This document shows, one piece after another, positions 1-64,000 of a stretch of 64,000 bases of DNA; the first letter of the stretch is position 1, and the number at the start of each line of letters is the position of its first letter. Below the pieces are notes generated by a model. That model ran no database searches. It saw nothing but the letters and a program-made list of their open reading frames with translations, and was not told the DNA's origin. The stretch spans positions 412,722 to 476,721 of the forward strand of contig NZ_KB892013.1 in NCBI RefSeq assembly GCF_000373645.1, written 5' to 3'. Made by a program: the position numbers and the translations under genes. The DNA is from Streptomyces sp. ATexAB-D23. GTDB lineage: Bacteria; Actinomycetota; Actinomycetes; Streptomycetales; Streptomycetaceae.

Positions 1-2
1 CG

Positions 3-194
3 GAACTCGAGATCCTGCGCAAGGTGACGGCGACGATCGCCGTGAAGAACGTCGACGAGGCGCACGACTCCCTGACCCGGGTCGGCGCCCGCGTCATCGC
101 GGGCCCCGTCCCGACCCCGGTCGGCCGCAACCTGATCGCCGTCCACCCGGACGGATCGGTCTTCGAGTACGCCGACCGCCACCTGACCGGCTGA
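3..194 (+). CDS. VOC-family protein, C-terminal part (cut by window start)
   Basis: Only the last 63 residues are present. They read as the C-terminal half of a vicinal-oxygen-chelate (glyoxalase/bleomycin-resistance) domain: a beta-alpha-beta stretch ending in a strand with VHPDGSVFEYADR, the usual place for the last metal-ligand Glu (E of FEYADR). Function cannot be assigned further because the substrate-binding half lies outside. The next gene is convergent and starts its stop codon 10 bases downstream. Confidence 0.6.
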   Translation, partial: ELEILRKVTATIAVKNVDEAHDSLTRVGARVIAGPVPTPVGRNLIAVHPDGSVFEYADRHLTG

Positions 195-204
195 GCGGCG
201 CCCC

Positions 205-753
205 TCAGACCACGGCCCCGGCCAGGCCGGTCCGCTCCAGCACCAGGCCGGCCAGCTCGCGGGTGGGCAGCTCACCGTCCAGTACCACCGTGTCCTCCCG
301 CAGGCTGCCGACCGCCGCCACGCACTCGGCGATCCGTGCCTTCCCCCAGCGCCGCGCGGCCTCGTCGCGCTCCGGATCGCCGGGCACCACCACCCGGTCG
401 TCCAGACGCTGTGCGAGGACCCCGGCGGACACGTCGAGGAAGAAGTGGTGGACCGGCACGCCCGCCCGGTCCAGGGCGTCGAAGATCTCGTCGGCGTACT
501 GCCGGCGGACCACGGTCATCGGTGCCAGCACCGGCCGCCCGTACTCCTCGACCAGCCCCTGGGCCAGCGACGCCACCTGCTTGCGCCAGAGCGGGATGTT
601 CTGGAAGTTGCCGTCGGGGACCTCCACGATCTGCCGCAGCAGGAAGCCGACGTGCTCCGGGTCGTAGACCAGGGCATCCGGCAGCCTGCGGTTCAGCTCC
701 GTGACCAGGGTGGTCTTGCCGCTGCCGAAGGCCCCGTTGATCCAGACGATCAT
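205..753 (-). CDS. TmrB-like P-loop ATPase/kinase
   Basis: 182 residues. The N-terminus MIVWINGAFGSGKTT contains a Walker A loop, followed by the YDPE-hVGFLLR, PLWR and APMTVV blocks that characterise Bacillus TmrB (ATP-binding tunicamycin resistance protein) and related small AAA/kinase-like proteins. VHHFFLDV and a late Arg-rich helix complete the fold. TmrB confers tunicamycin resistance by binding the drug; many actinomycete homologues have no tested substrate, so resistance is only a possibility here. It ends 11 bases from the convergent VOC gene and stands alone, with the DUF5107 gene upstream on the same strand (43 bases away). Confidence 0.75.
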   Translation of the reverse strand: MIVWINGAFGSGKTTLVTELNRRLPDALVYDPEHVGFLLRQIVEVPDGNFQNIPLWRKQVASLAQGLVEEYGRPVLAPMTVVRRQYADEIFDALDRAGVPVHHFFLDVSAGVLAQRLDDRVVVPGDPERDEAARRWGKARIAECVAAVGSLREDTVVLDGELPTRELAGLVLERTGLAGAVV

Positions 754-796
754 GTAGTGATGCTCCTGTTCCTCGTACCGACGTGCCGTCGTGCCG

Positions 797-2821
797 TCAG
801 GCCCTCGGGCGCATGCGGTAGTTGTACAGGTCCGGCACGGGTTCGTCCGTGAGCCGGTTCCACATCTCCTCCAGCACCTCCGCCCCCTCGCGCAGGTCGG
901 CGACCTCGAAGCCGGCGTCGAACAGGGCCTTGGCCTCGCCGGTCCGGCCCTCCGCGATCAGCAGCTGGGCCTCCAGCAGACGGAAGCGGCCCCGCGCCCG
1001 GACCTCCGGCGGCAGTCCCGCCCACACTGCACGGGCGGCCTCGGCCCGGTCCGCCGTGAGCAGCGCCTCGATCGTCTCCCGGCCGAGGGCCGCGGTGGCG
1101 GCGGTCCATGCCTCGCCGTCGCCGCGCTCCGCGCACAGGCCGTCGAACGCCTCCGTGTAGTGGTCCGCCGCTCGTTCGCGCTGGCCGCCCTCCTGGGCGG
1201 CGACGGCCAGACAGCGCAGCAGCGGCCAGCGGGACGAGGCGGTGGCCAGGCCCCGTTCCCAGCTGCGGACCGCCTGGGCGCGGTCGTCGGCGTGCCACTG
1301 GGCGACACCGAGGTGGTATTCGGTGAGCGGTTCGGCGGGGGCCGTCTCCAGCATGTCGCGCCAGTGCCAGGAGACCAGGGTGGGGCCCGGCGGGGCGGCC
1401 TCGGAGGGTCCGGGGAGGGTGCCCTGCTCCAGCAGCTCCAGCCAGGGGGCCTGCTGCTCCCCGAGCGTGGAGTCGGCGAAGGGCGTGCCGGGCAGCTTGT
1501 AGCGGCCGCGCCGCACCTCCAGGGCGCCCCAGCCGGAGCCGGTGGCGAGGCTCTCGCCCGGTTCGGTGTCGGCGCAGGCACGCCAGGCGGCGTACGCGGC
1601 GTCCACGTCGGCGCGCGGCAGGACGTCGGCGAGCCGCCGTTCGGTCTCGGCGCGGGCCGCCGCCCAGTCGTTGCCGTGCACGATCGCGGGGTCGGCGGCC
1701 AGCGGCCCGTACGACTCCAGCCAGCTGAACTCGCCGCCCGGCTCCAGCGGTATGTGCTCCAGCTGGGTGCGGGCGAGGCCGGCCTGGATCTCGGCGTAGC
1801 CGCCGGTGCCGGGTTCGGTGAGCCAGTCCTGCCAGCGCCGGCCGCCGGGGCCGCTGCCCCAGAGGAACAGCTTGCGCCCGCGCAGCAGGTCGGTGGAGGT
1901 CTGGACGAGTCCGTGGCCGCGCTCGTCCAGGGAGGCGATCCAGCGGCGGGCGCCCTCGGGCACCTCGTAGAAGTAGTCGGCGGGGTAGGCGCTGCGCAGC
2001 GGGTAGGTGCGGTCGGTGCCGCCGGTCTCCGGGACCGGGACCCGGGTCAGTGTCCGCTCGTACCCGAAGTGCCAGGCCTCGTCGGCCGGGGCGACGACGC
2101 GGGTGCGTTCGCCTTCGGGGACGGCGATGTTGGACCACCAGTAGACGGGTGCGGGCTGCTCGTGCGGGTTGCGTATCCGTACGCCGACGTGCAGGAACGC
2201 GGAGTCGTCGGGCAGCCACAGGTCGACCTGGAACGGCAGGTCGCGCAGCCGTTCCCACTCCCAGAGCCGGACCATCTCGCCGCCGTCGGGCGCCGGGACG
2301 CGGGCCGCGTGCACCGGGGCGCAGGAGAGGGTGGTGTGGCCGGTCGCGCCGATGTTCCACTCGATGCCGCCGGAGAACCAGGCACCGTTGAGCGCGAAGT
2401 CGGCGGGCTGGAGGACGGGGTTGGCGTAGACGAGGCCGCGCCCGGCCGGTTTGTGGACGAGGGAGTGGATACGGCCGCCGAGTCCGGGGAGCACGGTGAC
2501 GCGCAGGTGGTCGTTCTCGATGACGATCGCTTCGAGGTCCGTGGGGGTGCGTTCGCGCCCGTAGCCGTCGAGGGTGCGGACGGGCAGGACGGTGGCCAGG
2601 GGCGCGTGGCCGAGCTGGCGGGCCATGTCGCGCGGGAGCCCGGCCCGGTCCCCGGCGTCGATGACATGCGTCTCGTCCAGGGGCCGCAGCGCGGGCAGCG
2701 GGTTCTCCGGTCCCGTCGCCGCGGCGGGCAGGGTCAGTACGGCACGTCGTACGGTGGTGGCCAAGGCAACCTCGCTCACTCGCGCGGGCCGCCACAGGTC
2801 CGGGCGCCCCCCGATGACCAT
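797..2821 (-). CDS. DUF5107 protein with C-terminal tetratricopeptide-like helices
   Basis: 674 residues, no signal peptide. The N-terminal two-thirds (about 60-400) resembles DUF5107, a galactose-mutarotase-like beta-sandwich (ENDHLRVTVLPGLGGRIHSL near 85, then NGAWFSGGIEWNIG and YWWSNIAVPE), the fold used by carbohydrate-processing enzymes. The C-terminal third is Ala/Glu-rich paired helices typical of TPRs (repeats with WERGLATASSRWPLLRCLAV and AEGRTGEAKALFDAGF). This architecture occurs in carbohydrate-active protein families of actinomycetes, but no reaction is established. Start at 2821 is the first plausible one; an in-frame alternative further in cannot be excluded. The divergent small gene begins 157 bases away, so 2822-2978 should hold both promoters. 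Confidence 0.75.
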   Translation of the reverse strand: MVIGGRPDLWRPARVSEVALATTVRRAVLTLPAAATGPENPLPALRPLDETHVIDAGDRAGLPRDMARQLGHAPLATVLPVRTLDGYGRERTPTDLEAIVIENDHLRVTVLPGLGGRIHSLVHKPAGRGLVYANPVLQPADFALNGAWFSGGIEWNIGATGHTTLSCAPVHAARVPAPDGGEMVRLWEWERLRDLPFQVDLWLPDDSAFLHVGVRIRNPHEQPAPVYWWSNIAVPEGERTRVVAPADEAWHFGYERTLTRVPVPETGGTDRTYPLRSAYPADYFYEVPEGARRWIASLDERGHGLVQTSTDLLRGRKLFLWGSGPGGRRWQDWLTEPGTGGYAEIQAGLARTQLEHIPLEPGGEFSWLESYGPLAADPAIVHGNDWAAARAETERRLADVLPRADVDAAYAAWRACADTEPGESLATGSGWGALEVRRGRYKLPGTPFADSTLGEQQAPWLELLEQGTLPGPSEAAPPGPTLVSWHWRDMLETAPAEPLTEYHLGVAQWHADDRAQAVRSWERGLATASSRWPLLRCLAVAAQEGGQRERAADHYTEAFDGLCAERGDGEAWTAATAALGRETIEALLTADRAEAARAVWAGLPPEVRARGRFRLLEAQLLIAEGRTGEAKALFDAGFEVADLREGAEVLEEMWNRLTDEPVPDLYNYRMRPRA

Positions 2822-2978
2822 GGAACACGTCTGCCGCCGCCCGGACCAGGGTCCCAGGCGTCACTCTTCGGCAAAGGGCCCGGCCGCCGCCCGCCAGGAA
2901 TTCCGTTTCCGCCCCGCTCCCGGCCCCGTACGCTCGCATCCGACACGAACGCGGCAGGCGAGAGGAACGGCGGAACAC

Positions 2979-3317
2979 ATGAGCACGCAGCACACGTACC
3001 GGGTGATCGTGCGCGGCACGTGGGAGGGGCTGACGGACGCGGCGCGCGAGCGGCTGCTCGCCGAGGTGGAGGAGCACGGCCTCGCCGCGATGCAGTTCAC
3101 CGAGGAGGGCTCGCTGACCTACGACCGGGCGCTCAAGCACTTCAGCTTCCGGTACGTGGTCGTCTCGGACGCCGAGGACGGCGAGGAGATGGCGTCCGCG
3201 ATCGCCGAGGACCGGGCGCAGACGACGCTCGCGAGGGCGGGGTACGGACACGGCGGGCTTCGGTCCACGGCCACCGACATGGACACGATGAAAATCAACT
3301 ACAAGGGGCGACGGTGA
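2979..3317 (+). CDS. DUF6204-like small protein
   Basis: 112 residues, soluble, starting MSTQHTYRVIVRGTW. The body alternates short strands and helices (GTWEGLTDAARERLLAE; FTEEGSLTYDRALKHFSF), resembling the streptomycete DUF6204 family of small alpha/beta proteins; function unknown. The ATG at 2979 is preceded by a purine-rich GAGAGGAACGG stretch. Divergent from the DUF5107 gene and followed directly by a strong hairpin terminator, so it is probably monocistronic. Confidence 0.7.
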   Translation: MSTQHTYRVIVRGTWEGLTDAARERLLAEVEEHGLAAMQFTEEGSLTYDRALKHFSFRYVVVSDAEDGEEMASAIAEDRAQTTLARAGYGHGGLRSTATDMDTMKINYKGRR

Positions 3318-3318
3318 C

Positions 3319-3349
3319 GCCCGCACACGGCAGGAGACCGTGTGCGGGC
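3319..3349 (+). terminator. Hairpin terminator after the DUF6204-like gene
   Basis: Perfect 12-bp stem GCCCGCACACGG / CCGTGTGCGGGC with a 7-base loop, starting two bases after the stop codon. No T-tract, as is usual in streptomycetes. It could also serve the convergent glucanase gene that ends at 3419. Confidence 0.8.
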
Positions 3350-3418
3350 ACCATCACTCCCTGACGACGCGCCATGACGCGTCACCCGTTCACTACCGCT
3401 GGTGTGCTGCCGCGCTTG

Positions 3419-5569
3419 TCACTGCGAGACCCGCACGTAGTCGATCAGCATCCGCTGCGGGAAGACGGTCGAGGCGTCCGGGGATCCGGGCCAGTCACCG
3501 CCCACCGCGTTGTTCAGGATGATGTAGAAGGGGTGGTCGTAGACCCAGGGGCCCTGGGTCGCCTCCACCGTCGACTTGTCCGCCGTGAAGAAGGCGTTGC
3601 CGTCGACGGAGAACGTCATGTGGTCGGCATCCCAGTCCACGGCGTAGACGTGGAAGTCGGAGGCGAAGTCCTTGCCCGCCAGGGTGTACGGAGCCCCGTA
3701 GCCGTTGCCGCCGTAGTAGGCGGGCGCGTGCAGCGTGGAGTACACCGAGTCGGCGACGCTGCCGACGTGCTCCATGATGTCGATCTCACCCGAGTTCGGC
3801 CACGGTGTGCCGGTGTTGAAGTTGGATCCGAGCATCCAGAACGCGGGCCACAGACCCTGCGTGCCGCTCACCTTGATCCGGGCCTCGACATGGCCGTAGG
3901 CGAAGTTGAAGTGGTTCGAGGTGTTGATGCGGCCCGAGGTGTACGAGCCGTCGGCCTCCTTCCTGGCTTCGATGACGAGGTTGCCCTCGCCGTCCATGTT
4001 GGTGTTGTCACCGTTGGTGTAGGTCTCCAGCTCGCCGTTCTGCCCGTTGCCGGGGTCCTGCGTCCACTTCCCCGTGTCGGGCTTGGTGCCCGCCGGACCG
4101 TTGAACTCGTCGCTCCACACGAGCTGCGGGGGGTTGCGGGGCGCGGGCGGAGCGGCGGGCGGCGGGGTCGGGCTGCCGCCTGTGCCGTACACGTCGAAGC
4201 CCCACAGCGAGTAGCCGTAGCCGTTGCTGCGCGCCGTCCCGTACATCCGCACGTAGCGGCCGTCACCGTCGACGTTCAGGGTCTCCTTGAACCCCTTGCC
4301 GGTGGTGGTGGAGTAGATGCTGGTCCAGTTGGTGCCGTCGGGTGACGTCTGGATCTGGTAGGCCGTCGCGTACGCCGGGTCCCACTGCAGCACGACCTGC
4401 GTGATGTGAGCCGTGGCGCCCAGGTCGACGCTGATCCAGCCGGGGTCGACCCAGCCGTCGCTGTCACTGGTGGCCCACCGGGTGGCCGGGTCGTGGTCGA
4501 ACGCCTTGGCCGGGGTGCAGCCGACGCAGCTGTTGGCGTTCTGGTACGTGGAAGCGGTGGCCGGCTTGTCGTACGAGAGCAGGACGGAGTCGCCGGGCGG
4601 AGGATCCGTCGGGCCGCCCGGGTCCACGTCACCGCCGCCGGCGGTGAAGACCTGGAACTCCCAGAGGGAGATGCCGTACTCAGTGGCGCGGGCCGTGCTG
4701 TACACCCGGACGTAGCGGCCGGTGCCGGTGAGTGTGATCAGCTCGGTTGCGCCGGGCCCCGTGGTGGTGCTGTGCAGCGTGGTCCAGTCGGTGCCGTCCG
4801 TCGAGGCCTGGATCTGGTACGCCTTGGCGTACGCCGCCTCCCAGCTGAGCTGGACCCCGCAGATGGTCTGGCGGGAGCCGAGGTCGATCCGCAGCCACTG
4901 CGGGTCACCGGGAGCGCTGGACCAGCGCGTGCCGGCGTCGCCGTCGACGGCTGCGGAGGCCGGTGTTCCGGCGTTCTCGGTCGACGAGGCGGAGGCCGGC
5001 TTGTTCAGCGCCGCGTTGGTCCTGCCGCATTCCGCCTCGGTGGCGCCGGAGCCGCCGAAGATCTGGAACTCCCAGAGGGAGTAGCCGTAGGCGGTGGCGC
5101 GCTGAGTGCCGGTCAGTCGCACGTAGCGGCCCGAACCGGTCACGTCGAGCGTCTGCTTGCCACCGGTGGCTGTGGTGGTCGAGTAGATGCTCGTCCAGTC
5201 GGTGCCATTGGCCGACGTCTGGATCTGGAACGCCTTCGCGTACGCGGCCTCCCAGTTGAGCGTGATCTGGGAGATGGACGAGGCGGCGCCCAGGTCCACC
5301 TGGATCCACTGCGGATCGGCTGCCGCGCTGGACCATCGGGTGCCGGCGTCGCCGTCCACCGCGGCGGAGGCGGGGGTACCGGCGTTCTCGACGGACGATG
5401 ACGTTGCCGTCCTGCCCTGCGAGAGCAGGGTGCCCGCCGCCTTGGCGGGGGTGTTGCCGTTCAGGGCGAGAACCAGGCTCGCGAGAACAGTGACGACCAA
5501 CGCCAGGATCAGGGATCTTCTGCGGTTGGTCATCGAGAGGGATGAACTGGGGGAACTACTTCTGTGCAT
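3419..5569 (-). CDS. Secreted GH16 beta-glucanase with three F5/8-type C (CBM32-like) modules
   Basis: 716 residues. A signal peptide (RRR, then a hydrophobic run, ending near AKAAG at 45) targets it outside the cell. Three tandem discoidin/F5-8 type C modules follow (about 47-172, 180-310, 325-460), each with an A-D-D-x-T-R-W-like binding loop and a WEFQhF or WGFDVY closing strand. A Pro-rich linker leads to a GH16 catalytic domain (about 475-716) with the signature EIDIME; the catalytic Glu pair is E595/E600. GH16 enzymes of this type hydrolyse beta-1,3- or beta-1,3-1,4-glucans (laminarin, fungal wall). Modules 1 and 2 are near copies. The ATG at 5569 has GAGGAG six bases upstream; MTNRRR twelve codons later is an alternative start. 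A LacI-type operator lies just upstream. Confidence 0.9.
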   Translation of the reverse strand: MHRSSSPSSSLSMTNRRRSLILALVVTVLASLVLALNGNTPAKAAGTLLSQGRTATSSSVENAGTPASAAVDGDAGTRWSSAAADPQWIQVDLGAASSISQITLNWEAAYAKAFQIQTSANGTDWTSIYSTTTATGGKQTLDVTGSGRYVRLTGTQRATAYGYSLWEFQIFGGSGATEAECGRTNAALNKPASASSTENAGTPASAAVDGDAGTRWSSAPGDPQWLRIDLGSRQTICGVQLSWEAAYAKAYQIQASTDGTDWTTLHSTTTGPGATELITLTGTGRYVRVYSTARATEYGISLWEFQVFTAGGGDVDPGGPTDPPPGDSVLLSYDKPATASTYQNANSCVGCTPAKAFDHDPATRWATSDSDGWVDPGWISVDLGATAHITQVVLQWDPAYATAYQIQTSPDGTNWTSIYSTTTGKGFKETLNVDGDGRYVRMYGTARSNGYGYSLWGFDVYGTGGSPTPPPAAPPAPRNPPQLVWSDEFNGPAGTKPDTGKWTQDPGNGQNGELETYTNGDNTNMDGEGNLVIEARKEADGSYTSGRINTSNHFNFAYGHVEARIKVSGTQGLWPAFWMLGSNFNTGTPWPNSGEIDIMEHVGSVADSVYSTLHAPAYYGGNGYGAPYTLAGKDFASDFHVYAVDWDADHMTFSVDGNAFFTADKSTVEATQGPWVYDHPFYIILNNAVGGDWPGSPDASTVFPQRMLIDYVRVSQ

Positions 5570-5593
5570 GGCGTCTCCTCGTGGTCGCCAAAT

Positions 5594-5615
5594 CCCGAGA
5601 GAGCGCTCTCTGGGG
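5594..5615. promoter_or_regulatory. LacI-family operator (palindrome) for the GH16 gene
   Basis: A perfect 14-bp palindrome AGAGAGCGCTCTCT (5598-5611) flanked by CCC/GGG arms, giving 20 of 22 self-complementary positions. The central GAGCGCTC core is that of CebR- and other LacI-family sugar-regulator sites in streptomycetes (CebR: TGGGAGCGCTCCCA). It sits 25 bases upstream of the glucanase start, where it would overlap the transcription start and block polymerase until a glucan-derived oligosaccharide is present. The regulator gene is not in the window. Confidence 0.75.
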
Positions 5616-5622
5616 TGAGCAG

Positions 5623-5652
5623 ATGATTGCGGCGTTGATGCCGACACGTCAA
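5623..5652 (-). promoter_or_regulatory. Candidate promoter for the GH16 gene
   Basis: On the minus strand TTGACG (5647-5652) is followed, 18 bases on, by AATCAT (5623-5628). The -35 is good; the -10 is poor. Its position immediately upstream of the LacI-type palindrome is what makes it credible. Confidence 0.4.
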
Positions 5653-5956
5653 GAAGTTGAACGCGATTCGCCGCAACCCGGCGCAGCGGCCCCTGACGTG
5701 ACATCAACTGTTGAACGGGCGGTAGCGGCTCGGCGGGACAGTGAGGACCGGGACTCCGCCGGCCCGCGGCCGACCCGCCGACCGGAGCGCGGGGCGGACC
5801 ACGCGTCACGGAACGCGCTCGGAGCCGGAAAAGCCCGGGGCGCCCGCTCCCGGCCCACGGCCGAAGGAGGTCAACCCGCGTCCGGGGGGTGATGGACCGG
5901 CCGGAACCGGGAACCCGTCTCCTGTCGCCCCACCCCCCACAGGAAAGGCCCGTCCC

Positions 5957-7825
5957 ATGACCACCCAGCAGACCACCACGCTCGGTCCCGACAGCGAACT
6001 CACCGAGGTGTTCGAGCTCGCGCAGCAGCTGCGGGTGGACTCGGTGCGCGCCAGCACCTCGGCCGGCTCCGGGCATCCCACCTCCAGTCTGTCCGCGGCC
6101 GATGTGATGGCCGTGCTCATGACCCGGCATCTGCGCTACGACTGGCAGGCCCCCGACAACCCCGCGGGCGACCACCTGGTCTTTTCCAAGGGCCATGCCT
6201 CGCCGCTGCTCTACGCCATGTTCAAGGCGGCCGGCGCCGTCAGCGACAAGGAGCTGATGACGACCTACCGCCGCTTCGGCCACCGGCTCCAGGGCCACCC
6301 CACGCCCGAGCTGCCCTGGGTGGACGTGGCCACCGGTTCGCTCGGCCAGGGCATCGCGTACGGCGTCGGCATCGCGCTCGCCGGGCGGGACCTGGAGAAG
6401 CAGCCCTACCGGGTGTGGGTGCTGTGCGGGGACAGCGAGATGACCGAGGGGTCCGTGTGGGAGGCCCTGGACAAGGCCGGCCAGCACAAACTGGCCAACT
6501 TCATCGCCGTCATCGACGTCAACCGCCTCGGCCAGAGCGGCCCGACCGAGTTGCAGTGGGACACCGACACCTACGCCCGCCGCGTCGAGGCCTTCGGCTG
6601 CCGTGCCCTCGTCGTCGACGGCCACGACCTCACCGCGATCGACCGGGCCCTGAAGACCGCGGCGGACGGCACGGCCCCCACCGTGATCGTGGCGAAGACC
6701 GTGAAGGGGCGCGGGGTGAGCGAGGTCGCGGACAAGGAGGGCTGGCACGGCAAGCCGCTACCCTCGGACATGGCGGACCGCGCCGTCGAGGAGCTGGGCG
6801 GCATCCGCGATCTCCGGGTCGGCGGCCCCCGGCCGCCGAAGGCCGCCCCGGCAGCCCCGCAGGCCGGCGGCACCGTGGAGCTGCCGCGCTTCGACCGGGG
6901 GGACGAGGTCCCCACCCGGGTCGCCTTCGGGAAGGCCCTGGTCGCGCTCGGGGCGCGGCCCGACGTCGTCGCCCTGGACGCCGAGGTCGGCAACTCCACG
7001 CACTCCGAGGACTTCAAGAAGGCGTACCCCGAGCGGTTCTTCCAGACGTACATCGCCGAGCAGCAGATGATCGCCGAGGCCGTGGGCATGGCCGTGCGTG
7101 GCTACCGCCCGTACGCCACCACGTTCGCCGCCTTCCTCACCCGGGCGCACGACTTCATCCGGATGGCCGCCGTCTCGGACATCACGATGGCCCTGTGCGG
7201 CACCCACAGCGGCGTGGAGATCGGTGCCGACGGGCCCTCGCAGATGGGCGTGGAGGACCTGGCCATGATGCGGTCGGTGCGCGGCTCGACCGTCCTCTAC
7301 CCGAGCGACGCCACCTCGGCGGCGGCGCTGACCGCGGCCATGGCCGATCTCGACGGCATCTCCTACCTGCGCACCACACGGGGCGCCTACCCGGTGCTCT
7401 ACGGGAGCGAGGAGGCCTTCCCGGTCGGCGGCTCCAAGACGCTGCGCCACGGCGCCGACGACCGGGTCACCCTCGTCGGCGCCGGGGTCACCCTGCACGA
7501 ATGCCTGGCCGCCGCCGGTCAGCTGGCCGACGAGGGCATCGCGGCCCGCGTCATCGACCTCTACTCCGTCAAGCCGATCGACATCGCCGCCCTCACCCGC
7601 GCGGCCCAGGAGACCGGCGCGCTCGTCGTGGCCGAGGACCATCACCCCGAGGGCGGCATCGGCGAGGCCGTGCTCTCCGCCCTCGCCTCGGCCAACAGCC
7701 ACCCCGCCTTCGCTCACCTCGCCGGGAGGAACCTCCCGGGGTCCGGCACCACCGGGGAACTGCTCGACGCGGCGGGCATCTCCCGCACCCACATCGCCGA
7801 AGCGGCCCGCCGGCTGGTCGGCTAG
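5957..7825 (+). CDS. tkt: Transketolase (short type)
   Basis: 622 residues; thiamine-diphosphate enzyme moving two-carbon units between sugar phosphates in the pentose phosphate pathway, cytosolic. Visible features: SGHPTSS with the TPP-site His near 37, the TPP/metal loop GDSEMTEG...NRLGQSG (about 158-195), a second pyrimidine-binding domain beginning about 310 with the catalytic Glu in IAEQQMIAEAVGMA, and a C-terminal Rossmann-like domain. It lacks the extra length of the ~695-residue enzyme paired with transaldolase in streptomycetes, and resembles the shorter TKT of animals and some bacteria. ATG at 5957 follows AGGAAAGG. It stands alone, so it is probably a second isozyme rather than the housekeeping copy. 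Confidence 0.93.
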   Translation: MTTQQTTTLGPDSELTEVFELAQQLRVDSVRASTSAGSGHPTSSLSAADVMAVLMTRHLRYDWQAPDNPAGDHLVFSKGHASPLLYAMFKAAGAVSDKELMTTYRRFGHRLQGHPTPELPWVDVATGSLGQGIAYGVGIALAGRDLEKQPYRVWVLCGDSEMTEGSVWEALDKAGQHKLANFIAVIDVNRLGQSGPTELQWDTDTYARRVEAFGCRALVVDGHDLTAIDRALKTAADGTAPTVIVAKTVKGRGVSEVADKEGWHGKPLPSDMADRAVEELGGIRDLRVGGPRPPKAAPAAPQAGGTVELPRFDRGDEVPTRVAFGKALVALGARPDVVALDAEVGNSTHSEDFKKAYPERFFQTYIAEQQMIAEAVGMAVRGYRPYATTFAAFLTRAHDFIRMAAVSDITMALCGTHSGVEIGADGPSQMGVEDLAMMRSVRGSTVLYPSDATSAAALTAAMADLDGISYLRTTRGAYPVLYGSEEAFPVGGSKTLRHGADDRVTLVGAGVTLHECLAAAGQLADEGIAARVIDLYSVKPIDIAALTRAAQETGALVVAEDHHPEGGIGEAVLSALASANSHPAFAHLAGRNLPGSGTTGELLDAAGISRTHIAEAARRLVG

Positions 7826-7840
7826 GACGCCGGCGCCGGG

Positions 7841-7876
7841 ATGCGCGAGGTGCGCGGGGTGCGCGGGGTGCGCGGG
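7841..7876. repeat. 9-bp tandem repeat (GTGCGCGGG x3 plus one degenerate copy)
   Basis: Three exact copies of GTGCGCGGG at 7850-7876, preceded by a degenerate ATGCGCGAG. It lies between the convergent transketolase and GNAT genes and ends one base before the GNAT stop codon. It looks like slippage of a GC-rich unit; no hairpin terminator is seen here. Confidence 0.75.
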
Positions 7877-7877
7877 G

Positions 7878-8432
7878 TCAGCGCATCTCGGCGGTGATCG
7901 CCCAGCGTTCGTGGTCGCGCCAGGCGCCGTCGATGTGGAGGAAGTCCGGTGAGTAGCCCTCACGCCGGAATCCGGCCCGGCGGACCAGGGCGATCGAACC
8001 CTCGTTGCCCGGCTGGATGTTGGCTTCCAGGCGGTGCAGCCCGAGCGGGCCGAAGGCGCGGTCCAGGACGAGGCCGAGGCCCTCGCTCATGAGGCCGCGC
8101 CCGGCCGCGTGCGCGAAGACGCCGTAGCCGAGCGCGCCGCAGCGAAAGGCTCCGGCGACGATGTTGTTGATGTTGATGAACCCGGCGATCGCGCCGTCGG
8201 CCGGATCGTGCGGCCCGTGCCGTTCGCACACGAGGAAGCCGGCCCGCGTCGGATCGTCGATGAGCGCGCCCGCGTAGGCGGCGTACGCATCGGGTGCGGT
8301 GGGCGGGAACAGCCAGGGGCGGTGCAGCCGGCCGCTCTCCCGGGACCGGGTGGTGAACTCGCCGGCGTCGGCGAGCGTGAAGGGGCGGATCGCGGTGCGC
8401 GGCCCCTCGGCCAGGTAGCTGGTGTCGGACAT
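7878..8432 (-). CDS. RimJ/RimL-type GNAT acetyltransferase
   Basis: 184 residues, one GNAT domain. Begins TAIRPFTLADAGEFTTRSRES, then the RimJ/RimL-type acetyl-CoA loop region (GYGVFAHAAGRGLMSEG, about 108-125) and the C-terminal HRLEANIQPGNEGSIALVRR segment typical of N-terminal protein acetyltransferases. The likely role is transfer of an acetyl group to a protein or small-molecule amine; substrate unknown. ATG at 8432 (MSDTSYL) was chosen over the long upstream extension, which runs through a terminator hairpin and the lapA-like gene. Confidence 0.88.
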   Translation of the reverse strand: MSDTSYLAEGPRTAIRPFTLADAGEFTTRSRESGRLHRPWLFPPTAPDAYAAYAGALIDDPTRAGFLVCERHGPHDPADGAIAGFININNIVAGAFRCGALGYGVFAHAAGRGLMSEGLGLVLDRAFGPLGLHRLEANIQPGNEGSIALVRRAGFRREGYSPDFLHIDGAWRDHERWAITAEMR

Positions 8433-8449
8433 CGTTCCAGCGTAGAGCA

Positions 8450-8487
8450 GCCGTGCGGGCCGGGCCCGTGAGCCCGGCCCGCACGGC
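8450..8487 (-). terminator. Strong hairpin terminator after the LapA-like gene
   Basis: Perfect 16-bp stem beginning GCCGTGCGGG with a 6-base loop CCGTGA. It begins 17 bases after the stop of the LapA-like gene (minus strand) and precedes the GNAT start, separating the two transcription units. Confidence 0.85.
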
Positions 8488-8503
8488 CGCCGCCGCACCG
8501 GCC

Positions 8504-8743
8504 CTACTTGGGCCGCCTGCGGAAGAGGTAGGCGCCGCACGCCATGCCCGCCACGAACATCACGACCAGCCACACGTAGAGCGGCGCGGTCACCAGCGGG
8601 ACGATGAGGCGGACCTTGACGTCCTTCGTGTTCTCGGCGATGAACACGACCGACAGAACCGCGATGACGAGGACCAGAATGCGGCCGGGGGTGAACGCCC
8701 CGCTGCCGCTCTTCCCGCTGCTCGACACGTCCTTCGGACTCAT
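8504..8743 (-). CDS. LapA/DUF1049-like small membrane protein
   Basis: 79 residues with two hydrophobic helices (about 20-38 and 50-70) around a polar loop (ENTKDVKVRLI), and a C-terminal RRRPK. This is the lipopolysaccharide-assembly LapA (DUF1049) pattern; in LPS-lacking actinomycetes the role is unknown, probably an inner-membrane scaffold. ATG at 8743; the 127 bases upstream hold its promoter. Confidence 0.8.
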   Translation of the reverse strand: MSPKDVSSSGKSGSGAFTPGRILVLVIAVLSVVFIAENTKDVKVRLIVPLVTAPLYVWLVVMFVAGMACGAYLFRRRPK

Positions 8744-8870
8744 GAGCAGCCCCTTTCCCGGCCCCGGTACGGCCGTCGCCCGGGGCTCCAGGATGGCTCC
8801 GCCGCCGCCCCGGCAGGCACTGATGTTCGACCATTCGGGTGATGGGGCGGTGGGAGCGGCAGCGGACCGC

Positions 8871-9815
8871 TCAGAGCAGGGCGGGCACCTCCGCCGTGAG
8901 GGTGGCCGGGCCGCCGTCCGCGGGGGCGTCGAGCACCGCCGGCACGCCGAGCGGAATGGTCAGCCCGGTCGGTCCGTGCCCGAAGCCGAGCTCCTCGACG
9001 ACCGGAACACCCAGCGCCCCGAGCCGGTCCGCGAGCACCGCCCGCACCTTCTCGTACGGTCCGCACCCGGCCCAGGACCCGCAGGCCACCCCGGCGACGC
9101 CGTCGAGCGCCCCGGCCCGCAGCAGCTGCGTGAGGATGCGGTCGAGGCTGTACGGGTCCTCGGTGGTGTCCTCGATGACGAGCAGCCCGCCCCGGGCCGA
9201 GGCACGGGCGTCCGGGGTGCCGAGGCCGGCGGCGAGCAGGCTGACACAGCCGCCGTACGTGATGCCGCGCGCCCGGCCGGGGACGAGCGCCCGCGCATCC
9301 TCAAGTCCCAGTGTCCGCACGGTCTCCGGCTCGAACAGGGTGGCCCGCAGGGACTCCTGGGTGCGCGGGTCCTTGAGGAAGGCGTCCGTCCCCACCATGG
9401 GCCCGTGCAGGGTGGCGAACCCGGCCCGCAGCGCGAACGCCTCGTGGAGCGCGGTGATGTCGCTGTAGCCGACGAACACCTTGGGCCCGGCCTCGCGCAC
9501 GGCCGCCCAGTCCACCAGGTCGACCATGCGGTGCGCCCCGTAGCCGCCCCGCGCGCAGATCACCGCCTCGACGGACGGGTCGCACCAGGCGTCGCCGAGG
9601 TCCCGGGCACGCCCCTCGTCCGTACCGGCGAGGTAGTCCAACTCCCGGTGCACGTCGAGCACATGGGGCATCGGCACGGGGTCGAGACCCCAGCCGCGCA
9701 GGATGTCGAGTCCGGGTTCCAGGCGGTCGGCGGCCACGGGTCCGCTCGGGGACACGACGGCGACCCTGGAGCCTGTGCGCAGCCGGGCGGGGCGGGCCGG
9801 CGGGGCGAGGGTCAC
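8871..9815 (-). CDS. S66-family LD-carboxypeptidase
   Basis: 314 residues, no signal peptide. It has the S66 catalytic elements: nucleophile Ser in GYSDITALHEAF (about 115), the Glu in LLVIEDTTEDPYSLDR, and a late His in FGHGPTGLTIPLG. The family includes LdcA, which removes the terminal D-Ala from murein tetrapeptides during cell-wall recycling, and MccF-type self-immunity enzymes. GTG start at 9815; the GTGA overlap with the S9 stop codon indicates translational coupling. It is the last gene of a four-peptidase operon. Confidence 0.88.
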   Translation of the reverse strand: MTLAPPARPARLRTGSRVAVVSPSGPVAADRLEPGLDILRGWGLDPVPMPHVLDVHRELDYLAGTDEGRARDLGDAWCDPSVEAVICARGGYGAHRMVDLVDWAAVREAGPKVFVGYSDITALHEAFALRAGFATLHGPMVGTDAFLKDPRTQESLRATLFEPETVRTLGLEDARALVPGRARGITYGGCVSLLAAGLGTPDARASARGGLLVIEDTTEDPYSLDRILTQLLRAGALDGVAGVACGSWAGCGPYEKVRAVLADRLGALGVPVVEELGFGHGPTGLTIPLGVPAVLDAPADGGPATLTAEVPALL

Positions 9816-11800
9816 TTCCTCAGCTCCAGGGCAACCACGTCCGGGCGGTCAAATCCGAACACCTGGGCGTACAGGGAGAGTTCCGACTCGATCGCGTCGA
9901 TCATGGTGTCGGCGCGCCGGAATCCGTGGCCCTCGCCCGGGTAGGTGCGGTAGGCGTGCGGGATGCCGCGCCCCTCGACGGCGGCGAGGAACCGCTCGCA
10001 CTGCACGGGCGGGCAGATCGGGTCGTCCTCGCCCTGGAGCAGCAGGAACGGCGCGGTGAGCCGGTCGGTGCGGGTCACCGGGGAGCGTTCGCGGTAGCGC
10101 TCGGGGACCTCGGCGAGCGGTCCCACCAGCGACTCCAGGTAGCGGGACTCGAAGTCGTGGGTCTCGTCGGTGCCCCAGCCGGTGAGGTCGAGGATGGGAT
10201 AGATGATGGTGCCGCAGGCGTAGACGTCGGTACCGGTCAGCGAGGCGGCGGTGGTCCAGCCTCCGGCACTGCCGCCCCGGACGGCGAGCCGTCGCGGGTC
10301 GGCGGTGCCTTCGGCCGCGAGCGCCCCGGCGACGGCGGCGCAGTCCTCCACGTCCACGACGCCCCACTGCTCGCGCAGCCGGTTGCGGTAGGCCCTGCCG
10401 TATCCGGTGGAGCCGCCGTAGTTGACCTCGGCGACGCCGATGCCGCGTGAGGTGAAGTAGGCGATCTCCAGGTCGAGGACGAGTGCGGCGTGGCTGGTGG
10501 GGCCGCCGTGGGCCCACACCACGTAGGGCGGCAGCTCGCCGTCGGGGCCGGTGCGGTCGGGGTTGCGCGGCGGGTAGACCTGGGCGTGGATCTCGCGTCC
10601 GCCGGGTCCGGTGAAGGTGCGGACGACGGGTTCGGGGTAGTACGCGGGGTCGACCGCGTCCTCGTGCGGGGCGCCGATGATCCGGGTGTGCCCGGTCGCC
10701 GTGTCCAGCTCCACGATCTCGTACGCGCTGTGCGGGCCCGCGGCGACGCCGACGACCCGGCTGCCCTGCACGGTGAGGGTGGGGGCCCACTCGGTCCAGG
10801 GTCCGGCGATGTCCACCAGGTCGCCGGTCTCCGGGTCAAGGATGCCGAGCGTCGTGGTGCCCCTGCCGTGGAGGGTGGCGATCAGTCCGTTCTCCAGAGG
10901 GCGGAACCAGACGAGCCCGACCTTCCACAGCCCGGCGGCGAACTCCTCCTCGCGGGGGCAGAGCGCGACCGGCTCGCCGCCGTCCGGGGCGAGGCGGTAG
11001 AGATTCCACCAGCCGCCGCGGTCGCTCGCCAGGAGCAGGTGCCCGTCCGCGGTCCACTGGATCTGCGGCACGGACTCGTCGGGGCCGCCGATGAGGGTGC
11101 GGGCGCCGTGGAAGGTGCCGTCGTCCGCGATGTCGGCGACCACCACCTCGGTGCCGTCCCAGGGCATGAGCGGGTGGTCCCAGCCGATCCAGGCGGCGCG
11201 CCGCCCGTCGGGCGAGACCTCCGGTCCGGTGACGAACCGGTGCCGCTCCGGGCTGAGTTCGCGCACGGCGGACCGGTCGCCGGCCGCCGATCCGTCCAGT
11301 GGTACGGCGGCGATGACGCGGCGCAGTTCGGTGGGCGCGTCGCCGGTGAACTCCTCCAGGACGCACCAGACCTCACCGGCCGGGCCCCGGTCCGGGTGCA
11401 GGCGCGGGTCGACCCAGCGCAGTCCGCCGCCGACCGCGGAGACGGGGGTGAGCGGCCACGGCTCGCGGGCGCCGTCGGGCTCGTAGGCGTACAGCCGCTG
11501 GTCGTCGAAGTGGACGAAGACGATCAGCGGGCCGCCCTCGGCCCGTCCGGTGCCGGCCCAGGGCTGTCCGCCGTATTCGATGACGCGGCTGCGGACGTTC
11601 CAGGGGGCGGGCAGTTCGGTGGTGGTGCCGTCCGCCGTCCGGCGGACCAGGGCGCGCCGGCCGGCTTCGGCCGGGCGCGGTTCCGTCCACCACAGCTCGT
11701 CGCCGACCGCGCCGGCGTACTCGGGACGGCCGTCGTGGGAGGCGGCCAGCGCGGCGTCGATCGGCGAGGGCCAGCTTCCGTGGGCCTGTGTGGATGCCAT
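9812..11800 (-). CDS. S9-family prolyl-oligopeptidase-type peptidase
   Basis: 662 residues, cytosolic. A seven-bladed beta-propeller (about 1-390; blades marked by PEVSPDGRRAAWIGWD and IQWTADGHLLLASDRGG) caps an alpha/beta-hydrolase domain (about 400-662). The triad is Ser in GGSAGGWT, Asp in LLLQGEDDPICPP and His in PGEGHGFR. Members cleave short peptides (acylaminoacyl, dipeptidyl or oligopeptidase activity); the exact specificity is not evident. Third gene of the operon, 24 bases after the M20 stop. Confidence 0.9.
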   Translation of the reverse strand: MASTQAHGSWPSPIDAALAASHDGRPEYAGAVGDELWWTEPRPAEAGRRALVRRTADGTTTELPAPWNVRSRVIEYGGQPWAGTGRAEGGPLIVFVHFDDQRLYAYEPDGAREPWPLTPVSAVGGGLRWVDPRLHPDRGPAGEVWCVLEEFTGDAPTELRRVIAAVPLDGSAAGDRSAVRELSPERHRFVTGPEVSPDGRRAAWIGWDHPLMPWDGTEVVVADIADDGTFHGARTLIGGPDESVPQIQWTADGHLLLASDRGGWWNLYRLAPDGGEPVALCPREEEFAAGLWKVGLVWFRPLENGLIATLHGRGTTTLGILDPETGDLVDIAGPWTEWAPTLTVQGSRVVGVAAGPHSAYEIVELDTATGHTRIIGAPHEDAVDPAYYPEPVVRTFTGPGGREIHAQVYPPRNPDRTGPDGELPPYVVWAHGGPTSHAALVLDLEIAYFTSRGIGVAEVNYGGSTGYGRAYRNRLREQWGVVDVEDCAAVAGALAAEGTADPRRLAVRGGSAGGWTTAASLTGTDVYACGTIIYPILDLTGWGTDETHDFESRYLESLVGPLAEVPERYRERSPVTRTDRLTAPFLLLQGEDDPICPPVQCERFLAAVEGRGIPHAYRTYPGEGHGFRRADTMIDAIESELSLYAQVFGFDRPDVVALELRK

Positions 11801-11824
11801 GTGTGTGAGTCTCCCCCGGCGGGT

Positions 11825-13168
11825 TCAGGCGGTGCGCAGATAGTGGTCCAGGACCCGGACGCCGAAGTGCAGGGCGTCGACGGGGACGCGCTCGTCCACG
11901 CCGTGGAAGAGGGCCTGGTAGTCGAAGCCGACAGGCAGTTTCAGCGGCGAGAATCCGTAGCCGGTGATGCCGAGCCGGGAGAACTGCTTGGCGTCGGTGC
12001 CGCCCGACATGCAGTACGGCACGACGTGCCCCTCGGGGTCGAACCGCTCGATGGCGGCCCGGAGTTTGGCGTACGTGGGTGAGTCGACGGGGGCCTGGAG
12101 GGCGACCTCCTGGTGGTGGAACTCCCAGTCGACCGTGGGCCCGGTGAGCCGGTCCAGCGTGGTCCGGAACTCCTCCTCGCCGCCGGGGACGGTCCGCCCG
12201 TCGATGTAGGCGGTGGCATGGCCCGGGATGACGTTGACCTTGTAACCGGCCTCCAGCATCGTCGGGTTGGAGCTGTTGCGGACGGTCGGGGCGACGAGGG
12301 CGGCGGCAGGTCCGATCTTGCCGAGGAGTTCGTCGACGTCGAAGCCGGGGGCGTCGAGGTCGGGGTGGATGCCGTGGAGCGCGGCGATCTCGGTGAGGGC
12401 CGCGCGGACCGTCGGGGTGAGGCGGACCGGCCACTCGTGCTCGCCGATTCGGGCGACGGCGGCGGCGACCGCGCTGACGGCGTTGGCCCGGTTGACCTTG
12501 GAGCCGTGGCCGGCCTTGCCGTGGGCGGTGAGCTTGAGCCATCCGGTGCCGCGCTCGCCGGCCGCGATGGGGTAGAGCGGCATGCGGGGCCCGGCGTGGA
12601 AGGTGAAGGCGCCGGATTCGCTGATGCCCTCCGTACACCCTTCGAAGAGCGCGGCGTGCTGGTCGGCGAGGAAGCCGGAGCCGTCGTCGGCGCTGGCCTC
12701 CTCGTCGGCGGTGTACGCGATCACGATGTCGCGGCGGGGGCGGATGCCGGCCCGTGCCCAGTACCGGACGACGGCCAGGACCATCGCGTCCATGTTCTTC
12801 ATGTCGATGGCACCGCGCCCCCAGACGGTGCCGTCGCGCACCTCGCCGGAGAAGGGGTGCACGGTCCAGTCGGCGGCCTCGGCGGGCACCACGTCCAGAT
12901 GGCCGTGGACCAGGAGCGCGGGGGCGCTGGGGTCGGTGCCGGGAATCCGGGCGACCACGTTGGTGCGGCCGGGGGTGCGCTCCAGGAGCGCGGGTTCGAG
13001 TCCGGTGGCGGCGAGGCGCTCGGCGACGTACTCGGCGGCGGGACGTTCGCGGCAGTCGCCGTCGCCCCGGTTGGTGGTGTCGATGCGGATCAGTTCGGAG
13101 GTGAACGTCACCGATTCGTCGAGCGCGAGGCCGTCGACGGAGTCCTGGGGGGCGGTGGCCTCAGCCAT
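11825..13168 (-). CDS. M20/M25/M40-family metallopeptidase
   Basis: 447 residues. The di-zinc site shows as HGHLDVVP, WGRGAIDMKN and ADEEASADDGSG in M20 order, with a dimerisation insert (about 195-310) between two halves of the catalytic domain and a late metal-ligand His near the C-terminus. M20 enzymes hydrolyse dipeptides or N-acyl amino acids. Start ATG at 13168 overlaps the M55 stop by 8 bases, indicating coupling. It may process dipeptides released by its operon partners. Confidence 0.9.
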   Translation of the reverse strand: MAEATAPQDSVDGLALDESVTFTSELIRIDTTNRGDGDCRERPAAEYVAERLAATGLEPALLERTPGRTNVVARIPGTDPSAPALLVHGHLDVVPAEAADWTVHPFSGEVRDGTVWGRGAIDMKNMDAMVLAVVRYWARAGIRPRRDIVIAYTADEEASADDGSGFLADQHAALFEGCTEGISESGAFTFHAGPRMPLYPIAAGERGTGWLKLTAHGKAGHGSKVNRANAVSAVAAAVARIGEHEWPVRLTPTVRAALTEIAALHGIHPDLDAPGFDVDELLGKIGPAAALVAPTVRNSSNPTMLEAGYKVNVIPGHATAYIDGRTVPGGEEEFRTTLDRLTGPTVDWEFHHQEVALQAPVDSPTYAKLRAAIERFDPEGHVVPYCMSGGTDAKQFSRLGITGYGFSPLKLPVGFDYQALFHGVDERVPVDALHFGVRVLDHYLRTA

Positions 13169-13994
13169 ACTGTTCCTCCACGGCGGCCGACACGATCGTC
13201 GTCACCGCCTTGAACGTGCGGATACCTTCGTACATCGTCGCGCTGGTGTACGCGACACGCCTCTCGCCGCTCGGCCCGACACCGGGGACGACGGTGGCCG
13301 CCGCGGCCAGGTGCTCGGCGTCGAACTCCAGCTCCACGGTGAACGGGCCGCCCTCGACCGGCGGGTACCGGCCGGCCAGCGGGACGGCCTGCTGGGCGGC
13401 GGCCCGGATGTCGGCGGCGGTGCGGGCGGGGGTGCGGCAGACGGCGGCGTAGCGCGACACGTGGTCCTTGACGGCGACCTTCCGCGCGTCGGGGGCGTAC
13501 CCCTCGGCGTCCACGCAGGTCAGGTCGTCCCCGGTGACGAGGACGACGGGAACGCCGTACTCGGCGGCGACATGGGCGTTGAGCAGCCCCTCGCTCGCCC
13601 GGACGCCGTTCAGCCAGACCCCGGTGATGGAGTTGGCGAGGTAGGTGTGGGCGAGGACGCCTTCCGTGCCGGCGCCCGTGTGGTAGCCGATGAAGGCGAC
13701 GGCGTCGACGTCCCCGTGCTGGATGCCCTCGACCATGCTGAGCGACTTGTGCTTGCCGGTGAGCATCTGGACGCGGTCGTCCAGCTTCTCCAGCAGGAGG
13801 TTGCGCATGGTCCAGTGGGCCTCGTTGATCAGCACCTCGTCCGCTCCCCCGTCGTAGAAGCCGAGGGCGGCGGCGTTGACGTCGGAGGTGAACAGGGAGC
13901 GGCACCGCTCCCACTGCGGCGTGCCGGGCAGCACGTCGGCCGGCCAGGTCACGCCGGTGGCGCCTTCCATGTCTGCGCTGACGAGGATCTTCAT
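13161..13994 (-). CDS. M55-family D-aminopeptidase (DppA-like)
   Basis: 277 residues. Starts MKILVSADMEGATGV, the DMEG pair being zinc ligands in Bacillus DppA, followed by LINEAHW, a GYHTGAG loop holding further His ligands, and an EGLLNAHVAAEYGVPV helix. DppA-type enzymes release N-terminal D-amino acids (D-Ala) from peptides, a step in using cell-wall or D-peptide material. ATG at 13994 is preferred to an upstream extension lacking conservation. First gene of the peptidase operon; it precedes the M20 gene with 8 bases overlap. Confidence 0.9.
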   Translation of the reverse strand: MKILVSADMEGATGVTWPADVLPGTPQWERCRSLFTSDVNAAALGFYDGGADEVLINEAHWTMRNLLLEKLDDRVQMLTGKHKSLSMVEGIQHGDVDAVAFIGYHTGAGTEGVLAHTYLANSITGVWLNGVRASEGLLNAHVAAEYGVPVVLVTGDDLTCVDAEGYAPDARKVAVKDHVSRYAAVCRTPARTAADIRAAAQQAVPLAGRYPPVEGGPFTVELEFDAEHLAAAATVVPGVGPSGERRVAYTSATMYEGIRTFKAVTTIVSAAVEEQYG

Positions 13995-14099
13995 GCGGCA
14001 ACACGGTACGCGCCGCAGAACGCGCAGGCCAGGGCTGCCGGGACCTCCACAGGTCCATTCCAATGACGGCCCCGGCGGCCGTGCGGGCCCGGCGGACGA

Positions 14100-15077
14100 T
14101 CAGTCGGCGACGCGCAGGAGGAGCTTGCCCGTGGAGGTGCGTCCCTCCATCAGCCGGTGGGCGTCGGCTGCGTCCCGCAGGGCGAACTCCGCCGTCACCG
14201 GGAGCGTCACCCGGCCGTCGGCGACCGTGCGGAAGGCGCGTGCGGCGAGGGCGCGCAGGACGGCGGGGTCGGACTGCGCGAGGCTGAGGATCGAGAAGCC
14301 GGCGACCGACCGGCCGCCCGGGTAGAGCTCGGGCTGCCCGACCTGCCAGGGCGCGCCCCCGCCCGCGTTGCCGAAGGAGACCAGGCGTCCGAAGACCGCG
14401 AGCGCGTCGAGGCCGCGTCGCAGGGTGTCACCGCCGACCGGGTCGAGCACCAGGTCGACGCCCCGGCCGCCCGTGGCGCGGCGGACCTCGTCGGGGAAGG
14501 TGTCGCCGACGAACACCTCGTCGTAGCCGTGGCCGAGGGCGTACGCGGCCTTGGCGGCCGAGGACACCACGCCGTACACGGCTCCGGCGCCGGACGCGTG
14601 GGCCAGTTGTCCGGCGACCGTGCCGACGCCGCCGGCCGCGCCCTGCACCAGCACGGTCTCGCCGGCGCGCAGCCGGCCGATCTCGTGGAGCAGGGCGTGT
14701 GCGGTGGGCAGCACGGTGGGCAGGGTGGCCGCCGTGCGCAGGCCGATGCCGTCCGGGAGCGGGAAGACGGTGGCGGCGGGGGCCGTCACCACCTCCGCGT
14801 ATCCGCCGCCGGCCAGGAACGCGGCGACCTCCTGGCCGGGGCTCAGCCCCTCCACGCCCGCGCCGACGGCCCGGACGCGGCCGGAGATCTCCAGGCCGGG
14901 CACGAAGGGCAGCGACGGCACCCGGTAGCCCTCGGAACGGGCCTTGAGGTCCGCGAAGTTGACGCCCGCGTAGACGGCGTCGACGGTCACCTGTCCGGAG
15001 CCGGGTTCCGGCACGGGCTTCTCGGTGACGGTCAGCACCTCGGGCCCGCCGTACTTCTCGACTTCGACCGTACGCAT
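14100..15077 (-). CDS. MDR-family NADPH:quinone oxidoreductase
   Basis: 325 residues. Medium-chain dehydrogenase/reductase fold without the structural zinc Cys cluster: GroES-like domain (1-120), then a Rossmann domain with QGAAGGVGTVAGQLAH (about 145). Matches zeta-crystallin-type quinone reductases, which reduce quinones with NADPH and often answer to electrophile or oxidative stress. ATG 15077 (MRTVEVEKYGGPEVL) fits the family start. Divergent from an ArsR-type regulator across a region with repeated TCGAACACTCGG, so it is probably the regulator's target. Confidence 0.88.
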   Translation of the reverse strand: MRTVEVEKYGGPEVLTVTEKPVPEPGSGQVTVDAVYAGVNFADLKARSEGYRVPSLPFVPGLEISGRVRAVGAGVEGLSPGQEVAAFLAGGGYAEVVTAPAATVFPLPDGIGLRTAATLPTVLPTAHALLHEIGRLRAGETVLVQGAAGGVGTVAGQLAHASGAGAVYGVVSSAAKAAYALGHGYDEVFVGDTFPDEVRRATGGRGVDLVLDPVGGDTLRRGLDALAVFGRLVSFGNAGGGAPWQVGQPELYPGGRSVAGFSILSLAQSDPAVLRALAARAFRTVADGRVTLPVTAEFALRDAADAHRLMEGRTSTGKLLLRVAD

Positions 15078-15098
15078 GACAGACCGCCCCCTGGAGGT

Positions 15099-15152
15099 AG
15101 TGTTCAACGAAAATCGAACACTCGGACTGTAAGATATTCATCGAACACTCGG
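15099..15152. promoter_or_regulatory. Operator region shared by the MDR gene and arsR-type gene
   Basis: An inverted repeat AGTGTTC-N10-GAACACT (15099-15122), and the 12-mer TCGAACACTCGG repeated exactly at 15114-15125 and 15141-15152. Between the two copies is a candidate -10 TAAGAT (15130-15135) for the rightward regulator gene. The spacing suggests cooperative binding by dimers of the adjacent ArsR-family protein, shutting both divergent genes. Confidence 0.7.
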
Positions 15153-15183
15153 CAAGCGACCCGAACGGGAGACAGGAGGGGCC

Positions 15184-15525
15184 ATGGCCCAGCAGCCGGC
15201 GGGCGGCGGACACCGGCCCGCCCCCGTGCACACGGACCCCGCCCGGGTGACGACGCTCGCCGCCCTGTCGGCACTTGCCGACCCGGTCCGCCTCCAGCTG
15301 GTCCGCGAGCTGGCGCACTCCGAGGACTGGACGCGCACCTGCGGCAGCTTCGATGTCCCCGTCGGCAAGGCCGCGCTCAGCCACCACTTCTCGGTGCTGC
15401 GCGGAGCGGGCCTCGTCGAGCAGCGCGACGAGGGGCCCAAACGGGTCAACCGGCTGCGCCGCGCGGAGTTCGACGCCCGCTTCCCCGGCCTGCTGGAGCT
15501 GCTGCTGCGGCCGGACGAGGTCTGA
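15184..15525 (+). CDS. ArsR/HTH-type transcriptional regulator
   Basis: 113 residues with one winged helix: ALADPVRLQLVRELAH, recognition-helix segment KAALSHHFSVLRGAGLV and wing EQRDEGPKRVNRLR. There is no Cys-based metal site, so the trigger is probably not a metal; this helix-turn-helix resembles redox or small-molecule ArsR relatives. ATG at 15184 follows AGGAGGGG. Expected to repress itself and the divergent quinone reductase through the repeats at 15099-15152. Confidence 0.87.
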   Translation: MAQQPAGGGHRPAPVHTDPARVTTLAALSALADPVRLQLVRELAHSEDWTRTCGSFDVPVGKAALSHHFSVLRGAGLVEQRDEGPKRVNRLRRAEFDARFPGLLELLLRPDEV

Positions 15526-15556
15526 TCCTCACGACGCCCGGTCCGGCCGCCTGCGG

Positions 15557-16558
15557 TCAGCGCCGCTTGGCGCCCTTCAGCAGCTTCTCGATCCGGCCGA
15601 GCTCCTTGTCCGTGAACTCCAGGTTGCGCACGGCCTCGACGCTGTTCTCCAGCTGGGCGACGCTGCTCGCACCCACCACGGCGGAGGTGACGCGGCCGCC
15701 GCGCAGCACCCAGGCCAGGGCCATCTGGGCGAGGGACTGGCCGCGCGCGGAGGCCAGTTCGTTCAGTTCGCGCAGCCGCGCCACCAGGTCGGGGGTGACC
15801 GAGTCGGCCGACAGGAAGGGGCTGCTGCCCGCGGCGCGGGAGCCCTCCGGGATGCCCTGGAGGTAGCGGTCGGACAGGATGCCCTGCTCCAGCGGGGAGT
15901 AGGCGATGGAGCCGACGCCCAGCTCGTCCAGGGCCGTGAGCAGGCCGTCCTCGACCCAGCGGTCGAGCATCGAGTAGCGCGGCTGGTGGATGAGGAGCGG
16001 GGTGCCGAGGTCCTTCAGAATGCGCGCGGCCTCACGGGTCTGCTCGGGCGAGTAGTTGGAGACGCCGACGTAGAGCGCCTTGCCCTGCCGCACCGCCGAG
16101 TGGAGGGCCCCCATGGTCTCTTCGAGCGGGGTCTCGGGGTCGGGCCGGTGGGAGTAGAAGATGTCGACGTAGTCCAGGCCGAGCCGGGTGAGGCTCTGGT
16201 CCAGGGAGGCGAGGAGGTTCTTGCGCGACCCCCACTCGCCGTACGGGCCGTCCCACATCAGGTAGCCGGCCTTGGTGGAGACGACGATCTCGTCACGGTG
16301 GGCGGCGAAGTCCGTCGCCAGGGCGCGGCCCATCGCGCTCTCGGCGGAGCCGGGCGGCGGGCCGTAGTTGTTCGCCAGGTCGAAGTGGGTGATACCGAGG
16401 TCGAAGGCCCGGCGCAGGATCTCGCCCTGCGTCTGCGGTGTCCGGTCCCCGCCGAAGTTGTGCCACAGGCCGAGCGAGAGCGCCGGCAGCTTCAGGCCGC
16501 TGCGCCCGGTGCGCCGGTAGGGCATGTTCGCGTAGCGGTCGGCGGACGGGATGTACAT
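15557..16558 (-). CDS. Aldo/keto reductase, YghZ-like
   Basis: 333 residues, TIM-barrel NADPH oxidoreductase. The block RYANMPYRRTGRSGLKLPAL near the N-terminus and SLGLWHNFG are those of E. coli YghZ (L-glyceraldehyde-3-phosphate reductase) and its relatives. Catalytic Asp/Tyr sit in FDLANNYGPPPGSAE, the His in the DIFYSHRPDPETPLE strand. The likely role is detoxification of aldehydes such as methylglyoxal or L-glyceraldehyde 3-phosphate. ATG 16558 (MYIPSADRY) has GGAG upstream; a GTG four codons earlier is possible. Divergent from a LysR regulator. Confidence 0.9.
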   Translation of the reverse strand: MYIPSADRYANMPYRRTGRSGLKLPALSLGLWHNFGGDRTPQTQGEILRRAFDLGITHFDLANNYGPPPGSAESAMGRALATDFAAHRDEIVVSTKAGYLMWDGPYGEWGSRKNLLASLDQSLTRLGLDYVDIFYSHRPDPETPLEETMGALHSAVRQGKALYVGVSNYSPEQTREAARILKDLGTPLLIHQPRYSMLDRWVEDGLLTALDELGVGSIAYSPLEQGILSDRYLQGIPEGSRAAGSSPFLSADSVTPDLVARLRELNELASARGQSLAQMALAWVLRGGRVTSAVVGASSVAQLENSVEAVRNLEFTDKELGRIEKLLKGAKRR

Positions 16559-16641
16559 ACGAGGCTCCACGGGAGAGATGTTCCGGTTCGCCCGGTCGGG
16601 GAACGGGCACGTGTCCAGGCTCGCTCACATCGATCCAGCAG

Positions 16642-16664
16642 TCCAACAGGAGATTCCGCTTGGA
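16642..16664. promoter_or_regulatory. Candidate LysR-type binding site
   Basis: TCCAA-N13-TTGGA inverted repeat in the intergenic region between the aldo/keto reductase and the lysR-type gene, close to the LysR start. A -10 box TATATT follows at 16674-16679. Confidence 0.4.
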
Positions 16665-16687
16665 TTCAGGACCTATATTTCTCAATC

Positions 16688-17578
16688 ATGGAGTTGCGTC
16701 AGCTGGAACATTTCGTCGCGGTCGCCGAGGAACGGCATTTCACCCGGGCCGCCGAGCGGGTCGCCGTCTCGCAGTCCGGACTCTCCGCCTCCGTACGGGC
16801 GCTGGAGCAGGAGCTGCGGACGCCGCTGTTCAGCCGGACCACCCGCAGCGTACGGCTGACCGAGGCGGGGCGCGCCCTGCTGGTGGAGGCCGAGCGCACG
16901 CTGGCCGGGGTGCGGGCCGCGAAGGACGCCGTCGCCGCGGTACGCGGCCTGCTGCGCGGCACGCTGTCCGTGGGCGTGGAGCAGTGCGTGGCCGGGCTGC
17001 GGCTGCCCCGGCTGCTCGCCGCGTTCCACGGCGCGCATCCGCACATGGACATCCGGCTGCGCCAGGAGGGCACGGCGAAGCTGGTGGACGGGGTGGCGGG
17101 CGGGCGGCTCGACATCGCCTTCGCCGCGACGGTGAGCCCGGCCGGGTGGCGCGGGGAGCTGGTACCGCTGGCCCGGGAGCCGATGGTGCTGCTGTGCGCG
17201 CCGGGCCACCGGCTGGCGGCGGCGGACCGGGCCGGCTGGGCGGAGCTGGCCGACGAGCCGTTCATCGACTTCCACCCGGACTTCGGGCCGCGCCGCGCGG
17301 CCGACGCGGCGTTCACCGCGGCCGGTGCCCACCGCACGGTGGCCCTGGAGGTGACCGACGTCCACAGCCTGCTGGAGCTGGTGCACGAGCAGCTGGGGAT
17401 CGCGGTCGTGCCGCACCACTTCTCGCGGAAGCCCGAGGCGCGGGGTCTGGCGGCCGTGCGGCTCGACGGGCCGGACGAGGCGTTCTACGAGAGCGTCGTG
17501 GTCCTGCCCGAGGCGCGGGCCATGAGCCCGGGGGCGCGGGCCCTCATGGCGCTGGTACGGGAGGAGGCGGGGTCCTGA
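16688..17578 (+). CDS. LysR-family transcriptional regulator
   Basis: 296 residues. N-terminal winged HTH (1-60: MELRQLEHFVAVAEERHF, SQSGLSASVRALEQEL), then a two-lobe effector domain (about 90-290). Typical LTTR activator, probably acting on the divergent aldo/keto reductase; the ligand cannot be read from sequence. No Shine-Dalgarno precedes the ATG, and a TATATT box ends 8 bases upstream, so the mRNA may be leaderless. Confidence 0.9.
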   Translation: MELRQLEHFVAVAEERHFTRAAERVAVSQSGLSASVRALEQELRTPLFSRTTRSVRLTEAGRALLVEAERTLAGVRAAKDAVAAVRGLLRGTLSVGVEQCVAGLRLPRLLAAFHGAHPHMDIRLRQEGTAKLVDGVAGGRLDIAFAATVSPAGWRGELVPLAREPMVLLCAPGHRLAAADRAGWAELADEPFIDFHPDFGPRRAADAAFTAAGAHRTVALEVTDVHSLLELVHEQLGIAVVPHHFSRKPEARGLAAVRLDGPDEAFYESVVVLPEARAMSPGARALMALVREEAGS

Positions 17579-17836
17579 GCGGGCCGGCTCAGCCGCTCAG
17601 CGCCTCGGCGAACGCCCGAGGCCACGCCCGAGGTGAACGTCGTACTGAGCGCCCTCTGCCACTGGAGAGCACCGGGCTCCGGTTCGGTGGTGTCCGGGTC
17701 CTCGCCGCGGCGGCCTTGCCGCTCTGCGGGTGGGTCGAGGACATCGCGGCGGGACGGCGGTCCCGGCTGCTGCCGTGAACGGGTGCGGGCCGGTCCCGGA
17801 CGTGGTCACGCGTCCGGGGCCGGCGTCGCGTACGGG
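17579..17836. other. Gene-less 258-base region between LysR and methyltransferase
   Basis: No supported gene. It holds the shared hairpin terminator (17789-17824). The rest has no start context or recognisable family in any frame. Confidence 0.5.
17789..17824. terminator. Terminator between convergent lysR and methyltransferase genes
   Basis: 14-bp stem (GCCGGTCCCGGACG with its partner, one G-U pair) and an 8-base loop TGGTCACG. It begins 13 bases beyond the methyltransferase stop and can act for both converging genes. Confidence 0.7.
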
Positions 17837-18556
17837 TCAGCCGGCGGCCAGGACGAACCACCGCGCGGGCAGGTCGATCCTGGTCCCGTCGGCCAGCGTC
17901 TCGGTCTGCGGCAGGACCGTTTCCCCGCTGTCCAGGGTGATCAGCCCGGCCGCCTTCAGCAGCTCCGGGACCTCCTCCTCGGCGGCGCTCGCCGGCTTGA
18001 GCCCGTGCTCGAAGACCCGGCGCAGCTTCACCGGGGGGCCGTCCGGGCCCTGCGCGGCCCGTTGCAGCACCTCCTTGGAGGCGGGCGTCAGCTCGGCCAC
18101 GAAGGCCCGGCCCCGCTCCCCCAGCAGGGTCGCCACGGCCGCCGCGACGGCCGGCCGGGCCTCGGGGTCGCTCTGGTGGATCACGGCCCGCATGTAGACG
18201 TTCGCGTCGCCGATCCGCTCGTGCAGGGCGCGTACGGCGTCCGCGTCGGTCAGGTCGAGCTGGGCGAACTCCGCGACCTGCCCGGTGTCGGCCCGCCGGG
18301 CGTGGTCGATCGCGGCATGCGAGAGGTCCACCCCGATCGCCCGGGGGAAGAGGGTGGCGAGATGGCGGGTCTGCGTACCGCTGCCGCAGCCGAGGTCGAC
18401 GACGGGCAGGGTGGCGTCCGCGTGCGGCAGGAGCAGCCGGCTGTGCGGTACGGCGCTCAGGGCGGCCTCCGCGTCCCAGATCGCCTCACCGGGCCGGTCC
18501 GACGTGGCCGCCCAGTAGCCTTCCCACGCCTCACGGTATTGCTCCGACACACCCAT
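17837..18556 (-). CDS. Class I SAM-dependent methyltransferase
   Basis: 239 residues. Glycine-rich SAM loop VVDLGCGSGTQTRHLA (about 55-70), acidic strand end GVDLSHAAI, and LDLTDADAV for the adenine site. It lacks a clear substrate-binding signature, so the methyl acceptor is unknown. ATG 18556 (MGVSEQY) is chosen over a GTG four codons upstream. Divergent from nothing nearby; the next gene upstream, on the same strand, starts after a 100-base gap. Confidence 0.83.
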   Translation of the reverse strand: MGVSEQYREAWEGYWAATSDRPGEAIWDAEAALSAVPHSRLLLPHADATLPVVDLGCGSGTQTRHLATLFPRAIGVDLSHAAIDHARRADTGQVAEFAQLDLTDADAVRALHERIGDANVYMRAVIHQSDPEARPAVAAAVATLLGERGRAFVAELTPASKEVLQRAAQGPDGPPVKLRRVFEHGLKPASAAEEEVPELLKAAGLITLDSGETVLPQTETLADGTRIDLPARWFVLAAG

Positions 18557-18656
18557 GCGTACTCCCAAGTCCCGTCGTGCACACTCACTTCGCTCAGCCA
18601 GGGACTACTGCCCCGAGTGGCCCCGGGGCAAGGGTTGGGACGCAACTGCCTTGTGA

Positions 18657-21104
18657 TTACCAGCCGTTCGTCAGCGGCCGGGACGGCCGGGAGAGTGCCA
18701 GCTCGAACCAGACGGTCTTGCCGCGCGCCGTTCCGCTGGTGCCCCACTCGCGGGCGAGGCTGCTCACCAGCACGAGGCCGCGCCCGAATTCGTCGTTCGC
18801 GGTGACTCCGAGGAGCGAGGCGGGGGCGGGCTCGTCGTCGCTGACCTCGCACAGCAGCGCGCCCGTGCGGACCAGGCGGAGCCCGATGTGGTGGGTGCGG
18901 CCGTGCTTGACGGCGTTGGTCACGAGCTCGCTGACCATCAGTTCGGCCGATTCCACCGCGTCGGGCAGCTCCCAGTCGAGCAGCTTGCCGCGCACCAGGC
19001 GGCGGGCCCGGGAGACCTCGCGCGGGTCGAGGGCGAGCTGCCACTCGGCGACGTCGTCGTCCCCGATCCCGTTGAGCCGGGCCATCAGCAGGGCGACGTC
19101 GTCCTTGCGGCCGCCCCTGGGGTTCAGGGCGCGGATGATGGTGTCGCAGGCGTCGTCCATCGACGCGGCGGGGTGGGCGGCGGAGGCGCAGAGCGCGGCG
19201 AGCCCGGCCCCGATGTCCTGGCCGCGCACCTCGACCAGGCCGTCCGTGCACAGGATCAGCCGGTCTCCGGGGCGCACCCGGACGGTGGCGGTCTCGAAGG
19301 CGACCTGGCCGACGCCGATCGGCGCCCCGGTCGGCAGGTCCAGCAGTTCGGCCCGGCCGTCCTCGGCCCGGACCAGGACCGGCGGGATGTGGCCCGCGTT
19401 GGCGATCTGGAGCTCGTGGCCGATGGGGTCGTAGACCGCGTAGAGGCAGGTCGCGAGGTACTGCTCGCCGAGGCGCTGGGCCAGGTCGTCCAGATTGCGC
19501 AGGAGCTGGGCCGGTGGCAGCTCCATGGTGGCCATGGTCAGGACCGCCGTGCGCAACTGGCCCATCATCGCAGCCGAGTTGAGCCCGTGCCCCATCACGT
19601 CACCGACGACGAGCGCGGTCCGCGAGCCCGGGAGCTTCACCGAGTCGAACCAGTCGCCGCCGATCCGGCCGAGCCGGGTGCCCGGCAGATAGCGGGTGGC
19701 GATGTCGCAACCCGCCATGCGGGGCTCGACGTTGGGCAGCATGCTGTCCTGGAGCGTCTCGGCGACGTTCTCCTGGTAGGTGTACATGCGGGCGTTGTCG
19801 AGTACGAGCCCGGCGCGGGCCGCGAGTTCGGCGCCGGTGGTGCGGTCCATGTCGTCGAAGGGCTCCCGGCCGGGGCGGCGCATGAGCACCATGAAGCCGA
19901 GCACCACGTCGCGGGCCTTGAGCGGCACGATGAGCAGCGAGCGGTGGGTGATCAGGGGCCTGAGGTCCCGCTTCTCGAACTCGCCCGAGATCCGGTTGCT
20001 CAGCTCCTCGCTGACGTAGGGCACGATGACCGGCTCGCCCGTGACCATGCACTGGAAGAACGGGGTGTGCTCGGGGAAGGCGATGGACTCGCCGACGGGC
20101 ACGGTGTCGTCCCAGCGGCCCGGTTCGTCGTTGTGCTCGACCCAGACGCGGTGCCAGACCGTGGTGACGTCGGGCGGCCCGTCGGGAAAGCCCTCGCCGG
20201 CCAGGACGGCGGCGCGCAGGTGTGTACCCGCGAAGTCGCTGAAGCGGGGCACGGCGGCGCTGGTGACCTCGCGGATGGTGCGTTCGAGGTCGAGGGAGGT
20301 GCCGATGCGGCCGCTGACCTCGTTGAGGAATTCCAGCCGCTCCCTGACCGCCGCGTATTCGAGGTCCAGCTCGGGCCGGGGCACGGCGCGCGGAGCCGCC
20401 GCCCCGTCGGCGGCGCGCCCCTCGCTCTGTGCCGGGATGCCTCCGGCGCGCTTCGGCACACCCCAGTCGGGGGTGACCGGGATGCGGTCGTGGTGGCTGA
20501 ACTCCAGGACCGGGTAGCCCAGTTCGAGGACCTGGGCGACGATTCTCGTGGCCTCCTGCACACTCATGTTGGGCAGGATCTCCGGCAGCCGCGCCGACAG
20601 CTCCGGGTAGCCCGGGAAGTCGGTGTGGGCGGCGAATCCGGGTGCGACGGTCCGGGTCCGGGCGTCCTCGCCGCCCTCCGCGCCCCTCAGTCGCGCGCCG
20701 TCGGCGGCGAGCACGAGCAGCCGTTCCGGGCCGGGCCCGACCAGCGGGTAGGCCCACCACAGCACGTCGATCCGGCCGCGGCCGGGGTCGTCCAGCCGGG
20801 CGCTCCCCGCCACCGGGTAGGCGAAGTCGCCGCTCAGCGAACTGTCGAGCACGGGCCCTGGATCGGCGCGCTCCGCTTCCGCCGATGGACCGTCACCCGG
20901 GGACAGCACTCCGGAGACCGGGAGGAGTTCACCGGCCGGGCAGCCCACCGCCTGCGCCCGGGTGATCCCGAAGAGCCTTCCGGCTCCGGTGGACCAGTGC
21001 GAGACGAGTCCGTCCGTGTCGACGACGACCACGGCCAGTGGTACCCGGCCCGCCGCGTTGTCACGCGGCTGTGGTGTTCTCTGCGGCGACACACCGAGGT
21101 CCAT
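18657..21104 (-). CDS. SpoIIE-type PP2C phosphatase with PAS, GAF and HATPase domains
   Basis: 815 residues, soluble. Order: PAS-like (about 20-110, VVVDTDGLVSHWSTGAGRLF), a further sensor stretch, GAF (about 255-430), SpoIIE/PP2C phosphatase (about 450-660, metal Asp in GGDWFD and GDVMGHG), and a GHKL kinase-like HATPase domain (about 690-810, N-box ELVTNAVKHG). The combination is the streptomycete form of a partner-switching regulator: the phosphatase dephosphorylates anti-anti-sigma (STAS) proteins, and the ATPase half resembles RsbW/SpoIIAB, which rephosphorylates them. No STAS or sigma gene is nearby. ATG 21104 has GGAG nine bases upstream. Confidence 0.9.
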   Translation of the reverse strand: MDLGVSPQRTPQPRDNAAGRVPLAVVVVDTDGLVSHWSTGAGRLFGITRAQAVGCPAGELLPVSGVLSPGDGPSAEAERADPGPVLDSSLSGDFAYPVAGSARLDDPGRGRIDVLWWAYPLVGPGPERLLVLAADGARLRGAEGGEDARTRTVAPGFAAHTDFPGYPELSARLPEILPNMSVQEATRIVAQVLELGYPVLEFSHHDRIPVTPDWGVPKRAGGIPAQSEGRAADGAAAPRAVPRPELDLEYAAVRERLEFLNEVSGRIGTSLDLERTIREVTSAAVPRFSDFAGTHLRAAVLAGEGFPDGPPDVTTVWHRVWVEHNDEPGRWDDTVPVGESIAFPEHTPFFQCMVTGEPVIVPYVSEELSNRISGEFEKRDLRPLITHRSLLIVPLKARDVVLGFMVLMRRPGREPFDDMDRTTGAELAARAGLVLDNARMYTYQENVAETLQDSMLPNVEPRMAGCDIATRYLPGTRLGRIGGDWFDSVKLPGSRTALVVGDVMGHGLNSAAMMGQLRTAVLTMATMELPPAQLLRNLDDLAQRLGEQYLATCLYAVYDPIGHELQIANAGHIPPVLVRAEDGRAELLDLPTGAPIGVGQVAFETATVRVRPGDRLILCTDGLVEVRGQDIGAGLAALCASAAHPAASMDDACDTIIRALNPRGGRKDDVALLMARLNGIGDDDVAEWQLALDPREVSRARRLVRGKLLDWELPDAVESAELMVSELVTNAVKHGRTHHIGLRLVRTGALLCEVSDDEPAPASLLGVTANDEFGRGLVLVSSLAREWGTSGTARGKTVWFELALSRPSRPLTNGW

Positions 21105-21203
21105 GGGGGAAGGCTCCTTCCTCACCGCGACATGCCGCGGCGCGTGACTCCACGGTACGGGGCGGCGACCGGCGTCCGTGGGTCATCGGCGGAATCACCC
21201 ACG

Positions 21204-21242
21204 GGGGTGGTGCGCCCGGCGCACTCGACGGCGCACCACCCC
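21204..21242 (-). terminator. Hairpin terminator after the MFS gene
   Basis: Perfect 12-bp stem GGGGTGGTGCGC / GCGCACCACCCC with a 15-base loop, starting 15 bases after the MFS stop on the minus strand. Confidence 0.75.
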
Positions 21243-21257
21243 TTGCCGGACGTGCGC

Positions 21258-23723
21258 TCAGTCCTCGTGCCCCAGCTGGAGGTCGCGCTCGGTGCGCCCG
21301 CCGCCGGCGACCTGGAGCACGGTGGCCACCGGCGGGTAGCCGGCCGCGATCACGGTGTACTCGCCGGTGGACAGGTCCACGAACCGGAACGCCCCGTCGG
21401 GCCCCGTGGTCACGGTGTCCACGACGTTGCCCGCCGCGTCCAGGAGCGTGACGCGGGCGTCCTCGACGGGCCGCCCGCCGCCGGCCCGGACGATCCCGCG
21501 CAGCACGGCGCCGCCGGCCAGCTCGATGTCCTGCCGGGTCTCCCTGGCCGCCTGCACGCTGACCGGGAGGGCGGCGGGCCGGAACGCCGGGGCGGAGGCC
21601 GCGAGGGTGTACTCGCCCGCCACCAGCTCCGTGATCACGTAGCCGCCCTCGCGGCCGGTGCGCGTGGAGGCGACGACCTCGCCCCGTACGTCGGTCAGGG
21701 TGACGGCCGCGTCCCGCACGGGCACGCCGTCGGCGGTCACCACCGTTCCGGCGAGCCGGCCCGCGCCGCCGAGCACCACGTCGAGTTCGACGGGCCGTTC
21801 GCCGACGGTGACGCTGACGGCCTGCGGCTGGTGGCCCCCGGCGGCGGCGATCAGGACGTACGAACCGGCGCCCGGCACGCTGAGCGCGTACCGCCCCTCG
21901 TCCCCGCTGGCGCCCCGGCCGACCTGCTGCCCCTGGACGTCGATGAGGGTGAGGGCGGCGCGCGGGACCTTCGTACCGTCCGGGTGCTGGACGCTGCCGG
22001 AGACCGGGACCCCGGAGAGGTATCCGGCGGACGTGGTGCCCGGGTCGGTGCGGGCGGAGGGGATCGCGGCGGGCTCGGCCGCGGTGGTCTCAAGACCGGC
22101 TGCGGTGGTTTCGGAACTGTGGGACACCAGCGGTTTCTCCTTGAGGAAGAAGGCGAAGAACAGGCCGAGCACGAGGACCGGCACGAGGTAGAGGAAGATC
22201 CGGGGCATGGCGTCGGCGTACGCCTGGATGTAGGCGTCCCGCAGGGCGGGCTCCATCGCGTGCACCAGCTGCGGGCTGATCGACTCGGGGTCGGGGAGCT
22301 CCACCCCGGAGGGCAGCCGCACGGCGAGCGCGTCGGCCAGCCGCCCCGCGAACAGGGTGCCGAAGACGGCGGCGCCGACGCTGCCGCCGATCTGCCGGAA
22401 GTAGTTGTTGGCGCTGGTCGCGGAGCCGAGGTCGGCGGGGCGTACGGAGTTCTGCACGGCGAGGACCAGCACCGGCATGACGAGCCCGATCCCGAGGCCG
22501 AGCACCGCCTGCGCGATGCTGTATTCGATGCGCGGGGTGTCGGTCTCCATGCGGGACAGCAGCCACATGCCCACCACGGAGACGGCGCAGCCCGCGATCG
22601 GGTAGACGCGGTAGCGCCCGGTGCGGGAGATGAGCTGGCCGGAGACGACGGAGGCGGCGACGATGCCGCCCATCATGGGGAGCATCAGCAGCCCGGACTC
22701 GGTGGCGGTGGCCCCGTCGACCATCTGGAGGAAGGTCGGCAGATAGCTGGCCGCGCCGAACAGCGCGACGCCGACGACCGCGCCGACCAGTGCCGTGACG
22801 TTGAAGATCGAGTCGCGGAACAGCCGCAGCGGGATGATCGGTTCTGCGGCGCGGCGCTCGACGACGAGGAAGAGCGCAGTCGTCGCGACGGCGCCGGCCC
22901 CCAGCCCCAGGATGGTGCCCGAGCCCCAGGCGTACTCCGTGCCGCCCCAGCTGGTCAGCAGCACCAGGAAGGTCGAGGCGGCGGCGAGCAGGGCGGCGCC
23001 GAGGATGTCGAGCCGGGGGCGCACGGTCGGCCGGGGGAGCTTGAGGACGACGGTGATCACGGCGAAGGTGACCAGGCCGAACGGCACGTTGATGTAGAAG
23101 CACCAGCGCCAGGAGGCGTGGTCGGTGAAGAAGCCGCCGAGCAGCGGGCCCGCCACTGAGGCGAGGCCGAAGGCCGCGCCGATGAGCCCCATGAACCGGC
23201 CGCGCTCGCGGGGCGGGACCACGTCCGCGATGATCGCCTGGACGCCGATCATCAGTCCGCCACCGCCGACGCCCTGGAGGGCCCGGAAGGCGATCAGCTG
23301 GTCCATGGTGCGTGACCAGCCGGCCAGCGCGGAGCCGACGACGAAGACGACGATGGCGAACTGGAAGACGCCCTTGCGCCCGAAGAGGTCACCGAGCTTG
23401 CCGTAGACCGGCAGACCGATCGTGGAGGCGAGGAGGTAGGCGGTGACCGCCCAGGACATCTTCTCCAGGCCGTGCAGCTCACCGACGATCTTCGGGAGCG
23501 CGGTGGCCACGATCATCTGGTCGAGCGCCGCGAGCAGAAGCGTGAGCATCAGCCCGACGAAGATCAGCCGGATGCGGCGCGGGTCCGCCTCGGTCCCACC
23601 GGGCGAGTCGCCGCCGGCGGCTTCCTTCGCGGCGGGCGGCGGAGGCGGAGCGGCCGCGGGCGCCGCTTCGGCGCCCTCCGGACCGCCCGGCTCGTCCTCC
23701 AACAGAGTGATGCCACCCACCAC
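21258..23723 (-). CDS. MFS (DHA2/EmrB-type) exporter fused to carboxypeptidase-regulatory repeats
   Basis: 821 residues in two parts. Residues about 50-530 are a 14-helix drug:H+ antiporter: [17 protein letters not shown] in TM1, the motif A loop [13 protein letters not shown] and the motif C region [10 protein letters not shown]. The remainder (about 560-821) is three repeats of a beta-sandwich like the carboxypeptidase-regulatory domain: [40 protein letters not shown] and [20 protein letters not shown], each followed by a G-x-Y(A/V/T)h strand. If the final transmembrane helix leaves the C-terminus cytoplasmic, the repeats face inside. GTG at 23723 has GGGGAG six bases upstream; a Pro/Ala-rich tail precedes helix 1. 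Confidence 0.88.
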
Positions 23724-23907
23724 GTGCCGCTCCCCTCGTCGCGCTGCCGCCCATTTCTCGCATCGTGCGACAAGCGAGGGCAAACGCGACGGGGGGCGCT
23801 GACGGCGCACTCAGGGGGCGTATCCCCCGGTGGGAGCCACTACGGCGCACAACCGCCCGGCCGCAAAGACCACCCGAACCGGTGAGGCCGGACCACGTGG
23901 CGGAGCG

Positions 23908-24381
23908 TCAGTTCTCGACCTCGGCGGCGAGGTTCTGCAGCAGCTCGTCGTAGATGCGGCCGAGCCCCTTGGGCGCGAAGGTCTTCTCGAAGAAGCCGCC
24001 GATGCCCCCGGCGCCGTTCCACACGGTCGAGACGACGGCCTTGGACTTGCCCTCGCCGGCCGGGGTGACGGTCCAGGTGGTGACCATCGAGGAGTTGCGG
24101 TCCTTCTCCACGAGCTGCCCTCCCCCATAGCCTGCGGCATGGGAGGTGCCCCCTGTCGGCTCGCTGACGTCGAGCAGGCAGTCGCGCACCCGCTTGCTGG
24201 TGGCCTGGAGCTTCCAGTGGACGAGGGTGCCCTCGCCGTCCCCGCCCTCGCGCACCTCGTACTCGCTGAAGTGGGCGGGCAGCACCTTGCCCCGGACCTC
24301 CTTGTAGTCGGCCAGCGCATCGAACACCGCCTCCGCGTCCGCCGCGATGATCCGCTCCGTCGTGGCTTCGACCTGCGCCAT
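23908..24381 (-). CDS. SRPBCC-family (START-like) protein
   Basis: 157 residues with the SRPBCC fold: N-terminal strand ERIIAADAEAVFDALADYKEV, a central WKL strand, and a long C-terminal helix (FEKTFAPKGLGRIYDELLQNL). It probably binds a hydrophobic ligand or takes part in polyketide-like or ligand-transfer chemistry; function not deducible. An Ala/Gly-rich insert (SHAAGYGGG) near 85 interrupts a beta turn and looks like an insertion relative to plain START domains. ATG 24381. Divergent from the radical SAM gene. Confidence 0.78.
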   Translation of the reverse strand: MAQVEATTERIIAADAEAVFDALADYKEVRGKVLPAHFSEYEVREGGDGEGTLVHWKLQATSKRVRDCLLDVSEPTGGTSHAAGYGGGQLVEKDRNSSMVTTWTVTPAGEGKSKAVVSTVWNGAGGIGGFFEKTFAPKGLGRIYDELLQNLAAEVEN

Positions 24382-24484
24382 GGCTGTTCCTCCAGCACTC
24401 GGTTGTTCCGGGTGTGCTGAGCCAACCACCTCGGGGGTCCCGCTCAAAATCCGGTCCGGGACGAAGGGGAGGAAACGATCAAGG

Positions 24485-24496
24485 GAACAAGTGTTC
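24485..24496. promoter_or_regulatory. SOS box (LexA-type operator)
   Basis: GAACAAGTGTTC fits the Gram-positive LexA consensus GAACRNRYGTTC at every position (flanks G and T). It lies 33 bases upstream of the ATG of the radical SAM gene, a normal operator position. LexA would repress this gene until DNA damage. Confidence 0.72.
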
Positions 24497-24529
24497 TATT
24501 CTCGGTCCAGAGCTACCGAGGAGGCGTCC

Positions 24530-25588
24530 ATGCGCTGGGACAATCTGGCCGAAAACAACGCCAACAACCCCATAGGCGGTACGGGTGCGCTCTTCGCCGC
24601 GGACGCGGTGACGACCCGGACCTTCGACACCCCCGAATTCCGGGGCATCACCTTCCACGAGATCCGGGCCCGCTCGATCGTGAACCGGGTGCCGGGCGCC
24701 TCCCGGATGCCGTTCGAATGGACCGTGAACCCGTACCGCGGCTGCACCCACGCCTGCGTCTACTGCTTCGCCCGCAAGACCCACAGCTATCTCGACCTCG
24801 ACACCGGGCTCGGCTTCGACTCGCAGATCGTCGTCAAGGTCAACGCCCCCGAGCTGGTCCGCCGCGAGATCGCCTCGCCGCGCTGGAACGGCGCGCACGT
24901 CGCGATGGGCACCAATGTCGACTGCTACCAGCGGGCGGAGGGCCGCTACCGGCTGATGCCAGGCATCCTGACCGCACTGCGCGACCACACGAACCCGTTC
25001 TCGATCCTGACGAAGGGCACCCTGATCCTGCGCGACCTGGAGCTGCTGCGGCAGGCCGCCGAGGTCACGGAGGTCGGCGTCTCGGTCTCGGTGGGCTTCG
25101 TCGACCCCGAGCTGTGGCGGACCGTGGAGCCCGGCACACCCTCGCCGGAGCGTCGCCTCGATGTCGTACGCACACTGAGCGAGCACGGCATCGGCTGCGG
25201 GGTGCTGATGGCGCCGGTCATCCCGCACCTCGGCGACAGCCCCGACCAGCTCCGGGCGACGGTCCGCGCGATCGCCGCCGCCGGGGCCACCTCGGTGACC
25301 CCGCTCGTCCTGCATCTGCGCCCCGGGGCCCGCGAGTGGTTCATGGAGTGGCTCGGCCGCCACCACCCGCACCTGGTGCGGCGCTACGAGCGGCTGTACG
25401 CGGACGGCGCCTACGCACCCACCTGGTACCAGCGCCGCATCACCCGGTACGTCCACGAGCTGGCGACCGAGTACGGCATCGGGCCCTCGCACCGCGGCAC
25501 CCCCCGCCGCCTGCCCGGACGTGAACCGCGGCCCCCGCAGGACGGCTCCGAGCCGGGCACCGGACCCACCCAGCTGACCCTGCTCTGA
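24530..25588 (+). CDS. Rv2578c-family radical SAM protein (SplB-like)
   Basis: 352 residues. The radical SAM cluster motif is CTHACVYCFARKTH (C-x3-C-x2-C, about 71-78), preceded by NPYRG, as in the spore photoproduct lyase/COG1533 group and mycobacterial Rv2578c. It binds a [4Fe-4S] cluster and SAM; the substrate is unknown, DNA or RNA bases being the common guess because SplB repairs thymine dimers. Start ATG 24530 follows GAGGAGG. The Pro/Arg-rich C-terminal tail (RRLPGREPRPPQDG) is unstructured. A LexA-type box upstream makes a DNA-damage role more likely. Confidence 0.88.
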   Translation: MRWDNLAENNANNPIGGTGALFAADAVTTRTFDTPEFRGITFHEIRARSIVNRVPGASRMPFEWTVNPYRGCTHACVYCFARKTHSYLDLDTGLGFDSQIVVKVNAPELVRREIASPRWNGAHVAMGTNVDCYQRAEGRYRLMPGILTALRDHTNPFSILTKGTLILRDLELLRQAAEVTEVGVSVSVGFVDPELWRTVEPGTPSPERRLDVVRTLSEHGIGCGVLMAPVIPHLGDSPDQLRATVRAIAAAGATSVTPLVLHLRPGAREWFMEWLGRHHPHLVRRYERLYADGAYAPTWYQRRITRYVHELATEYGIGPSHRGTPRRLPGREPRPPQDGSEPGTGPTQLTLL

Positions 25589-25720
25589 GCCGGCACCGCC
25601 CGAGCACACGGGCAAACGGGTCATCTCTCACCCCAACAGGTCCTCCCGTCCCCGAATCCGGGGAACATCCGGCGGGGGCTGCGCCCGGCGCAGCCGTGAT
25701 CCCCCACCACGGGAGGCCAT

Positions 25721-27313
25721 ATGACGAACCGTCCAGGAATGCTGCTCGCCGTCGGAGCGACGGTCGCCGGTCTGGTGACCGCCGCCCCGGCCCCGGCTGC
25801 GGCGGACACCGGCACACCGAGCACCGCACCGCTCGCCTGGAAGGACTGCGCGACGAAGTCGTACCCGACGCTCCAGTGCGCGACGGTGCGCTCGCCGCTC
25901 GACCACGACGACCCGGCCGGCCGCGAGGCCACTCTCGCCCTGACCCGGGTCCCGCACACCTCGAAGACCTTCCAGGGTCCACTGCTGGTCAACCCGGGCG
26001 GCCCCGGGGGCAGCGGTCTGTCGATGGCCGGTTTCGTCGCCGCCGCGCTGCCGAAGGAGGTGGCCGCCCAGTACGACGTGATCGGGTTCGACCCGCGCGG
26101 CGTCGGGAAGAGCCGGCCGGCCCTGGACTGCCTGCCCGGCTACTTCGACCCGGTGCGGCCCGACCCGGTGCCGCAGTCCCTCGGGGGCGAGCGGGTCAAC
26201 CGCAACCGCGCCCGTGACTTCGCGGCGGCCTGCGGCGAGAAGTACCCGGACCTGCTCCCGTACATGGACACGGTGAGCGCGGCCAAGGACCTCGACGTGA
26301 TCCGGCGCGCGACCGGCGCACGGCAGCTCAACTACTTCGGCTACTCCTACGGCACCTATCTCGGCGCCGTCTACGCCAAACTGTTCCCGGACCGCGTCCG
26401 GCGCCTGGTCCTCGACTCGAACGTCGACCCGGACGGCGTCTGGTACGACGACAACCTCGCCCAGGACTACGCGTTCGACACCCGGCACAAGGCGTTCGCC
26501 GCCTGGGTCGCGAAGTACGACGACACCTACGGCCTCGGGAGCGACCCGGCGAAGGTGGAGGCGGCCTGGTACCGGATGCGGGACGCGGTGAAGAAGCGTC
26601 CGGCGGGCGGGAAGGTCGGCGCGGGCGAGCTGGACGACACGTTCCTGCCGGGCGGCTACTACAACGGCTACTGGCCGGTGCTGGCCGAGGCGTTCGCCGC
26701 CTATGTCAACGACAAGGACGAGAAGCCGCTGACCGAGGCGTTCGAACGGTTCGCCGCGGTGGACGCGGACGGCGACAACGGCTACTCGGTCTATACGGCG
26801 GTGCAGTGCCGGGACGCCTCGTGGCCGGGCGACTGGAACGTCTGGCGCAGCGACACCTGGCGGGTCCACGCCAAGGCGCCCTTCATGGCCTGGGGCAACA
26901 CCTGGTACAACGCGCCGTGCGCCGACTGGCCGGTCGAGCCGCTGAACCCGGTGCGGGTCTCCAACCACGACCTGCCGCCGGCCCTCCTCTTCCAGGCCAC
27001 CGACGACGCGGCGACCCCGTACGAGGGCGGTGTCACCCTGCACCGCAAACTGCGCGGTTCGCGCCTCGTGGTCGAGCAGGGCGGCCCCAACCACGGCATC
27101 ACGCTGAGCGGCAACGACTGCCTGGACCGCTATCTGGCGGACTACCTGGCCAAGGGCACCGTGCCCCGCGCCGGGCGCGGCGACGTGGACGTGGTCTGCG
27201 CGAAGACCCCCGACCCGGTACCGGAGACCGCCAAGTCGGCCCGCCCGGCATCCCGGACCGACGCGGCCCTGCGGGGCACCACCCTGCACACGCTGCTGGG
27301 CTTCCGGGGCTGA
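25721..27313 (+). CDS. Secreted tripeptidyl-aminopeptidase-type alpha/beta hydrolase
   Basis: 530 residues. A signal peptide (about 1-28, MLLAVGATVAGLVTAAPAPAAA) exports it. The hydrolase core has GGPGGSG near 87 (oxyanion region), the nucleophile Ser in GYSYGTYLG, and late Asp/His in FQATDDAATPYE and GGPNHGI. The pattern matches the Streptomyces SlpD/SlpE and Tap family, which removes N-terminal tripeptides from secreted proteins, including transglutaminase activation. Start ATG 25721 follows GGGAGG. The gene stands alone on the + strand. Confidence 0.9.
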   Translation: MTNRPGMLLAVGATVAGLVTAAPAPAAADTGTPSTAPLAWKDCATKSYPTLQCATVRSPLDHDDPAGREATLALTRVPHTSKTFQGPLLVNPGGPGGSGLSMAGFVAAALPKEVAAQYDVIGFDPRGVGKSRPALDCLPGYFDPVRPDPVPQSLGGERVNRNRARDFAAACGEKYPDLLPYMDTVSAAKDLDVIRRATGARQLNYFGYSYGTYLGAVYAKLFPDRVRRLVLDSNVDPDGVWYDDNLAQDYAFDTRHKAFAAWVAKYDDTYGLGSDPAKVEAAWYRMRDAVKKRPAGGKVGAGELDDTFLPGGYYNGYWPVLAEAFAAYVNDKDEKPLTEAFERFAAVDADGDNGYSVYTAVQCRDASWPGDWNVWRSDTWRVHAKAPFMAWGNTWYNAPCADWPVEPLNPVRVSNHDLPPALLFQATDDAATPYEGGVTLHRKLRGSRLVVEQGGPNHGITLSGNDCLDRYLADYLAKGTVPRAGRGDVDVVCAKTPDPVPETAKSARPASRTDAALRGTTLHTLLGFRG

Positions 27314-27638
27314 GCCGCCGCCAAGGGGCGGGCGTCGGGGGGCGTACTCCAGAACGAGCCGCATGACCACACGGCTCACTCCCGCGTGCGCCCCCGGCCC
27401 GCCCATGCGCGCCACGGCCCTCGTCACCGAAGGTGTCCAGTTGTGGCCGGTCGATCAGGAGCGGGAAGGCGTTGCGGTCGCTCTATCGGCATGGCCTGCT
27501 TCGAGACCCCGCCCGTCACCCTTGCGAGGTGCCACGAACCGAGTCACCGACCCCCTGACGCACCGTTGACAGCCCGTCGCCCACACCTGACCATGCGTTA
27601 CGGGGATCACATCGTCTGGCTCGACCCGTGGGGGGCAT
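27314..27638. other. Gene-less 325-base region before the restriction gene
   Basis: No credible gene. It holds TTGACA at 27566-27571 with GACCAT 17 bases downstream, a reasonable promoter for the restriction-modification gene. Short frames here have no family resemblance. Confidence 0.55.
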
Positions 27639-30600
27639 ATGTCAGAGGGGCTGTACGGCTGGCTTGTTTCTGCTGTGGCGGAGTTCGGCCGGACAGCCAA
27701 GATCAAACTGTCCGGCGGTGGCGGTGCCGAAGCATCGATACGCGGTCCACTCGAAGCCCTGCTCAAGGTCGTCGGGGAGCGGCACCACCAGCATGAGGTG
27801 AGCTGGCACGACGAGTACTCGCTCCCCGACCTGGGCGTCCGCCCGGACTACGCGGTGCGGGCCGGCGGTGAGCTGACGGGCTACATCGAGCTCAAGCGGC
27901 CCGGCCTCTCCGTGGACCCCAGTACGTTCGACAAGGCCAACACGGAGCAGTGGGAGAAACTGCGGAATCTCCCCAACGTGCTCTACTCCAACGGGACCGA
28001 GTGGCGACTTTTCCGTGACGGACAGCAGGTCGGGCAGACGGTCTGGTTCAGTGGTGCGTTGAAGAGCGCCGGCGCCGCGCTGACCCCGGTTGATCCGGCG
28101 GCCTTCGACGCACTGCTCAAGGTGTTCCTGAACTGGAAGCCTCCCGCGATCTCCAACGTCTCCCGGCTGGTCCAGCACGTCGCCCCTCTGTGCAGGCTTC
28201 TGCGGTCAGCCGTTGTGGAGCAACTGGCCGCAGAACGGAAGTCGTCCGCCGCGGACGACGACCCGCGGGCCAGACCCTTCACCGGTCTCAAGAACGAGTG
28301 GCGCAGACTGCTGTTCCCCACCGCCGACGACGCCACGTTCGCGGACGGTTACGCCCAGGCCGTGACCTTCGCGCTCCTCCTCGCGCGCTCCGAGGACATT
28401 CTCGTGCCGGACGTCGGGCTCCACGACATCGGCCGCCGCCTGGACGCTGACCACGCCCTCATGGGCAGGGCGCTGCAGTTGCTCACGGACCACGTCAACG
28501 ACCGCTTCCGAGTGACGCTCGAACTGCTGCAGCGCACGATCACAGGTGTGGACTGGCCCGCCATCCGGGCCGGCAACCGGGATGCGTACCTCCACCTGTA
28601 CGAACACTTCCTGACCGTGTACGACCAGGCGCTGCGCCAGAAGAGCGGCTCCTACTACACCCCGCACCAGATCGTGCGGGAGATGGTCCGCCTCACCGAG
28701 GACGTGCTGCGCACCCGACTCGGACAGCAGACCGGCTTCGGTGAGGACGACGTGCGCATCGTGGACCCCGCCATGGGCACGGGCACCTACTTGCACACGG
28801 TCATCGAGCGGGTGGCGGAGCAGGCCGCCGACCGCTACGGCCCGGCGATGGCCCCGGACGCCATCGCCCGGCTCGCCACCCGCCTCTACGGCTTCGAGTT
28901 GCAGATGGGCCCGTACGCCGTCGCCGAGCTCCGGACGTCGGACCTGCTGAAGCGCCACAGGACGCCGGTGCCCGAGGGCGGGCTCAATCTCTTCGTCACC
29001 GACACCCTCGACAATCCCTTTATCGAGGACGAACAGCTGTACACGCACGACGTACTGTCCGCCTCCCGGCGGCGGGCCAACCACATCAAGGCGACCATCC
29101 CGGTGAACGTCGTGATCGGGAACCCGCCGTACGACGACAAGGCGGAGAACCGCGGGGGCTGGGTGGAGAAGCGCGGCGGCAGCCAGGAATCGCCCCTGCT
29201 CGACGACTTCAGGCTCGCCGGAAACGGCCGCTACGAGCACGTCCTGAAGAACATGTACGTCTACTTCTGGCGGTGGGCCACCTGGAAGGTATTCGACGCG
29301 CACGAGGGCGACCGGCACGGAGTGGTCTGCTTCATCACCCCTTCCGGCTGGGTGACGGGTCCCGGCGGAAGGGGCATGCGGCGGTATCTGCGGCGGACGT
29401 GCGACGAGGGATGGATCATCAACCTCTCCCCGGAGGGCCAGCGGGCCGAAGTCGCCACCCGTCCCTTCCCCGGTGTCGCTCAGCCACTCGCCATCTGCGT
29501 CTTCGTCCGCAGGGCGGGAGAGAAACGCCGCGCGGACCACGGGGCTCACGTGCACTACCGCTCCGTCTCGGGCAGCCGTGATGACAAGTTCCGGCAGCTG
29601 TGCGACATCCGTCTGGACGACGGGGGCTGGAGGGACACCCATCCGACGGGGCATCGCTCCTTCACACCGGTGACGCAATCGGGCTGGGAAGAGTTTCCTG
29701 CTCTGGACGACCTCTTCCCGTGGGGCAGCCCCGGTGCCAAGGCGAACCGGTCCTGGGTCAGCAGTCCGTCGAAGGAGATCCTGCGCCGCCGGTGGGCGAC
29801 GCTGATCCGCGAGCCCGACCCGGAGACGAAGTCCGAACTGTTCAAGGAGACCCGGGATCGCAGGCTCGGTGACAGGAAGGAGCCACTCCCCGGCCGCACT
29901 GCGCACTCCCGTTCGATGAACGAAGAGACACACAGCCGCCCCGAGACGGTGAGAATCGCACTGCGCAGCTTCGACAGGCAGTGGCTGATCGCCGACAACC
30001 GCGCCCTCGACTACCCTCGCCCGGACCTGTGGGCTGCGATCCACGGCGGCCAGATCTTCCTGAACCAGCAGTCGTCGCACGCAATCGACTCGGGCCCAGC
30101 CGTCGTGGCGACCCACCTCGTACCCGACACCCACCACTTCAACGGCCGTGGTGGCCGAGTCATGCCGATCCTGCATCCCGATGGGTCGCCCAATACCGCG
30201 GCGGGTCTTCTGCCCCACCTCACACGTACCTTCGGCGGCGAGCCGGTGACCGTAGCGGATCTTGCCGCCTACACCGCCGCCGTCACCGGGCACAGCGCCT
30301 TCACCGAACGCTTCACGGAAGAACTGCTCACTCCTGGCGTACGTCTACCGCTGACCCGCAACGCGGAACTCTGGAACAGGGCCACGGCTCTGGGCCGCGA
30401 GATCCTCTGGGCATCGACGTACGGCGAGCGCTGCGCCGACACCCCGGCCGGCCGCACCGCCGCTGACGTCGGGTTTCCGTCCGGAGACGAGCGGCAGGTC
30501 CGCTACCTGACCCACATCGGCAGCACCGTCCCCAACACGATGTCCTACGAACCCGGTACGGAGACTCTGCGTGTGGGTGAGGGCACGTTCGCTCCGGTGC

Positions 30601-30947
30601 CGGAGGCGGTCTGGGCCTACCACGTAGGCGGCATGCGGGTCGTGAACAAGTGGTTCGGCTACCGCAAGGCCAAGCCGACGAGCAAGAGAACCAGCCCTCT
30701 GGACGACATCCACGTCGACAGCTGGCCGCCGGAGTGGACGACGGAACTGATCGAACTGCTCTGTGTCCTGCGTCGCCTCACCGATCTGGCCCCCGCGCAG
30801 AGCGCCCTGCTCACGGAGATTCTCGCGGGCGAGGTCATCACATGCGCCGAACTGGCCACTGAGGGAGTGACGCTCGCACCGGCCTCCGGCCGCAAGCCGC
30901 GCCACCGCCCCGCGGACGGGCTTTTCACGGAGGAGCACGTCATCTGA
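27639..30947 (+). CDS. Single-chain restriction-modification enzyme, type ISP-like without a helicase
   Basis: 1102 residues. The N-terminus carries a PD-(D/E)xK nuclease: D70 in LGVRPDYAV and E84-x-K86 in GYIELKRPG. After an alpha-rich linker comes an N6-adenine methyltransferase with SAM motif DPAMGTGTY (about 376-384) and catalytic NPPYDDKA (from about 494). The C-terminal part (about 870-1100), ending in WFGYRKAKP and DIHVDSWPPEW, resembles the ISP-type specificity region. The roughly 280 residues between nuclease and methyltransferase are too few for an SF2 helicase as found in LlaBIII-type ISP enzymes, so cutting would be type IIG-like. It is the only restriction gene in the window. Confidence 0.85.
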   Translation: MSEGLYGWLVSAVAEFGRTAKIKLSGGGGAEASIRGPLEALLKVVGERHHQHEVSWHDEYSLPDLGVRPDYAVRAGGELTGYIELKRPGLSVDPSTFDKANTEQWEKLRNLPNVLYSNGTEWRLFRDGQQVGQTVWFSGALKSAGAALTPVDPAAFDALLKVFLNWKPPAISNVSRLVQHVAPLCRLLRSAVVEQLAAERKSSAADDDPRARPFTGLKNEWRRLLFPTADDATFADGYAQAVTFALLLARSEDILVPDVGLHDIGRRLDADHALMGRALQLLTDHVNDRFRVTLELLQRTITGVDWPAIRAGNRDAYLHLYEHFLTVYDQALRQKSGSYYTPHQIVREMVRLTEDVLRTRLGQQTGFGEDDVRIVDPAMGTGTYLHTVIERVAEQAADRYGPAMAPDAIARLATRLYGFELQMGPYAVAELRTSDLLKRHRTPVPEGGLNLFVTDTLDNPFIEDEQLYTHDVLSASRRRANHIKATIPVNVVIGNPPYDDKAENRGGWVEKRGGSQESPLLDDFRLAGNGRYEHVLKNMYVYFWRWATWKVFDAHEGDRHGVVCFITPSGWVTGPGGRGMRRYLRRTCDEGWIINLSPEGQRAEVATRPFPGVAQPLAICVFVRRAGEKRRADHGAHVHYRSVSGSRDDKFRQLCDIRLDDGGWRDTHPTGHRSFTPVTQSGWEEFPALDDLFPWGSPGAKANRSWVSSPSKEILRRRWATLIREPDPETKSELFKETRDRRLGDRKEPLPGRTAHSRSMNEETHSRPETVRIALRSFDRQWLIADNRALDYPRPDLWAAIHGGQIFLNQQSSHAIDSGPAVVATHLVPDTHHFNGRGGRVMPILHPDGSPNTAAGLLPHLTRTFGGEPVTVADLAAYTAAVTGHSAFTERFTEELLTPGVRLPLTRNAELWNRATALGREILWASTYGERCADTPAGRTAADVGFPSGDERQVRYLTHIGSTVPNTMSYEPGTETLRVGEGTFAPVPEAVWAYHVGGMRVVNKWFGYRKAKPTSKRTSPLDDIHVDSWPPEWTTELIELLCVLRRLTDLAPAQSALLTEILAGEVITCAELATEGVTLAPASGRKPRHRPADGLFTEEHVI

Positions 30948-30957
30948 CGCCAAGGGC

Positions 30958-31368
30958 TCAGGCCGGGCGCGATGTGCGACCAAGCGCCTCGGCGAGCGAA
31001 ATGGAGCCCTGGGCGAGTCTCCGGACGGTCCGGGCGAAGTACGGGGCCGCCGCTTCACCGGACTCGGCGAAGCGGGCCACGTCACTCAGCCTCAACTCGG
31101 ATGCCTCAGCCACACGGCGGTAGTGAACCGCTGCACCGAGGTCCGTCACCACCAGCCAGCCGTCCCGTTGCTCCAGCAGCCGCAACCACGCCAGGACCGG
31201 CGCATCGACGCACACCTGGTCCGGATCGAGCCCGCGTGCAGATGCGCCGCCCGCATGCTGCCGGCCGCCGCTGCCGGGATCGGGCAGTGCGGCAGCGGCC
31301 AACTGGGCGAGAAGTCGCCACTGCGCATCAGTGAGGTCCATGTCAGGCATGGGGGCCGGAGAATGCAT
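30958..31368 (-). CDS. Unrecognised protein next to the restriction enzyme
   Basis: 136 residues; no family recognised. The N-terminus DLTDAQWRLLAQLAAAALPD is reminiscent of IS5-type transposase openings, but the rest (VLAWLRLLEQRDGWLVVTDLG, SELRLSDVARFAESGEAAAPYF) has no transposase catalytic residues. It looks like a small helical, possibly DNA-binding protein. It converges on the restriction enzyme with 10 bases between stops. Start is uncertain: ATG 31368 or ATG 31341 (MDLTDAQW). A neighbouring frame just upstream could be a displaced N-terminus. Confidence 0.55.
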   Translation of the reverse strand: MHSPAPMPDMDLTDAQWRLLAQLAAAALPDPGSGGRQHAGGASARGLDPDQVCVDAPVLAWLRLLEQRDGWLVVTDLGAAVHYRRVAEASELRLSDVARFAESGEAAAPYFARTVRRLAQGSISLAEALGRTSRPA

Positions 31369-31536
31369 GGCGTCATGCCTAGCACATGGGTGCGTCCGGC
31401 TCGGACCAACGCCTCGTCGGAACGGGTATCGACGCGCGTGAGCACGGCCTCTGCGAGCACCCGGAAATCCTTGCGGCACGTCCTCACGTACTGCTGTGCG
31501 TAACGCACCGGGCGGGCTACGGGCATGGTCAGGCGC

Positions 31537-32109
31537 TCATTTCTCCCCCAGCCGCCCGAGCGCCTCCCGGGCCGCACCCGCCAGCCGGGGCCGGGGCAGT
31601 GCGGCCTCCAGGACCGGGCGGGCGGCCGCGTCCCCCAGGGATCCCAGGCCCTCGACGCAGGCCAGGGCGACCCGCCAGTGGGGTTCGTCCGGGGCCAGGA
31701 GCCGGGACAGGGTGGTGATCAGGGCGGGTACGGACTCGGGGGCGCGCAGGGTGGTGAGCAGGCGGACCGGATGCAGGGCGTAGGCGGTGCGCAGGGAGTT
31801 GGTGGCGAGCGCGGCGGCGGCGCGCGGGGTGCGGGGGTCGCCGAGGCGGGCCAGGGCGTGGGCGGCGCTCGCGCAGCGCTCGGGGTCGCGGTGGTTGAGC
31901 AGGAGCACGAGCGTTTCGAAGGCGCGGGGGTCGCCGCCGCAGCCCAGCCGGAACGCGGCGATCTCGCGTGCCCACAGGGGGCGTTCGTGCTCGACGAGCA
32001 CCCGGGCGAGTTCCTCGTCGTCCTCGGTGGCGAGCAGCCGGCGGCAGGCCGCCGAGTCCGCCGCCTCTTCGGCCAGCCGGTGTGTCAGGGACCGGAACTC
32101 CTCATCCAT
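31537..32109 (-). CDS. HEAT-repeat protein
   Basis: 190 residues made of Ala/Leu-rich helical pairs typical of HEAT/Armadillo repeats: AFETLVLLLNHRDPERCASA, TPRAAAALATNSLRTAYALHP and ESVPALITTLSRLLAPDEPHW. Likely a protein-protein adaptor; no specific role. ATG 32109 (MDEEFRS). Divergent from the hydroxyacyl-CoA dehydrogenase gene across a 370-base region. Confidence 0.8.
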   Translation of the reverse strand: MDEEFRSLTHRLAEEAADSAACRRLLATEDDEELARVLVEHERPLWAREIAAFRLGCGGDPRAFETLVLLLNHRDPERCASAAHALARLGDPRTPRAAAALATNSLRTAYALHPVRLLTTLRAPESVPALITTLSRLLAPDEPHWRVALACVEGLGSLGDAAARPVLEAALPRPRLAGAAREALGRLGEK

Positions 32110-32479
32110 GACTGTCAGCGTACCGGCGGACACACAGCGTGCCGATGGGGCCGGGGAATGTGGCAGGGGCCACAACTGGGCAGGGCTGGCGCGCTCGTTA
32201 CCCGCCGGTTAAGCTCAGGTGAGCGGGTTGAACCCCGCCGGCTCCGGTTGGCCTGGTGACGCAGCCACCCGGAGTGTTGTCGGTTCGGCAGTTCCACGAG
32301 ACGTGACCCCGGGACAGGGTCCGTCGCCCCTTTCACGGTCCCGGCGTGCCTCACGCCCGGCGGCCGAGCACCACGACAGGCAACTCCCGCGCACCATGCG
32401 CCGGCCGGGCCCATCCGCCCCTCTCATCGGCCGCGCGCCGTGCGTTCCCTCAGTCGTCACTCATCCCTGGAGTCCCCTG
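32110..32479. other. Gene-less region with palindrome before the dehydrogenase
   Basis: 370 bases without a gene. A 15-base imperfect palindrome TTACCCGCCGGTTAA (32198-32212; 12 of 14 non-central positions self-complementary) resembles operators of TetR-family fatty-acid regulators in actinomycetes. The dehydrogenase ATG at 32480 follows CTGGAGTCCCCTG. The rest is promoter and leader sequence. Confidence 0.5.
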
Positions 32480-34261
32480 ATGGACATCCCTCTCTCCACC
32501 ATTGCCGTCGTCGGCCTCGGCACGATGGGCACCGGCATCGCCGAGGTCCTGGCCCGGTCCGGCCGCGAGGTCATCGGCATCGACGTCGACGACGCGGCCG
32601 CCGGCCAGGCCGTCGCCTCCCTGGAGGCGTCCACCGCCCGCGCCGTGGAGCGCGGGCGGATCACCGAGGAGGAGCGGCGCGACGCGCTCGCCCGCTTCCG
32701 CACCTTCTCCGACCTCCAGGCCGCCGCCGACGCGGAGCTGGTCATCGAGGTCGTGCCGGAGTCGTACGAGATCAAGCAGCAGGTCTTCCGGGAGCTCGAC
32801 GCGGTCGTCTCCCCCACCGCCATCCTCGCGACCGGTACCAACGCCCTGTCGGTGACCCGGCTGGCGGCGGAGTCGCAGCACCCCGAGCGGGTGCTCGGCC
32901 TGCACTTCTTCAACCCGGCGCCCGCGATGAAGCTGGTCGAGGTGGTCTCCTCGGTGCTGACCGCCCCGCCGGCCGTCGCCGCCGTCACGGAGCTGGCCCG
33001 TCTGCTGGGCAAGGAGCCGGTCTCCATCGGCGACCGCCCCGGGTTCGTCGCCGACGGCCTGCTCTTCGGCTACCTCAACCAGGCCGCCGCGATGTACGAG
33101 GCGAACTACGCCTCCCGCGAGGACATCGACGCGGCGATGAAGCTGGGCTGCGGTCTGCCGATGGGCCCGCTGGCCCTGCTGGACCTGATCGGCATCGACA
33201 CGGCCCGTACGGTCCTGGAGGCGATGTACTCCGCCTCGCACGACCGGCTGCACGCCCCGGCGCCGATCCTCGGCCAGCTCGGCGCGGCCGGGCTGACCGG
33301 CCGCAAGGCGGGGCGCGGCTTCTACACGTACGCCGGGCCCGGCAGCCAGAGCGTGGTGCCGGACGCGCTGACGCCCGCCCCGCGCGGCGGGGAGTCCGCC
33401 GGGCGCGCCGTGCGGTCGGTGGGTGTCGCGGGCTCCGGGACGATGGCGTCGGGCATCGCGGAGGTCTTCGCGAAGGCCGGTTACGCCGTGGTGCTCGCCG
33501 CCCGCGGCCAGGAGAAGGCGGACCTCGCCAAGGGCCGCGTCGCCAAGTCGCTGGACCGGTCGGTCGCCAAGGGGCGGCTGACCCAGGAGGCGCGGGACGA
33601 GACGCTGGCCAGGATCTCGGCCGCGGGCTCGCTGGACGCGTTCGCCGATGTGGACCTCGCCGTGGAGGCGGTCGCCGAGGACCTGGCGGTCAAGCAGCAG
33701 TTGTTCGCCACACTCGACAAGGTGTGCAGGCCCGGCGCCGTGCTCGCCACCACCACCTCCTCGCTACCGGTCGTGGCGATCGCCAGGGCCACCGGGCGGC
33801 CCGAGGACGTCATCGGGATGCACTTCTTCAACCCGGCGCCCGCGATGAAGCTGGTCGAGGTCGTGCGTACGGTGCTCACCGCCGACGATGTGCACGCGAC
33901 GGTCCACGAGGTGTGCCTGAAGGTGCGCAAGCACCCGGTGGACTGCGGGGACCGGGCCGGTTTCATCGTGAACGCGCTGCTGTTCCCATACCTCAACAAC
34001 GCGATCAAGATGGTCGAGGAGCACTACGCGTCCCTCGACGACATCGACGCCGCGATGAAGCTGGGCGGCGGCTACCCGATGGGCCCGTTCGAGCTGCTGG
34101 ACGTGGTGGGGCTCGATGTCTCGCTGGCGATCGAGAAGGTGCTGCACGGCGAGTTCCGCGATCCGGGCCTGGCGCCCGCCCCGCTCCTGGAGCATCTGGT
34201 GGCCGCGGGCTGCCTCGGCCGCAAGACGGGGCGCGGCTTCCGCGAATATGCCCGGCGCTGA
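32480..34261 (+). CDS. Duplicated 3-hydroxyacyl-CoA dehydrogenase (3-hydroxybutyryl-CoA type)
   Basis: 593 residues in two tandem copies of a ~290-residue 3-hydroxyacyl-CoA dehydrogenase. Each has an NAD-binding GxGxxG-type loop (GLGTMGT at 12, GSGTMAS at 318), the catalytic-His segment HFFNPAPAMKLVEVV (His142 and His448) and a C-terminal helical domain. It oxidises 3-hydroxyacyl-CoA, or in reverse reduces acetoacetyl-CoA to 3-hydroxybutyryl-CoA, the step feeding crotonyl-CoA into the ccr pathway downstream. Start ATG 32480. The TetR gene follows in the same direction, 91 bases later. Confidence 0.92.
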   Translation: MDIPLSTIAVVGLGTMGTGIAEVLARSGREVIGIDVDDAAAGQAVASLEASTARAVERGRITEEERRDALARFRTFSDLQAAADAELVIEVVPESYEIKQQVFRELDAVVSPTAILATGTNALSVTRLAAESQHPERVLGLHFFNPAPAMKLVEVVSSVLTAPPAVAAVTELARLLGKEPVSIGDRPGFVADGLLFGYLNQAAAMYEANYASREDIDAAMKLGCGLPMGPLALLDLIGIDTARTVLEAMYSASHDRLHAPAPILGQLGAAGLTGRKAGRGFYTYAGPGSQSVVPDALTPAPRGGESAGRAVRSVGVAGSGTMASGIAEVFAKAGYAVVLAARGQEKADLAKGRVAKSLDRSVAKGRLTQEARDETLARISAAGSLDAFADVDLAVEAVAEDLAVKQQLFATLDKVCRPGAVLATTTSSLPVVAIARATGRPEDVIGMHFFNPAPAMKLVEVVRTVLTADDVHATVHEVCLKVRKHPVDCGDRAGFIVNALLFPYLNNAIKMVEEHYASLDDIDAAMKLGGGYPMGPFELLDVVGLDVSLAIEKVLHGEFRDPGLAPAPLLEHLVAAGCLGRKTGRGFREYARR

Positions 34262-34326
34262 CCGGGGGGCCGGCTGGGGCGGGTTGCTCGGTCCTCCGGG
34301 CGGCCCGCCCCCGCAGGCGCGCTCTC

Positions 34327-34346
34327 CTGCACCGATGCAGTACGTT
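34327..34346. promoter_or_regulatory. TetR promoter with overlapping operator
   Basis: The inverted repeat CTGCACCGATGCAG (34327-34340, 5-bp arms) abuts a -10 box TACGTT (34341-34346), six bases from the TetR ATG. A site between -35 and -10 suits autorepression, and the spacing suggests a leaderless message. Confidence 0.5.
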
Positions 34347-34352
34347 CACAGC

Positions 34353-35168
34353 ATGTCCCAGCCCGCCAGGTCCTCCCGTGTGTCCGCCGCGCCCGACGTC
34401 CCGGAAAGTGCCGCAGGCACCCGAGCCGCTGCCCAGCGGCTCAAAATGCGCCGTGAGCTGGCCGCCGCGGCGATGGAACTCTTCGCCACCAAGGGGTACG
34501 AAGCCACCACGGTCGACGAGATCGCGGGCGCGGCGGGTGTGGCCCGGCGGACCTTCTTCCGGCACTTCCGCTCCAAGGAAGAGGCGATCTTCCCGGACCA
34601 CGACGACACCCTCGTGCGGGCCGAGGCCGTCCTCAACGCCGCCCCCGCGCACGAGCATCCGCTCGACACGGTGTGCCGGGGCATCAAGGAAGTCATGCGG
34701 ATGTACGCGGCCAAGCCCGCGGTCTCCGTGGCCCGTTACAAGCTGACCCGCGAGGTGCCGACCCTGCGGCAGGCGGAGATCGCCTCGGTGGCCCGCTACG
34801 AGCGGCTGTTCACGCGTTATCTGCTGGGCCACTTCGACGAGCGCGACCACCATCCGGGCAACGACGACCCGTTGCTGGCGGAGGTCGCCGCGTCCGCCGT
34901 CGTCACCGCGCACAACCATGTGCTGCGCCGCTGGCTGCGGGCGGACGGGCAGGGCGATGTGGAGGCGCAGCTCGACCAGGCCTTCGCCATCGTCCGGGAC
35001 ACGTTCGGGACGGGGATCGGCGCCGGCCGCACCGCCGGGGCCGAGCCCGCGAAGCCGCCGGCCGCCTCGGTGCAGGCCCAGGGCGAGGTGCTGGTCGCGG
35101 TGGCCCGGACGGACGCACCCCTGGACGAAGTGATGCGTACGATCCAGCAGGCCCTCAAGGAGCGCTGA
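34353..35168 (+). CDS. TetR-family regulator, probably of acyl-CoA or ethylmalonyl-CoA genes
   Basis: 271 residues. The N-terminal HTH (about 35-85: MELFATKGYEATTVDEIAGA, ARRTFFRHFRSKEEAI) is TetR-type; the rest (about 90-220) is helical ligand-binding. The last 45 residues are Ala/Pro-rich and unusual. Placed between the dehydrogenase and the ccr operon, it likely responds to an acyl-CoA and controls these genes (inference from context). Start ATG 34353 (MSQPARS). Confidence 0.85.
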   Translation: MSQPARSSRVSAAPDVPESAAGTRAAAQRLKMRRELAAAAMELFATKGYEATTVDEIAGAAGVARRTFFRHFRSKEEAIFPDHDDTLVRAEAVLNAAPAHEHPLDTVCRGIKEVMRMYAAKPAVSVARYKLTREVPTLRQAEIASVARYERLFTRYLLGHFDERDHHPGNDDPLLAEVAASAVVTAHNHVLRRWLRADGQGDVEAQLDQAFAIVRDTFGTGIGAGRTAGAEPAKPPAASVQAQGEVLVAVARTDAPLDEVMRTIQQALKER

Positions 35169-35223
35169 GCCGGGCCGGGGAAACCCGGTTGCCGGGGTGG
35201 GGCCCCGGTGTTGAGGTGTGCGG

Positions 35224-36036
35224 ATGAACGATCATGTGACATCCGGCCCCGCCCGGCTCCTCACCGTCTTCGACCGGGAGATGCGCGAGCACGCCCGCCC
35301 CGATGGACCGGGCGCCCGCGTCGAACGCGTCGGTGACGTCGTACGGCAGGTGGGCGGCTCCCACGACTGGAACGGGGTGGTCTGGTCGTCGCCGGACCTG
35401 GACGCCTCCCGGGCGGACGCGGCGGTCGCCGCCCAGGTGGCGCACTGCGAGCGGCTGGGCTGCGAGGAGTTCGAGTGGAAGCTGTACGGGCACGACCGGC
35501 CCGCGGACCTCGGGGCGCGACTGTCGGCGGCCGGCTTCGAGGCCGAGGAGCCGGAGACCCTGCTCGTGGCGCCGGTCGCGGACCTGGCCACGGACGTACG
35601 GCTCCCGGAGGGCATCCGGCTGCGGACGGTGCGCGACGAGGCCGATGTGGAGCTGATGGCGCGCGCCCATGAGCAGGCGTTCGGCTCCGACTGGTCGCGG
35701 CTGCGCCACCAGGTGCCGGCCCGGCTGCGGGAGGACCCGGAGCATTTCGTGGGGGTGCTGGCCCTGGCGGGCGACGAGCCGGTGAGCTCGGCCCGCATGG
35801 AGCTGCACCCGGGCACGGGCTTCGCGGGGCTGTGGGGCGGCGGCACGGTGGCGGCGTGGCGCGGGCGGGGCGTCTACCGGGCGCTGGTGGCCTTCCGGGC
35901 GGGCGTGGCGGCGGAGCGCGGCTACCGGTATCTCCAGGTCGACGCGACCGAGGACAGTCGCCCGATCCTCCAGCGGCTCGGATTCACGGCACTGACCACG
36001 ACGACCCCGTACGTGTACCACCCCGCGCACCCCTGA
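35224..36036 (+). CDS. GNAT acetyltransferase with C-terminal GNAT domain
   Basis: 270 residues. The N-terminal half is a degenerate GNAT-like domain (WKLYGHDRPADLGARLSAAGF). The C-terminal half (about 130-250) has the acetyl-CoA loop VAAWRGRGVYRALV, with YLQVDATEDSRPILQRLGF as the final strand-helix. The acceptor is unknown. ATG 35224 has GAGG seven bases upstream. It lies between tetR and the ccr operon on the same strand; no functional link to the pathway is evident. Confidence 0.83.
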   Translation: MNDHVTSGPARLLTVFDREMREHARPDGPGARVERVGDVVRQVGGSHDWNGVVWSSPDLDASRADAAVAAQVAHCERLGCEEFEWKLYGHDRPADLGARLSAAGFEAEEPETLLVAPVADLATDVRLPEGIRLRTVRDEADVELMARAHEQAFGSDWSRLRHQVPARLREDPEHFVGVLALAGDEPVSSARMELHPGTGFAGLWGGGTVAAWRGRGVYRALVAFRAGVAAERGYRYLQVDATEDSRPILQRLGFTALTTTTPYVYHPAHP

Positions 36037-36425
36037 CCGTACAGACGGGTGCATACCACCCATACAGCCTCCCGTGTGGCTCATGCGTGGCACCCGGCTG
36101 ACAATTGAGGGAAATTACTGGCACCGAGTGCCTTGTCATCTGTCACGCAGTGCCATACCTTGAAGGCGTCCGGGCGGCCGGCGTGCTGGGATCTCACGTA
36201 CGCCGGCTGTCCCCGCAAGCCACCGCGCCTGCGCGCCCGGACGCCTGCGTCACCAGGCACCCTTCTGCTCCACAGAGCAAGCAGCCGAGCTTCACCCGCC
36301 GAACCGACGGCACACCTCCAGACCCGCCCCCCCCCTGTTCTCAGGGACCCCTCAGCGTTCCCTCAACGCTTCCCCGAGCTCTCGGCTTCGTCGAGCAGGG
36401 GAGACCCCATCCGCCGGAGGCACCC
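36037..36425. other. Long leader before ccr with inverted repeat and hairpin
   Basis: 389 bases with no gene. It contains GGCACCGAGTGCC (36120-36132, 5-bp arms), a candidate TetR or other dimer site, and a hairpin GCCGGCGT / ACGCCGGC at 36176-36206, which may affect read-through. Shine-Dalgarno GGAGG is at the right distance from the ccr GTG. The stretch 36250-36425 is C-rich and weakly structured. Confidence 0.45.
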
Positions 36426-37787
36426 GTGAAGGAAATCCTGGACGCGATCCAGTCGCAGTCCGAAGCGAAGAGCGGCTCCGCCGCTGTCACCGCCGCGGAC
36501 TTCGCGGCGCTGCCCGTCCCCGAGTCGTACCGCGCGGTCACCGTGCACAAGGACGAGGCGGAGATGTTCGCCGGGGTCGACAGCCGCGAGAAGGACCCGC
36601 GCAAGTCCCTCCACGTGGAGGACGTGCCGGTGCCCGAGCTGGGTCCGGGCGAGGCCCTGGTCGCGGTCATGGCCAGCTCGGTGAACTACAACTCCGTCTG
36701 GACCTCGATCTTCGAGCCGGTCTCGACGTTCGGCTTCCTGGAGCGCTACGGCCGGGTCAGCGAGCTGACCCGGCGCCACGACCTGCCGTACCACGTCATC
36801 GGCTCCGACCTGGCGGGCGTCGTCCTGCGCACCGGCCCCGGCGTCAACGCCTGGAAGCCCGGTGACGAGGTCGTCGCGCACTGCCTCTCGGTCGAGCTGG
36901 AGTCCTCGGACGGCCACAACGACACGATGCTCGACCCGGAGCAGCGCATCTGGGGCTTCGAGACCAACTTCGGCGGCCTGGCAGAGCTCGCACTCGTCAA
37001 GTCCAACCAGCTGATGCCGAAGCCGGACCACCTCAGCTGGGAGGAGGCGGCGGCTCCCGGGCTCGTCAACTCCACCGCGTACCGCCAGCTGGTCTCGCGC
37101 AACGGCGCCGGCATGAAGCAGGGCGACAACGTGCTGATCTGGGGCGCCAGCGGCGGCCTCGGCTCCTACGCCACGCAGTTCGCGCTGGCCGGCGGCGCCA
37201 ACCCGATCTGCGTCGTCTCCAGCGACCAGAAGGCGGAGATCTGCCGGAAGATGGGCGCCGAGGCGATCATCGACCGCAACGCCGAGGGCTACAGGTTCTG
37301 GAAGGACGAGCAGAACCAGGACCCGCGCGAGTGGAAGCGGTTCGGCAAGCGCATCCGCGAGCTGACCGGCGGCGAGGACGTGGACATCGTCTTCGAGCAC
37401 CCGGGCCGCGAGACGTTCGGCGCGAGCGTCTACGTCACCCGCAAGGGCGGCACGATCGTCACCTGCGCCTCCACCTCGGGCTACACCCACGAGTACGACA
37501 ACCGCTACCTGTGGATGTCGCTCAAGCGCATCATCGGCTCGCACTTCGCCAACTACCGCGAGGCGTGGGAGGCCAACCGCCTGGTCGCCAAGGGGAAGAT
37601 CCACCCGACGCTCTCCAAGGTCTACTCCCTGGACGACACCGGCCAAGCGGCGTACGACGTGCACCGCAACCTCCACCAGGGCAAGGTCGGCGTCCTGGCA
37701 CTGGCGCCGCGCGAGGGCATGGGCGTGCGCGACCACGAGATGCGCGAGAACCACCTGGACGCCATCAACCGCTTCCGGAACGTCTGA
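36426..37787 (+). CDS. ccr: Crotonyl-CoA carboxylase/reductase
   Basis: 453 residues, an MDR-superfamily enzyme. Residues about 80-200 are GroES-like (SSVNYNSVWTSIFEPVSTF), with a Rossmann loop WGASGGLGSYATQFALAGGA (about 240). NADPH-dependent reductive carboxylation converts crotonyl-CoA plus CO2 to ethylmalonyl-CoA, the committed step of the ethylmalonyl-CoA pathway and a source of polyketide extender units. GTG start at 36426 follows GGAGG. It heads a five-gene operon; ecm starts 9 bases after its stop. Confidence 0.96.
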   Translation: MKEILDAIQSQSEAKSGSAAVTAADFAALPVPESYRAVTVHKDEAEMFAGVDSREKDPRKSLHVEDVPVPELGPGEALVAVMASSVNYNSVWTSIFEPVSTFGFLERYGRVSELTRRHDLPYHVIGSDLAGVVLRTGPGVNAWKPGDEVVAHCLSVELESSDGHNDTMLDPEQRIWGFETNFGGLAELALVKSNQLMPKPDHLSWEEAAAPGLVNSTAYRQLVSRNGAGMKQGDNVLIWGASGGLGSYATQFALAGGANPICVVSSDQKAEICRKMGAEAIIDRNAEGYRFWKDEQNQDPREWKRFGKRIRELTGGEDVDIVFEHPGRETFGASVYVTRKGGTIVTCASTSGYTHEYDNRYLWMSLKRIIGSHFANYREAWEANRLVAKGKIHPTLSKVYSLDDTGQAAYDVHRNLHQGKVGVLALAPREGMGVRDHEMRENHLDAINRFRNV

Positions 37788-37796
37788 GGTTCAGAG

Positions 37797-39809
37797 ATGA
37801 CCGAACGTCAGAAGGACCGCCCGTGGCTCATGCGGACGTACGCCGGCCACTCCACGGCCGAGGCGTCCAACGAGCTCTACCGGCGCAACCTCGCCAAGGG
37901 CCAGACGGGTCTGTCGGTCGCCTTCGACCTGCCGACCCAGACCGGGTACGACCCCGACCACATCCTGGCCCGCGGCGAGGTCGGCCGGGTCGGTGTGCCC
38001 GTGTCCCACCTCGGCGACATGCGCCGGCTCTTCCAGGACATCCCCCTGGATCAGATGAACACCTCGATGACGATCAACGCCACCGCCATGTGGCTGCTGG
38101 CGCTCTACCAGGTCGTCGCCGAGGAGCAAGGCGCCGACCCGGGCAGGCTCCAGGGCACCACGCAGAACGACATCGTCAAGGAGTACCTCTCGCGCGGGAC
38201 GCACGTCTTCCCGCCGGGGCCCTCCCTGCGGCTGACCACCGACATGATCACGTACACGGTCAACCGCATCCCCAAGTGGAACCCGATCAACATCTGCAGC
38301 TACCACCTCCAGGAGGCGGGGGCCACCCCGGTCCAGGAGATCGCGTACGCGATGTCGACGGCCATCGCGGTCCTCGACGCGGTGCGCGAGTCCGGGCAGG
38401 TGCCCGAGGAGAAGTTCGGGGCCGTGGTCGCGCGGATCTCGTTCTTCGTGAACGCGGGCGTCCGCTTCATCGAGGAGATGTGCAAGATGCGCGCCTTCGG
38501 CCGCATCTGGGACCGCGTCACCCGGGAGCGCTACGGCATCACGGAGGCCAAGCAGCGCCGGTTCCGCTACGGCGTCCAGGTCAACTCGCTCGGCCTGACC
38601 GAGGCGCAGCCGGAGAACAACGTACAGCGCATCGTGCTGGAGATGCTGGCCGTGACCCTCTCCAAGGACGCCCGCGCCCGCGCCGTGCAACTGCCTGCCT
38701 GGAACGAGGCGCTGGGGCTCCCCCGGCCCTGGGACCAGCAGTGGTCGCTGCGCATCCAGCAGGTCCTCGCCCATGAGAGCGACCTGCTGGAGTACGAGGA
38801 CATCTTCGCGGGCTCGCACGTCATCGAGGCCAAGGTCGACGAACTGGTCACCGACTCGCTCGCCGAGATGGACCGGATCGAGCGGATGGGCGGCGCCATG
38901 GCGGCCGTCGAGTCCGGCTACCTCAAGTCGGAGCTGGTCTCCTCGCACGCCGAGCGGCGGGCCCGGATCGAGGGCGGCGACGAGAAGATCGTCGGCGTCA
39001 ACGTCTACGAGACGACCGAGCCCAACCCGCTCACCGCCGACCTCGACGGGGCGATCATGACCGTCGACCCGGCGAACGAGGCCAGGGTCGTCGCCGCGCT
39101 GCACGCCTGGCGCGACAACCGCGACGAGCCCCGCGCCACCGAGGCGCTGGCCGCGCTGAAGAAGGCCGCGGCGGGCACCGAGAACCTGATGGAGGCGACC
39201 GTCGAGTGCGCCCGCGCCGGGGTCACCACCGGCGAGTGGTCCTGGGCGCTGCGGGACGTCTTCGGCGAGTTCCGGGCGCCGACCGGGGTGTCGTCCGCAC
39301 CGGTCGCGGTGACCGCCGAGGAGGGCTCGCCGCTGGCCCTCGTACGCGAGAAGGCCGCGCGGACCGCGGCGGACCTGGGGGTGGGCCGGCTGCGTCTGCT
39401 GGTCGGCAAGCCCGGTCTGGACGGGCACTCCAACGGCGCGGAGCAGATCGCGGTGCGCGCCCGTGACTCCGGCTTCGAGGTCGTCTACCAGGGCATCCGC
39501 CTCACGCCCGAACAGATCGTCTCGGCCGCCGTCGCCGAGGACGTGCACTGCGTCGGCCTGTCCATCCTGTCCGGCTCGCACGCCGAGCTGGTGCCGGACG
39601 TACTGACCCGGCTGCGCCGCACCGGCGCCGGCGACATCCCGGTGATCGCCGGCGGCATCATTCCCCCGGCCGACGCCGAGGCCCTGATCAGGGCGGGCGT
39701 CGCCGCCGTGTTCACCCCGAAGGACTTCGGTATCACGGAGATCATCGGCCGTATCGTCGACGAGATCCGGAAAGCGAACAAGCTCGACCCTCTGGAGGTC
39801 CCCGCATGA
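37797..39809 (+). CDS. ecm: Ethylmalonyl-CoA mutase (MeaA-type B12 mutase)
   Basis: 670 residues. TIM-barrel catalytic domain (about 10-500), then a B12-binding domain with the lower-axial motif DGHSNG (D542, H544), as in adenosylcobalamin mutases. Single-chain MeaA-type mutases of the ethylmalonyl-CoA group begin LMRTYAGHSTAEASNELYR. Converts (2R)-ethylmalonyl-CoA to (2S)-methylsuccinyl-CoA. The stop overlaps the next start by 4 bases (ATGA). Confidence 0.95.
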   Translation: MTERQKDRPWLMRTYAGHSTAEASNELYRRNLAKGQTGLSVAFDLPTQTGYDPDHILARGEVGRVGVPVSHLGDMRRLFQDIPLDQMNTSMTINATAMWLLALYQVVAEEQGADPGRLQGTTQNDIVKEYLSRGTHVFPPGPSLRLTTDMITYTVNRIPKWNPINICSYHLQEAGATPVQEIAYAMSTAIAVLDAVRESGQVPEEKFGAVVARISFFVNAGVRFIEEMCKMRAFGRIWDRVTRERYGITEAKQRRFRYGVQVNSLGLTEAQPENNVQRIVLEMLAVTLSKDARARAVQLPAWNEALGLPRPWDQQWSLRIQQVLAHESDLLEYEDIFAGSHVIEAKVDELVTDSLAEMDRIERMGGAMAAVESGYLKSELVSSHAERRARIEGGDEKIVGVNVYETTEPNPLTADLDGAIMTVDPANEARVVAALHAWRDNRDEPRATEALAALKKAAAGTENLMEATVECARAGVTTGEWSWALRDVFGEFRAPTGVSSAPVAVTAEEGSPLALVREKAARTAADLGVGRLRLLVGKPGLDGHSNGAEQIAVRARDSGFEVVYQGIRLTPEQIVSAAVAEDVHCVGLSILSGSHAELVPDVLTRLRRTGAGDIPVIAGGIIPPADAEALIRAGVAAVFTPKDFGITEIIGRIVDEIRKANKLDPLEVPA

Positions 39810-40834
39810 CCACTCCCACGCCCGTGAACCGCCCGCCCGTCTCCCACCACCGCCCTCAAGAGACGTCCCTGCGGGACGGCACCTCCCGCCTGCGCCCGCG
39901 CCGCTCGTGTCTGGCCGTGCCCGGCTCGAACCCCCGGTTCCTGGAGAAGGCCCAGGGCCTCCCGGCCGACCAGGTCTTCCTGGACCTGGAGGACGCCTGC
40001 GCGCCGCTCGCCAAGGAGGGTGCCCGGCACACCATCGTCGACGCGCTGAACAACGGCGACTGGACGGGCAAGACCCGGGTCGTGCGGGTCAACGACTGGA
40101 CGACGCACTGGACGTACCGCGACGTCGTCACGGTCGTCGAGGGCGCCGGGCAGAACCTCGACTGCATCATGCTGCCGAAGGTCCAGGACGCCCAGCAGGT
40201 CGTCGCGCTGGACCTGCTGCTCACCCAGATCGAGAAGACGATGGGCTTCGAGGTCGGGCGGATCGGCATCGAGGCGCAGATCGAGAACGCCAAGGGCCTC
40301 GTCAACATCGACGAGATCGGTGGCGCTTCGCCCCGTCTGGAGACGCTGATCTTCGGCCCGGCCGACTTCATGGCGTCGATCAACATGAAGACGCTGGTCG
40401 TCGGCCAGCAGCCGCCCGGCTACCCGGCGGACGCCTACCACTACATCCTGATGCGCATCCTGATGGCTGCCCGTACGCACGACCTCCAGGCGATCGACGG
40501 CCCCTTCCTCCAGATCCGCGACGTGGACGCCTACCGCGAGGTCGCCGGCCGTGCCGCGGCGCTCGGCTTCGACGGCAAGTGGGTGCTGCACCCGGGTCAG
40601 GTCGACGCGGCGAACGAGGTGTTCTCACCCTCTCAGGAGGACTACGACCACGCCGAACTGATCCTGGACGCCTACGACTGGTGCACGTCGGAGGAGGGCG
40701 GCAAGAAGGGCTCGGCGATGCTCGGTGACGAGATGATCGACGAGGCCAGCCGCAAGATGGCCCTGGTCATCGCGGGCAAGGGCCGGGCGGCCGGCATGCA
40801 GCGCACCTCCAAGTTCGAAGCACCGGAGGCCTGA
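39806..40834 (+). CDS. mcl: Beta-methylmalyl-CoA/L-malyl-CoA lyase
   Basis: 342 residues, CitE/HpcH-HpaI aldolase superfamily TIM barrel. RSCLAVPGSNPRFLEKAQGL opens the fold; Glu in DLEDACAP and the IEAQIENAKGL strand supply Mg and CoA contacts; WVLHPGQVDAANEVF is the C-terminal signature of malyl-CoA lyases. It splits beta-methylmalyl-CoA to glyoxylate and propionyl-CoA, the exit of the pathway. Overlaps the ecm stop by 4 bases. Confidence 0.92.
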   Translation: MTTPTPVNRPPVSHHRPQETSLRDGTSRLRPRRSCLAVPGSNPRFLEKAQGLPADQVFLDLEDACAPLAKEGARHTIVDALNNGDWTGKTRVVRVNDWTTHWTYRDVVTVVEGAGQNLDCIMLPKVQDAQQVVALDLLLTQIEKTMGFEVGRIGIEAQIENAKGLVNIDEIGGASPRLETLIFGPADFMASINMKTLVVGQQPPGYPADAYHYILMRILMAARTHDLQAIDGPFLQIRDVDAYREVAGRAAALGFDGKWVLHPGQVDAANEVFSPSQEDYDHAELILDAYDWCTSEEGGKKGSAMLGDEMIDEASRKMALVIAGKGRAAGMQRTSKFEAPEA

Positions 40835-40835
40835 T

Positions 40836-41363
40836 ATGCAGTTCGGTCGCACTTACGAGGAATTCGAGGTCGGTGCGGTCTACAAGCACTGGCCCGGAAA
40901 GACCGTCACCGAATACGACGACCACCTCTTCTGCCTGCTGACCATGAATCATCACCCGCTGCACATGGACAGCAACTATGCGGAGAAGACCACCGATTTC
41001 GGCAGGAACGTCGTCGTCGGCAACTACATCTACTCGCTGTTGCTCGGCATGTCGGTGCCCGACGTCTCCGGAAAGGCCATCGCCAACCTGGAGATCGAGT
41101 CGCTGAAGCATGTCGCGCCGACCTTCCACGGTGACACGCTCTACGGCGAGACGACGGTCCTGGACAAGACCCCGTCGAGGTCCAGGAGCGACCGCGGAAT
41201 CGTTTACGTGGAGACCAAGGGCTATAAGCAGGACGGCACGCTGGTCTGCGTGTTCCGCCGCAAGGTCATGGTCCCCACCGAGACGTACATCAAGGAGCGG
41301 GGTGGGGAGCAGCCCGGCCGCCCGGAGCTGAACCAGCCTTCGCAGAAGAACGTGGAGAAGTAG
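40836..41363 (+). CDS. mch: Mesaconyl-CoA hydratase (MaoC-like)
   Basis: 175 residues, single hotdog/MaoC domain. The family's Asp/His region appears in LTMNHHPLHMDSNYAEKTTDF, and FGRNVVVGNYIYSLLLGMSV supplies the central helix. It hydrates mesaconyl-C1-CoA to beta-methylmalyl-CoA. ATG 40836 has GGAGG upstream and sits 1 base after the mcl stop. Confidence 0.9.
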   Translation: MQFGRTYEEFEVGAVYKHWPGKTVTEYDDHLFCLLTMNHHPLHMDSNYAEKTTDFGRNVVVGNYIYSLLLGMSVPDVSGKAIANLEIESLKHVAPTFHGDTLYGETTVLDKTPSRSRSDRGIVYVETKGYKQDGTLVCVFRRKVMVPTETYIKERGGEQPGRPELNQPSQKNVEK

Positions 41364-41365
41364 CC

Positions 41366-42571
41366 ATGACGCGACTCGCCCAGACGGCCGGCCTCAACGA
41401 CGTCCAGCAGGAGATCCTCTCCACGGTCCGGGATTTCGTCGACAAGGAGATCATTCCGGTCGCGACGCAGCTGGAGCACCGCGACGAGTACCCGACCGAG
41501 ATCGTGGAAGGGCTCAAGGAACTCGGCCTGTTCGGGCTGATGATTCCCGAGGAGTACGGCGGTCTGGGCGAGTCGCTGCTCACGTACGCGCTGTGCGTGG
41601 AGGAGATCGCCCGGGGCTGGATGAGCGTGTCGGGCATCATCAACACGCACTTCATCGTGGCCTACATGCTCAAGCAGCACGGCACCCAGGAGCAGAAGGA
41701 CACCTTCCTGCCCCGGATGGCGCTGGGCGAGGTGCGCGGGGCGTTCTCGATGTCCGAGCCGGCGCTGGGCTCGGACGTCTCGGCGATCAGCTCCAAGGGA
41801 GTCAGGGACGGCGAGGAGTACGTCCTGAACGGCCAGAAGATGTGGCTGACGAACGGCGGCACGTCCTCACTGGTCGCCGTGTTGTGCCGGAGTGACGAAG
41901 GACACCCCGAGGGCACGGCCCCGCACAAGTCGATGACCACGTTCCTGGTGGAGAAGGAACCGGGCTTCGGCGAGGTCCGCCCCGGGCTCACGATCCCCGG
42001 GAAGATCGACAAGATGGGTTACAAGGGGGTCGACACCACCGAGCTGATCATGGACGGACTGCGCATTCCGGCCAATCGTGTGCTCGGCGGCACCACCGGC
42101 CGAGGGTTTTACCAAATGATGGACGGGGTGGAGGTCGGCCGGGTAAATGTGGCGGCCCGTGGCTGCGGCGTCGCACAGCGTGCTTTCGAACTGGGCGTTT
42201 CCTACGCACAGCAGCGCCAGACCTTCGGAAAGCCCATCGCGCAGCACCAGGCCATCCAGTTCAAGCTGGCCGAAATGGCCACCAAGGTCGAGGCCGCCCA
42301 TGCGATGATGGTAAACGCAGCGCGCAAAAAGGACTCCGGGGAGCGAAACGACCTGGAGGCAGGGATGGCGAAGTACCTCGCCTCCGAGTACTGCAAGGAA
42401 GTCGTCGAGGACGCCTTCCGTATCCACGGCGGTTACGGCTTCTCCAAGGAGTACGAGATCGAGCGCCTCTACCGGGAGGCCCCGATGCTGCTGATCGGCG
42501 AAGGTACCGCCGAGATCCAGAAAATGATCATCGGGCGCCGACTCCTTGAGGAGTACCGTTTCCAGGGTTGA
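41366..42571 (+). CDS. mcd: Methylsuccinyl-CoA dehydrogenase-type acyl-CoA dehydrogenase
   Basis: 401 residues, a standard acyl-CoA dehydrogenase (GAFSMSEPALGSDVSAI, MWLTNGGTS, RQTFGKPIAQHQAIQFKLAEM, RIHGGYGFSKEYEIERLYRE). FAD-dependent oxidation of methylsuccinyl-CoA to mesaconyl-C1-CoA would complete the pathway. It lacks the extra N-terminal domain of the ~550-residue Mcd of Rhodobacter; the assignment rests on operon position. ATG 41366, 2 bases after mch. Confidence 0.88.
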   Translation: MTRLAQTAGLNDVQQEILSTVRDFVDKEIIPVATQLEHRDEYPTEIVEGLKELGLFGLMIPEEYGGLGESLLTYALCVEEIARGWMSVSGIINTHFIVAYMLKQHGTQEQKDTFLPRMALGEVRGAFSMSEPALGSDVSAISSKGVRDGEEYVLNGQKMWLTNGGTSSLVAVLCRSDEGHPEGTAPHKSMTTFLVEKEPGFGEVRPGLTIPGKIDKMGYKGVDTTELIMDGLRIPANRVLGGTTGRGFYQMMDGVEVGRVNVAARGCGVAQRAFELGVSYAQQRQTFGKPIAQHQAIQFKLAEMATKVEAAHAMMVNAARKKDSGERNDLEAGMAKYLASEYCKEVVEDAFRIHGGYGFSKEYEIERLYREAPMLLIGEGTAEIQKMIIGRRLLEEYRFQG

Positions 42572-42579
42572 TTGTCCCT

Positions 42580-42601
42580 TTCGCGGCGATTTAACCGCGA
42601 A
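42580..42601 (+). terminator. Weak hairpin after the ethylmalonyl-CoA operon
   Basis: TTCGCGG / CCGCGAA, a 7-bp stem with an 8-base loop, nine bases after the mcd stop. It would separate the operon from psd-pssA; short for a terminator, so read-through is possible. Confidence 0.45.
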
Positions 42602-42753
42602 GAAGATCACACCCTGTCATCCTCAACCGGTGCCTTCCAGACGTCCGACTCGGCTGCTGGCTTGCCCAGTTGCGGCCAGCAACCGATAACATCGCCGGAA
42701 AAGCCGCCGTCCCCCGTTTGCCAGCGCGGCCTCATCCGCTACGAAGGTCATCC

Positions 42754-43401
42754 ATGCCCGACAGCCATACTTCTGCCTCACGCGGCCGGGTCCGCATCGC
42801 ACGCGGAGCTTCGCCGTGGCTCCTGCCGACCGTCGCCACCGCCGCCCTCAGCCTGACCCGCGCCCGCCGGTCCGGGCGCTGGGCGGCCGTGGCCGTGCCC
42901 ACCACCGCGCTCGCGGCGGGCATGCTCTGGTTCTTCCGCGACCCGGAGCGAGAGATCACCGGGGGGCGCGTCATCTCACCGGCCGACGGCGTGGTGCAGA
43001 GCATCATGCCGTGGAAGGACGGACGGACCCGCGTCGCGATCTTCATGAGCCCGCTGAACGTCCACGTCAACCGCGCGCCGCTGGCCGGCACGGTGACGTC
43101 GGTCGAGCACGTGCCCGGTGGCTTCGTCCCCGCGTTCAACAAGGAGAGCGAGAACAACGAGCGCGTTGTCTGGCACTTCGACACCGAACTGGGTGACATC
43201 GAGATGGTGCAGATCGCGGGTGCTGTCGCCCGGCGTATCGTCCCCTACATCCCGCAGGGCACGAAGGTGGAGCAGGGCGAGCGCATCGGGCTGATCCGTT
43301 TCGGCTCGCGTGTTGACATCTACCTTCCGGAAGGTGTGGACGTCGCGGTCGAGGTCGGCCAGGCCACAACCGCAGGGGTGACTCGCATTGACCGTGATTG
43401 A
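42754..43401 (+). CDS. psd: Phosphatidylserine decarboxylase
   Basis: 215 residues with an N-terminal hydrophobic segment (about 45-60) anchoring it in the membrane. The body shows SPADGVVQSI, NVHVNRAPLAG and the autocleavage site FGSRVD (near 190), where Ser becomes the pyruvoyl group. It decarboxylates phosphatidylserine to phosphatidylethanolamine, the main streptomycete phospholipid. This is the short archaetidyl-type enzyme. ATG 42754. Overlaps pssA by 14 bases. Confidence 0.93.
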   Translation: MPDSHTSASRGRVRIARGASPWLLPTVATAALSLTRARRSGRWAAVAVPTTALAAGMLWFFRDPEREITGGRVISPADGVVQSIMPWKDGRTRVAIFMSPLNVHVNRAPLAGTVTSVEHVPGGFVPAFNKESENNERVVWHFDTELGDIEMVQIAGAVARRIVPYIPQGTKVEQGERIGLIRFGSRVDIYLPEGVDVAVEVGQATTAGVTRIDRD

Positions 43402-44242
43402 TCCCGATACACAGGCCGGCTGGGTGCCGGAGGCCGAGGCGGAGGACGACGCCGAGGACATGCCGCTCTCGATGCGGCTGTCGATAGCGGACACCCTCAC
43501 CCTCGGTAACGCCACGTGCGGCTTCATGGCCGTGTACTTCACGACCACGGGCATCCTGATCCCGCACCTCACGGGCAGCGACGAGAGCGGCATGGCGCGG
43601 CACTCCGCGGCCACCGCCGTGATCCTCATGCTCATGGCAGCGGTCTTCGACCTGTTCGACGGGCTCGTGGCCCGCAAGCTGCGGTCCTCGCCGATGGGCG
43701 CCGAGCTGGACAACCTCTCGGACCTCATCAGCTTCGGGCTCGCCCCGGCGTACTTCGTCCTCGTGTACGGCATGGTCGCGGACGACGCACACCAGCGGGT
43801 CTCGGCGCTCGCGGCGATCGTGGTGCTGCTGGCGGTGGTGCTCAGGCTTGCGCGGTTCTCCTGCGTGACCATGAAGGACGGCATGTTCCAGGGCATGCCG
43901 AGCCCCTTCGGAGCGCTCACGGTCATCTCGATCGTGCTCCTGGAGCTGCCCTTCGTGCCCACGCTGCTCGCGATCATCGGTGTGGCGTGGCTGATGGTCA
44001 GCCGGGTCGAGTACCCGAAGCCGCGGGGCGTCCTCGCGGTGGCGATGCTCGGCTGGATCGTGGCCGCGATGGGGCTCCTGGCGGCATGGGCGTTCGATGC
44101 CCCCGGCGGCCAGCTGCTCCTGCAGACCGGCTGCGCGCTCCAGGTGGTCCTGGGCGCGGTCATCCCGCTCTTCGCGACCGCCCGCCGCGTGAACACCTTC
44201 CGCGGCAACCGGCGCGAGGCACGGGCGGCGCAGCTGCCGTAG
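43388..44242 (+). CDS. pssA: CDP-diacylglycerol-serine O-phosphatidyltransferase
   Basis: 284 residues, multi-pass membrane protein with the CDP-alcohol phosphatidyltransferase motif DGLVARKLRSSPMGAELDNL (D-G-x2-A-R-x8-G-x3-D), plus the final D in the following S-D. It makes phosphatidylserine for Psd. TTG start at 43388 fits AGGGG ten bases upstream; a GTG at 43394 is the alternative. The gene follows psd in one transcript and is closed by a 15-bp terminator. Confidence 0.93.
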   Translation: MTVIDPDTQAGWVPEAEAEDDAEDMPLSMRLSIADTLTLGNATCGFMAVYFTTTGILIPHLTGSDESGMARHSAATAVILMLMAAVFDLFDGLVARKLRSSPMGAELDNLSDLISFGLAPAYFVLVYGMVADDAHQRVSALAAIVVLLAVVLRLARFSCVTMKDGMFQGMPSPFGALTVISIVLLELPFVPTLLAIIGVAWLMVSRVEYPKPRGVLAVAMLGWIVAAMGLLAAWAFDAPGGQLLLQTGCALQVVLGAVIPLFATARRVNTFRGNRREARAAQLP

Positions 44243-44258
44243 CCCCGCCGTACATTAC

Positions 44259-44292
44259 GAGGGCCCGGATGCCGACAGGCATCCGGGCCCTC
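44259..44292 (+). terminator. Terminator of psd-pssA
   Basis: Perfect 15-bp stem GAGGGCCCGGATGCC and its complement with loop GACA, 17 bases after the pssA stop. Confidence 0.87.
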
Positions 44293-44525
44293 GCGCATGC
44301 GGGGCCCAGGAGCCCCGCCGAGCCGTAAGCGGCTTGCGCGCCTCGGGCCGGGCGAGCCGGGGATTCACCCGTAACCCCCGCACAGTCCGCATTCTTCCCA
44401 GATTTACGTCACTAATTTTAGCTCTCAGAGCGAATTCTTGCGCAGCGCCGTGGACTTCCTTGCGACGGTGCTCCTAGCCTGTGGGACGTCCGCAGAGCCC
44501 CACGAGCCGCAAGGACGACTTCGAC

Positions 44526-46952
44526 GTGACTTCACCACCCAGACGCCCCCTGCTCAGACGGTCCGTATCCGCCTCGCTCTCCCTGGCACTCGCCGCGTTC
44601 GGCACCGCCGCCGCCGTGGTTCTGTCCAGCGCGCCCGCCGCCCAGGCGGCCGGTGTGCCCGCCCCTTCGCCGCTCGCGGTTCCCGGCCGCGGCGCGACCG
44701 TCCCGTTCACGGAACAGGAGGCCGAGTACGCGGCCACCAACGGCACGCTGATCGGCCCGAACCGCCTCTACGGCACGCTGCCCTCCGAGGCCTCGGGCCG
44801 GCAGGCGGTGACGCTGGACGCGGTCGGTGAGTACGTGGAGTTCACGCTCACCGCACCGGCCAACGCGATGTCCTTCCGGTACTCGCTGCCGGACAACGCC
44901 GCCGGCACGGGCCGGGACGCCTCGATCGACGTACTGGTGAACGGCGGCTCGCCCAAGGCAGTGCCGGTCACCTCGAAGTACGGCTGGTACTACGGCGGCT
45001 ACCCGTTCAACAACAACCCGGGCGACACCAACCCGCACCACTTCTACGACGAGGCACGGACCATGTTCGGGTCCACCCTCGCGGCCGGTACGAAGGTCCG
45101 GCTCCAGGTCTCGTCCACCTCGGCCTCACCGTCGTTCACCATCGACCTGGCGGACTTCGAGCAGGTGGCGGCGCCCACCGCGAAGCCCTCGGGCGCGCTC
45201 GACGTCGTCGCCGACTTCGGGGCCGACCCGACCGGGGCCGCCGACTCGACCGCCAAGATCCAGGCAGCCGTCGACGCGGGCAAGGCGCAGGGCAAGGAGG
45301 TGTACATCCCCCAGGGCACCTTCCAGGTCCGCGACCACATCATCGTGGACAAGGTGACCCTGCGCGGCGCCGGTCCCTGGTACTCCGTGCTGACCGGGCG
45401 CGACCCGTCGAACCGGAGCAAGGCCGTCGGCGTCTACGGCAAGTACGCCGCGGACGGTGGCAGCAGCAACGTCACGCTCAAGGACTTCGCCATCATCGGC
45501 GACATCCAGGAGCGGGAGGACAACGACCAGGTCAACGCCATCGGCGGGGCCCTGTCGGACTCGACCGTCGACAACGTCTGGATGCAGCACACCAAGTGCG
45601 GCGCCTGGATGGACGGCCCGATGGACAACTTCACCATCAAGAACAGCCGCATTCTGGACCAGACCGCCGACGGCGTGAACTTCCACTACGGCGTCACCAA
45701 CTCCACGGTCACCAACACCTTCGTCCGCAACACGGGTGACGACGGCCTGGCGATGTGGGCGGAGAACATCCCGAACGTGAAGAACAAGTTCACGTTCAAC
45801 ACCGTGATCCTGCCGATCCTCGCCAACAACATCGTCACCTACGGCGGCAAGGACATCACCATCTCCGACAACGTCATGTCGGACACCATCTCCAACGGTG
45901 GCGGCCTGCACATCGCCAACCGCTACCCCGGTGTGAACTCCGGCCAGGGCACGGCCGTCTCCGGCACCACCACGGCGGCCCGCAACACCCTGATCCGGAC
46001 CGGGAACAGCGACTACAACTGGAACTTCGGGGTCGGCGCGATCTGGTTCAGCGGGCTGAACGAACCGATCAACGCCACGGTCAACATCTCCGACACCGAG
46101 ATACTCGACAGTTCCTACGCCGCGATCCACCTCATCGAGGGCTCGGCCAACGGCCTGCACTTCGACAACATCAGGATCGACGGCGCGGGCACCTACGCGC
46201 TCCAGATCCAGGCACCGGGCACCGCCACGTTCAACAATGTCGTGGCCACGCACATCGCGCAGTCCAACCCGATCCACAACTGTGTCGGCAGCGGCTTCCA
46301 GATCACCCGGGGCTCCGGGAACTCCGGCTGGTACGCCGACCCGCCGGCCTGCACCGGCACCTGGCCGGACCCGGTGTGGACCAACGGCGGAGTGCCGGGC
46401 GGCGGCACCGGCCCGACGGATCCCACGGACCCGACCGACCCGACCGACCCCACGGACCCGACGGACCCGACGGACCCGACGGACCCGACCGATCCGACTG
46501 ACCCCACCGACCCCACCGACCCGCCGGCCGAGACGGGCAACCTCGCCCAGGGCCGCCAGGTCACCGAGTCCGGCCACGCGGACGTGTACGGCGCGTCCAA
46601 CGCGGTCGACGGCAACGCGGACACCTACTGGGAGAGCGCCAACAACGCCTTCCCGCAGACCATCACCGTGGACCTCGGCGCCGCCAAGACGGTCAAGCGG
46701 CTGGTCCTGAAGCTGCCCCCGGCGGCCGCCTGGGCCACCCGCACGCAGACGCTGAGCGTGTCGGGCAGCACCGACAACACCACGTACAGCTCGCTCAAGG
46801 CGTCGGCGGGCTACACCTTCGACCCGTCGAGCGGCAATCAGGCGACCGTCACCCTGCCCGGCGCGTCGGCCCGCTATCTGCGGCTGACGTTCACCGCCAA
46901 CACCGGCTGGCCGGCCGCGCAGCTCTCGGAACTGGAGGCCTACACCAGCTGA
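44526..46952 (+). CDS. Secreted GH87-type alpha-1,3-glucanase (mycodextranase) with discoidin module
   Basis: 808 residues. Signal peptide (RRPLLRRSV then a hydrophobic run, cleaved after AQAAG). A beta-sandwich (about 40-215) precedes a parallel beta-helix (about 220-620) starting VVADFGADPTGAADSTAKIQ, as in pectate-lyase-like and GH87 enzymes; the paired D405-D406 in NTGDDGLAMW match the acidic pair of GH87. A TDP-repeat linker then leads to an F5/8-type C domain (about 670-808). GH87 enzymes hydrolyse alpha-1,3-glucan (fungal wall, mutan). GTG 44526 (VTSPPRRP); an upstream GTG is less likely. Confidence 0.82.
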   Translation: MTSPPRRPLLRRSVSASLSLALAAFGTAAAVVLSSAPAAQAAGVPAPSPLAVPGRGATVPFTEQEAEYAATNGTLIGPNRLYGTLPSEASGRQAVTLDAVGEYVEFTLTAPANAMSFRYSLPDNAAGTGRDASIDVLVNGGSPKAVPVTSKYGWYYGGYPFNNNPGDTNPHHFYDEARTMFGSTLAAGTKVRLQVSSTSASPSFTIDLADFEQVAAPTAKPSGALDVVADFGADPTGAADSTAKIQAAVDAGKAQGKEVYIPQGTFQVRDHIIVDKVTLRGAGPWYSVLTGRDPSNRSKAVGVYGKYAADGGSSNVTLKDFAIIGDIQEREDNDQVNAIGGALSDSTVDNVWMQHTKCGAWMDGPMDNFTIKNSRILDQTADGVNFHYGVTNSTVTNTFVRNTGDDGLAMWAENIPNVKNKFTFNTVILPILANNIVTYGGKDITISDNVMSDTISNGGGLHIANRYPGVNSGQGTAVSGTTTAARNTLIRTGNSDYNWNFGVGAIWFSGLNEPINATVNISDTEILDSSYAAIHLIEGSANGLHFDNIRIDGAGTYALQIQAPGTATFNNVVATHIAQSNPIHNCVGSGFQITRGSGNSGWYADPPACTGTWPDPVWTNGGVPGGGTGPTDPTDPTDPTDPTDPTDPTDPTDPTDPTDPTDPTDPPAETGNLAQGRQVTESGHADVYGASNAVDGNADTYWESANNAFPQTITVDLGAAKTVKRLVLKLPPAAAWATRTQTLSVSGSTDNTTYSSLKASAGYTFDPSSGNQATVTLPGASARYLRLTFTANTGWPAAQLSELEAYTS
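46416..46523 (+). repeat. 9-bp coding repeat: 12 x Thr-Asp-Pro linker
   Basis: Twelve Thr-Asp-Pro units encoded by ACS-GAY-CCS triplets (108 bases) between the beta-helix and the discoidin domain of the glucanase. It works as a flexible linker. Synonymous differences between units show it is not a fresh slippage product. Confidence 0.9.
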
Positions 46953-46968
46953 CCCGGCACACGGGACA

Positions 46969-47005
46969 CCGGCGGGCGGCACGCATCACGCGTGCCGCCC
47001 GCCGG
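46969..47005. terminator. Bidirectional terminator between GH87 and livJ
   Basis: 16-bp perfect stem (CCGGCGGGCGGCACGC and its complement) with a 5-base loop, between two converging genes. Confidence 0.87.
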
Positions 47006-47028
47006 CCGTTGCCGGAGAGGTGAAAGGG

Positions 47029-48279
47029 CTACTTGAGGGTGAAGGACTCGGCAGCGGCAGCCGCCTGGGCGGGCCGGACCACCTTCAGACCGCCGGGGGT
47101 CCCGTCGTCCGGCTTCATGATCACGCTTTCCCGGGTGGACGGCGCCGCCGGGTCCGAGAAGTCGTGCGACACCCCGAAGTCGCCGCCGAAGTCCGTGATG
47201 GTCAGCAGGGCCTTGTCGATGCCCTCGCGGGTGAGGTCCTTCGCCGCGCAGGCCTTCTTCAGCGCGTCGCCGTACAGGTCAGCGGCCGTGTAACCGGCGA
47301 TGACGCCGTTGTCGAGGCCGTCCTTGGGATACGCGGCGGCGTACTCCTTGGACAGCTTCGCCGGGCCGGCGCCCGGGTCGCCGATCGGGAGGGTGGAGGC
47401 GGCGACGTAGTAGTCCTTCATCAGGGCCGGGCCCGCCTGGGTCGCCAGCAGCTGCGGGGCGTAGGCCGAGTTGTTGCCGATGACCGGCACCTTGAAGCCG
47501 GTGGCGGCGGCGACCCCGACCAGCGAGGCGGCCTGGCGCGGGCCCGCGCTGACGACGACGGCCTTCACACCGGCCTGCTTGAGGGCGGAGACCTGGGCGG
47601 TCATGTCGTTGTCGGTGGGCTTGATCTTCTGCTCGACGACGGTGAGGCCGGCCTGCTTCGCCGCGTACTTCGAACCGGCCAGGGCGTTCTCGCCGTAGTC
47701 GCCCTCGAAGTACACATGGCCGATCCGGTCGCCCTTGGCGATGCGCTTCTCGGCCAGCAGGAAGTCGATCGCGTTGATCGTCTCGACGTCGTACGTGGCG
47801 CCGATGACCCTGATGTACTTGCTGCCGACCAGATTCGCCGACCAGGCCTGCGGCAGGACGAGCCCCTTGTCCTGGCCGTCGATGCGCTGCTCGACCGCCG
47901 CCACGAACGGTGAGCCGATGAACTGGACGAAGCCCAGCACCTTCGGTTCCAGCTCGGTGTATCCGGCGACGGCCTTCTGCGGGTCGTAGCCGTGGTCGCG
48001 GACGGTGAGTTCGATCTTCCGGTCGCAGATGCCGCCCGCGGCGTTGGTCTGCTTGACCCAGAGCTGCTGGGCCTGGGTGACGCTCTTGCCGAGCGAGGCG
48101 TAGACGCCGGTCATGTCGGTGAGCGCGCCGAGCCGGATCACCGAGTCGGTGACGCCCTCGCCGGTCTTCACCCCGCCCTTGCCGCCGTCTCCCGCGTCGG
48201 AGGACTTGGCCTTCTCGCTGCACCCCACGAGAGTGAGGGCGAGGGCCGCGCACACGGCCCCGAGCACACGCAGTTTCAT
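47029..48279 (-). CDS. livJ: Branched-chain amino acid ABC transporter, substrate-binding lipoprotein
   Basis: 416 residues. Lipoprotein signal with lipobox LVGC (Cys20). Type I periplasmic-binding fold: LGALTDMTGVYASLGKS, then GVKAVVVSAGPRQAA and YTAADLYGDALKKA. It captures leucine/isoleucine/valine or related amides for the LivHM permease. Last gene of the livFGHMJ operon; start overlaps the livM stop by 4 bases. Confidence 0.9.
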   Translation of the reverse strand: MKLRVLGAVCAALALTLVGCSEKAKSSDAGDGGKGGVKTGEGVTDSVIRLGALTDMTGVYASLGKSVTQAQQLWVKQTNAAGGICDRKIELTVRDHGYDPQKAVAGYTELEPKVLGFVQFIGSPFVAAVEQRIDGQDKGLVLPQAWSANLVGSKYIRVIGATYDVETINAIDFLLAEKRIAKGDRIGHVYFEGDYGENALAGSKYAAKQAGLTVVEQKIKPTDNDMTAQVSALKQAGVKAVVVSAGPRQAASLVGVAAATGFKVPVIGNNSAYAPQLLATQAGPALMKDYYVAASTLPIGDPGAGPAKLSKEYAAAYPKDGLDNGVIAGYTAADLYGDALKKACAAKDLTREGIDKALLTITDFGGDFGVSHDFSDPAAPSTRESVIMKPDDGTPGGLKVVRPAQAAAAAESFTLK

Positions 48280-49376
48280 TTGTTCTCCCCTGAGTTCTTC
48301 ATCGGGCGTGTCAGGCCGCCTGGCAGGAACAGGACCGCCGCGACCACCGCGGCGCCGTACAGGTAGCGCGACGCCTCGCCCGGTGCCAGACCGCCCGTGC
48401 CGGGGGCGGAGACCAGGGGCAGGGAGTCGCTGTAGTGGGTGAGCAGCTGTGGCAGCAGGGAGACGAAGGCGGCGCCGACGACCGCTCCCGCCACGGTGCC
48501 GAGCCCGCCGATGACGATCATGGCGAGGTATTCGAGGGACAGGACCATGCCGAAGTACTCGGGCACCGTCCGCTGGAAGACGAGCGCCAGCAGGACGCCC
48601 GCCAGTCCCGCGTACATCGAGGACAGGACGAAGACGCCCGCCCGGTAGCGGGCCACCGGTACGCCCATCACCCCGGCCGCGATCCGGTGGTCCCTGATCG
48701 CGTTCAGCGCCCGTCCCGGCCGGCCGCGCAGCACCCCGCGCGCGAAGAGGCCGCTCACGAGCAGCGCGGCCAGCGCCGCGTACCAGAGCTTCTCGGAGGA
48801 CTGGAAGGGCACCGCGGCGACCAGCACCTCCGTGTCGTCGAAGGTGAAGCCGAAGAGCGAGAGCGGGGGTACGGAACGGCCGTTGTAGCCCCCGGTGAGG
48901 GAACCGGCGTTGAACAGGACGTGCTGGCCGATGAAGATCAGGGCCAGCGTCGCGATGCCGAGGTAGGCGCCGCGCAGCCGGCTCGCGATGGGGCTGAACA
49001 GCCCGCCGGCGGCTCCGGCGAGGAGGACGGCGAGGACGGCCGCGAGCCAGCTGGGCAGACCGAGCCCGGTCAGCGCGTGCCCGTTCTCCGTACCGCTCTC
49101 CCCCGCCAGGACGCAGTAGCCGTACGCGCCCACCGCGAGGAAGAAGGCGTGGCCCATGGAGAGCTGCCCGGTGGCTCCGGTGAGCAGGTTGAGCCCGATG
49201 GCGCCGATCGCGGCGGCCATCGCGAACAGCCCGGCCTGGAGCCAGAAGCGGTCCAGGTAGAACGGGAGGGCGAGCAGCAGCACCGAACCGGCCGCCCAGA
49301 GCCAGGTGCGGGGCCGGCGCAGCCGGGCGGCGAGGCCGATGACGGCGGCGGGCGGTGTGGTCGTGGTCTCAGACAC
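48276..49376 (-). CDS. livM: Branched-chain amino acid ABC permease, LivM type
   Basis: 366 residues, about ten membrane helices. The LivM signature region is GAYLGIATLALIFIGQHVLF, followed by the cytoplasmic EAA-like loop GRALNAIRDHRIAAGVMGV. Forms the channel with LivH. Overlaps livH by 8 bases. Confidence 0.9.
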   Translation of the reverse strand: MSETTTTPPAAVIGLAARLRRPRTWLWAAGSVLLLALPFYLDRFWLQAGLFAMAAAIGAIGLNLLTGATGQLSMGHAFFLAVGAYGYCVLAGESGTENGHALTGLGLPSWLAAVLAVLLAGAAGGLFSPIASRLRGAYLGIATLALIFIGQHVLFNAGSLTGGYNGRSVPPLSLFGFTFDDTEVLVAAVPFQSSEKLWYAALAALLVSGLFARGVLRGRPGRALNAIRDHRIAAGVMGVPVARYRAGVFVLSSMYAGLAGVLLALVFQRTVPEYFGMVLSLEYLAMIVIGGLGTVAGAVVGAAFVSLLPQLLTHYSDSLPLVSAPGTGGLAPGEASRYLYGAAVVAAVLFLPGGLTRPMKNSGENK

Positions 49377-50259
49377 GGGCGAGCTCCTTCGTACCGAAGA
49401 GTCCCGCGGGCCGCAGGAGCAGCACGATCACCATCACCAGGTAGGGGGCGAGGTCCCCGATGCCCCGGCCGAGGAACGACAGGTCGCTCTGGTAGCCGGT
49501 GGCGAGCGATTCGGTGACGCCGACGATCAGTCCGCCGGCCAGGGCGCCGGTCGTCGAGTCGAGTCCGCCCAGGATCGCGGCGGGGAACGCCTTGAGCGCG
49601 GCGAGCGAGGTGGCCCGTTCCAGGCCGGGGGTGGGAAAGACGGTGAGGAAGAGCGCGGCGACGGCGGCGAGCGCCCCGGCGACCGCCCAGGCGGCGAGCG
49701 AGACCCGGCCCAGCCTGATCCCCATCAGCGCCGCGGTCTGCGGGTTCTCGGCGGCGGCGCGCATCGACACACCCCAGGAGGTGAAGCGGAAGGCGAGCAG
49801 GAAGACGGTGATGAGGAGGGCGGCGGCGACGAACGCGGCGACCCGGGTCTGGGCGATCGTGACGTCGCCGATGGTGAGGACCCGGTCGCCCCAGGGGTCG
49901 CCGAGCGAGAGCACCTCCGTCCCCATGCGGCGGGTGAGCTCGGTGGTGAGCAGGATGTCGACGCCGATGGTGACGATGGCCAGGACGCTGTGGTCGCTGC
50001 CCCGGTAGCGGCGCATCACCAGGAACTCCACGGCCGCGCCGACGACGGCCGCGCCCGCGATACCGACGGCGAGGGCGGGCCAGAAACCGATGTCGTCGTG
50101 GAGCACGGCGGTGACGTAGCCGCCGGCCAGCAGTAGTGAGGCGTGGGCGAAGTTGACGACCTCGGTGGCCTTGAAGATGACGACGAAGCCGAGCGCGATC
50201 AGGGCGTAGACCGAACCGATGGACAGGCCGCCGAGGAGGAGTTCGATGAAGGTGGTCAT
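49369..50259 (-). CDS. livH: Branched-chain amino acid ABC permease, LivH type
   Basis: 296 residues, eight or so helices, starting MTTFIELLLGGLSIGSVYAL, with the characteristic ATEVVNFAHASLLLAGGYV and cytoplasmic loop SMRAAAENPQTAALMGI. ATG 50259; overlaps livG by 4 bases (ATGA). An N-terminal extension open in frame is not real. Confidence 0.9.
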   Translation of the reverse strand: MTTFIELLLGGLSIGSVYALIALGFVVIFKATEVVNFAHASLLLAGGYVTAVLHDDIGFWPALAVGIAGAAVVGAAVEFLVMRRYRGSDHSVLAIVTIGVDILLTTELTRRMGTEVLSLGDPWGDRVLTIGDVTIAQTRVAAFVAAALLITVFLLAFRFTSWGVSMRAAAENPQTAALMGIRLGRVSLAAWAVAGALAAVAALFLTVFPTPGLERATSLAALKAFPAAILGGLDSTTGALAGGLIVGVTESLATGYQSDLSFLGRGIGDLAPYLVMVIVLLLRPAGLFGTKELARV

Positions 50260-51056
50260 TGCGGTGCCCCCAAGTAGGCCTGGACGACGGCCGGGTCGTT
50301 CTGGACCTCGGCGGGGGTGCCGCCGGCGATCCTGCGTCCGAAGTCGAGTACGGTCACGGCGTCCGCGAGCCGCATCACCACCCCCATGTCGTGTTCGACG
50401 AGCACGATCGAGATGCCGAGGCCGTCGCGGACCCCGGCCACGATCGCCGCGGTGCGCCGCCGTTCGTCGGCGGTCATCCCGGCGACGGGCTCGTCCAGAA
50501 GGAGCACTTGGGGCTCCATGCACAGCGCCCGGCCGAGCTCGACCAGCTTCTGCTGCCCGTACGGGAGCGCCCCGGCGGGCCGTCCCAGCTCCTTCTCCAG
50601 CCCGATGAACCCGGCGATCTCGCGGACCCGCTCGCGATGGGCCGCGGTCTCGCGCTTCGCGGACGGCAGCCCCAGTCCACTGGCGAGGAAGCCGGCCCGG
50701 GTCAGCCGGTGCCGGCCCAGCATGAGGGTGTCGGCGACGGTGGCGTGCGGGGGCAGCGCGAGGTTCTGGAAGGTGCGGGCGACGCCGAGCGCGGCGATCT
50801 CGTGCGGGGCGCGCCCGGTGAGCTCGGCCGTCCCGAGGCGGACGCTCCCGGAGGCCGCCCGGTAGACCCCGGACAGCACGTTGAACGTGGTGGACTTGCC
50901 CGCCCCGTTGGGGCCGATGACGGCGTGCACGCTGCCCGGCTCCACGGTGAACGAGACGCCGTCGAGGGCGGTGAGCCCCGCGAAGCGGACGGTGACGTCG
51001 TGGACGGCGAGGGCGGGGGGTGCGGTTTCGCGGGCGGCGGTGGCGGTGGCGGTCAC
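50256..51056 (-). CDS. livG: Branched-chain amino acid ABC transporter ATP-binding protein, LivG type
   Basis: 266 residues: Walker A GPNGAGKST, signature region GALPYGQQKLVELGRAL, Walker B LLLDEPVAGM. GTG at 51056 overlaps the livF stop as GTGA, supporting coupling; a GTG three codons upstream is possible. Confidence 0.92.
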   Translation of the reverse strand: MTATATAARETAPPALAVHDVTVRFAGLTALDGVSFTVEPGSVHAVIGPNGAGKSTTFNVLSGVYRAASGSVRLGTAELTGRAPHEIAALGVARTFQNLALPPHATVADTLMLGRHRLTRAGFLASGLGLPSAKRETAAHRERVREIAGFIGLEKELGRPAGALPYGQQKLVELGRALCMEPQVLLLDEPVAGMTADERRRTAAIVAGVRDGLGISIVLVEHDMGVVMRLADAVTVLDFGRRIAGGTPAEVQNDPAVVQAYLGAPQ

Positions 51057-51853
51057 GCGGACCACCTGCTCAGGGTGCGGACGGACGCGGTCGCGGACCG
51101 GTCCGCGTCCTCGGCCGCCGTCTCGTCCACGACGCCCAGATAGCGGCGGCGCACCTCGTCGGAGGCGGCCAGTTCAGCGGCCGGCCCCTCCAGGGTGACC
51201 TCGCCGACCTCCAGTACGTACGCCGTGGACGCGAGCCGAAGCGCGATCGACGCGTTCTGCTCGACCAGCAGGACGGAGGTGCCGGACGCGTTGATCTCCC
51301 GCACCGTCTCGGCGATGCGCTGCGCCATCAGCGGGGCGAGCCCGAGTGAGGGCTCGTCCAGCAGGAGCAGTCGGGGCCGGGCCATCAGGGCGCGCCCCAT
51401 GGCCAGCATCTGCTGCTCGCCGCCGGACAGCAGCCCGGCGCTCTGGTGGGTGCGCCGGGCGAGCACCGGGAACAGCTCGTGCACGCGCGCGAGCGCTTCG
51501 GCCGCCGCCCTGCGTCCGCCGGGTGCCCCGAGGGCGCCCGCCCGCAGGTTGTCGGCCACCGTCATCCGGGCGAAGACCTGGCGCCCCTCGGGTACCTGGA
51601 CCACTCCGGCGGCCACCACCCGGTCGGGGCGCAGCCCGTCCAGGGGCTGCCCGTCGAACCGGACGGTTCCGGTGCCCGTCCCGCGATGGAAGCCGAGGGT
51701 CCGCGATACGGCCCGCAGCAGTGTGGTCTTCCCGGCCCCGTTGCCGCCGAGTACGGCGGTGATCGCACCGTCCGGCACATCGAGGGAGACGTCGCGCAGG
51801 GAGCGTACGGGGCCGTAGGCCACGGACAGTGCGCGGATCTCAAGCGTTGCCAT
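51053..51853 (-). CDS. livF: Branched-chain amino acid ABC transporter ATP-binding protein, LivF type
   Basis: 266 residues: Walker A GGNGAGKTT, signature LLSGGEQQMLAMGRAL, Walker B LLLDEPSLGL. First gene of the operon, ATG 51853 with GGAGGAGGAC upstream. Every junction downstream is overlapping, so the five genes are one unit. Confidence 0.92.
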   Translation of the reverse strand: MATLEIRALSVAYGPVRSLRDVSLDVPDGAITAVLGGNGAGKTTLLRAVSRTLGFHRGTGTGTVRFDGQPLDGLRPDRVVAAGVVQVPEGRQVFARMTVADNLRAGALGAPGGRRAAAEALARVHELFPVLARRTHQSAGLLSGGEQQMLAMGRALMARPRLLLLDEPSLGLAPLMAQRIAETVREINASGTSVLLVEQNASIALRLASTAYVLEVGEVTLEGPAAELAASDEVRRRYLGVVDETAAEDADRSATASVRTLSRWSA

Positions 51854-52117
51854 GCGTCCTCCTCCTTCCGCGTGCCTGTGTGGGGCCACAGACCAGCAGG
51901 GGAGGGGGGTGGGCGTCCATGGGGAACGGGGGAGACGCTGCGGGTGCCCCGTGGGGGCGGGGGTGGGATTGTGCGGGCGCACAGGGGCGGGGTTGTGGAG
52001 GGTGCGGGCGGGGCGCCTGCCGCGGCTTGTCCCCTACCCGCCCCTTCCCGTAACCGGGGGCGCCCCCGGCCCCCGCTCCTCAATCGCCGGAGGGGCTGAA
52101 ACGGCCCCCGGAACGCC
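51854..52117. other. Intergenic region with a common streptomycete repeat
   Basis: No gene in the 264 bases. The left half holds the liv operon promoter region; the right half has a palindromic repeat (listed separately) that may terminate the glycerate kinase gene. Confidence 0.6.
52010..52110. repeat. GC-rich intergenic repeat with palindromes
   Basis: CCGGGGGCGCCCCCGG (52054-52069) is a perfect 16-bp palindrome, followed by CTCCTCAATCGCCGGAGGGG, whose CTCC/GGAG arms pair. The CTCAATCGCCGGAG module with its flanks is, in my memory, one of the commonest non-coding repeats in Streptomyces genomes. It lies after the glycerate kinase stop and could end that transcript. Confidence 0.6.
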
Positions 52118-53233
52118 TCAGCGCAGGAAGTCCCGCGCGATCGACTCCGCGACGCGTTCCAGCAGCGGTCCCGCCTCGGCCATGCACACCGCCGGATCCG
52201 GCTCCAGCTCCGTCAGCGGGTACGCCCGCCGGATGCCCGCACGCCCCAGCGCCTCCGGCGCCAGGGCCAGGCGGCCGCAGACCGCGACGACGTCGATCCC
52301 CGCCGCGCGGGCGGCGGCGGCGACGCCGGCCGGGGCCTTGCCGTGGAGCGTCTGGGCGTCGAGGGAGCCCTCGCCGGTGATGACGAAGGTGGCCCGCTCC
52401 AGCGCGGGCGCGAAGCCGAGGACGTCGAGCATGACCTCGATCCCGGGCCGGAACCGCGCGCCGAGTGCGACGAGCGCCCCGTACCCGATGCCGCCCGCCG
52501 CCCCGGCGCCCGGCTGCTGGGCCTGTTCCGGCCCCAGCAGGGAGGCGTAGTGGGCGAGCGCCGCGTCGAGCACCGCGATGTCCGCCTCGGTGGCACCCTT
52601 CTGGCGTCCGTAGACCTCGGGCGCGCCCTTCGGTCCGGTCAGCGGGTTGTCGACGTCGCTGGCGAGGATCAGGTCGATCCCCTTCAGCCGGGGGTCGAGC
52701 CCGGAGAGGTCGGCCTCGGCGAGATCGGCGAGGCCGCCGCCGCCCGGCCCGACCGGCTTGCCGTCCGCGTCGAGGAAGCGCGCGCCGAGGGCGGCCAGCA
52801 TCCCGGCGCCGCCGTCCGTGGTGGCGCTGCCGCCGACCCCGAACACGATGGTCCGGGCCCCCGCCTCTGCCGCGGCGAGCAGCAGTTCCCCGGAGCCGTA
52901 CGTGGTGGCCGTGAGCGGCGCGAACACGCCGTCGGGCAGGTGCTGGAGGCCCGACGCCTCGGCCATCTCGACCACCGCTGTGGTGCCGCGCACGGCGTAC
53001 GCGGCGGTCACGGGCTCCCCCAGCGGCCCGGTCACGCGCGCCTCGCGGCGTTCGAACCCGGCGGCCACCGCCGCCGCCACCGTGCCGTCGCCGCCGTCCG
53101 CCACGGGCAGGGTCTCCACCCGCACGTCGGGGGCGACGCGCCGCAGCCCGGCCGTCACCCGCTCGGCGACCTGCACGGCCGTGAGCGAGCCCTTGAACTT
53201 GTCCGCCGCGACGAGCACGCGTGCGGTCTCCAT
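52118..53233 (-). CDS. Glycerate kinase (GarK/GlxK family)
   Basis: 371 residues. GlxK-type signatures: AADKFKGSLTAVQVAE near the start, PVADGGDGT, GVGGSATTDGGAGML (ATP loop) and GEGSLDAQTLHGKAP near the C-terminus. It phosphorylates glycerate to 2-phosphoglycerate, draining glyoxylate-derived carbon; this could use glyoxylate from the malyl-CoA lyase indirectly, but there is no operon link. ATG 53233 has GGAG five bases upstream; an upstream GTG is possible. Confidence 0.92.
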   Translation of the reverse strand: METARVLVAADKFKGSLTAVQVAERVTAGLRRVAPDVRVETLPVADGGDGTVAAAVAAGFERREARVTGPLGEPVTAAYAVRGTTAVVEMAEASGLQHLPDGVFAPLTATTYGSGELLLAAAEAGARTIVFGVGGSATTDGGAGMLAALGARFLDADGKPVGPGGGGLADLAEADLSGLDPRLKGIDLILASDVDNPLTGPKGAPEVYGRQKGATEADIAVLDAALAHYASLLGPEQAQQPGAGAAGGIGYGALVALGARFRPGIEVMLDVLGFAPALERATFVITGEGSLDAQTLHGKAPAGVAAAARAAGIDVVAVCGRLALAPEALGRAGIRRAYPLTELEPDPAVCMAEAGPLLERVAESIARDFLR

Positions 53234-53347
53234 CACTGCTCCGTCCGTCACCTTGATTCCCTTTGCTGTCGAACAGGCAGTCGCGCCGCCCCGACCCTAT
53301 CCGCAGCACCCGCCCCGTGCCCATGGTCTGATCGATCAAACTGCGCC

Positions 53348-53353
53348 TAGGCT
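53348..53353 (+). promoter_or_regulatory. -10 box of the NUDIX gene (leaderless)
   Basis: TAGGCT ends six bases before the GTG at 53360, and no Shine-Dalgarno precedes that GTG, so the transcript probably starts at the start codon. The palindrome TGATCGATCA (53329-53338) lies just upstream. Confidence 0.45.
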
Positions 53354-53359
53354 GCCCGC

Positions 53360-53851
53360 GTGACCACTCATGACTACGCCACGTACATCGCCGGTCTCCC
53401 CAAGGTCCTCGTGGGCGCGGCCTGCGTCTTCCGCGACGCCTCGGGACGGGTCCTGATCGTCGAACCGAACTACCGGGAGCACTGGACGCTGCCCGGCGGC
53501 ACGGTCGAGTCGGCGGACGGCGAGAGCCCGCGGCAGGGTGCGCGGCGCGAGTCGCTGGAGGAGATCGGGCTCGATGTCGAGCCGGGCCGCCTCCTCGCGG
53601 TCGACTGGGCACGCGGCAGCGGCCGGCCGCCGATCGTGGCCTATGTGTACGACGGCGGGGTCCTGGACGAGGACCAGCTGAAGGCGGTCCGGCTCCAGGA
53701 GTCGGAGCTGCTGTCGTGGAAGCTGGTGGAGCCGGCGGAACTGGACCACTACCTGCCCGGTGCACTCGGGCGCCGCATCCACGCGGCGCTGGGTGCGCTG
53801 GAGTCGGGCGCGGGCCCGGTGGAACTGGAGGACGGCCACCGCGTCGGCTGA
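53360..53851 (+). CDS. NUDIX hydrolase
   Basis: 163 residues. The Nudix box runs GGTVESADGESPRQGARRES then LEEIGL, with the first loop two residues longer than the usual Gx5E. It hydrolyses a nucleoside diphosphate linked to X, or removes oxidised nucleotides. GTG start at 53360 with a -10 box just upstream. Divergent from glycerate kinase. Confidence 0.88.
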   Translation: MTTHDYATYIAGLPKVLVGAACVFRDASGRVLIVEPNYREHWTLPGGTVESADGESPRQGARRESLEEIGLDVEPGRLLAVDWARGSGRPPIVAYVYDGGVLDEDQLKAVRLQESELLSWKLVEPAELDHYLPGALGRRIHAALGALESGAGPVELEDGHRVG

Positions 53852-53929
53852 GGACCGCACCCACTGCCGGTGCGGGCGGCGGACCCGTCGGAGCGGACCC
53901 CGCAGGCGTTCCTGTTCGCGCGGCGCTGA

Positions 53930-54508
53930 CTACGTGTCCTCGCCCTTGTGGCGCTGGTAGTAACGGGCCACCCGTGCGCGGTTGCCGCAGCGTGCGGCCG
54001 AGCACCAGCGGCGGCGTGGGTGGGCCGGCAGGAACAGCATCGTGCAGTCGTCCGCCTCGCACTCCCGGACCTTGCGGATGTCCGGGTCCGCGAGCAGGCC
54101 GGCCACCTCCGCGGCGAGCGCGGCGGCCACCCGTGATCCCAGGGTGCCCGGACGGCGGTCCTCGACCACGACCGCGTCGCCGTCCCAGGTGGCGTACCGG
54201 ACGGCGGGGGCGGCGAGCTGTGCGTCGTTGAGTCCGCGCAGGGCGGAGGCGGGCGGGCGCTCGCCGCGCCGGACCGCCGCGACGGCGGCCGCGGCATGCG
54301 TCCGGACCTCGCGCACCGCCGCGGCGTCGTCCGGCTCCACCGCCCCGGCTCCGGCGGCGGGCAGCCGTTCCCCCTCCAGCGCCAGCCAGGCCCGCAGGCC
54401 CGCCGCGTCGGCCAGATGGTCGGCCGGTGCGCCCTGCGCCGTGTACGGAAGCGTGTTCAGCAGGTCCAGGGCGAGCGGCTCGCCGGTCATGGGCTCGGAA
54501 CCATTCAT
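53930..54508 (-). CDS. CGNR zinc-finger transcriptional regulator
   Basis: 192 residues. The C-terminal zinc finger has C-x4-C (CEADDC) and CSAARCGNRARVARYYQRHK; the remainder is the ABATE stress-response domain opening LALDLLNTLP. It probably represses the divergent hydrolase gene and itself. ATG 54508; an ATG six codons later is possible. Confidence 0.88.
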   Translation of the reverse strand: MNGSEPMTGEPLALDLLNTLPYTAQGAPADHLADAAGLRAWLALEGERLPAAGAGAVEPDDAAAVREVRTHAAAAVAAVRRGERPPASALRGLNDAQLAAPAVRYATWDGDAVVVEDRRPGTLGSRVAAALAAEVAGLLADPDIRKVRECEADDCTMLFLPAHPRRRWCSAARCGNRARVARYYQRHKGEDT

Positions 54509-54512
54509 GCGA

Positions 54513-54578
54513 CTAATGCTAACTCAGCACCTTGACACATTAGCAATCCTCGCCGTAGAACTGCCCTAGAGCTAATGC
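54513..54578. promoter_or_regulatory. Divergent promoter with three CTAATG-type sites
   Basis: CTAATGC at 54513, its reverse form CATTAGC at 54538 and GCTAATGC at 54571. A -35 TTGACA (54532-54537) with TAGAAC 18 bases on (54556-54561) drives the hydrolase gene, the middle site starting directly after the -35. The repeated sites are the likely targets of the CGNR regulator. Confidence 0.6.
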
Positions 54579-54605
54579 ATCAAGTCGCCCAGGAGGCATG
54601 TGAAC

Positions 54606-55532
54606 ATGGCGCTCCACACCGTTCCCCAGATCCGCCACCGGCACGTCGAGGTCGACGGCGTCCGTGTCTTCTACCGCGAATCGGTCCCCGCCGGACCGCC
54701 GGGGGAAGCCCCGGTGCTGCTGTTGCTGCACGGCTTCCCGTCCGCCTCGCACCAGTTCCGCCGGCTGATGGATGCCCTCGGCTCGCACTATCGCCTGATC
54801 GCCCCGGACTACCCCGGCTTCGGCCACAGCGACGCCCCCACCTCCTCCACCGAGGGCGGGCCGTTCACGTACACCTTCGACCGGCTCGCCGACATCACCG
54901 AGGGCTTCGTCCGCCGGATCGGGCTGTCCCGCTTCGTGATGTACGTCTTCGACTTCGGCGCACCGGTCGGATTCCGGCTCGCCACCCGCCACCCGGAGTG
55001 GATCGCCGGTCTGGTCGTCCAGAACGCCAACGCCTACGAGGAAGGGCTGTCGGAGCAGGCTCGCGCGTTCATCGCGCTGCGCCCAAAGGAGCCCGGCGCC
55101 GCCGACACCGTGCGGTCGCTGCTGACGCCGTCCGCGACCCGCGCCCAGTACGAGGGCGGCACCGCCGATCCCGAACTGGTCGCGCCCGACGGCTGGACCC
55201 TGGACCAGCACTTCCTCGACCTGCCGGGCCGTACCCGGCCGCAGCTCGACCTCGCGTTCGACTACCACTCCAATGTCGCGCTCTATCCGCGGTGGCAGGA
55301 CTGGCTACGCACGCACACCCCGCCGGCGCTCGTCGTCTGGGGCACCGGCGACATGTTCTTCCCCGAGCCCGGTGCCCGCGCCTATCTGCGGGACCTCCCG
55401 GACGCCGAACTGCACCTCTTCGACACCGGGCACTTCGCCCTGGAGGACCGGCTGCCGCGGATCGCCCCGCTGATCGCCGGCTTCCTGGACCGCGTATGGC
55501 CGGCCGACCGCGACCAGGCCCCGGTGCGGTAA
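54606..55532 (+). CDS. Epoxide-hydrolase-like alpha/beta hydrolase
   Basis: 308 residues. HGFPSASHQF oxyanion loop, nucleophile Asp116 in YVFDFGAPVG (Asp, not Ser, as in epoxide hydrolases and haloalkane dehalogenases), and later acidic/His partners in GTGDMFFPE and DTGHFALED. It hydrolyses epoxides or related electrophiles; substrate unknown. ATG 54606 has AGGAGG nine bases upstream. Confidence 0.88.
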   Translation: MALHTVPQIRHRHVEVDGVRVFYRESVPAGPPGEAPVLLLLHGFPSASHQFRRLMDALGSHYRLIAPDYPGFGHSDAPTSSTEGGPFTYTFDRLADITEGFVRRIGLSRFVMYVFDFGAPVGFRLATRHPEWIAGLVVQNANAYEEGLSEQARAFIALRPKEPGAADTVRSLLTPSATRAQYEGGTADPELVAPDGWTLDQHFLDLPGRTRPQLDLAFDYHSNVALYPRWQDWLRTHTPPALVVWGTGDMFFPEPGARAYLRDLPDAELHLFDTGHFALEDRLPRIAPLIAGFLDRVWPADRDQAPVR

Positions 55533-55540
55533 TGTGAACG

Positions 55541-55640
55541 GCTGCGAAGGGGAGTAGCCCTGCAAACCGGTCGTCGACACACTGGAACCTCCGGGTTCCC
55601 GGTGGCCGGGCTCGTGGTTCACGGGTGGGCGAGACCTTCG
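55541..55640 (+). promoter_or_regulatory. yybP-ykoY manganese riboswitch
   Basis: The conserved core GAAGGGGAGTAGCC (55545-55558) and GGCGAGACCTTC (55627-55638) are both present. P1 pairs GAAGG with CCTTC, and a hairpin lies between. The element senses Mn2+ and switches on the downstream gene. Next to it is another hairpin, CGCCCAC / GTGGGCG (55653-55671), which may be the expression platform. Confidence 0.88.
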
Positions 55641-55765
55641 GTCAGGTATGACACGCCCACACCCCGTGGGCGGTGCCGTCATGCCGGGCCGAGTGGTCCT
55701 CCGAAACGCCCGAGCGGCACTTCGCGGAAGATCCGGGGCCCGGCTCGTACAGAAAGCCACCCGGA

Positions 55766-56350
55766 ATGCATCTCGACCTCTTGGCGATCATCACCGCTTT
55801 CGGGCTGATCTTCCTCGCCGAACTCCCCGACAAGACGATGTTCGCGTCGCTGGCCATGGGCACGCGGATGCGTCCGCTGTACGTCTGGTTCGGCACGTCG
55901 TCCGCGTTCATCGTCCATGTCGCCATCGCGGTGGGGGCGGGCGGGCTGATCGGTCTGCTGCCCGACTGGATCGTCAAACTGGTCTCGGCCTCCCTCTTCG
56001 CCTTCGGCGCCTTCATGCTGCTGCGGGCGGACGCGGGCGACGAGGACGACGACGCGGGCCCGAAGACGGTGACCGGGTTCTGGCCGGTGTACTCGACGGC
56101 GTTCACGGCGGTGTTCATCAGCGAGTGGGGTGACCTCACGCAGATCACCACCGCCAACCTGGCGGCGAGCAACGGCGCCTGGTCCGTCGCGATCGGCTCA
56201 GCCGCGGCCCTGATGTCCGTATCGGCGCTGGCGCTGCTCGCGGGCCGGTTCATCGCGAAGCGCGTACCGCTCAAGACCGTTCAGCGCATCGGCGGGCTGT
56301 GCATGCTGGGGCTGGCGATCTGGACGGTCGTCGAGATCTTCACCGGCTGA
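55766..56350 (+). CDS. TMEM165/GDT1-family manganese transporter
   Basis: 194 residues, six membrane helices in two repeats, each with the family Glu/Asp motif: LAELPDKTMF in the first and ISEWGDLTQI in the second (E-x-G-D-x-T in the typical form). Bacterial members export Mn2+. A yybP-ykoY riboswitch directly upstream supports Mn-dependent induction. ATG 55766; the upstream in-frame extension is leader sequence. Confidence 0.92.
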   Translation: MHLDLLAIITAFGLIFLAELPDKTMFASLAMGTRMRPLYVWFGTSSAFIVHVAIAVGAGGLIGLLPDWIVKLVSASLFAFGAFMLLRADAGDEDDDAGPKTVTGFWPVYSTAFTAVFISEWGDLTQITTANLAASNGAWSVAIGSAAALMSVSALALLAGRFIAKRVPLKTVQRIGGLCMLGLAIWTVVEIFTG

Positions 56351-56377
56351 CGGGAGACCGGGAACGGGCCGGCCGTA

Positions 56378-56416
56378 CGAAGGGGCCCCGCGCTCCCCCG
56401 GCGCGGGGCCCCTTCG
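56378..56416. terminator. Bidirectional terminator between the GDT1 gene and ogt
   Basis: Perfect 16-bp stem CGAAGGGGCCCCGCGC and its complement with a 7-base loop. The genes converge here. Confidence 0.9.
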
Positions 56417-56432
56417 CCGTGCGCGCACGGGC

Positions 56433-56933
56433 TCAGAACAGGGCCGGGGTGGTCTCCCCCGTGCCGTTCTCGAAGGCCAGCAGCCGTTGCTTGCGGTCCA
56501 GGCCGCCGCCGTAGCCGGTGAGACCGCCCGATGCCCCGATCACGCGGTGGCAGGGGACGATGATGCCGACCGGGTTCTTGCCGTTGGCCAGGCCGACCGC
56601 CCGGGAGGCGCCGGGTTTGCCGAGGTTCTCGGCGAGTTCCCCGTACGTACGGGTCTCGCCGTACGGGATGAGCCGGAGCTGCTCCCAGACGCTGCGCTGG
56701 AACGGTGTGCCGTCCAGGCGCAGCGGCAGGTCGAACTCGCTCAGGGTGCCGGCGAAGTAGGCGTCGAGCTGGCGGATCGCCTCGGTGAAGGGGCGCGGGT
56801 CCGGGTCCCCGAAGGTCTCCTCGGGGGGCCGGTGGCGCTGGCCGGTCATGTAGAGGCCGGCGAGGACGCCGTCGGTGGCGACGAGGGTCAGCGGGCCGTA
56901 GGGGCTGTCGGCCACGGTGTGCTGCCGGGTCAT
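56433..56933 (-). CDS. ogt: Methylated-DNA-protein-cysteine methyltransferase
   Basis: 166 residues. The alkyl-acceptor Cys128 is in PCHRVIG, with the HTH region [20 protein letters not shown] before it. It removes methyl groups from O6-methylguanine in a single-use reaction. ATG 56933 overlaps the ada-alkA stop by 4 bases, so the two are co-translated. Last gene of the adaptive-response operon. Confidence 0.94.
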
Positions 56934-58417
56934 GAGGTGCTTCCTTGGGCGGGGAGGTGGTTGATGGGGTGGTCGTCCACCGTCCACAGGTGCTGGACGG
57001 CGTACGCGCGCCAGGGGCGCCAGCCGGCCGCGCGGGCGGTGAGGGCGGCCGGCGTGGAGGGCAGGCCGAGGTGCTGGGCGGCCCGCCTGATGCCGAGGTC
57101 CGTCGGCAGGAACGCGTCCGGGTCACCGAGCGCGCGCATCGCGATGACCTCGACGGTCCAGGGGCCGAATCCGGGCAGCGCGGCCAGCTCGGCCCGCGCC
57201 CGCTCCCAGTCGGAGTCGGGGCCGAGGCGCAGCGAACCGTCCGCCAGGGCCCCGACGAGGGTGGTCAGCGTGCGGCGGCGGCTGCGTGGCAGGGCCAGTC
57301 GCTCGGGGTCGAGGCCGGCCAGGGCCGCCGGGTCCGGGAAGAGGTGGGTGAGCCCGCCCTCCGGGTCGTCCACAGGCGTGCCGTGTGCGGTGACCAGCCG
57401 GGCGGCGTGGGTGCGGGCGGCGGCCGTGGACACCTGCTGGCCGAGCACGGCCCGTACGGCGAACTCCGCGCCGTCCACGGTCCTCGGCACCCGGCGGCCC
57501 GGGGCCGCACCGACCAGCGGGGCGAGCAGGGGGTCGGCGCACAGCTGCCCGTCCACGGCGACCGGGTCGGCGTCGAGGTCGAGGAGCCAGCGGCACCGGC
57601 TGATGGCGAGGGTCAGGTCGCGCGGGTCGGTGAGCGAGAGGCGGCAGGCGATGTGGTCGGGGCGCGGGGCGAGGGCGACGATGCCGTGGCCGTGCGGCAG
57701 GGCGAGGGTGCGCCGGTAGGCGCCGGCACGCCACTCCTCGACGCCCGGGACGGCGGTCGCGGCGAGATGGCCGAAGAGGTTGCCGGGGTTGAGCGGGGCC
57801 CGGTAGGGGAGCCGTAGCTCGATGACGCCGGGGGTGGCGGGCGCCCGCAGCGACCGGGCGGCCCGGCTGCGCAGCTCCCCCGGTGCGAGGGCGAAGACCT
57901 CGCGGACGGTCTCGTTGAAGGTGCGGACGGAGGCGAACCCGGCGGCGAAGGCCACCTCGGCCATGGGCAGCCCGGTCGTCTCGATCAGTACCCGCGCGGT
58001 CTGCGCCCGCTGCGCCCGCGCCAGTGCGAGCGGGCCCGCGCCCAGCTCGGCGAGGAGCTGGCGTTCGATCTGCCGGGGCGAGTACCCGAGCCGGGCGGCG
58101 AGCCCCGGTACGCCTTCCCGGTCGACCACGCCGTCCCGGATCAGCCGCATCGCCCGTGCCACGGAGTCGGCCCGCGCGTTCCACTCGGGCGACCCCGGGC
58201 TGGTGTCGGGCCGGCACCGCTTGCAGGCCCGGAACCCTGCCTGCTGACAGGCGGCCGCACTCGGGTAGAACGTCATGTTCTCGGCCTTGGGCGGCACGAC
58301 GGGGCAGCTCGGGCGGCAGTAGATCCGGGTGGTCAGGACGGCCGTGAAGAACCAGCCGTCGAAGCGGGCGTCCTTGGACCGGACCGCCCGGACGCAGCGC
58401 TCGGTGTCGGTGTGCAT
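56930..58417 (-). CDS. ada: Ada-AlkA fusion: methyl-phosphotriester sensor and 3-methyladenine glycosylase
   Basis: 495 residues. N-terminal Ada zinc-binding domain (Cys34, Cys38, Cys65, Cys68; Cys34 corresponds to the methyl-accepting Cys38 of E. coli Ada), AraC-type HTH (about 85-185), then an AlkA-like domain (about 205-495) with Hh[21 protein letters not shown] and catalytic Asp in [11 protein letters not shown]. The Ada half senses methyl phosphotriesters and activates transcription; the AlkA half removes alkylated bases. ATG 58417 lacks an obvious Shine-Dalgarno. Followed by ogt, and divergent from tetR-aidB. Confidence 0.94.
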
Positions 58418-58523
58418 GGTTCAAGGATGGTCCATGGGCGGGGCCCGGGGCTGGCGGAAATCCGACATGGGCGTCCGGCTGCCTGGGCCTGCGCGCACCC
58501 CGGCCCGGTCCAGGGGCACGGAC

Positions 58524-58593
58524 GGCGACGGGACCACGGCGCGAACATCTGAATGGTGGCCACGGGACCATGGCGCAAACATCTGAATGGTGG
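58524..58593. repeat. 34-bp tandem repeat in the divergent ada / tetR control region
   Basis: Two copies of a 34-bp unit (58524-58557 and 58558-58591), aligned over 32 of their bases as ACGGGACCAYGGCGCRAAC then ATCTGAATGGTGG, with two substitutions. The unit contains a short AAT-rich core and a GCGCRAAC step resembling the A and B boxes of the E. coli Ada site only loosely. The likely function is a duplicated operator for Ada, the TetR protein, or both. Confidence 0.75.
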
Positions 58594-58605
58594 TTCACTT
58601 CTTTC

Positions 58606-59226
58606 ATGGCCTACCGCAAGACACCGGCCGAGATCAGCCGGCTCGAAGCCGCCAGGGAGCACCTCGTCGCCCGTGCCACCTCCGTGGTCACGGAGGTGGG
58701 CTGGTCGCAGGCGTCCGTGACCGCCGTCGCCGACGCGGCCGGCATCGCGGCCGGCTCCGTCTACCAGCACTTCGCGTCCAAGACCGCGCTGGCCGTCGAG
58801 GTGTTCCGGCGCGCCGCCGGGCGCGAGGTGGAGGTCCTGGGCGAGGTGCTGCGCGAACCGGGCACCCCGGTCGAGCGGCTGGCCAGGGGCGTCGAGGTCT
58901 TCGCCCGGCGCGCGCTGGAGAACCGCGGACTGGCCTACGCGCTGCTCGCCGCCCCCGCCGATCCGGCGGTCGGCGCGGAACGCCTCGACTACCGGCGCCG
59001 CTACCGGGCCCTGTTCGCCGAAGTCGTCCACGAGGGCATCGGGGACGGCCTGCTGCCCGCGCAGAACGGCGAGATCACCGCGGCCGCGCTCACCGGGGCG
59101 GTCGGCGAGGTCCTGGTCGACCCGCTCGGCGCCGGTGACGAGAGGGCCACCGAAGCACTCCTGACCGAGCTCGTCGCCATGGCCCTGCGCTGCGCGGGCG
59201 CCCCGCCCGCGGCTCCACGCCCGTGA
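58606..59226 (+). CDS. TetR-family regulator (alkylation locus)
   Basis: 206 residues. HTH in the first 55 (SVTAVADAAGIAAGSVYQHF), then a helical ligand domain. It immediately precedes aidB and overlaps nothing; the aidB start lies 36 bases after the stop. ATG 58606 is preferred; an ATG 12 codons earlier lies inside the repeat. It may control aidB and itself, possibly sensing an acyl-CoA or electrophile. Confidence 0.86.
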   Translation: MAYRKTPAEISRLEAAREHLVARATSVVTEVGWSQASVTAVADAAGIAAGSVYQHFASKTALAVEVFRRAAGREVEVLGEVLREPGTPVERLARGVEVFARRALENRGLAYALLAAPADPAVGAERLDYRRRYRALFAEVVHEGIGDGLLPAQNGEITAAALTGAVGEVLVDPLGAGDERATEALLTELVAMALRCAGAPPAAPRP

Positions 59227-59261
59227 CCGATTCGCGTACCCCTTCCACCCGGAGGTTTCCC

Positions 59262-60920
59262 GTGCAGACGACCGCCGCCCCGCACAGCAACCCGACCGCC
59301 GAGACCCACGAAGTGACCAATCAGCCGCCGCCGTTGACCGGACACAACGTGGCCGACGACGCCGTCCTGCTGGAGGGGCTGCGCCGCGAGGGGGCCGCGT
59401 GGCACACCGAGGACCTGCACCGCCTGGGCCGGCTCGTCGGCGGTGCGCAGGCCCAGGAGTGGGCCGAGCAGGCCAACCTCAACGAGCCCGTGCTGCGCAC
59501 CCACGACCGCTACGGCCACCGCGTGGACGAGGTCGACTTCCACCCCGCCTACCACCACCTGATGGACACCTCGGTGAGCGCCGGCCTGGCCGGTGCCGCG
59601 TGGGCGGACGAGCGCCCCGGCGCGCATGTGGCACGGGCGGCCGGCTTCATGGTGATGTCGGCCCTGGAGGCGGGCCACCTGTGCCCCATCTCCATGACCT
59701 ACGCCGTCGTCCCGGCCCTGCGACGCGCCCCGGAGCTGGCCGCCACGTACGAGCCGCTGCTCACCAGCCGGATGTACGAGCCGGGCCTGCGCACCCCCAC
59801 CGGCAAGGCGGGGCTGCTCGCCGGGATGGGCATGACGGAGAAGCAGGGCGGCACCGATGTGCGCGCCAACACCACGACGGCCGCCGAGGCCGGGGACGGG
59901 ACCTGGCGGCTGCGCGGGCACAAGTGGTTCACCAGCGCCCCCATGAACGACCTCTTCCTGGTGCTCGCCCAGGCGCCGGGCGGGCTCTCCTGCTTCCTCG
60001 TACCGCGTGTCCTGCCCGACGGCAGCCGCAACACCTTCCGCATCCAGCGGCTCAAGGACAAGCTCGGCAACCGTTCCAACGCCAGCAGCGAGCCCGAGTT
60101 CGACGACACCGTGGCCTGGCTCGTGGGCCCCGAGGGCAAGGGCGTGCGCACCATCATCGACATGGTGACGATGACGCGGCTGGACTGCGTGCTCGGCTCG
60201 GCCGCCGGTATCCGGGCCGCGCTCGCCCAGGCGGCCCACCACGCCCGCCACCGCTCGGTGTTCGGCGCCGCGCTGATCGACCAGCCGCTGATGCGCAATG
60301 TGCTCGGCGACCTCGCGGTGGAGTCCGAGGCCGCCACCACGCTCGGGCTGCGGCTGGCCGGTGCCGCCGACCGGGCGCAGCGGGGCGACGCCGGGGAACG
60401 CGCGTTCCTGCGGCTGGCGACGGCCGTGGCCAAGTACTGGGTGTGCAAGCGGCAGCCGGTGGCCGTGGCGGAGGCGCTGGAGTGCCTCGGCGGCAACGGG
60501 TACGTCGAGGACTCGGGGATGCCCCGGATGTACCGGGAGGCGCCGCTCAACGGCATCTGGGAGGGGTCGGGCAATGTGAACGCCCTGGACCTGCTGCGGG
60601 CGCTGGCCCGCGAGCCGGAGTCCCTCGACGCCTTCCGGGCCGAGATCGAGGCCGCCTCGGGGGCGGACCGCCGGCTCGACACGGCCTGGCAGGAGCTGCG
60701 CGGTGAGCTGGTACTCACCGAGGACGCCCCGCTGCGGGCCCGTCGGCTCATCGAGCGGGCGGCGCTGGTGCTCCAGGGCTCGCTGCTGGTCCGGCACGCG
60801 CCGGCGGCCGTCGCGGACGCGTTCTGCGCCTCGCGGCTGGCCGGTGACCGGGGGCTCGCCTTCGGCACCCTCGCACCGGGCACCGACTTCGCCGGGCTGC
60901 TGGAGCGCCTGCCCGCCTGA
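59262..60920 (+). CDS. aidB: AidB-like acyl-CoA-dehydrogenase-family alkylation-response protein
   Basis: 552 residues, flavoprotein fold. It matches E. coli AidB closely at FHPAYHHLM, LCPISMTYAV, LLAGMGMTEKQGGTDVRANT, RLKDKLGNRSNASSE and YREAPLNGIWEGSGN. AidB is induced by alkylating agents; a direct repair or nitrosoguanidine-inactivation role has been proposed. GTG 59262 has GGAGG six bases upstream; an upstream GTG overlapping the tetR stop is less likely. Confidence 0.95.
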   Translation: MQTTAAPHSNPTAETHEVTNQPPPLTGHNVADDAVLLEGLRREGAAWHTEDLHRLGRLVGGAQAQEWAEQANLNEPVLRTHDRYGHRVDEVDFHPAYHHLMDTSVSAGLAGAAWADERPGAHVARAAGFMVMSALEAGHLCPISMTYAVVPALRRAPELAATYEPLLTSRMYEPGLRTPTGKAGLLAGMGMTEKQGGTDVRANTTTAAEAGDGTWRLRGHKWFTSAPMNDLFLVLAQAPGGLSCFLVPRVLPDGSRNTFRIQRLKDKLGNRSNASSEPEFDDTVAWLVGPEGKGVRTIIDMVTMTRLDCVLGSAAGIRAALAQAAHHARHRSVFGAALIDQPLMRNVLGDLAVESEAATTLGLRLAGAADRAQRGDAGERAFLRLATAVAKYWVCKRQPVAVAEALECLGGNGYVEDSGMPRMYREAPLNGIWEGSGNVNALDLLRALAREPESLDAFRAEIEAASGADRRLDTAWQELRGELVLTEDAPLRARRLIERAALVLQGSLLVRHAPAAVADAFCASRLAGDRGLAFGTLAPGTDFAGLLERLPA

Positions 60921-60959
60921 CCGGGAGCGCGGGCGCCCGTCCGGTCGCCGCCGATGTGG

Positions 60960-62393
60960 TCAGCGGCGGCCGGCGGGGCCCGTTTCCCGCAGCCGGCGCC
61001 AGACGGCCTTCGCGGCGTGGTGGCCGGACATGCCGTGCACACCCGGGCCCGGCGGGGTCGCCGACGAGCAGAGGAAGACCGCCGGGTGGGCGGTCGCGTA
61101 CGGGACGCGGGCGAGCTTGGGGCGGATCACCGTCTGGAGGCCCGCGAAGGCGCCGCAGGCGATGTCCCCGTCCACGTAGTTCGCGTTGCGCTCGGCGATC
61201 CGGGGCGGGCCCGCGACCGCGCGGGCGAGCACCACATCGCGGAAGCCGGGGGCGAACCGCTCCAGTTGGCGTTCGATGACCTCGGTGGCGTCGCCCTCCC
61301 AGCCGGCCGGGACATGTCCGTACACCCAGAAGACGTGCCTGCCCTCGGGGGCGCGGGTGGGGTCGACGAGGCTGGGCTGGGCGGTGATCAGGAACGGGAC
61401 GGCGGGGTCGCGGCCCTCGACCGCCGCGTGCAGGGCGGTGTCGATCTCGCCGGCCGTGGGCCCGATGTGTACGGTGCCGGCCCTGCGGGCCTCTTCCGCG
61501 GTCCACGGCACCGGCTCGGAGAGCGCATAGTCGATCTTGAAGCAGGAGGCGCCGTAGCGGTAGCCCTGGTAGGCGCGGCCGAGTCCGGCGATCCGGGCGA
61601 GGGCAGCCGGCGAGGTGTCGAAGACGTAGGCGCGGGCCGGCGGCAGTTCGTCCAGGCGCTTGACCTCCGTCCCGGTCCTGATGGTGCCGCCCTGCTCCCG
61701 CAGGTACGAGGCGAGGGCGTCGGAGATGGCCTGGGAGCCGCCGCGCGGCACCGGCCAGCCGTTCTCGTGTGCGGCCAGCGCGAAGAGCAGGGCGATGCCG
61801 CCGGTCGCGAGGCCGCTGGTGGGCGCGATGGCGTGGGCGGCGAGACCGGCGAACATCCCGCGCGCCTTCTCGCCCCGGAAGCGCCGGGACAGCAGGGTGG
61901 CGGGCTGGATCGCGTCGAGCCCGAAGCGCGCCCAGCGGTACGGGTCGCGGGGCAGCCCGTCCCACGGGGTGCGCAGGAAGTCCTGGGCGAGGGTGTCCCA
62001 GTGGCCGAGGTAGGGCGCGAGGAGGCGACGGTAGGCGCCCGCGTCCTCGGGGCCGAGCGCCATGGCCGTCTCCCCCACCGAACCGGAGAGCACGGCGGCC
62101 GAGCCGTCCGGGAAGGGGTGGGCGAGCGCCAGCTGCGGCTGGAGCCACTCCAGGCCGTGCCGGGCGAGCGGCATCGCCCGGAAGGCGGGCGAGCCTATGG
62201 CCAGGGGGTGGACGGCGGAGCAGGGGTCGTGCCGGAAGCCGGGGAGGGTCAGCTCCTCCGTACGGGCTCCGCCTCCGACCGCGGGTCCGGCCTCGAAGAC
62301 CTCCACGGCGAAGCCGCGTCGGGCCAGTTCGGCTGCGGCGGTCAGTCCGTTGGGGCCCGCGCCCACCACGACCGCATCGAGCATCGACGGCAC
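60960..62393 (-). CDS. CrtI/phytoene-desaturase-like FAD oxidoreductase
   Basis: 477 residues. N-terminal FAD-binding Rossmann loop [20 protein letters not shown] and C-terminal [17 protein letters not shown], both as in NAD(P)/FAD-dependent phytoene desaturase-type enzymes. The substrate is not deducible and no carotenoid genes are near. GTG 62393 follows AAAGGAG at seven bases; ATG three codons later is possible. Confidence 0.85.
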
Positions 62394-62479
62394 CTTCGGA
62401 CTCCTTTGTCAGCCGACGGTCGGAACACCCAGGATATTCGCAGGCGCCGGCGGACCGGGGGCGGGTAGCGTTCCGTCCG

Positions 62480-63349
62480 GTGAAGGCCGAGAACCCCGCT
62501 CCCCCACCGCGGCCCGCCGCCCCCGCGCCGGACGACTCCGGAGTACGCCGCCGGATCGGCGAGATGGCCGCCCTGCTCACTCAGGTGCCCGGCATCCGGG
62601 CCGTCGTGCTCGGCGGCAGCCGCGCCCGTGGCACCCACCGCCCCGACTCCGACTGGGACCTGGGCCTGTACTACCGCGGCGCCCCGGACACCGCGGCCCT
62701 GGCCGCGCTGGCCTCGGCGTTCCAGGGTTCGCCGGCCGAGGTGGCCGGGCCCGGCGGGTGGGGGCCGTGGGTCGACGGCGGGGCCTGGCTCCGGGTGGAC
62801 GGGGTCCAGGTCGACTGGATCCTGCGCGACCTGGACCGGGTGGAGGCGGTCTGGGCCGGCTGCCGGGAGGGCCGGTACGAGGTGGGCGTGCAGCCGGGCC
62901 ATCCGCTGGGCTTCTGGTCTCCCGCGTACCCGGGCGAGGTCGCCCTCGGCCGCGTACTCACCGACCCCGAAGGGGAGCTGACGGCCCTTCGGCGCGAGAC
63001 GGCCGGCTATCCGGAGCCGCTGCGCAGGGCGCTCGGGGACGCGGCCTGGGAGGCGGAGTTCCTGGTCGCGTCGGCCCGTAAATCGGCCCCGGCCGGCGAC
63101 CGCCTGCATGTGTCGCTCTGTCTGTCACGCGCCATCGGCGTCCTCACCCAGTCGCTGCACGCCCACCACCGCACCTGGTGCCTCAACGAGAAGGGCGCCC
63201 TGGCCGCCGCTGCCGCCCTCCCGGACGCCCCGGCACACTTCGCGGACCGGGCGGGGCAGGCGCTGCGGGACCTGGACGCGGCGGCGGTGGAGGCGGCCGC
63301 GGAGCTCGTACGGGACGTGCGCGAGGTGCTGCGGACGGCGTCGGGCTGA
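62480..63349 (+). CDS. Nucleotidyltransferase-domain protein
   Basis: 289 residues. The polymerase-beta-like NTase motif is GGSRARGTHRPDSDWDLGLY (G-S near 50, then S-D-x-D). The C-terminal half is a helical bundle with LCLSRAIGVLTQSL. No aminoglycoside-modifying signature is seen; it could nucleotidylate a small molecule or protein. GTG 62480 follows TAGCGT by 8 bases with no Shine-Dalgarno, so the message may be leaderless. Confidence 0.83.
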   Translation: MKAENPAPPPRPAAPAPDDSGVRRRIGEMAALLTQVPGIRAVVLGGSRARGTHRPDSDWDLGLYYRGAPDTAALAALASAFQGSPAEVAGPGGWGPWVDGGAWLRVDGVQVDWILRDLDRVEAVWAGCREGRYEVGVQPGHPLGFWSPAYPGEVALGRVLTDPEGELTALRRETAGYPEPLRRALGDAAWEAEFLVASARKSAPAGDRLHVSLCLSRAIGVLTQSLHAHHRTWCLNEKGALAAAAALPDAPAHFADRAGQALRDLDAAAVEAAAELVRDVREVLRTASG

Positions 63350-63376
63350 CGGCCGGCTGAGGGGTTGCCCCGCCGC

Positions 63377-64000
63377 TCAGGACCCCGCGCGCAGAGCCGA
63401 CAGGACGCGGTCGGCCGTCGCGCGGTCGCGGGCGGCCGTGAAGGGCAGGTCGTTGCCGCCGGCGATACGGAAAGGCGCACCGGACAGCGTGGCCTGCGCG
63501 CCGCCCGCCTCCGCGACCAGGAGGAGCCCCGCCGCGTGGTCCCAGGCGAACTCCCAGCTGAAGGCGACGGCGTCGGACTGGCCCCGGGCCACGGCAAGGT
63601 ATTCGAGGCCCGCCGAACCGCACGGGCGGGCGGCCAAACCCTCGGCGCGCAGGCCGAGCAGGGCCCGCTTCTGCTCGTCGGAGGTGTAGTCGGGGTGCGA
63701 CATCGCGATGCGCAGCGCCGCGTCGGGCGCGGGCGAGCCGGCGCGTATCGCGGTGCCGTCGACCGTCGCGCCCCTCCCCCGCACGGCGACGGCCATCTCG
63801 TCCAGGGCGGGCGCGTACGTCCAGGAGGCCAGTAGCTCGCCGTGGTGGGCGAGGGCCACCAGGGTGCAGAAGCCCCGTTCGCCGGCGACGAACTGGCGGG
63901 TGCCGTCGACCGGGTCGACGATCCACACCGGGGCGTCGCCGCCCAGCGCCTCGTACACCTTCGGATCGGCGTGGACCGCTTCCTCGCCGACGACCACCGA
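63377..64000 (-). CDS. Inositol monophosphatase-family protein (start cut off)
   Basis: The C-terminal 207 residues are present; the N-terminus is beyond the window. The metal-binding loop IVDPVDGTRQF and the late WDHAAGLLL are the family signature, preceded by a VGEEAV Glu. It hydrolyses a phosphate monoester such as inositol 1-phosphate, histidinol phosphate or PAP; the family cannot be narrowed from this part. Confidence 0.85.
   Translation of the reverse strand, partial: SVVVGEEAVHADPKVYEALGGDAPVWIVDPVDGTRQFVAGERGFCTLVALAHHGELLASWTYAPALDEMAVAVRGRGATVDGTAIRAGSPAPDAALRIAMSHPDYTSDEQKRALLGLRAEGLAARPCGSAGLEYLAVARGQSDAVAFSWEFAWDHAAGLLLVAEAGGAQATLSGAPFRIAGGNDLPFTAARDRATADRVLSALRAGS

Follow-up and report, generated by a model that had tools for sequence, protein, structure and literature searches.

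The gene at 21258..23723 (- strand) of the window, by which we mean the whole stretch of 64,000 nucleotides analysed here, encodes an 821-residue exporter of the DHA2/EmrB-type MFS class that carries a C-terminal tail of CarboxypepD_reg repeats, as indicated by its open reading frame and by Pfam and NCBIfam. The three domains of this tail are predicted to lie in the cytosol, and we propose that they may form a docking arm for a soluble partner, which in a paralogue of the exporter would be a neighbouring lipocalin; we put this role forward tentatively, as a reading somewhat likelier to fail than to hold. DHA2-class exporters are usually regarded as complete in their membrane part. The pump part described here is an ordinary DHA2 exporter, and the tail is not ordinary.

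Translation starts at the GTG at 23723 or at the following codon (23720), with GGGGAG upstream, and the stop codon occupies 21258-21260. The membrane part (residues 48-524; 22152..23582, - strand) comprises 14 helices in the AlphaFold2 model, matches Pfam MFS_1 at residues 58-451 (8.1e-54), and brings the protein to 264.9 bits against the NCBIfam model TIGR00711 (efflux_EmrB), above its cut-off of 230.2. Reading by eye, we located MFS motif A at residues 108-117 (10 letters) and antiporter motif C as 12 letters in helix 5; we take the defined positions of these motifs to be between helices 2 and 3 and in helix 5, respectively. The protein is thus a DHA2/EmrB-type exporter by score, helix number and motifs, and is predicted from its sequence to be presumably a proton-coupled exporter of hydrophobic drugs or lipid-like metabolites. 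The best sequence and Foldseek matches of the membrane part are the solved DHA2 exporters EmrB, EfpA and MHAS2168 (Rv1410 type), whose chains are of the size of the membrane part (about 470-510 residues in the top Foldseek rows), whereas the window protein is longer by its tail. The highest-scoring named NCBIfam models are those of the tetracycline exporters OtrB and Tcr3, but the protein falls far under their cut-offs (309.3 versus 999 for OtrB and 295.8 versus 1000 for Tcr3), and the matches stop at residues 467 and 528, ahead of the tail. No EmrA-like protein was present among the seven window neighbours that were run against Pfam.

The tail is joined to the membrane part by a disordered and poorly conserved linker (residues 534-569; 22017..22124, - strand; pLDDT < 50). 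Pfam recognizes CarboxypepD_reg (PF13620) in three stretches near the C-terminus (3.3e-38; 130.3 bits versus a cut-off of 32.3), and these, together with the AlphaFold2 models, delimit repeat 1 (residues 572-654; 21762..22010), repeat 2 (residues 655-738; 21510..21761) and repeat 3 (residues 739-821; 21261..21509), all on the - strand. Alignment and the tail model identify repeat 3 as the most conserved of the three, and His 819, close to its end, is invariant across 40 aligned proteins. The full-length AlphaFold2 model, built from an alignment of 40 sequences, has a mean pLDDT of 81.8 and a pTM of 0.61; it places the last of the 14 membrane helices at residues 492-524 and gives three beta-sandwich repeats, of 6-7 strands each, from residue 572 to the C-terminus. 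A model of the tail alone reached a pLDDT of 89.8 and a pTM of 0.54, indicating that each domain is predicted with confidence but not the way in which the three are placed relative to one another. With a pTM of no more than 0.61, the full model likewise does not predict that the tail packs against the pump in a fixed way. The beta-sandwich of about seven strands expected for PF13620 appears in both models. A preliminary description of this DNA, which had called the protein a 14-helix EmrB-type transporter followed by three repeats and had proposed structure prediction of the latter, is borne out by TIGR00711, Pfam and the AlphaFold2 models, except that the repeat region measures about 250 rather than about 260 residues.

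A profile of the tail matched three solved chains: carboxypeptidase N, SdrD and NOMO2 (2.3e-13). By fold, the best matches of the tail are mainly pilins and adhesins. We take NOMO2, SdrD, carboxypeptidase N and the pilins to be extracellular or in the ER lumen, in agreement with the preliminary description, according to which such repeats usually occur outside cells. The CarboxypepD_reg or prealbumin-like domains of these proteins share the domain family and fold of the window tail; unlike them, the window domain is predicted to be cytosolic, an unusual location for CarboxypepD_reg, and is present in three distinct copies. The cytosolic prediction follows from the 14 helices with none after residue 524, from the distribution of positive charge (25 Lys and Arg residues in the inside loops versus 9 in the outside loops under the 14-helix assignment), and from the alignment of the model with EmrB, in which Foldseek matched the 494-residue chain over 497 columns. 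From hydropathy alone the 14 helices are less clean than in the AlphaFold2 model. Beyond residue 527, not a single 19-residue window has a mean above 1.4. The preliminary description had left two topologies open, a cytoplasmic C-terminus or a further helix that would put the repeats outside the cell, where they could bind a substrate or the cell wall. The first is the one that these observations favor, making binding of the wall or of an outside substrate unlikely. An outside tail, requiring an odd number of helices, would suit the solved relatives of the domain, most of which are extracytoplasmic; nevertheless, the helix number, the hydropathy profile, the loop charges and the TIGR00711 match all speak against it, as does the lack of a signal peptide-like stretch in the same-domain partner of the paralogue described below, and we consider it very improbable.

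To gauge how firmly the tail belongs to the pump we turned to 101 genomes of the genus, which we take to be Streptomyces (all 80 of the 80 named loci come from it). A tail match at E <= 1e-15 occurs in 88 of the 101; 84 have an orthologue, with tail identities of 79-98%, and the remaining four tail-positive genomes contain the more distant class only. The full protein lies in a single frame at 78 of the 80 named loci, the two exceptions being one at a contig end and one (L301) split at the linker. The split at L301 is the single observation in favor of two separate genes having been fused by an assembly or annotation error, and it likely reflects base errors, since the next gene there is also in pieces. 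Set against the 78 uninterrupted loci and the tail identities in 84 genomes, such an error can practically be dismissed, and with it the frame break that the preliminary description had entertained. That description had also considered that the repeats might be absent from most homologues. Among orthologues this is not so, but tail-less MFS paralogues are common, and 26 of them were sampled in the window's own genome.

Across 21 orthologues (the window protein plus 20, of which 13 rank among the best 17 tail matches, the other seven, L093-L099, being drawn from the bottom of the ranking), mean pairwise identity is 86.4% for the tail, 78.4% for the membrane part and 45% for the linker; by these alignments the tail is more strictly conserved than the pump in orthologues. 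Even in L093-L099, compared with the window protein, the tail is at least as well conserved as the pump. Average dN/dS between the window gene and 78 named orthologues is lower in the tail (0.115) than in the membrane part (0.247), a comparison biased by the choice of the 80 named loci through their tail match. Tail length varies only from 252 to 254 residues in 18 aligned orthologues. In a paralogue class (class B, 16 sequences) it is the tail that is less conserved (74.8%, against 81.8% for the pump), so strict conservation of the tail is not general. Taken with the models, the alignments indicate three distinct, fixed domains, predicted to be beta-sandwiches, that are under purifying selection and are inherited with the pump as one unit. 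Consistent with such inheritance, no tail-less form of the window pump was found at the corresponding site, adjoining an SRPBCC gene, in genomes lacking the orthologue: of 15 such sites inspected one (L222) lies at a contig edge, and the 14 readable loci contain neither pump nor tail match.

The SRPBCC (Polyketide_cyc2) gene in question (window 23908-24381, - strand) adjoins the pump at 19 of 20 and at 77 of 80 loci, and was a candidate for a ligand carrier or partner of the window pump. We rejected it because it persists where the pump is missing: it occurs in 97 of the 101 genomes, and of the 17 that lack the orthologue 15 have it (G037 at 60% identity). Together with a divergent radical-SAM gene (24530-25588, + strand), the SRPBCC gene forms a strongly conserved pair beside what looks like an optional exporter slot. 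Directly downstream of the exporter lies a PAS-GAF-SpoIIE-HATPase regulator (18657-21125, - strand), which is the next gene at 41 of the 80 named loci; its association as a SpoIIE-type phosphatase partner was set aside as positional, the gene also adjoining SRPBCC in the absence of the pump (L218). An orphan CarboxypepD_reg+YceI protein (P0006), considered as a partner acting in trans, is not supported in that role: its distribution does not follow the window gene, since proteins of its type occur in several genomes without that gene and have no close match, among those listed, in several that possess it. Elsewhere in the window, a long frame (27798-30947, + strand) contains, by eye, an adenine-methylase-like NPPY motif and perhaps encodes a restriction-modification protein.

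The window's genome contains a second full-length copy (P0003; locus L017, at C24), 43% identical to the window protein including the three-repeat tail, as well as a third MFS protein with one repeat. The second copy lies in an operon in which a MarR gene is followed, after a 23-base gap, by the pump and then, on the pump's strand, by a gene for a CarboxypepD_reg+YceI protein. This order, with such a gene after the paralogue pump, recurs at 17 of 20 loci, although at L100 two frames make up the pump. The exceptions are L107, L108 and L114, where the pump is of another type or truncated and no YceI gene is present. At L114 (5026-6291, - strand), a 421-residue frame has a complete three-repeat tail after a short remnant of a membrane pump. 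Among the matches listed, a YceI match lies within 2.5 kb in at least 56 of 66 paralogue-class rows, the other ten rows including L107, L108 and L114. In L168, L172, L188 and L189, from other genera, the frame of the pump shares 4 bases with that of the YceI protein. The partner in the window's genome (P0004) has a YceI domain (PF04264, 1.5e-44) preceded by an N-terminal CarboxypepD_reg-like domain that scores 31.3 bits, just under the cut-off of 32.3; in the L188 partner CarboxypepD_reg reaches 44.5 bits. A linked and sometimes overlapping gene that carries the same domain as the pump's tail suggests recruitment. By simple hydropathy, no strong N-terminal hydrophobic stretch was detected in 23 partners (highest 15-residue mean, 1.55), whose starts are approximate and in many cases fall inside the domain, and one of which (L169) is without the extra domain.

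The paralogue operon is apparently the SAV4189-SAV4190 system, a MarR-MFS operon of S. avermitilis with a 22-base gap, in which SAV4189 represses SAV4190 (PMC6036246). We equate the two through the MarR gene, the gap, the gene length (about 2.5 kb for L017, which fits the deletion described in PMC6036246, spanning +104 to about +2446) and the presence, immediately ahead of the paralogue's MarR gene, of two exact SAV4189 boxes; the mean number of boxes expected with up to one mismatch is 0.19, and two were reached in 3 of 200 shuffles. As reported in PMC6036246, SAV4190 is induced about 75-fold by hygromycin B and 71-fold by thiostrepton, avermectin yield increases by about 56-67% when it is deleted, avermectin itself is argued by the authors not to be a substrate, and the S. 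coelicolor counterparts are SCO4031 (MFS) and SCO4032 (the MarR homologue). The words "carboxypeptidase" and "YceI" are absent from the main text of that paper, and none of the open-access papers listed in our searches describes an MFS exporter with a CarboxypepD_reg tail. The window gene differs from the SAV4190 type in that it has an SRPBCC gene upstream instead of an adjoining MarR gene. The upstream MarR gene and boxes that mark the paralogue are thus lacking here, and no SAV4189 box occurs in the 64-kb window with up to one mismatch; nor does a CarboxypepD_reg+YceI gene, a mark defined here rather than in the main text of PMC6036246, follow the window gene, the 64-kb window containing no YceI match.

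Beyond the genus, a profile of the tail matched 81 of 99 genomes of the order and 74 of 394 genomes of the class at 1e-15, the latter from 19 of 137 genera, and 12 of 296 genomes of the phylum at 1e-30. Among 40 further loci picked for variety, one of which (L186) gave no gene, we found 47 frames with at least one repeat: 36 pumps, defined by a rough count of nine or more hydrophobic segments, five YceI proteins, and six others or incomplete frames. Of the pump frames, 34 match an MFS profile; this leaves L176 and L196, both of which are MMPL pumps. L176, from a single metagenome-derived genome with 6% contamination, combines an MMPL match (3.4e-84) with three CarboxypepD_reg repeats (2.6e-33). 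L196 (4238-6691, - strand), from the window's own genus, has an MMPL match (7.2e-86) and one C-terminal CarboxypepD_reg repeat (3.8e-11). All eight further loci of the L196 type (L330-L337), selected as single-repeat rows of the class search with long frames, encode pumps that share 77-97% identity with L196 in their MMPL part and end in a repeat-1-like domain; identity between L176 and the L196-type pumps is only about 27-30%. Because both MFS and MMPL frames carry the repeat, the module belongs to pumps of two superfamilies, and tails of one to three repeats occur on several further MFS lineages. Pumps with one-, two- or three-repeat tails but no YceI neighbour are common.

A quick tree of MFS membrane parts (80 rows thinned from 101, with all 26 tail-less rows from the window's genome) requires at least eight switches between tail and no tail, a minimum for that sample rather than a number of gains. 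Among the positions closest to the window pump are two tail-less paralogues from the same genome, L003 (1009-3072, - strand) and L004 (1483-3555, + strand), which end in a different stretch, about 180 residues long, with no match in Pfam; in L003 it resembles, by eye only, a winged helix. For L093, in which the membrane part is 51% and the tail 83% identical, we considered a swap of the tail onto an unrelated pump; in the tree, however, its membrane part joins the orthologues through a long branch, which points to fast change rather than a swap. The same locus was flagged for odd letter make-up. Other arrangements include a tail-bearing MFS frame (L177, 3324-6551, - strand) that extends past the repeats into DUF1622 and might be two genes, a 272-residue protein with three CarboxypepD_reg repeats and no pump in its frame (L175, 3597-4415, - strand), and, in two genomes of one genus (L180 and L204), tandem repeat-bearing MFS genes around a small gene that in L180 belongs to the TetR family.

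These results raise the possibility that the three tail domains act as a docking arm below the inner mouth of the pump, where they would hold a soluble cytosolic partner. In the paralogue system the candidate partner is the neighbouring, putatively intracellular YceI lipocalin, which would trap a hydrophobic compound and pass it on to the pump; the window gene may represent a stand-alone version whose partner would be encoded elsewhere or has yet to emerge. As described in PMC5350466 and PMC8472277, the ligands of YceI-family lipocalins include hydrophobic molecules and several antibiotics. One of them, BcnA (PMC5350466), is a YceI lipocalin like the product of the paralogue's linked gene, but is secreted, whereas the paralogue's partner adds an N-terminal CarboxypepD_reg-like domain and has no signal peptide-like stretch. 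Docking is favored by the topology, by the constraint on the tail and its inheritance with the pump as one unit, by the recurrence of the tail as an accessory of pumps and by the linked YceI partner, and also by the two SAV4189 boxes, the reported antibiotic induction of SAV4190 and the reported antibiotic binding of YceI lipocalins. Counting against it are the absence of a YceI neighbour from the window gene, the distributions of the orphan YceI and SRPBCC genes, the lower conservation of tail than of pump in the paralogue, the many tailed pumps without a YceI neighbour, and the fact that the antibiotic-binding lipocalin described in print is secreted.

Nearly as likely as a docking arm, and by itself still short of even, is a cytosolic tail that needs no partner and instead serves a structural or regulatory role, dimerising, stabilising or gating the pump, for instance through tail-tail contact between pumps. 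Such a role sits well with our finding no partner for the window gene, no conserved candidate having survived testing, and with the one- and two-repeat tails on other pumps, mostly without a YceI neighbour; the fixed length and high conservation of the tail would suit it and a docking arm equally. What it leaves aside is the recruitment suggested by the paralogue's linked gene, and the pTM of the full model offers it no predicted fixed packing of tail against pump. Alternatively, the tail might itself be a cytosolic binding site, either for the transported compound or for a signal molecule, and thereby gate the pump with no protein partner involved. The conserved and distinct loops of each repeat, with their invariant residues, speak for this, but most of the nearest folds are those of pilins and adhesins rather than of small-molecule binders, and we regard direct binding of this kind as having only a small chance of being correct.

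Extending the docking proposal from one gene to Actinobacteria at large, one could envisage an intracellular capture-and-export system in which a cytosolic YceI lipocalin, through its one module, docks onto the three-copy arm of an exporter for direct hand-over of a hydrophobic drug or metabolite. The module would have been transferred between several lineages of MFS pumps and two or more of MMPL pumps, with the window gene as a free-standing member; we think this wider picture rather unlikely as a whole, though less so than a ligand-binding tail. A cytosolic module that exceeds its pump in conservation, occurs in most genomes of the genus and on two pump superfamilies, and is common to a linked lipocalin would place substrate delivery, or regulation, before transport. 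The paralogous operon, for which PMC6036246 reports antibiotic induction and an effect on avermectin yield, provides an existing genetic system, in laboratory strains, in which this could be tested directly.
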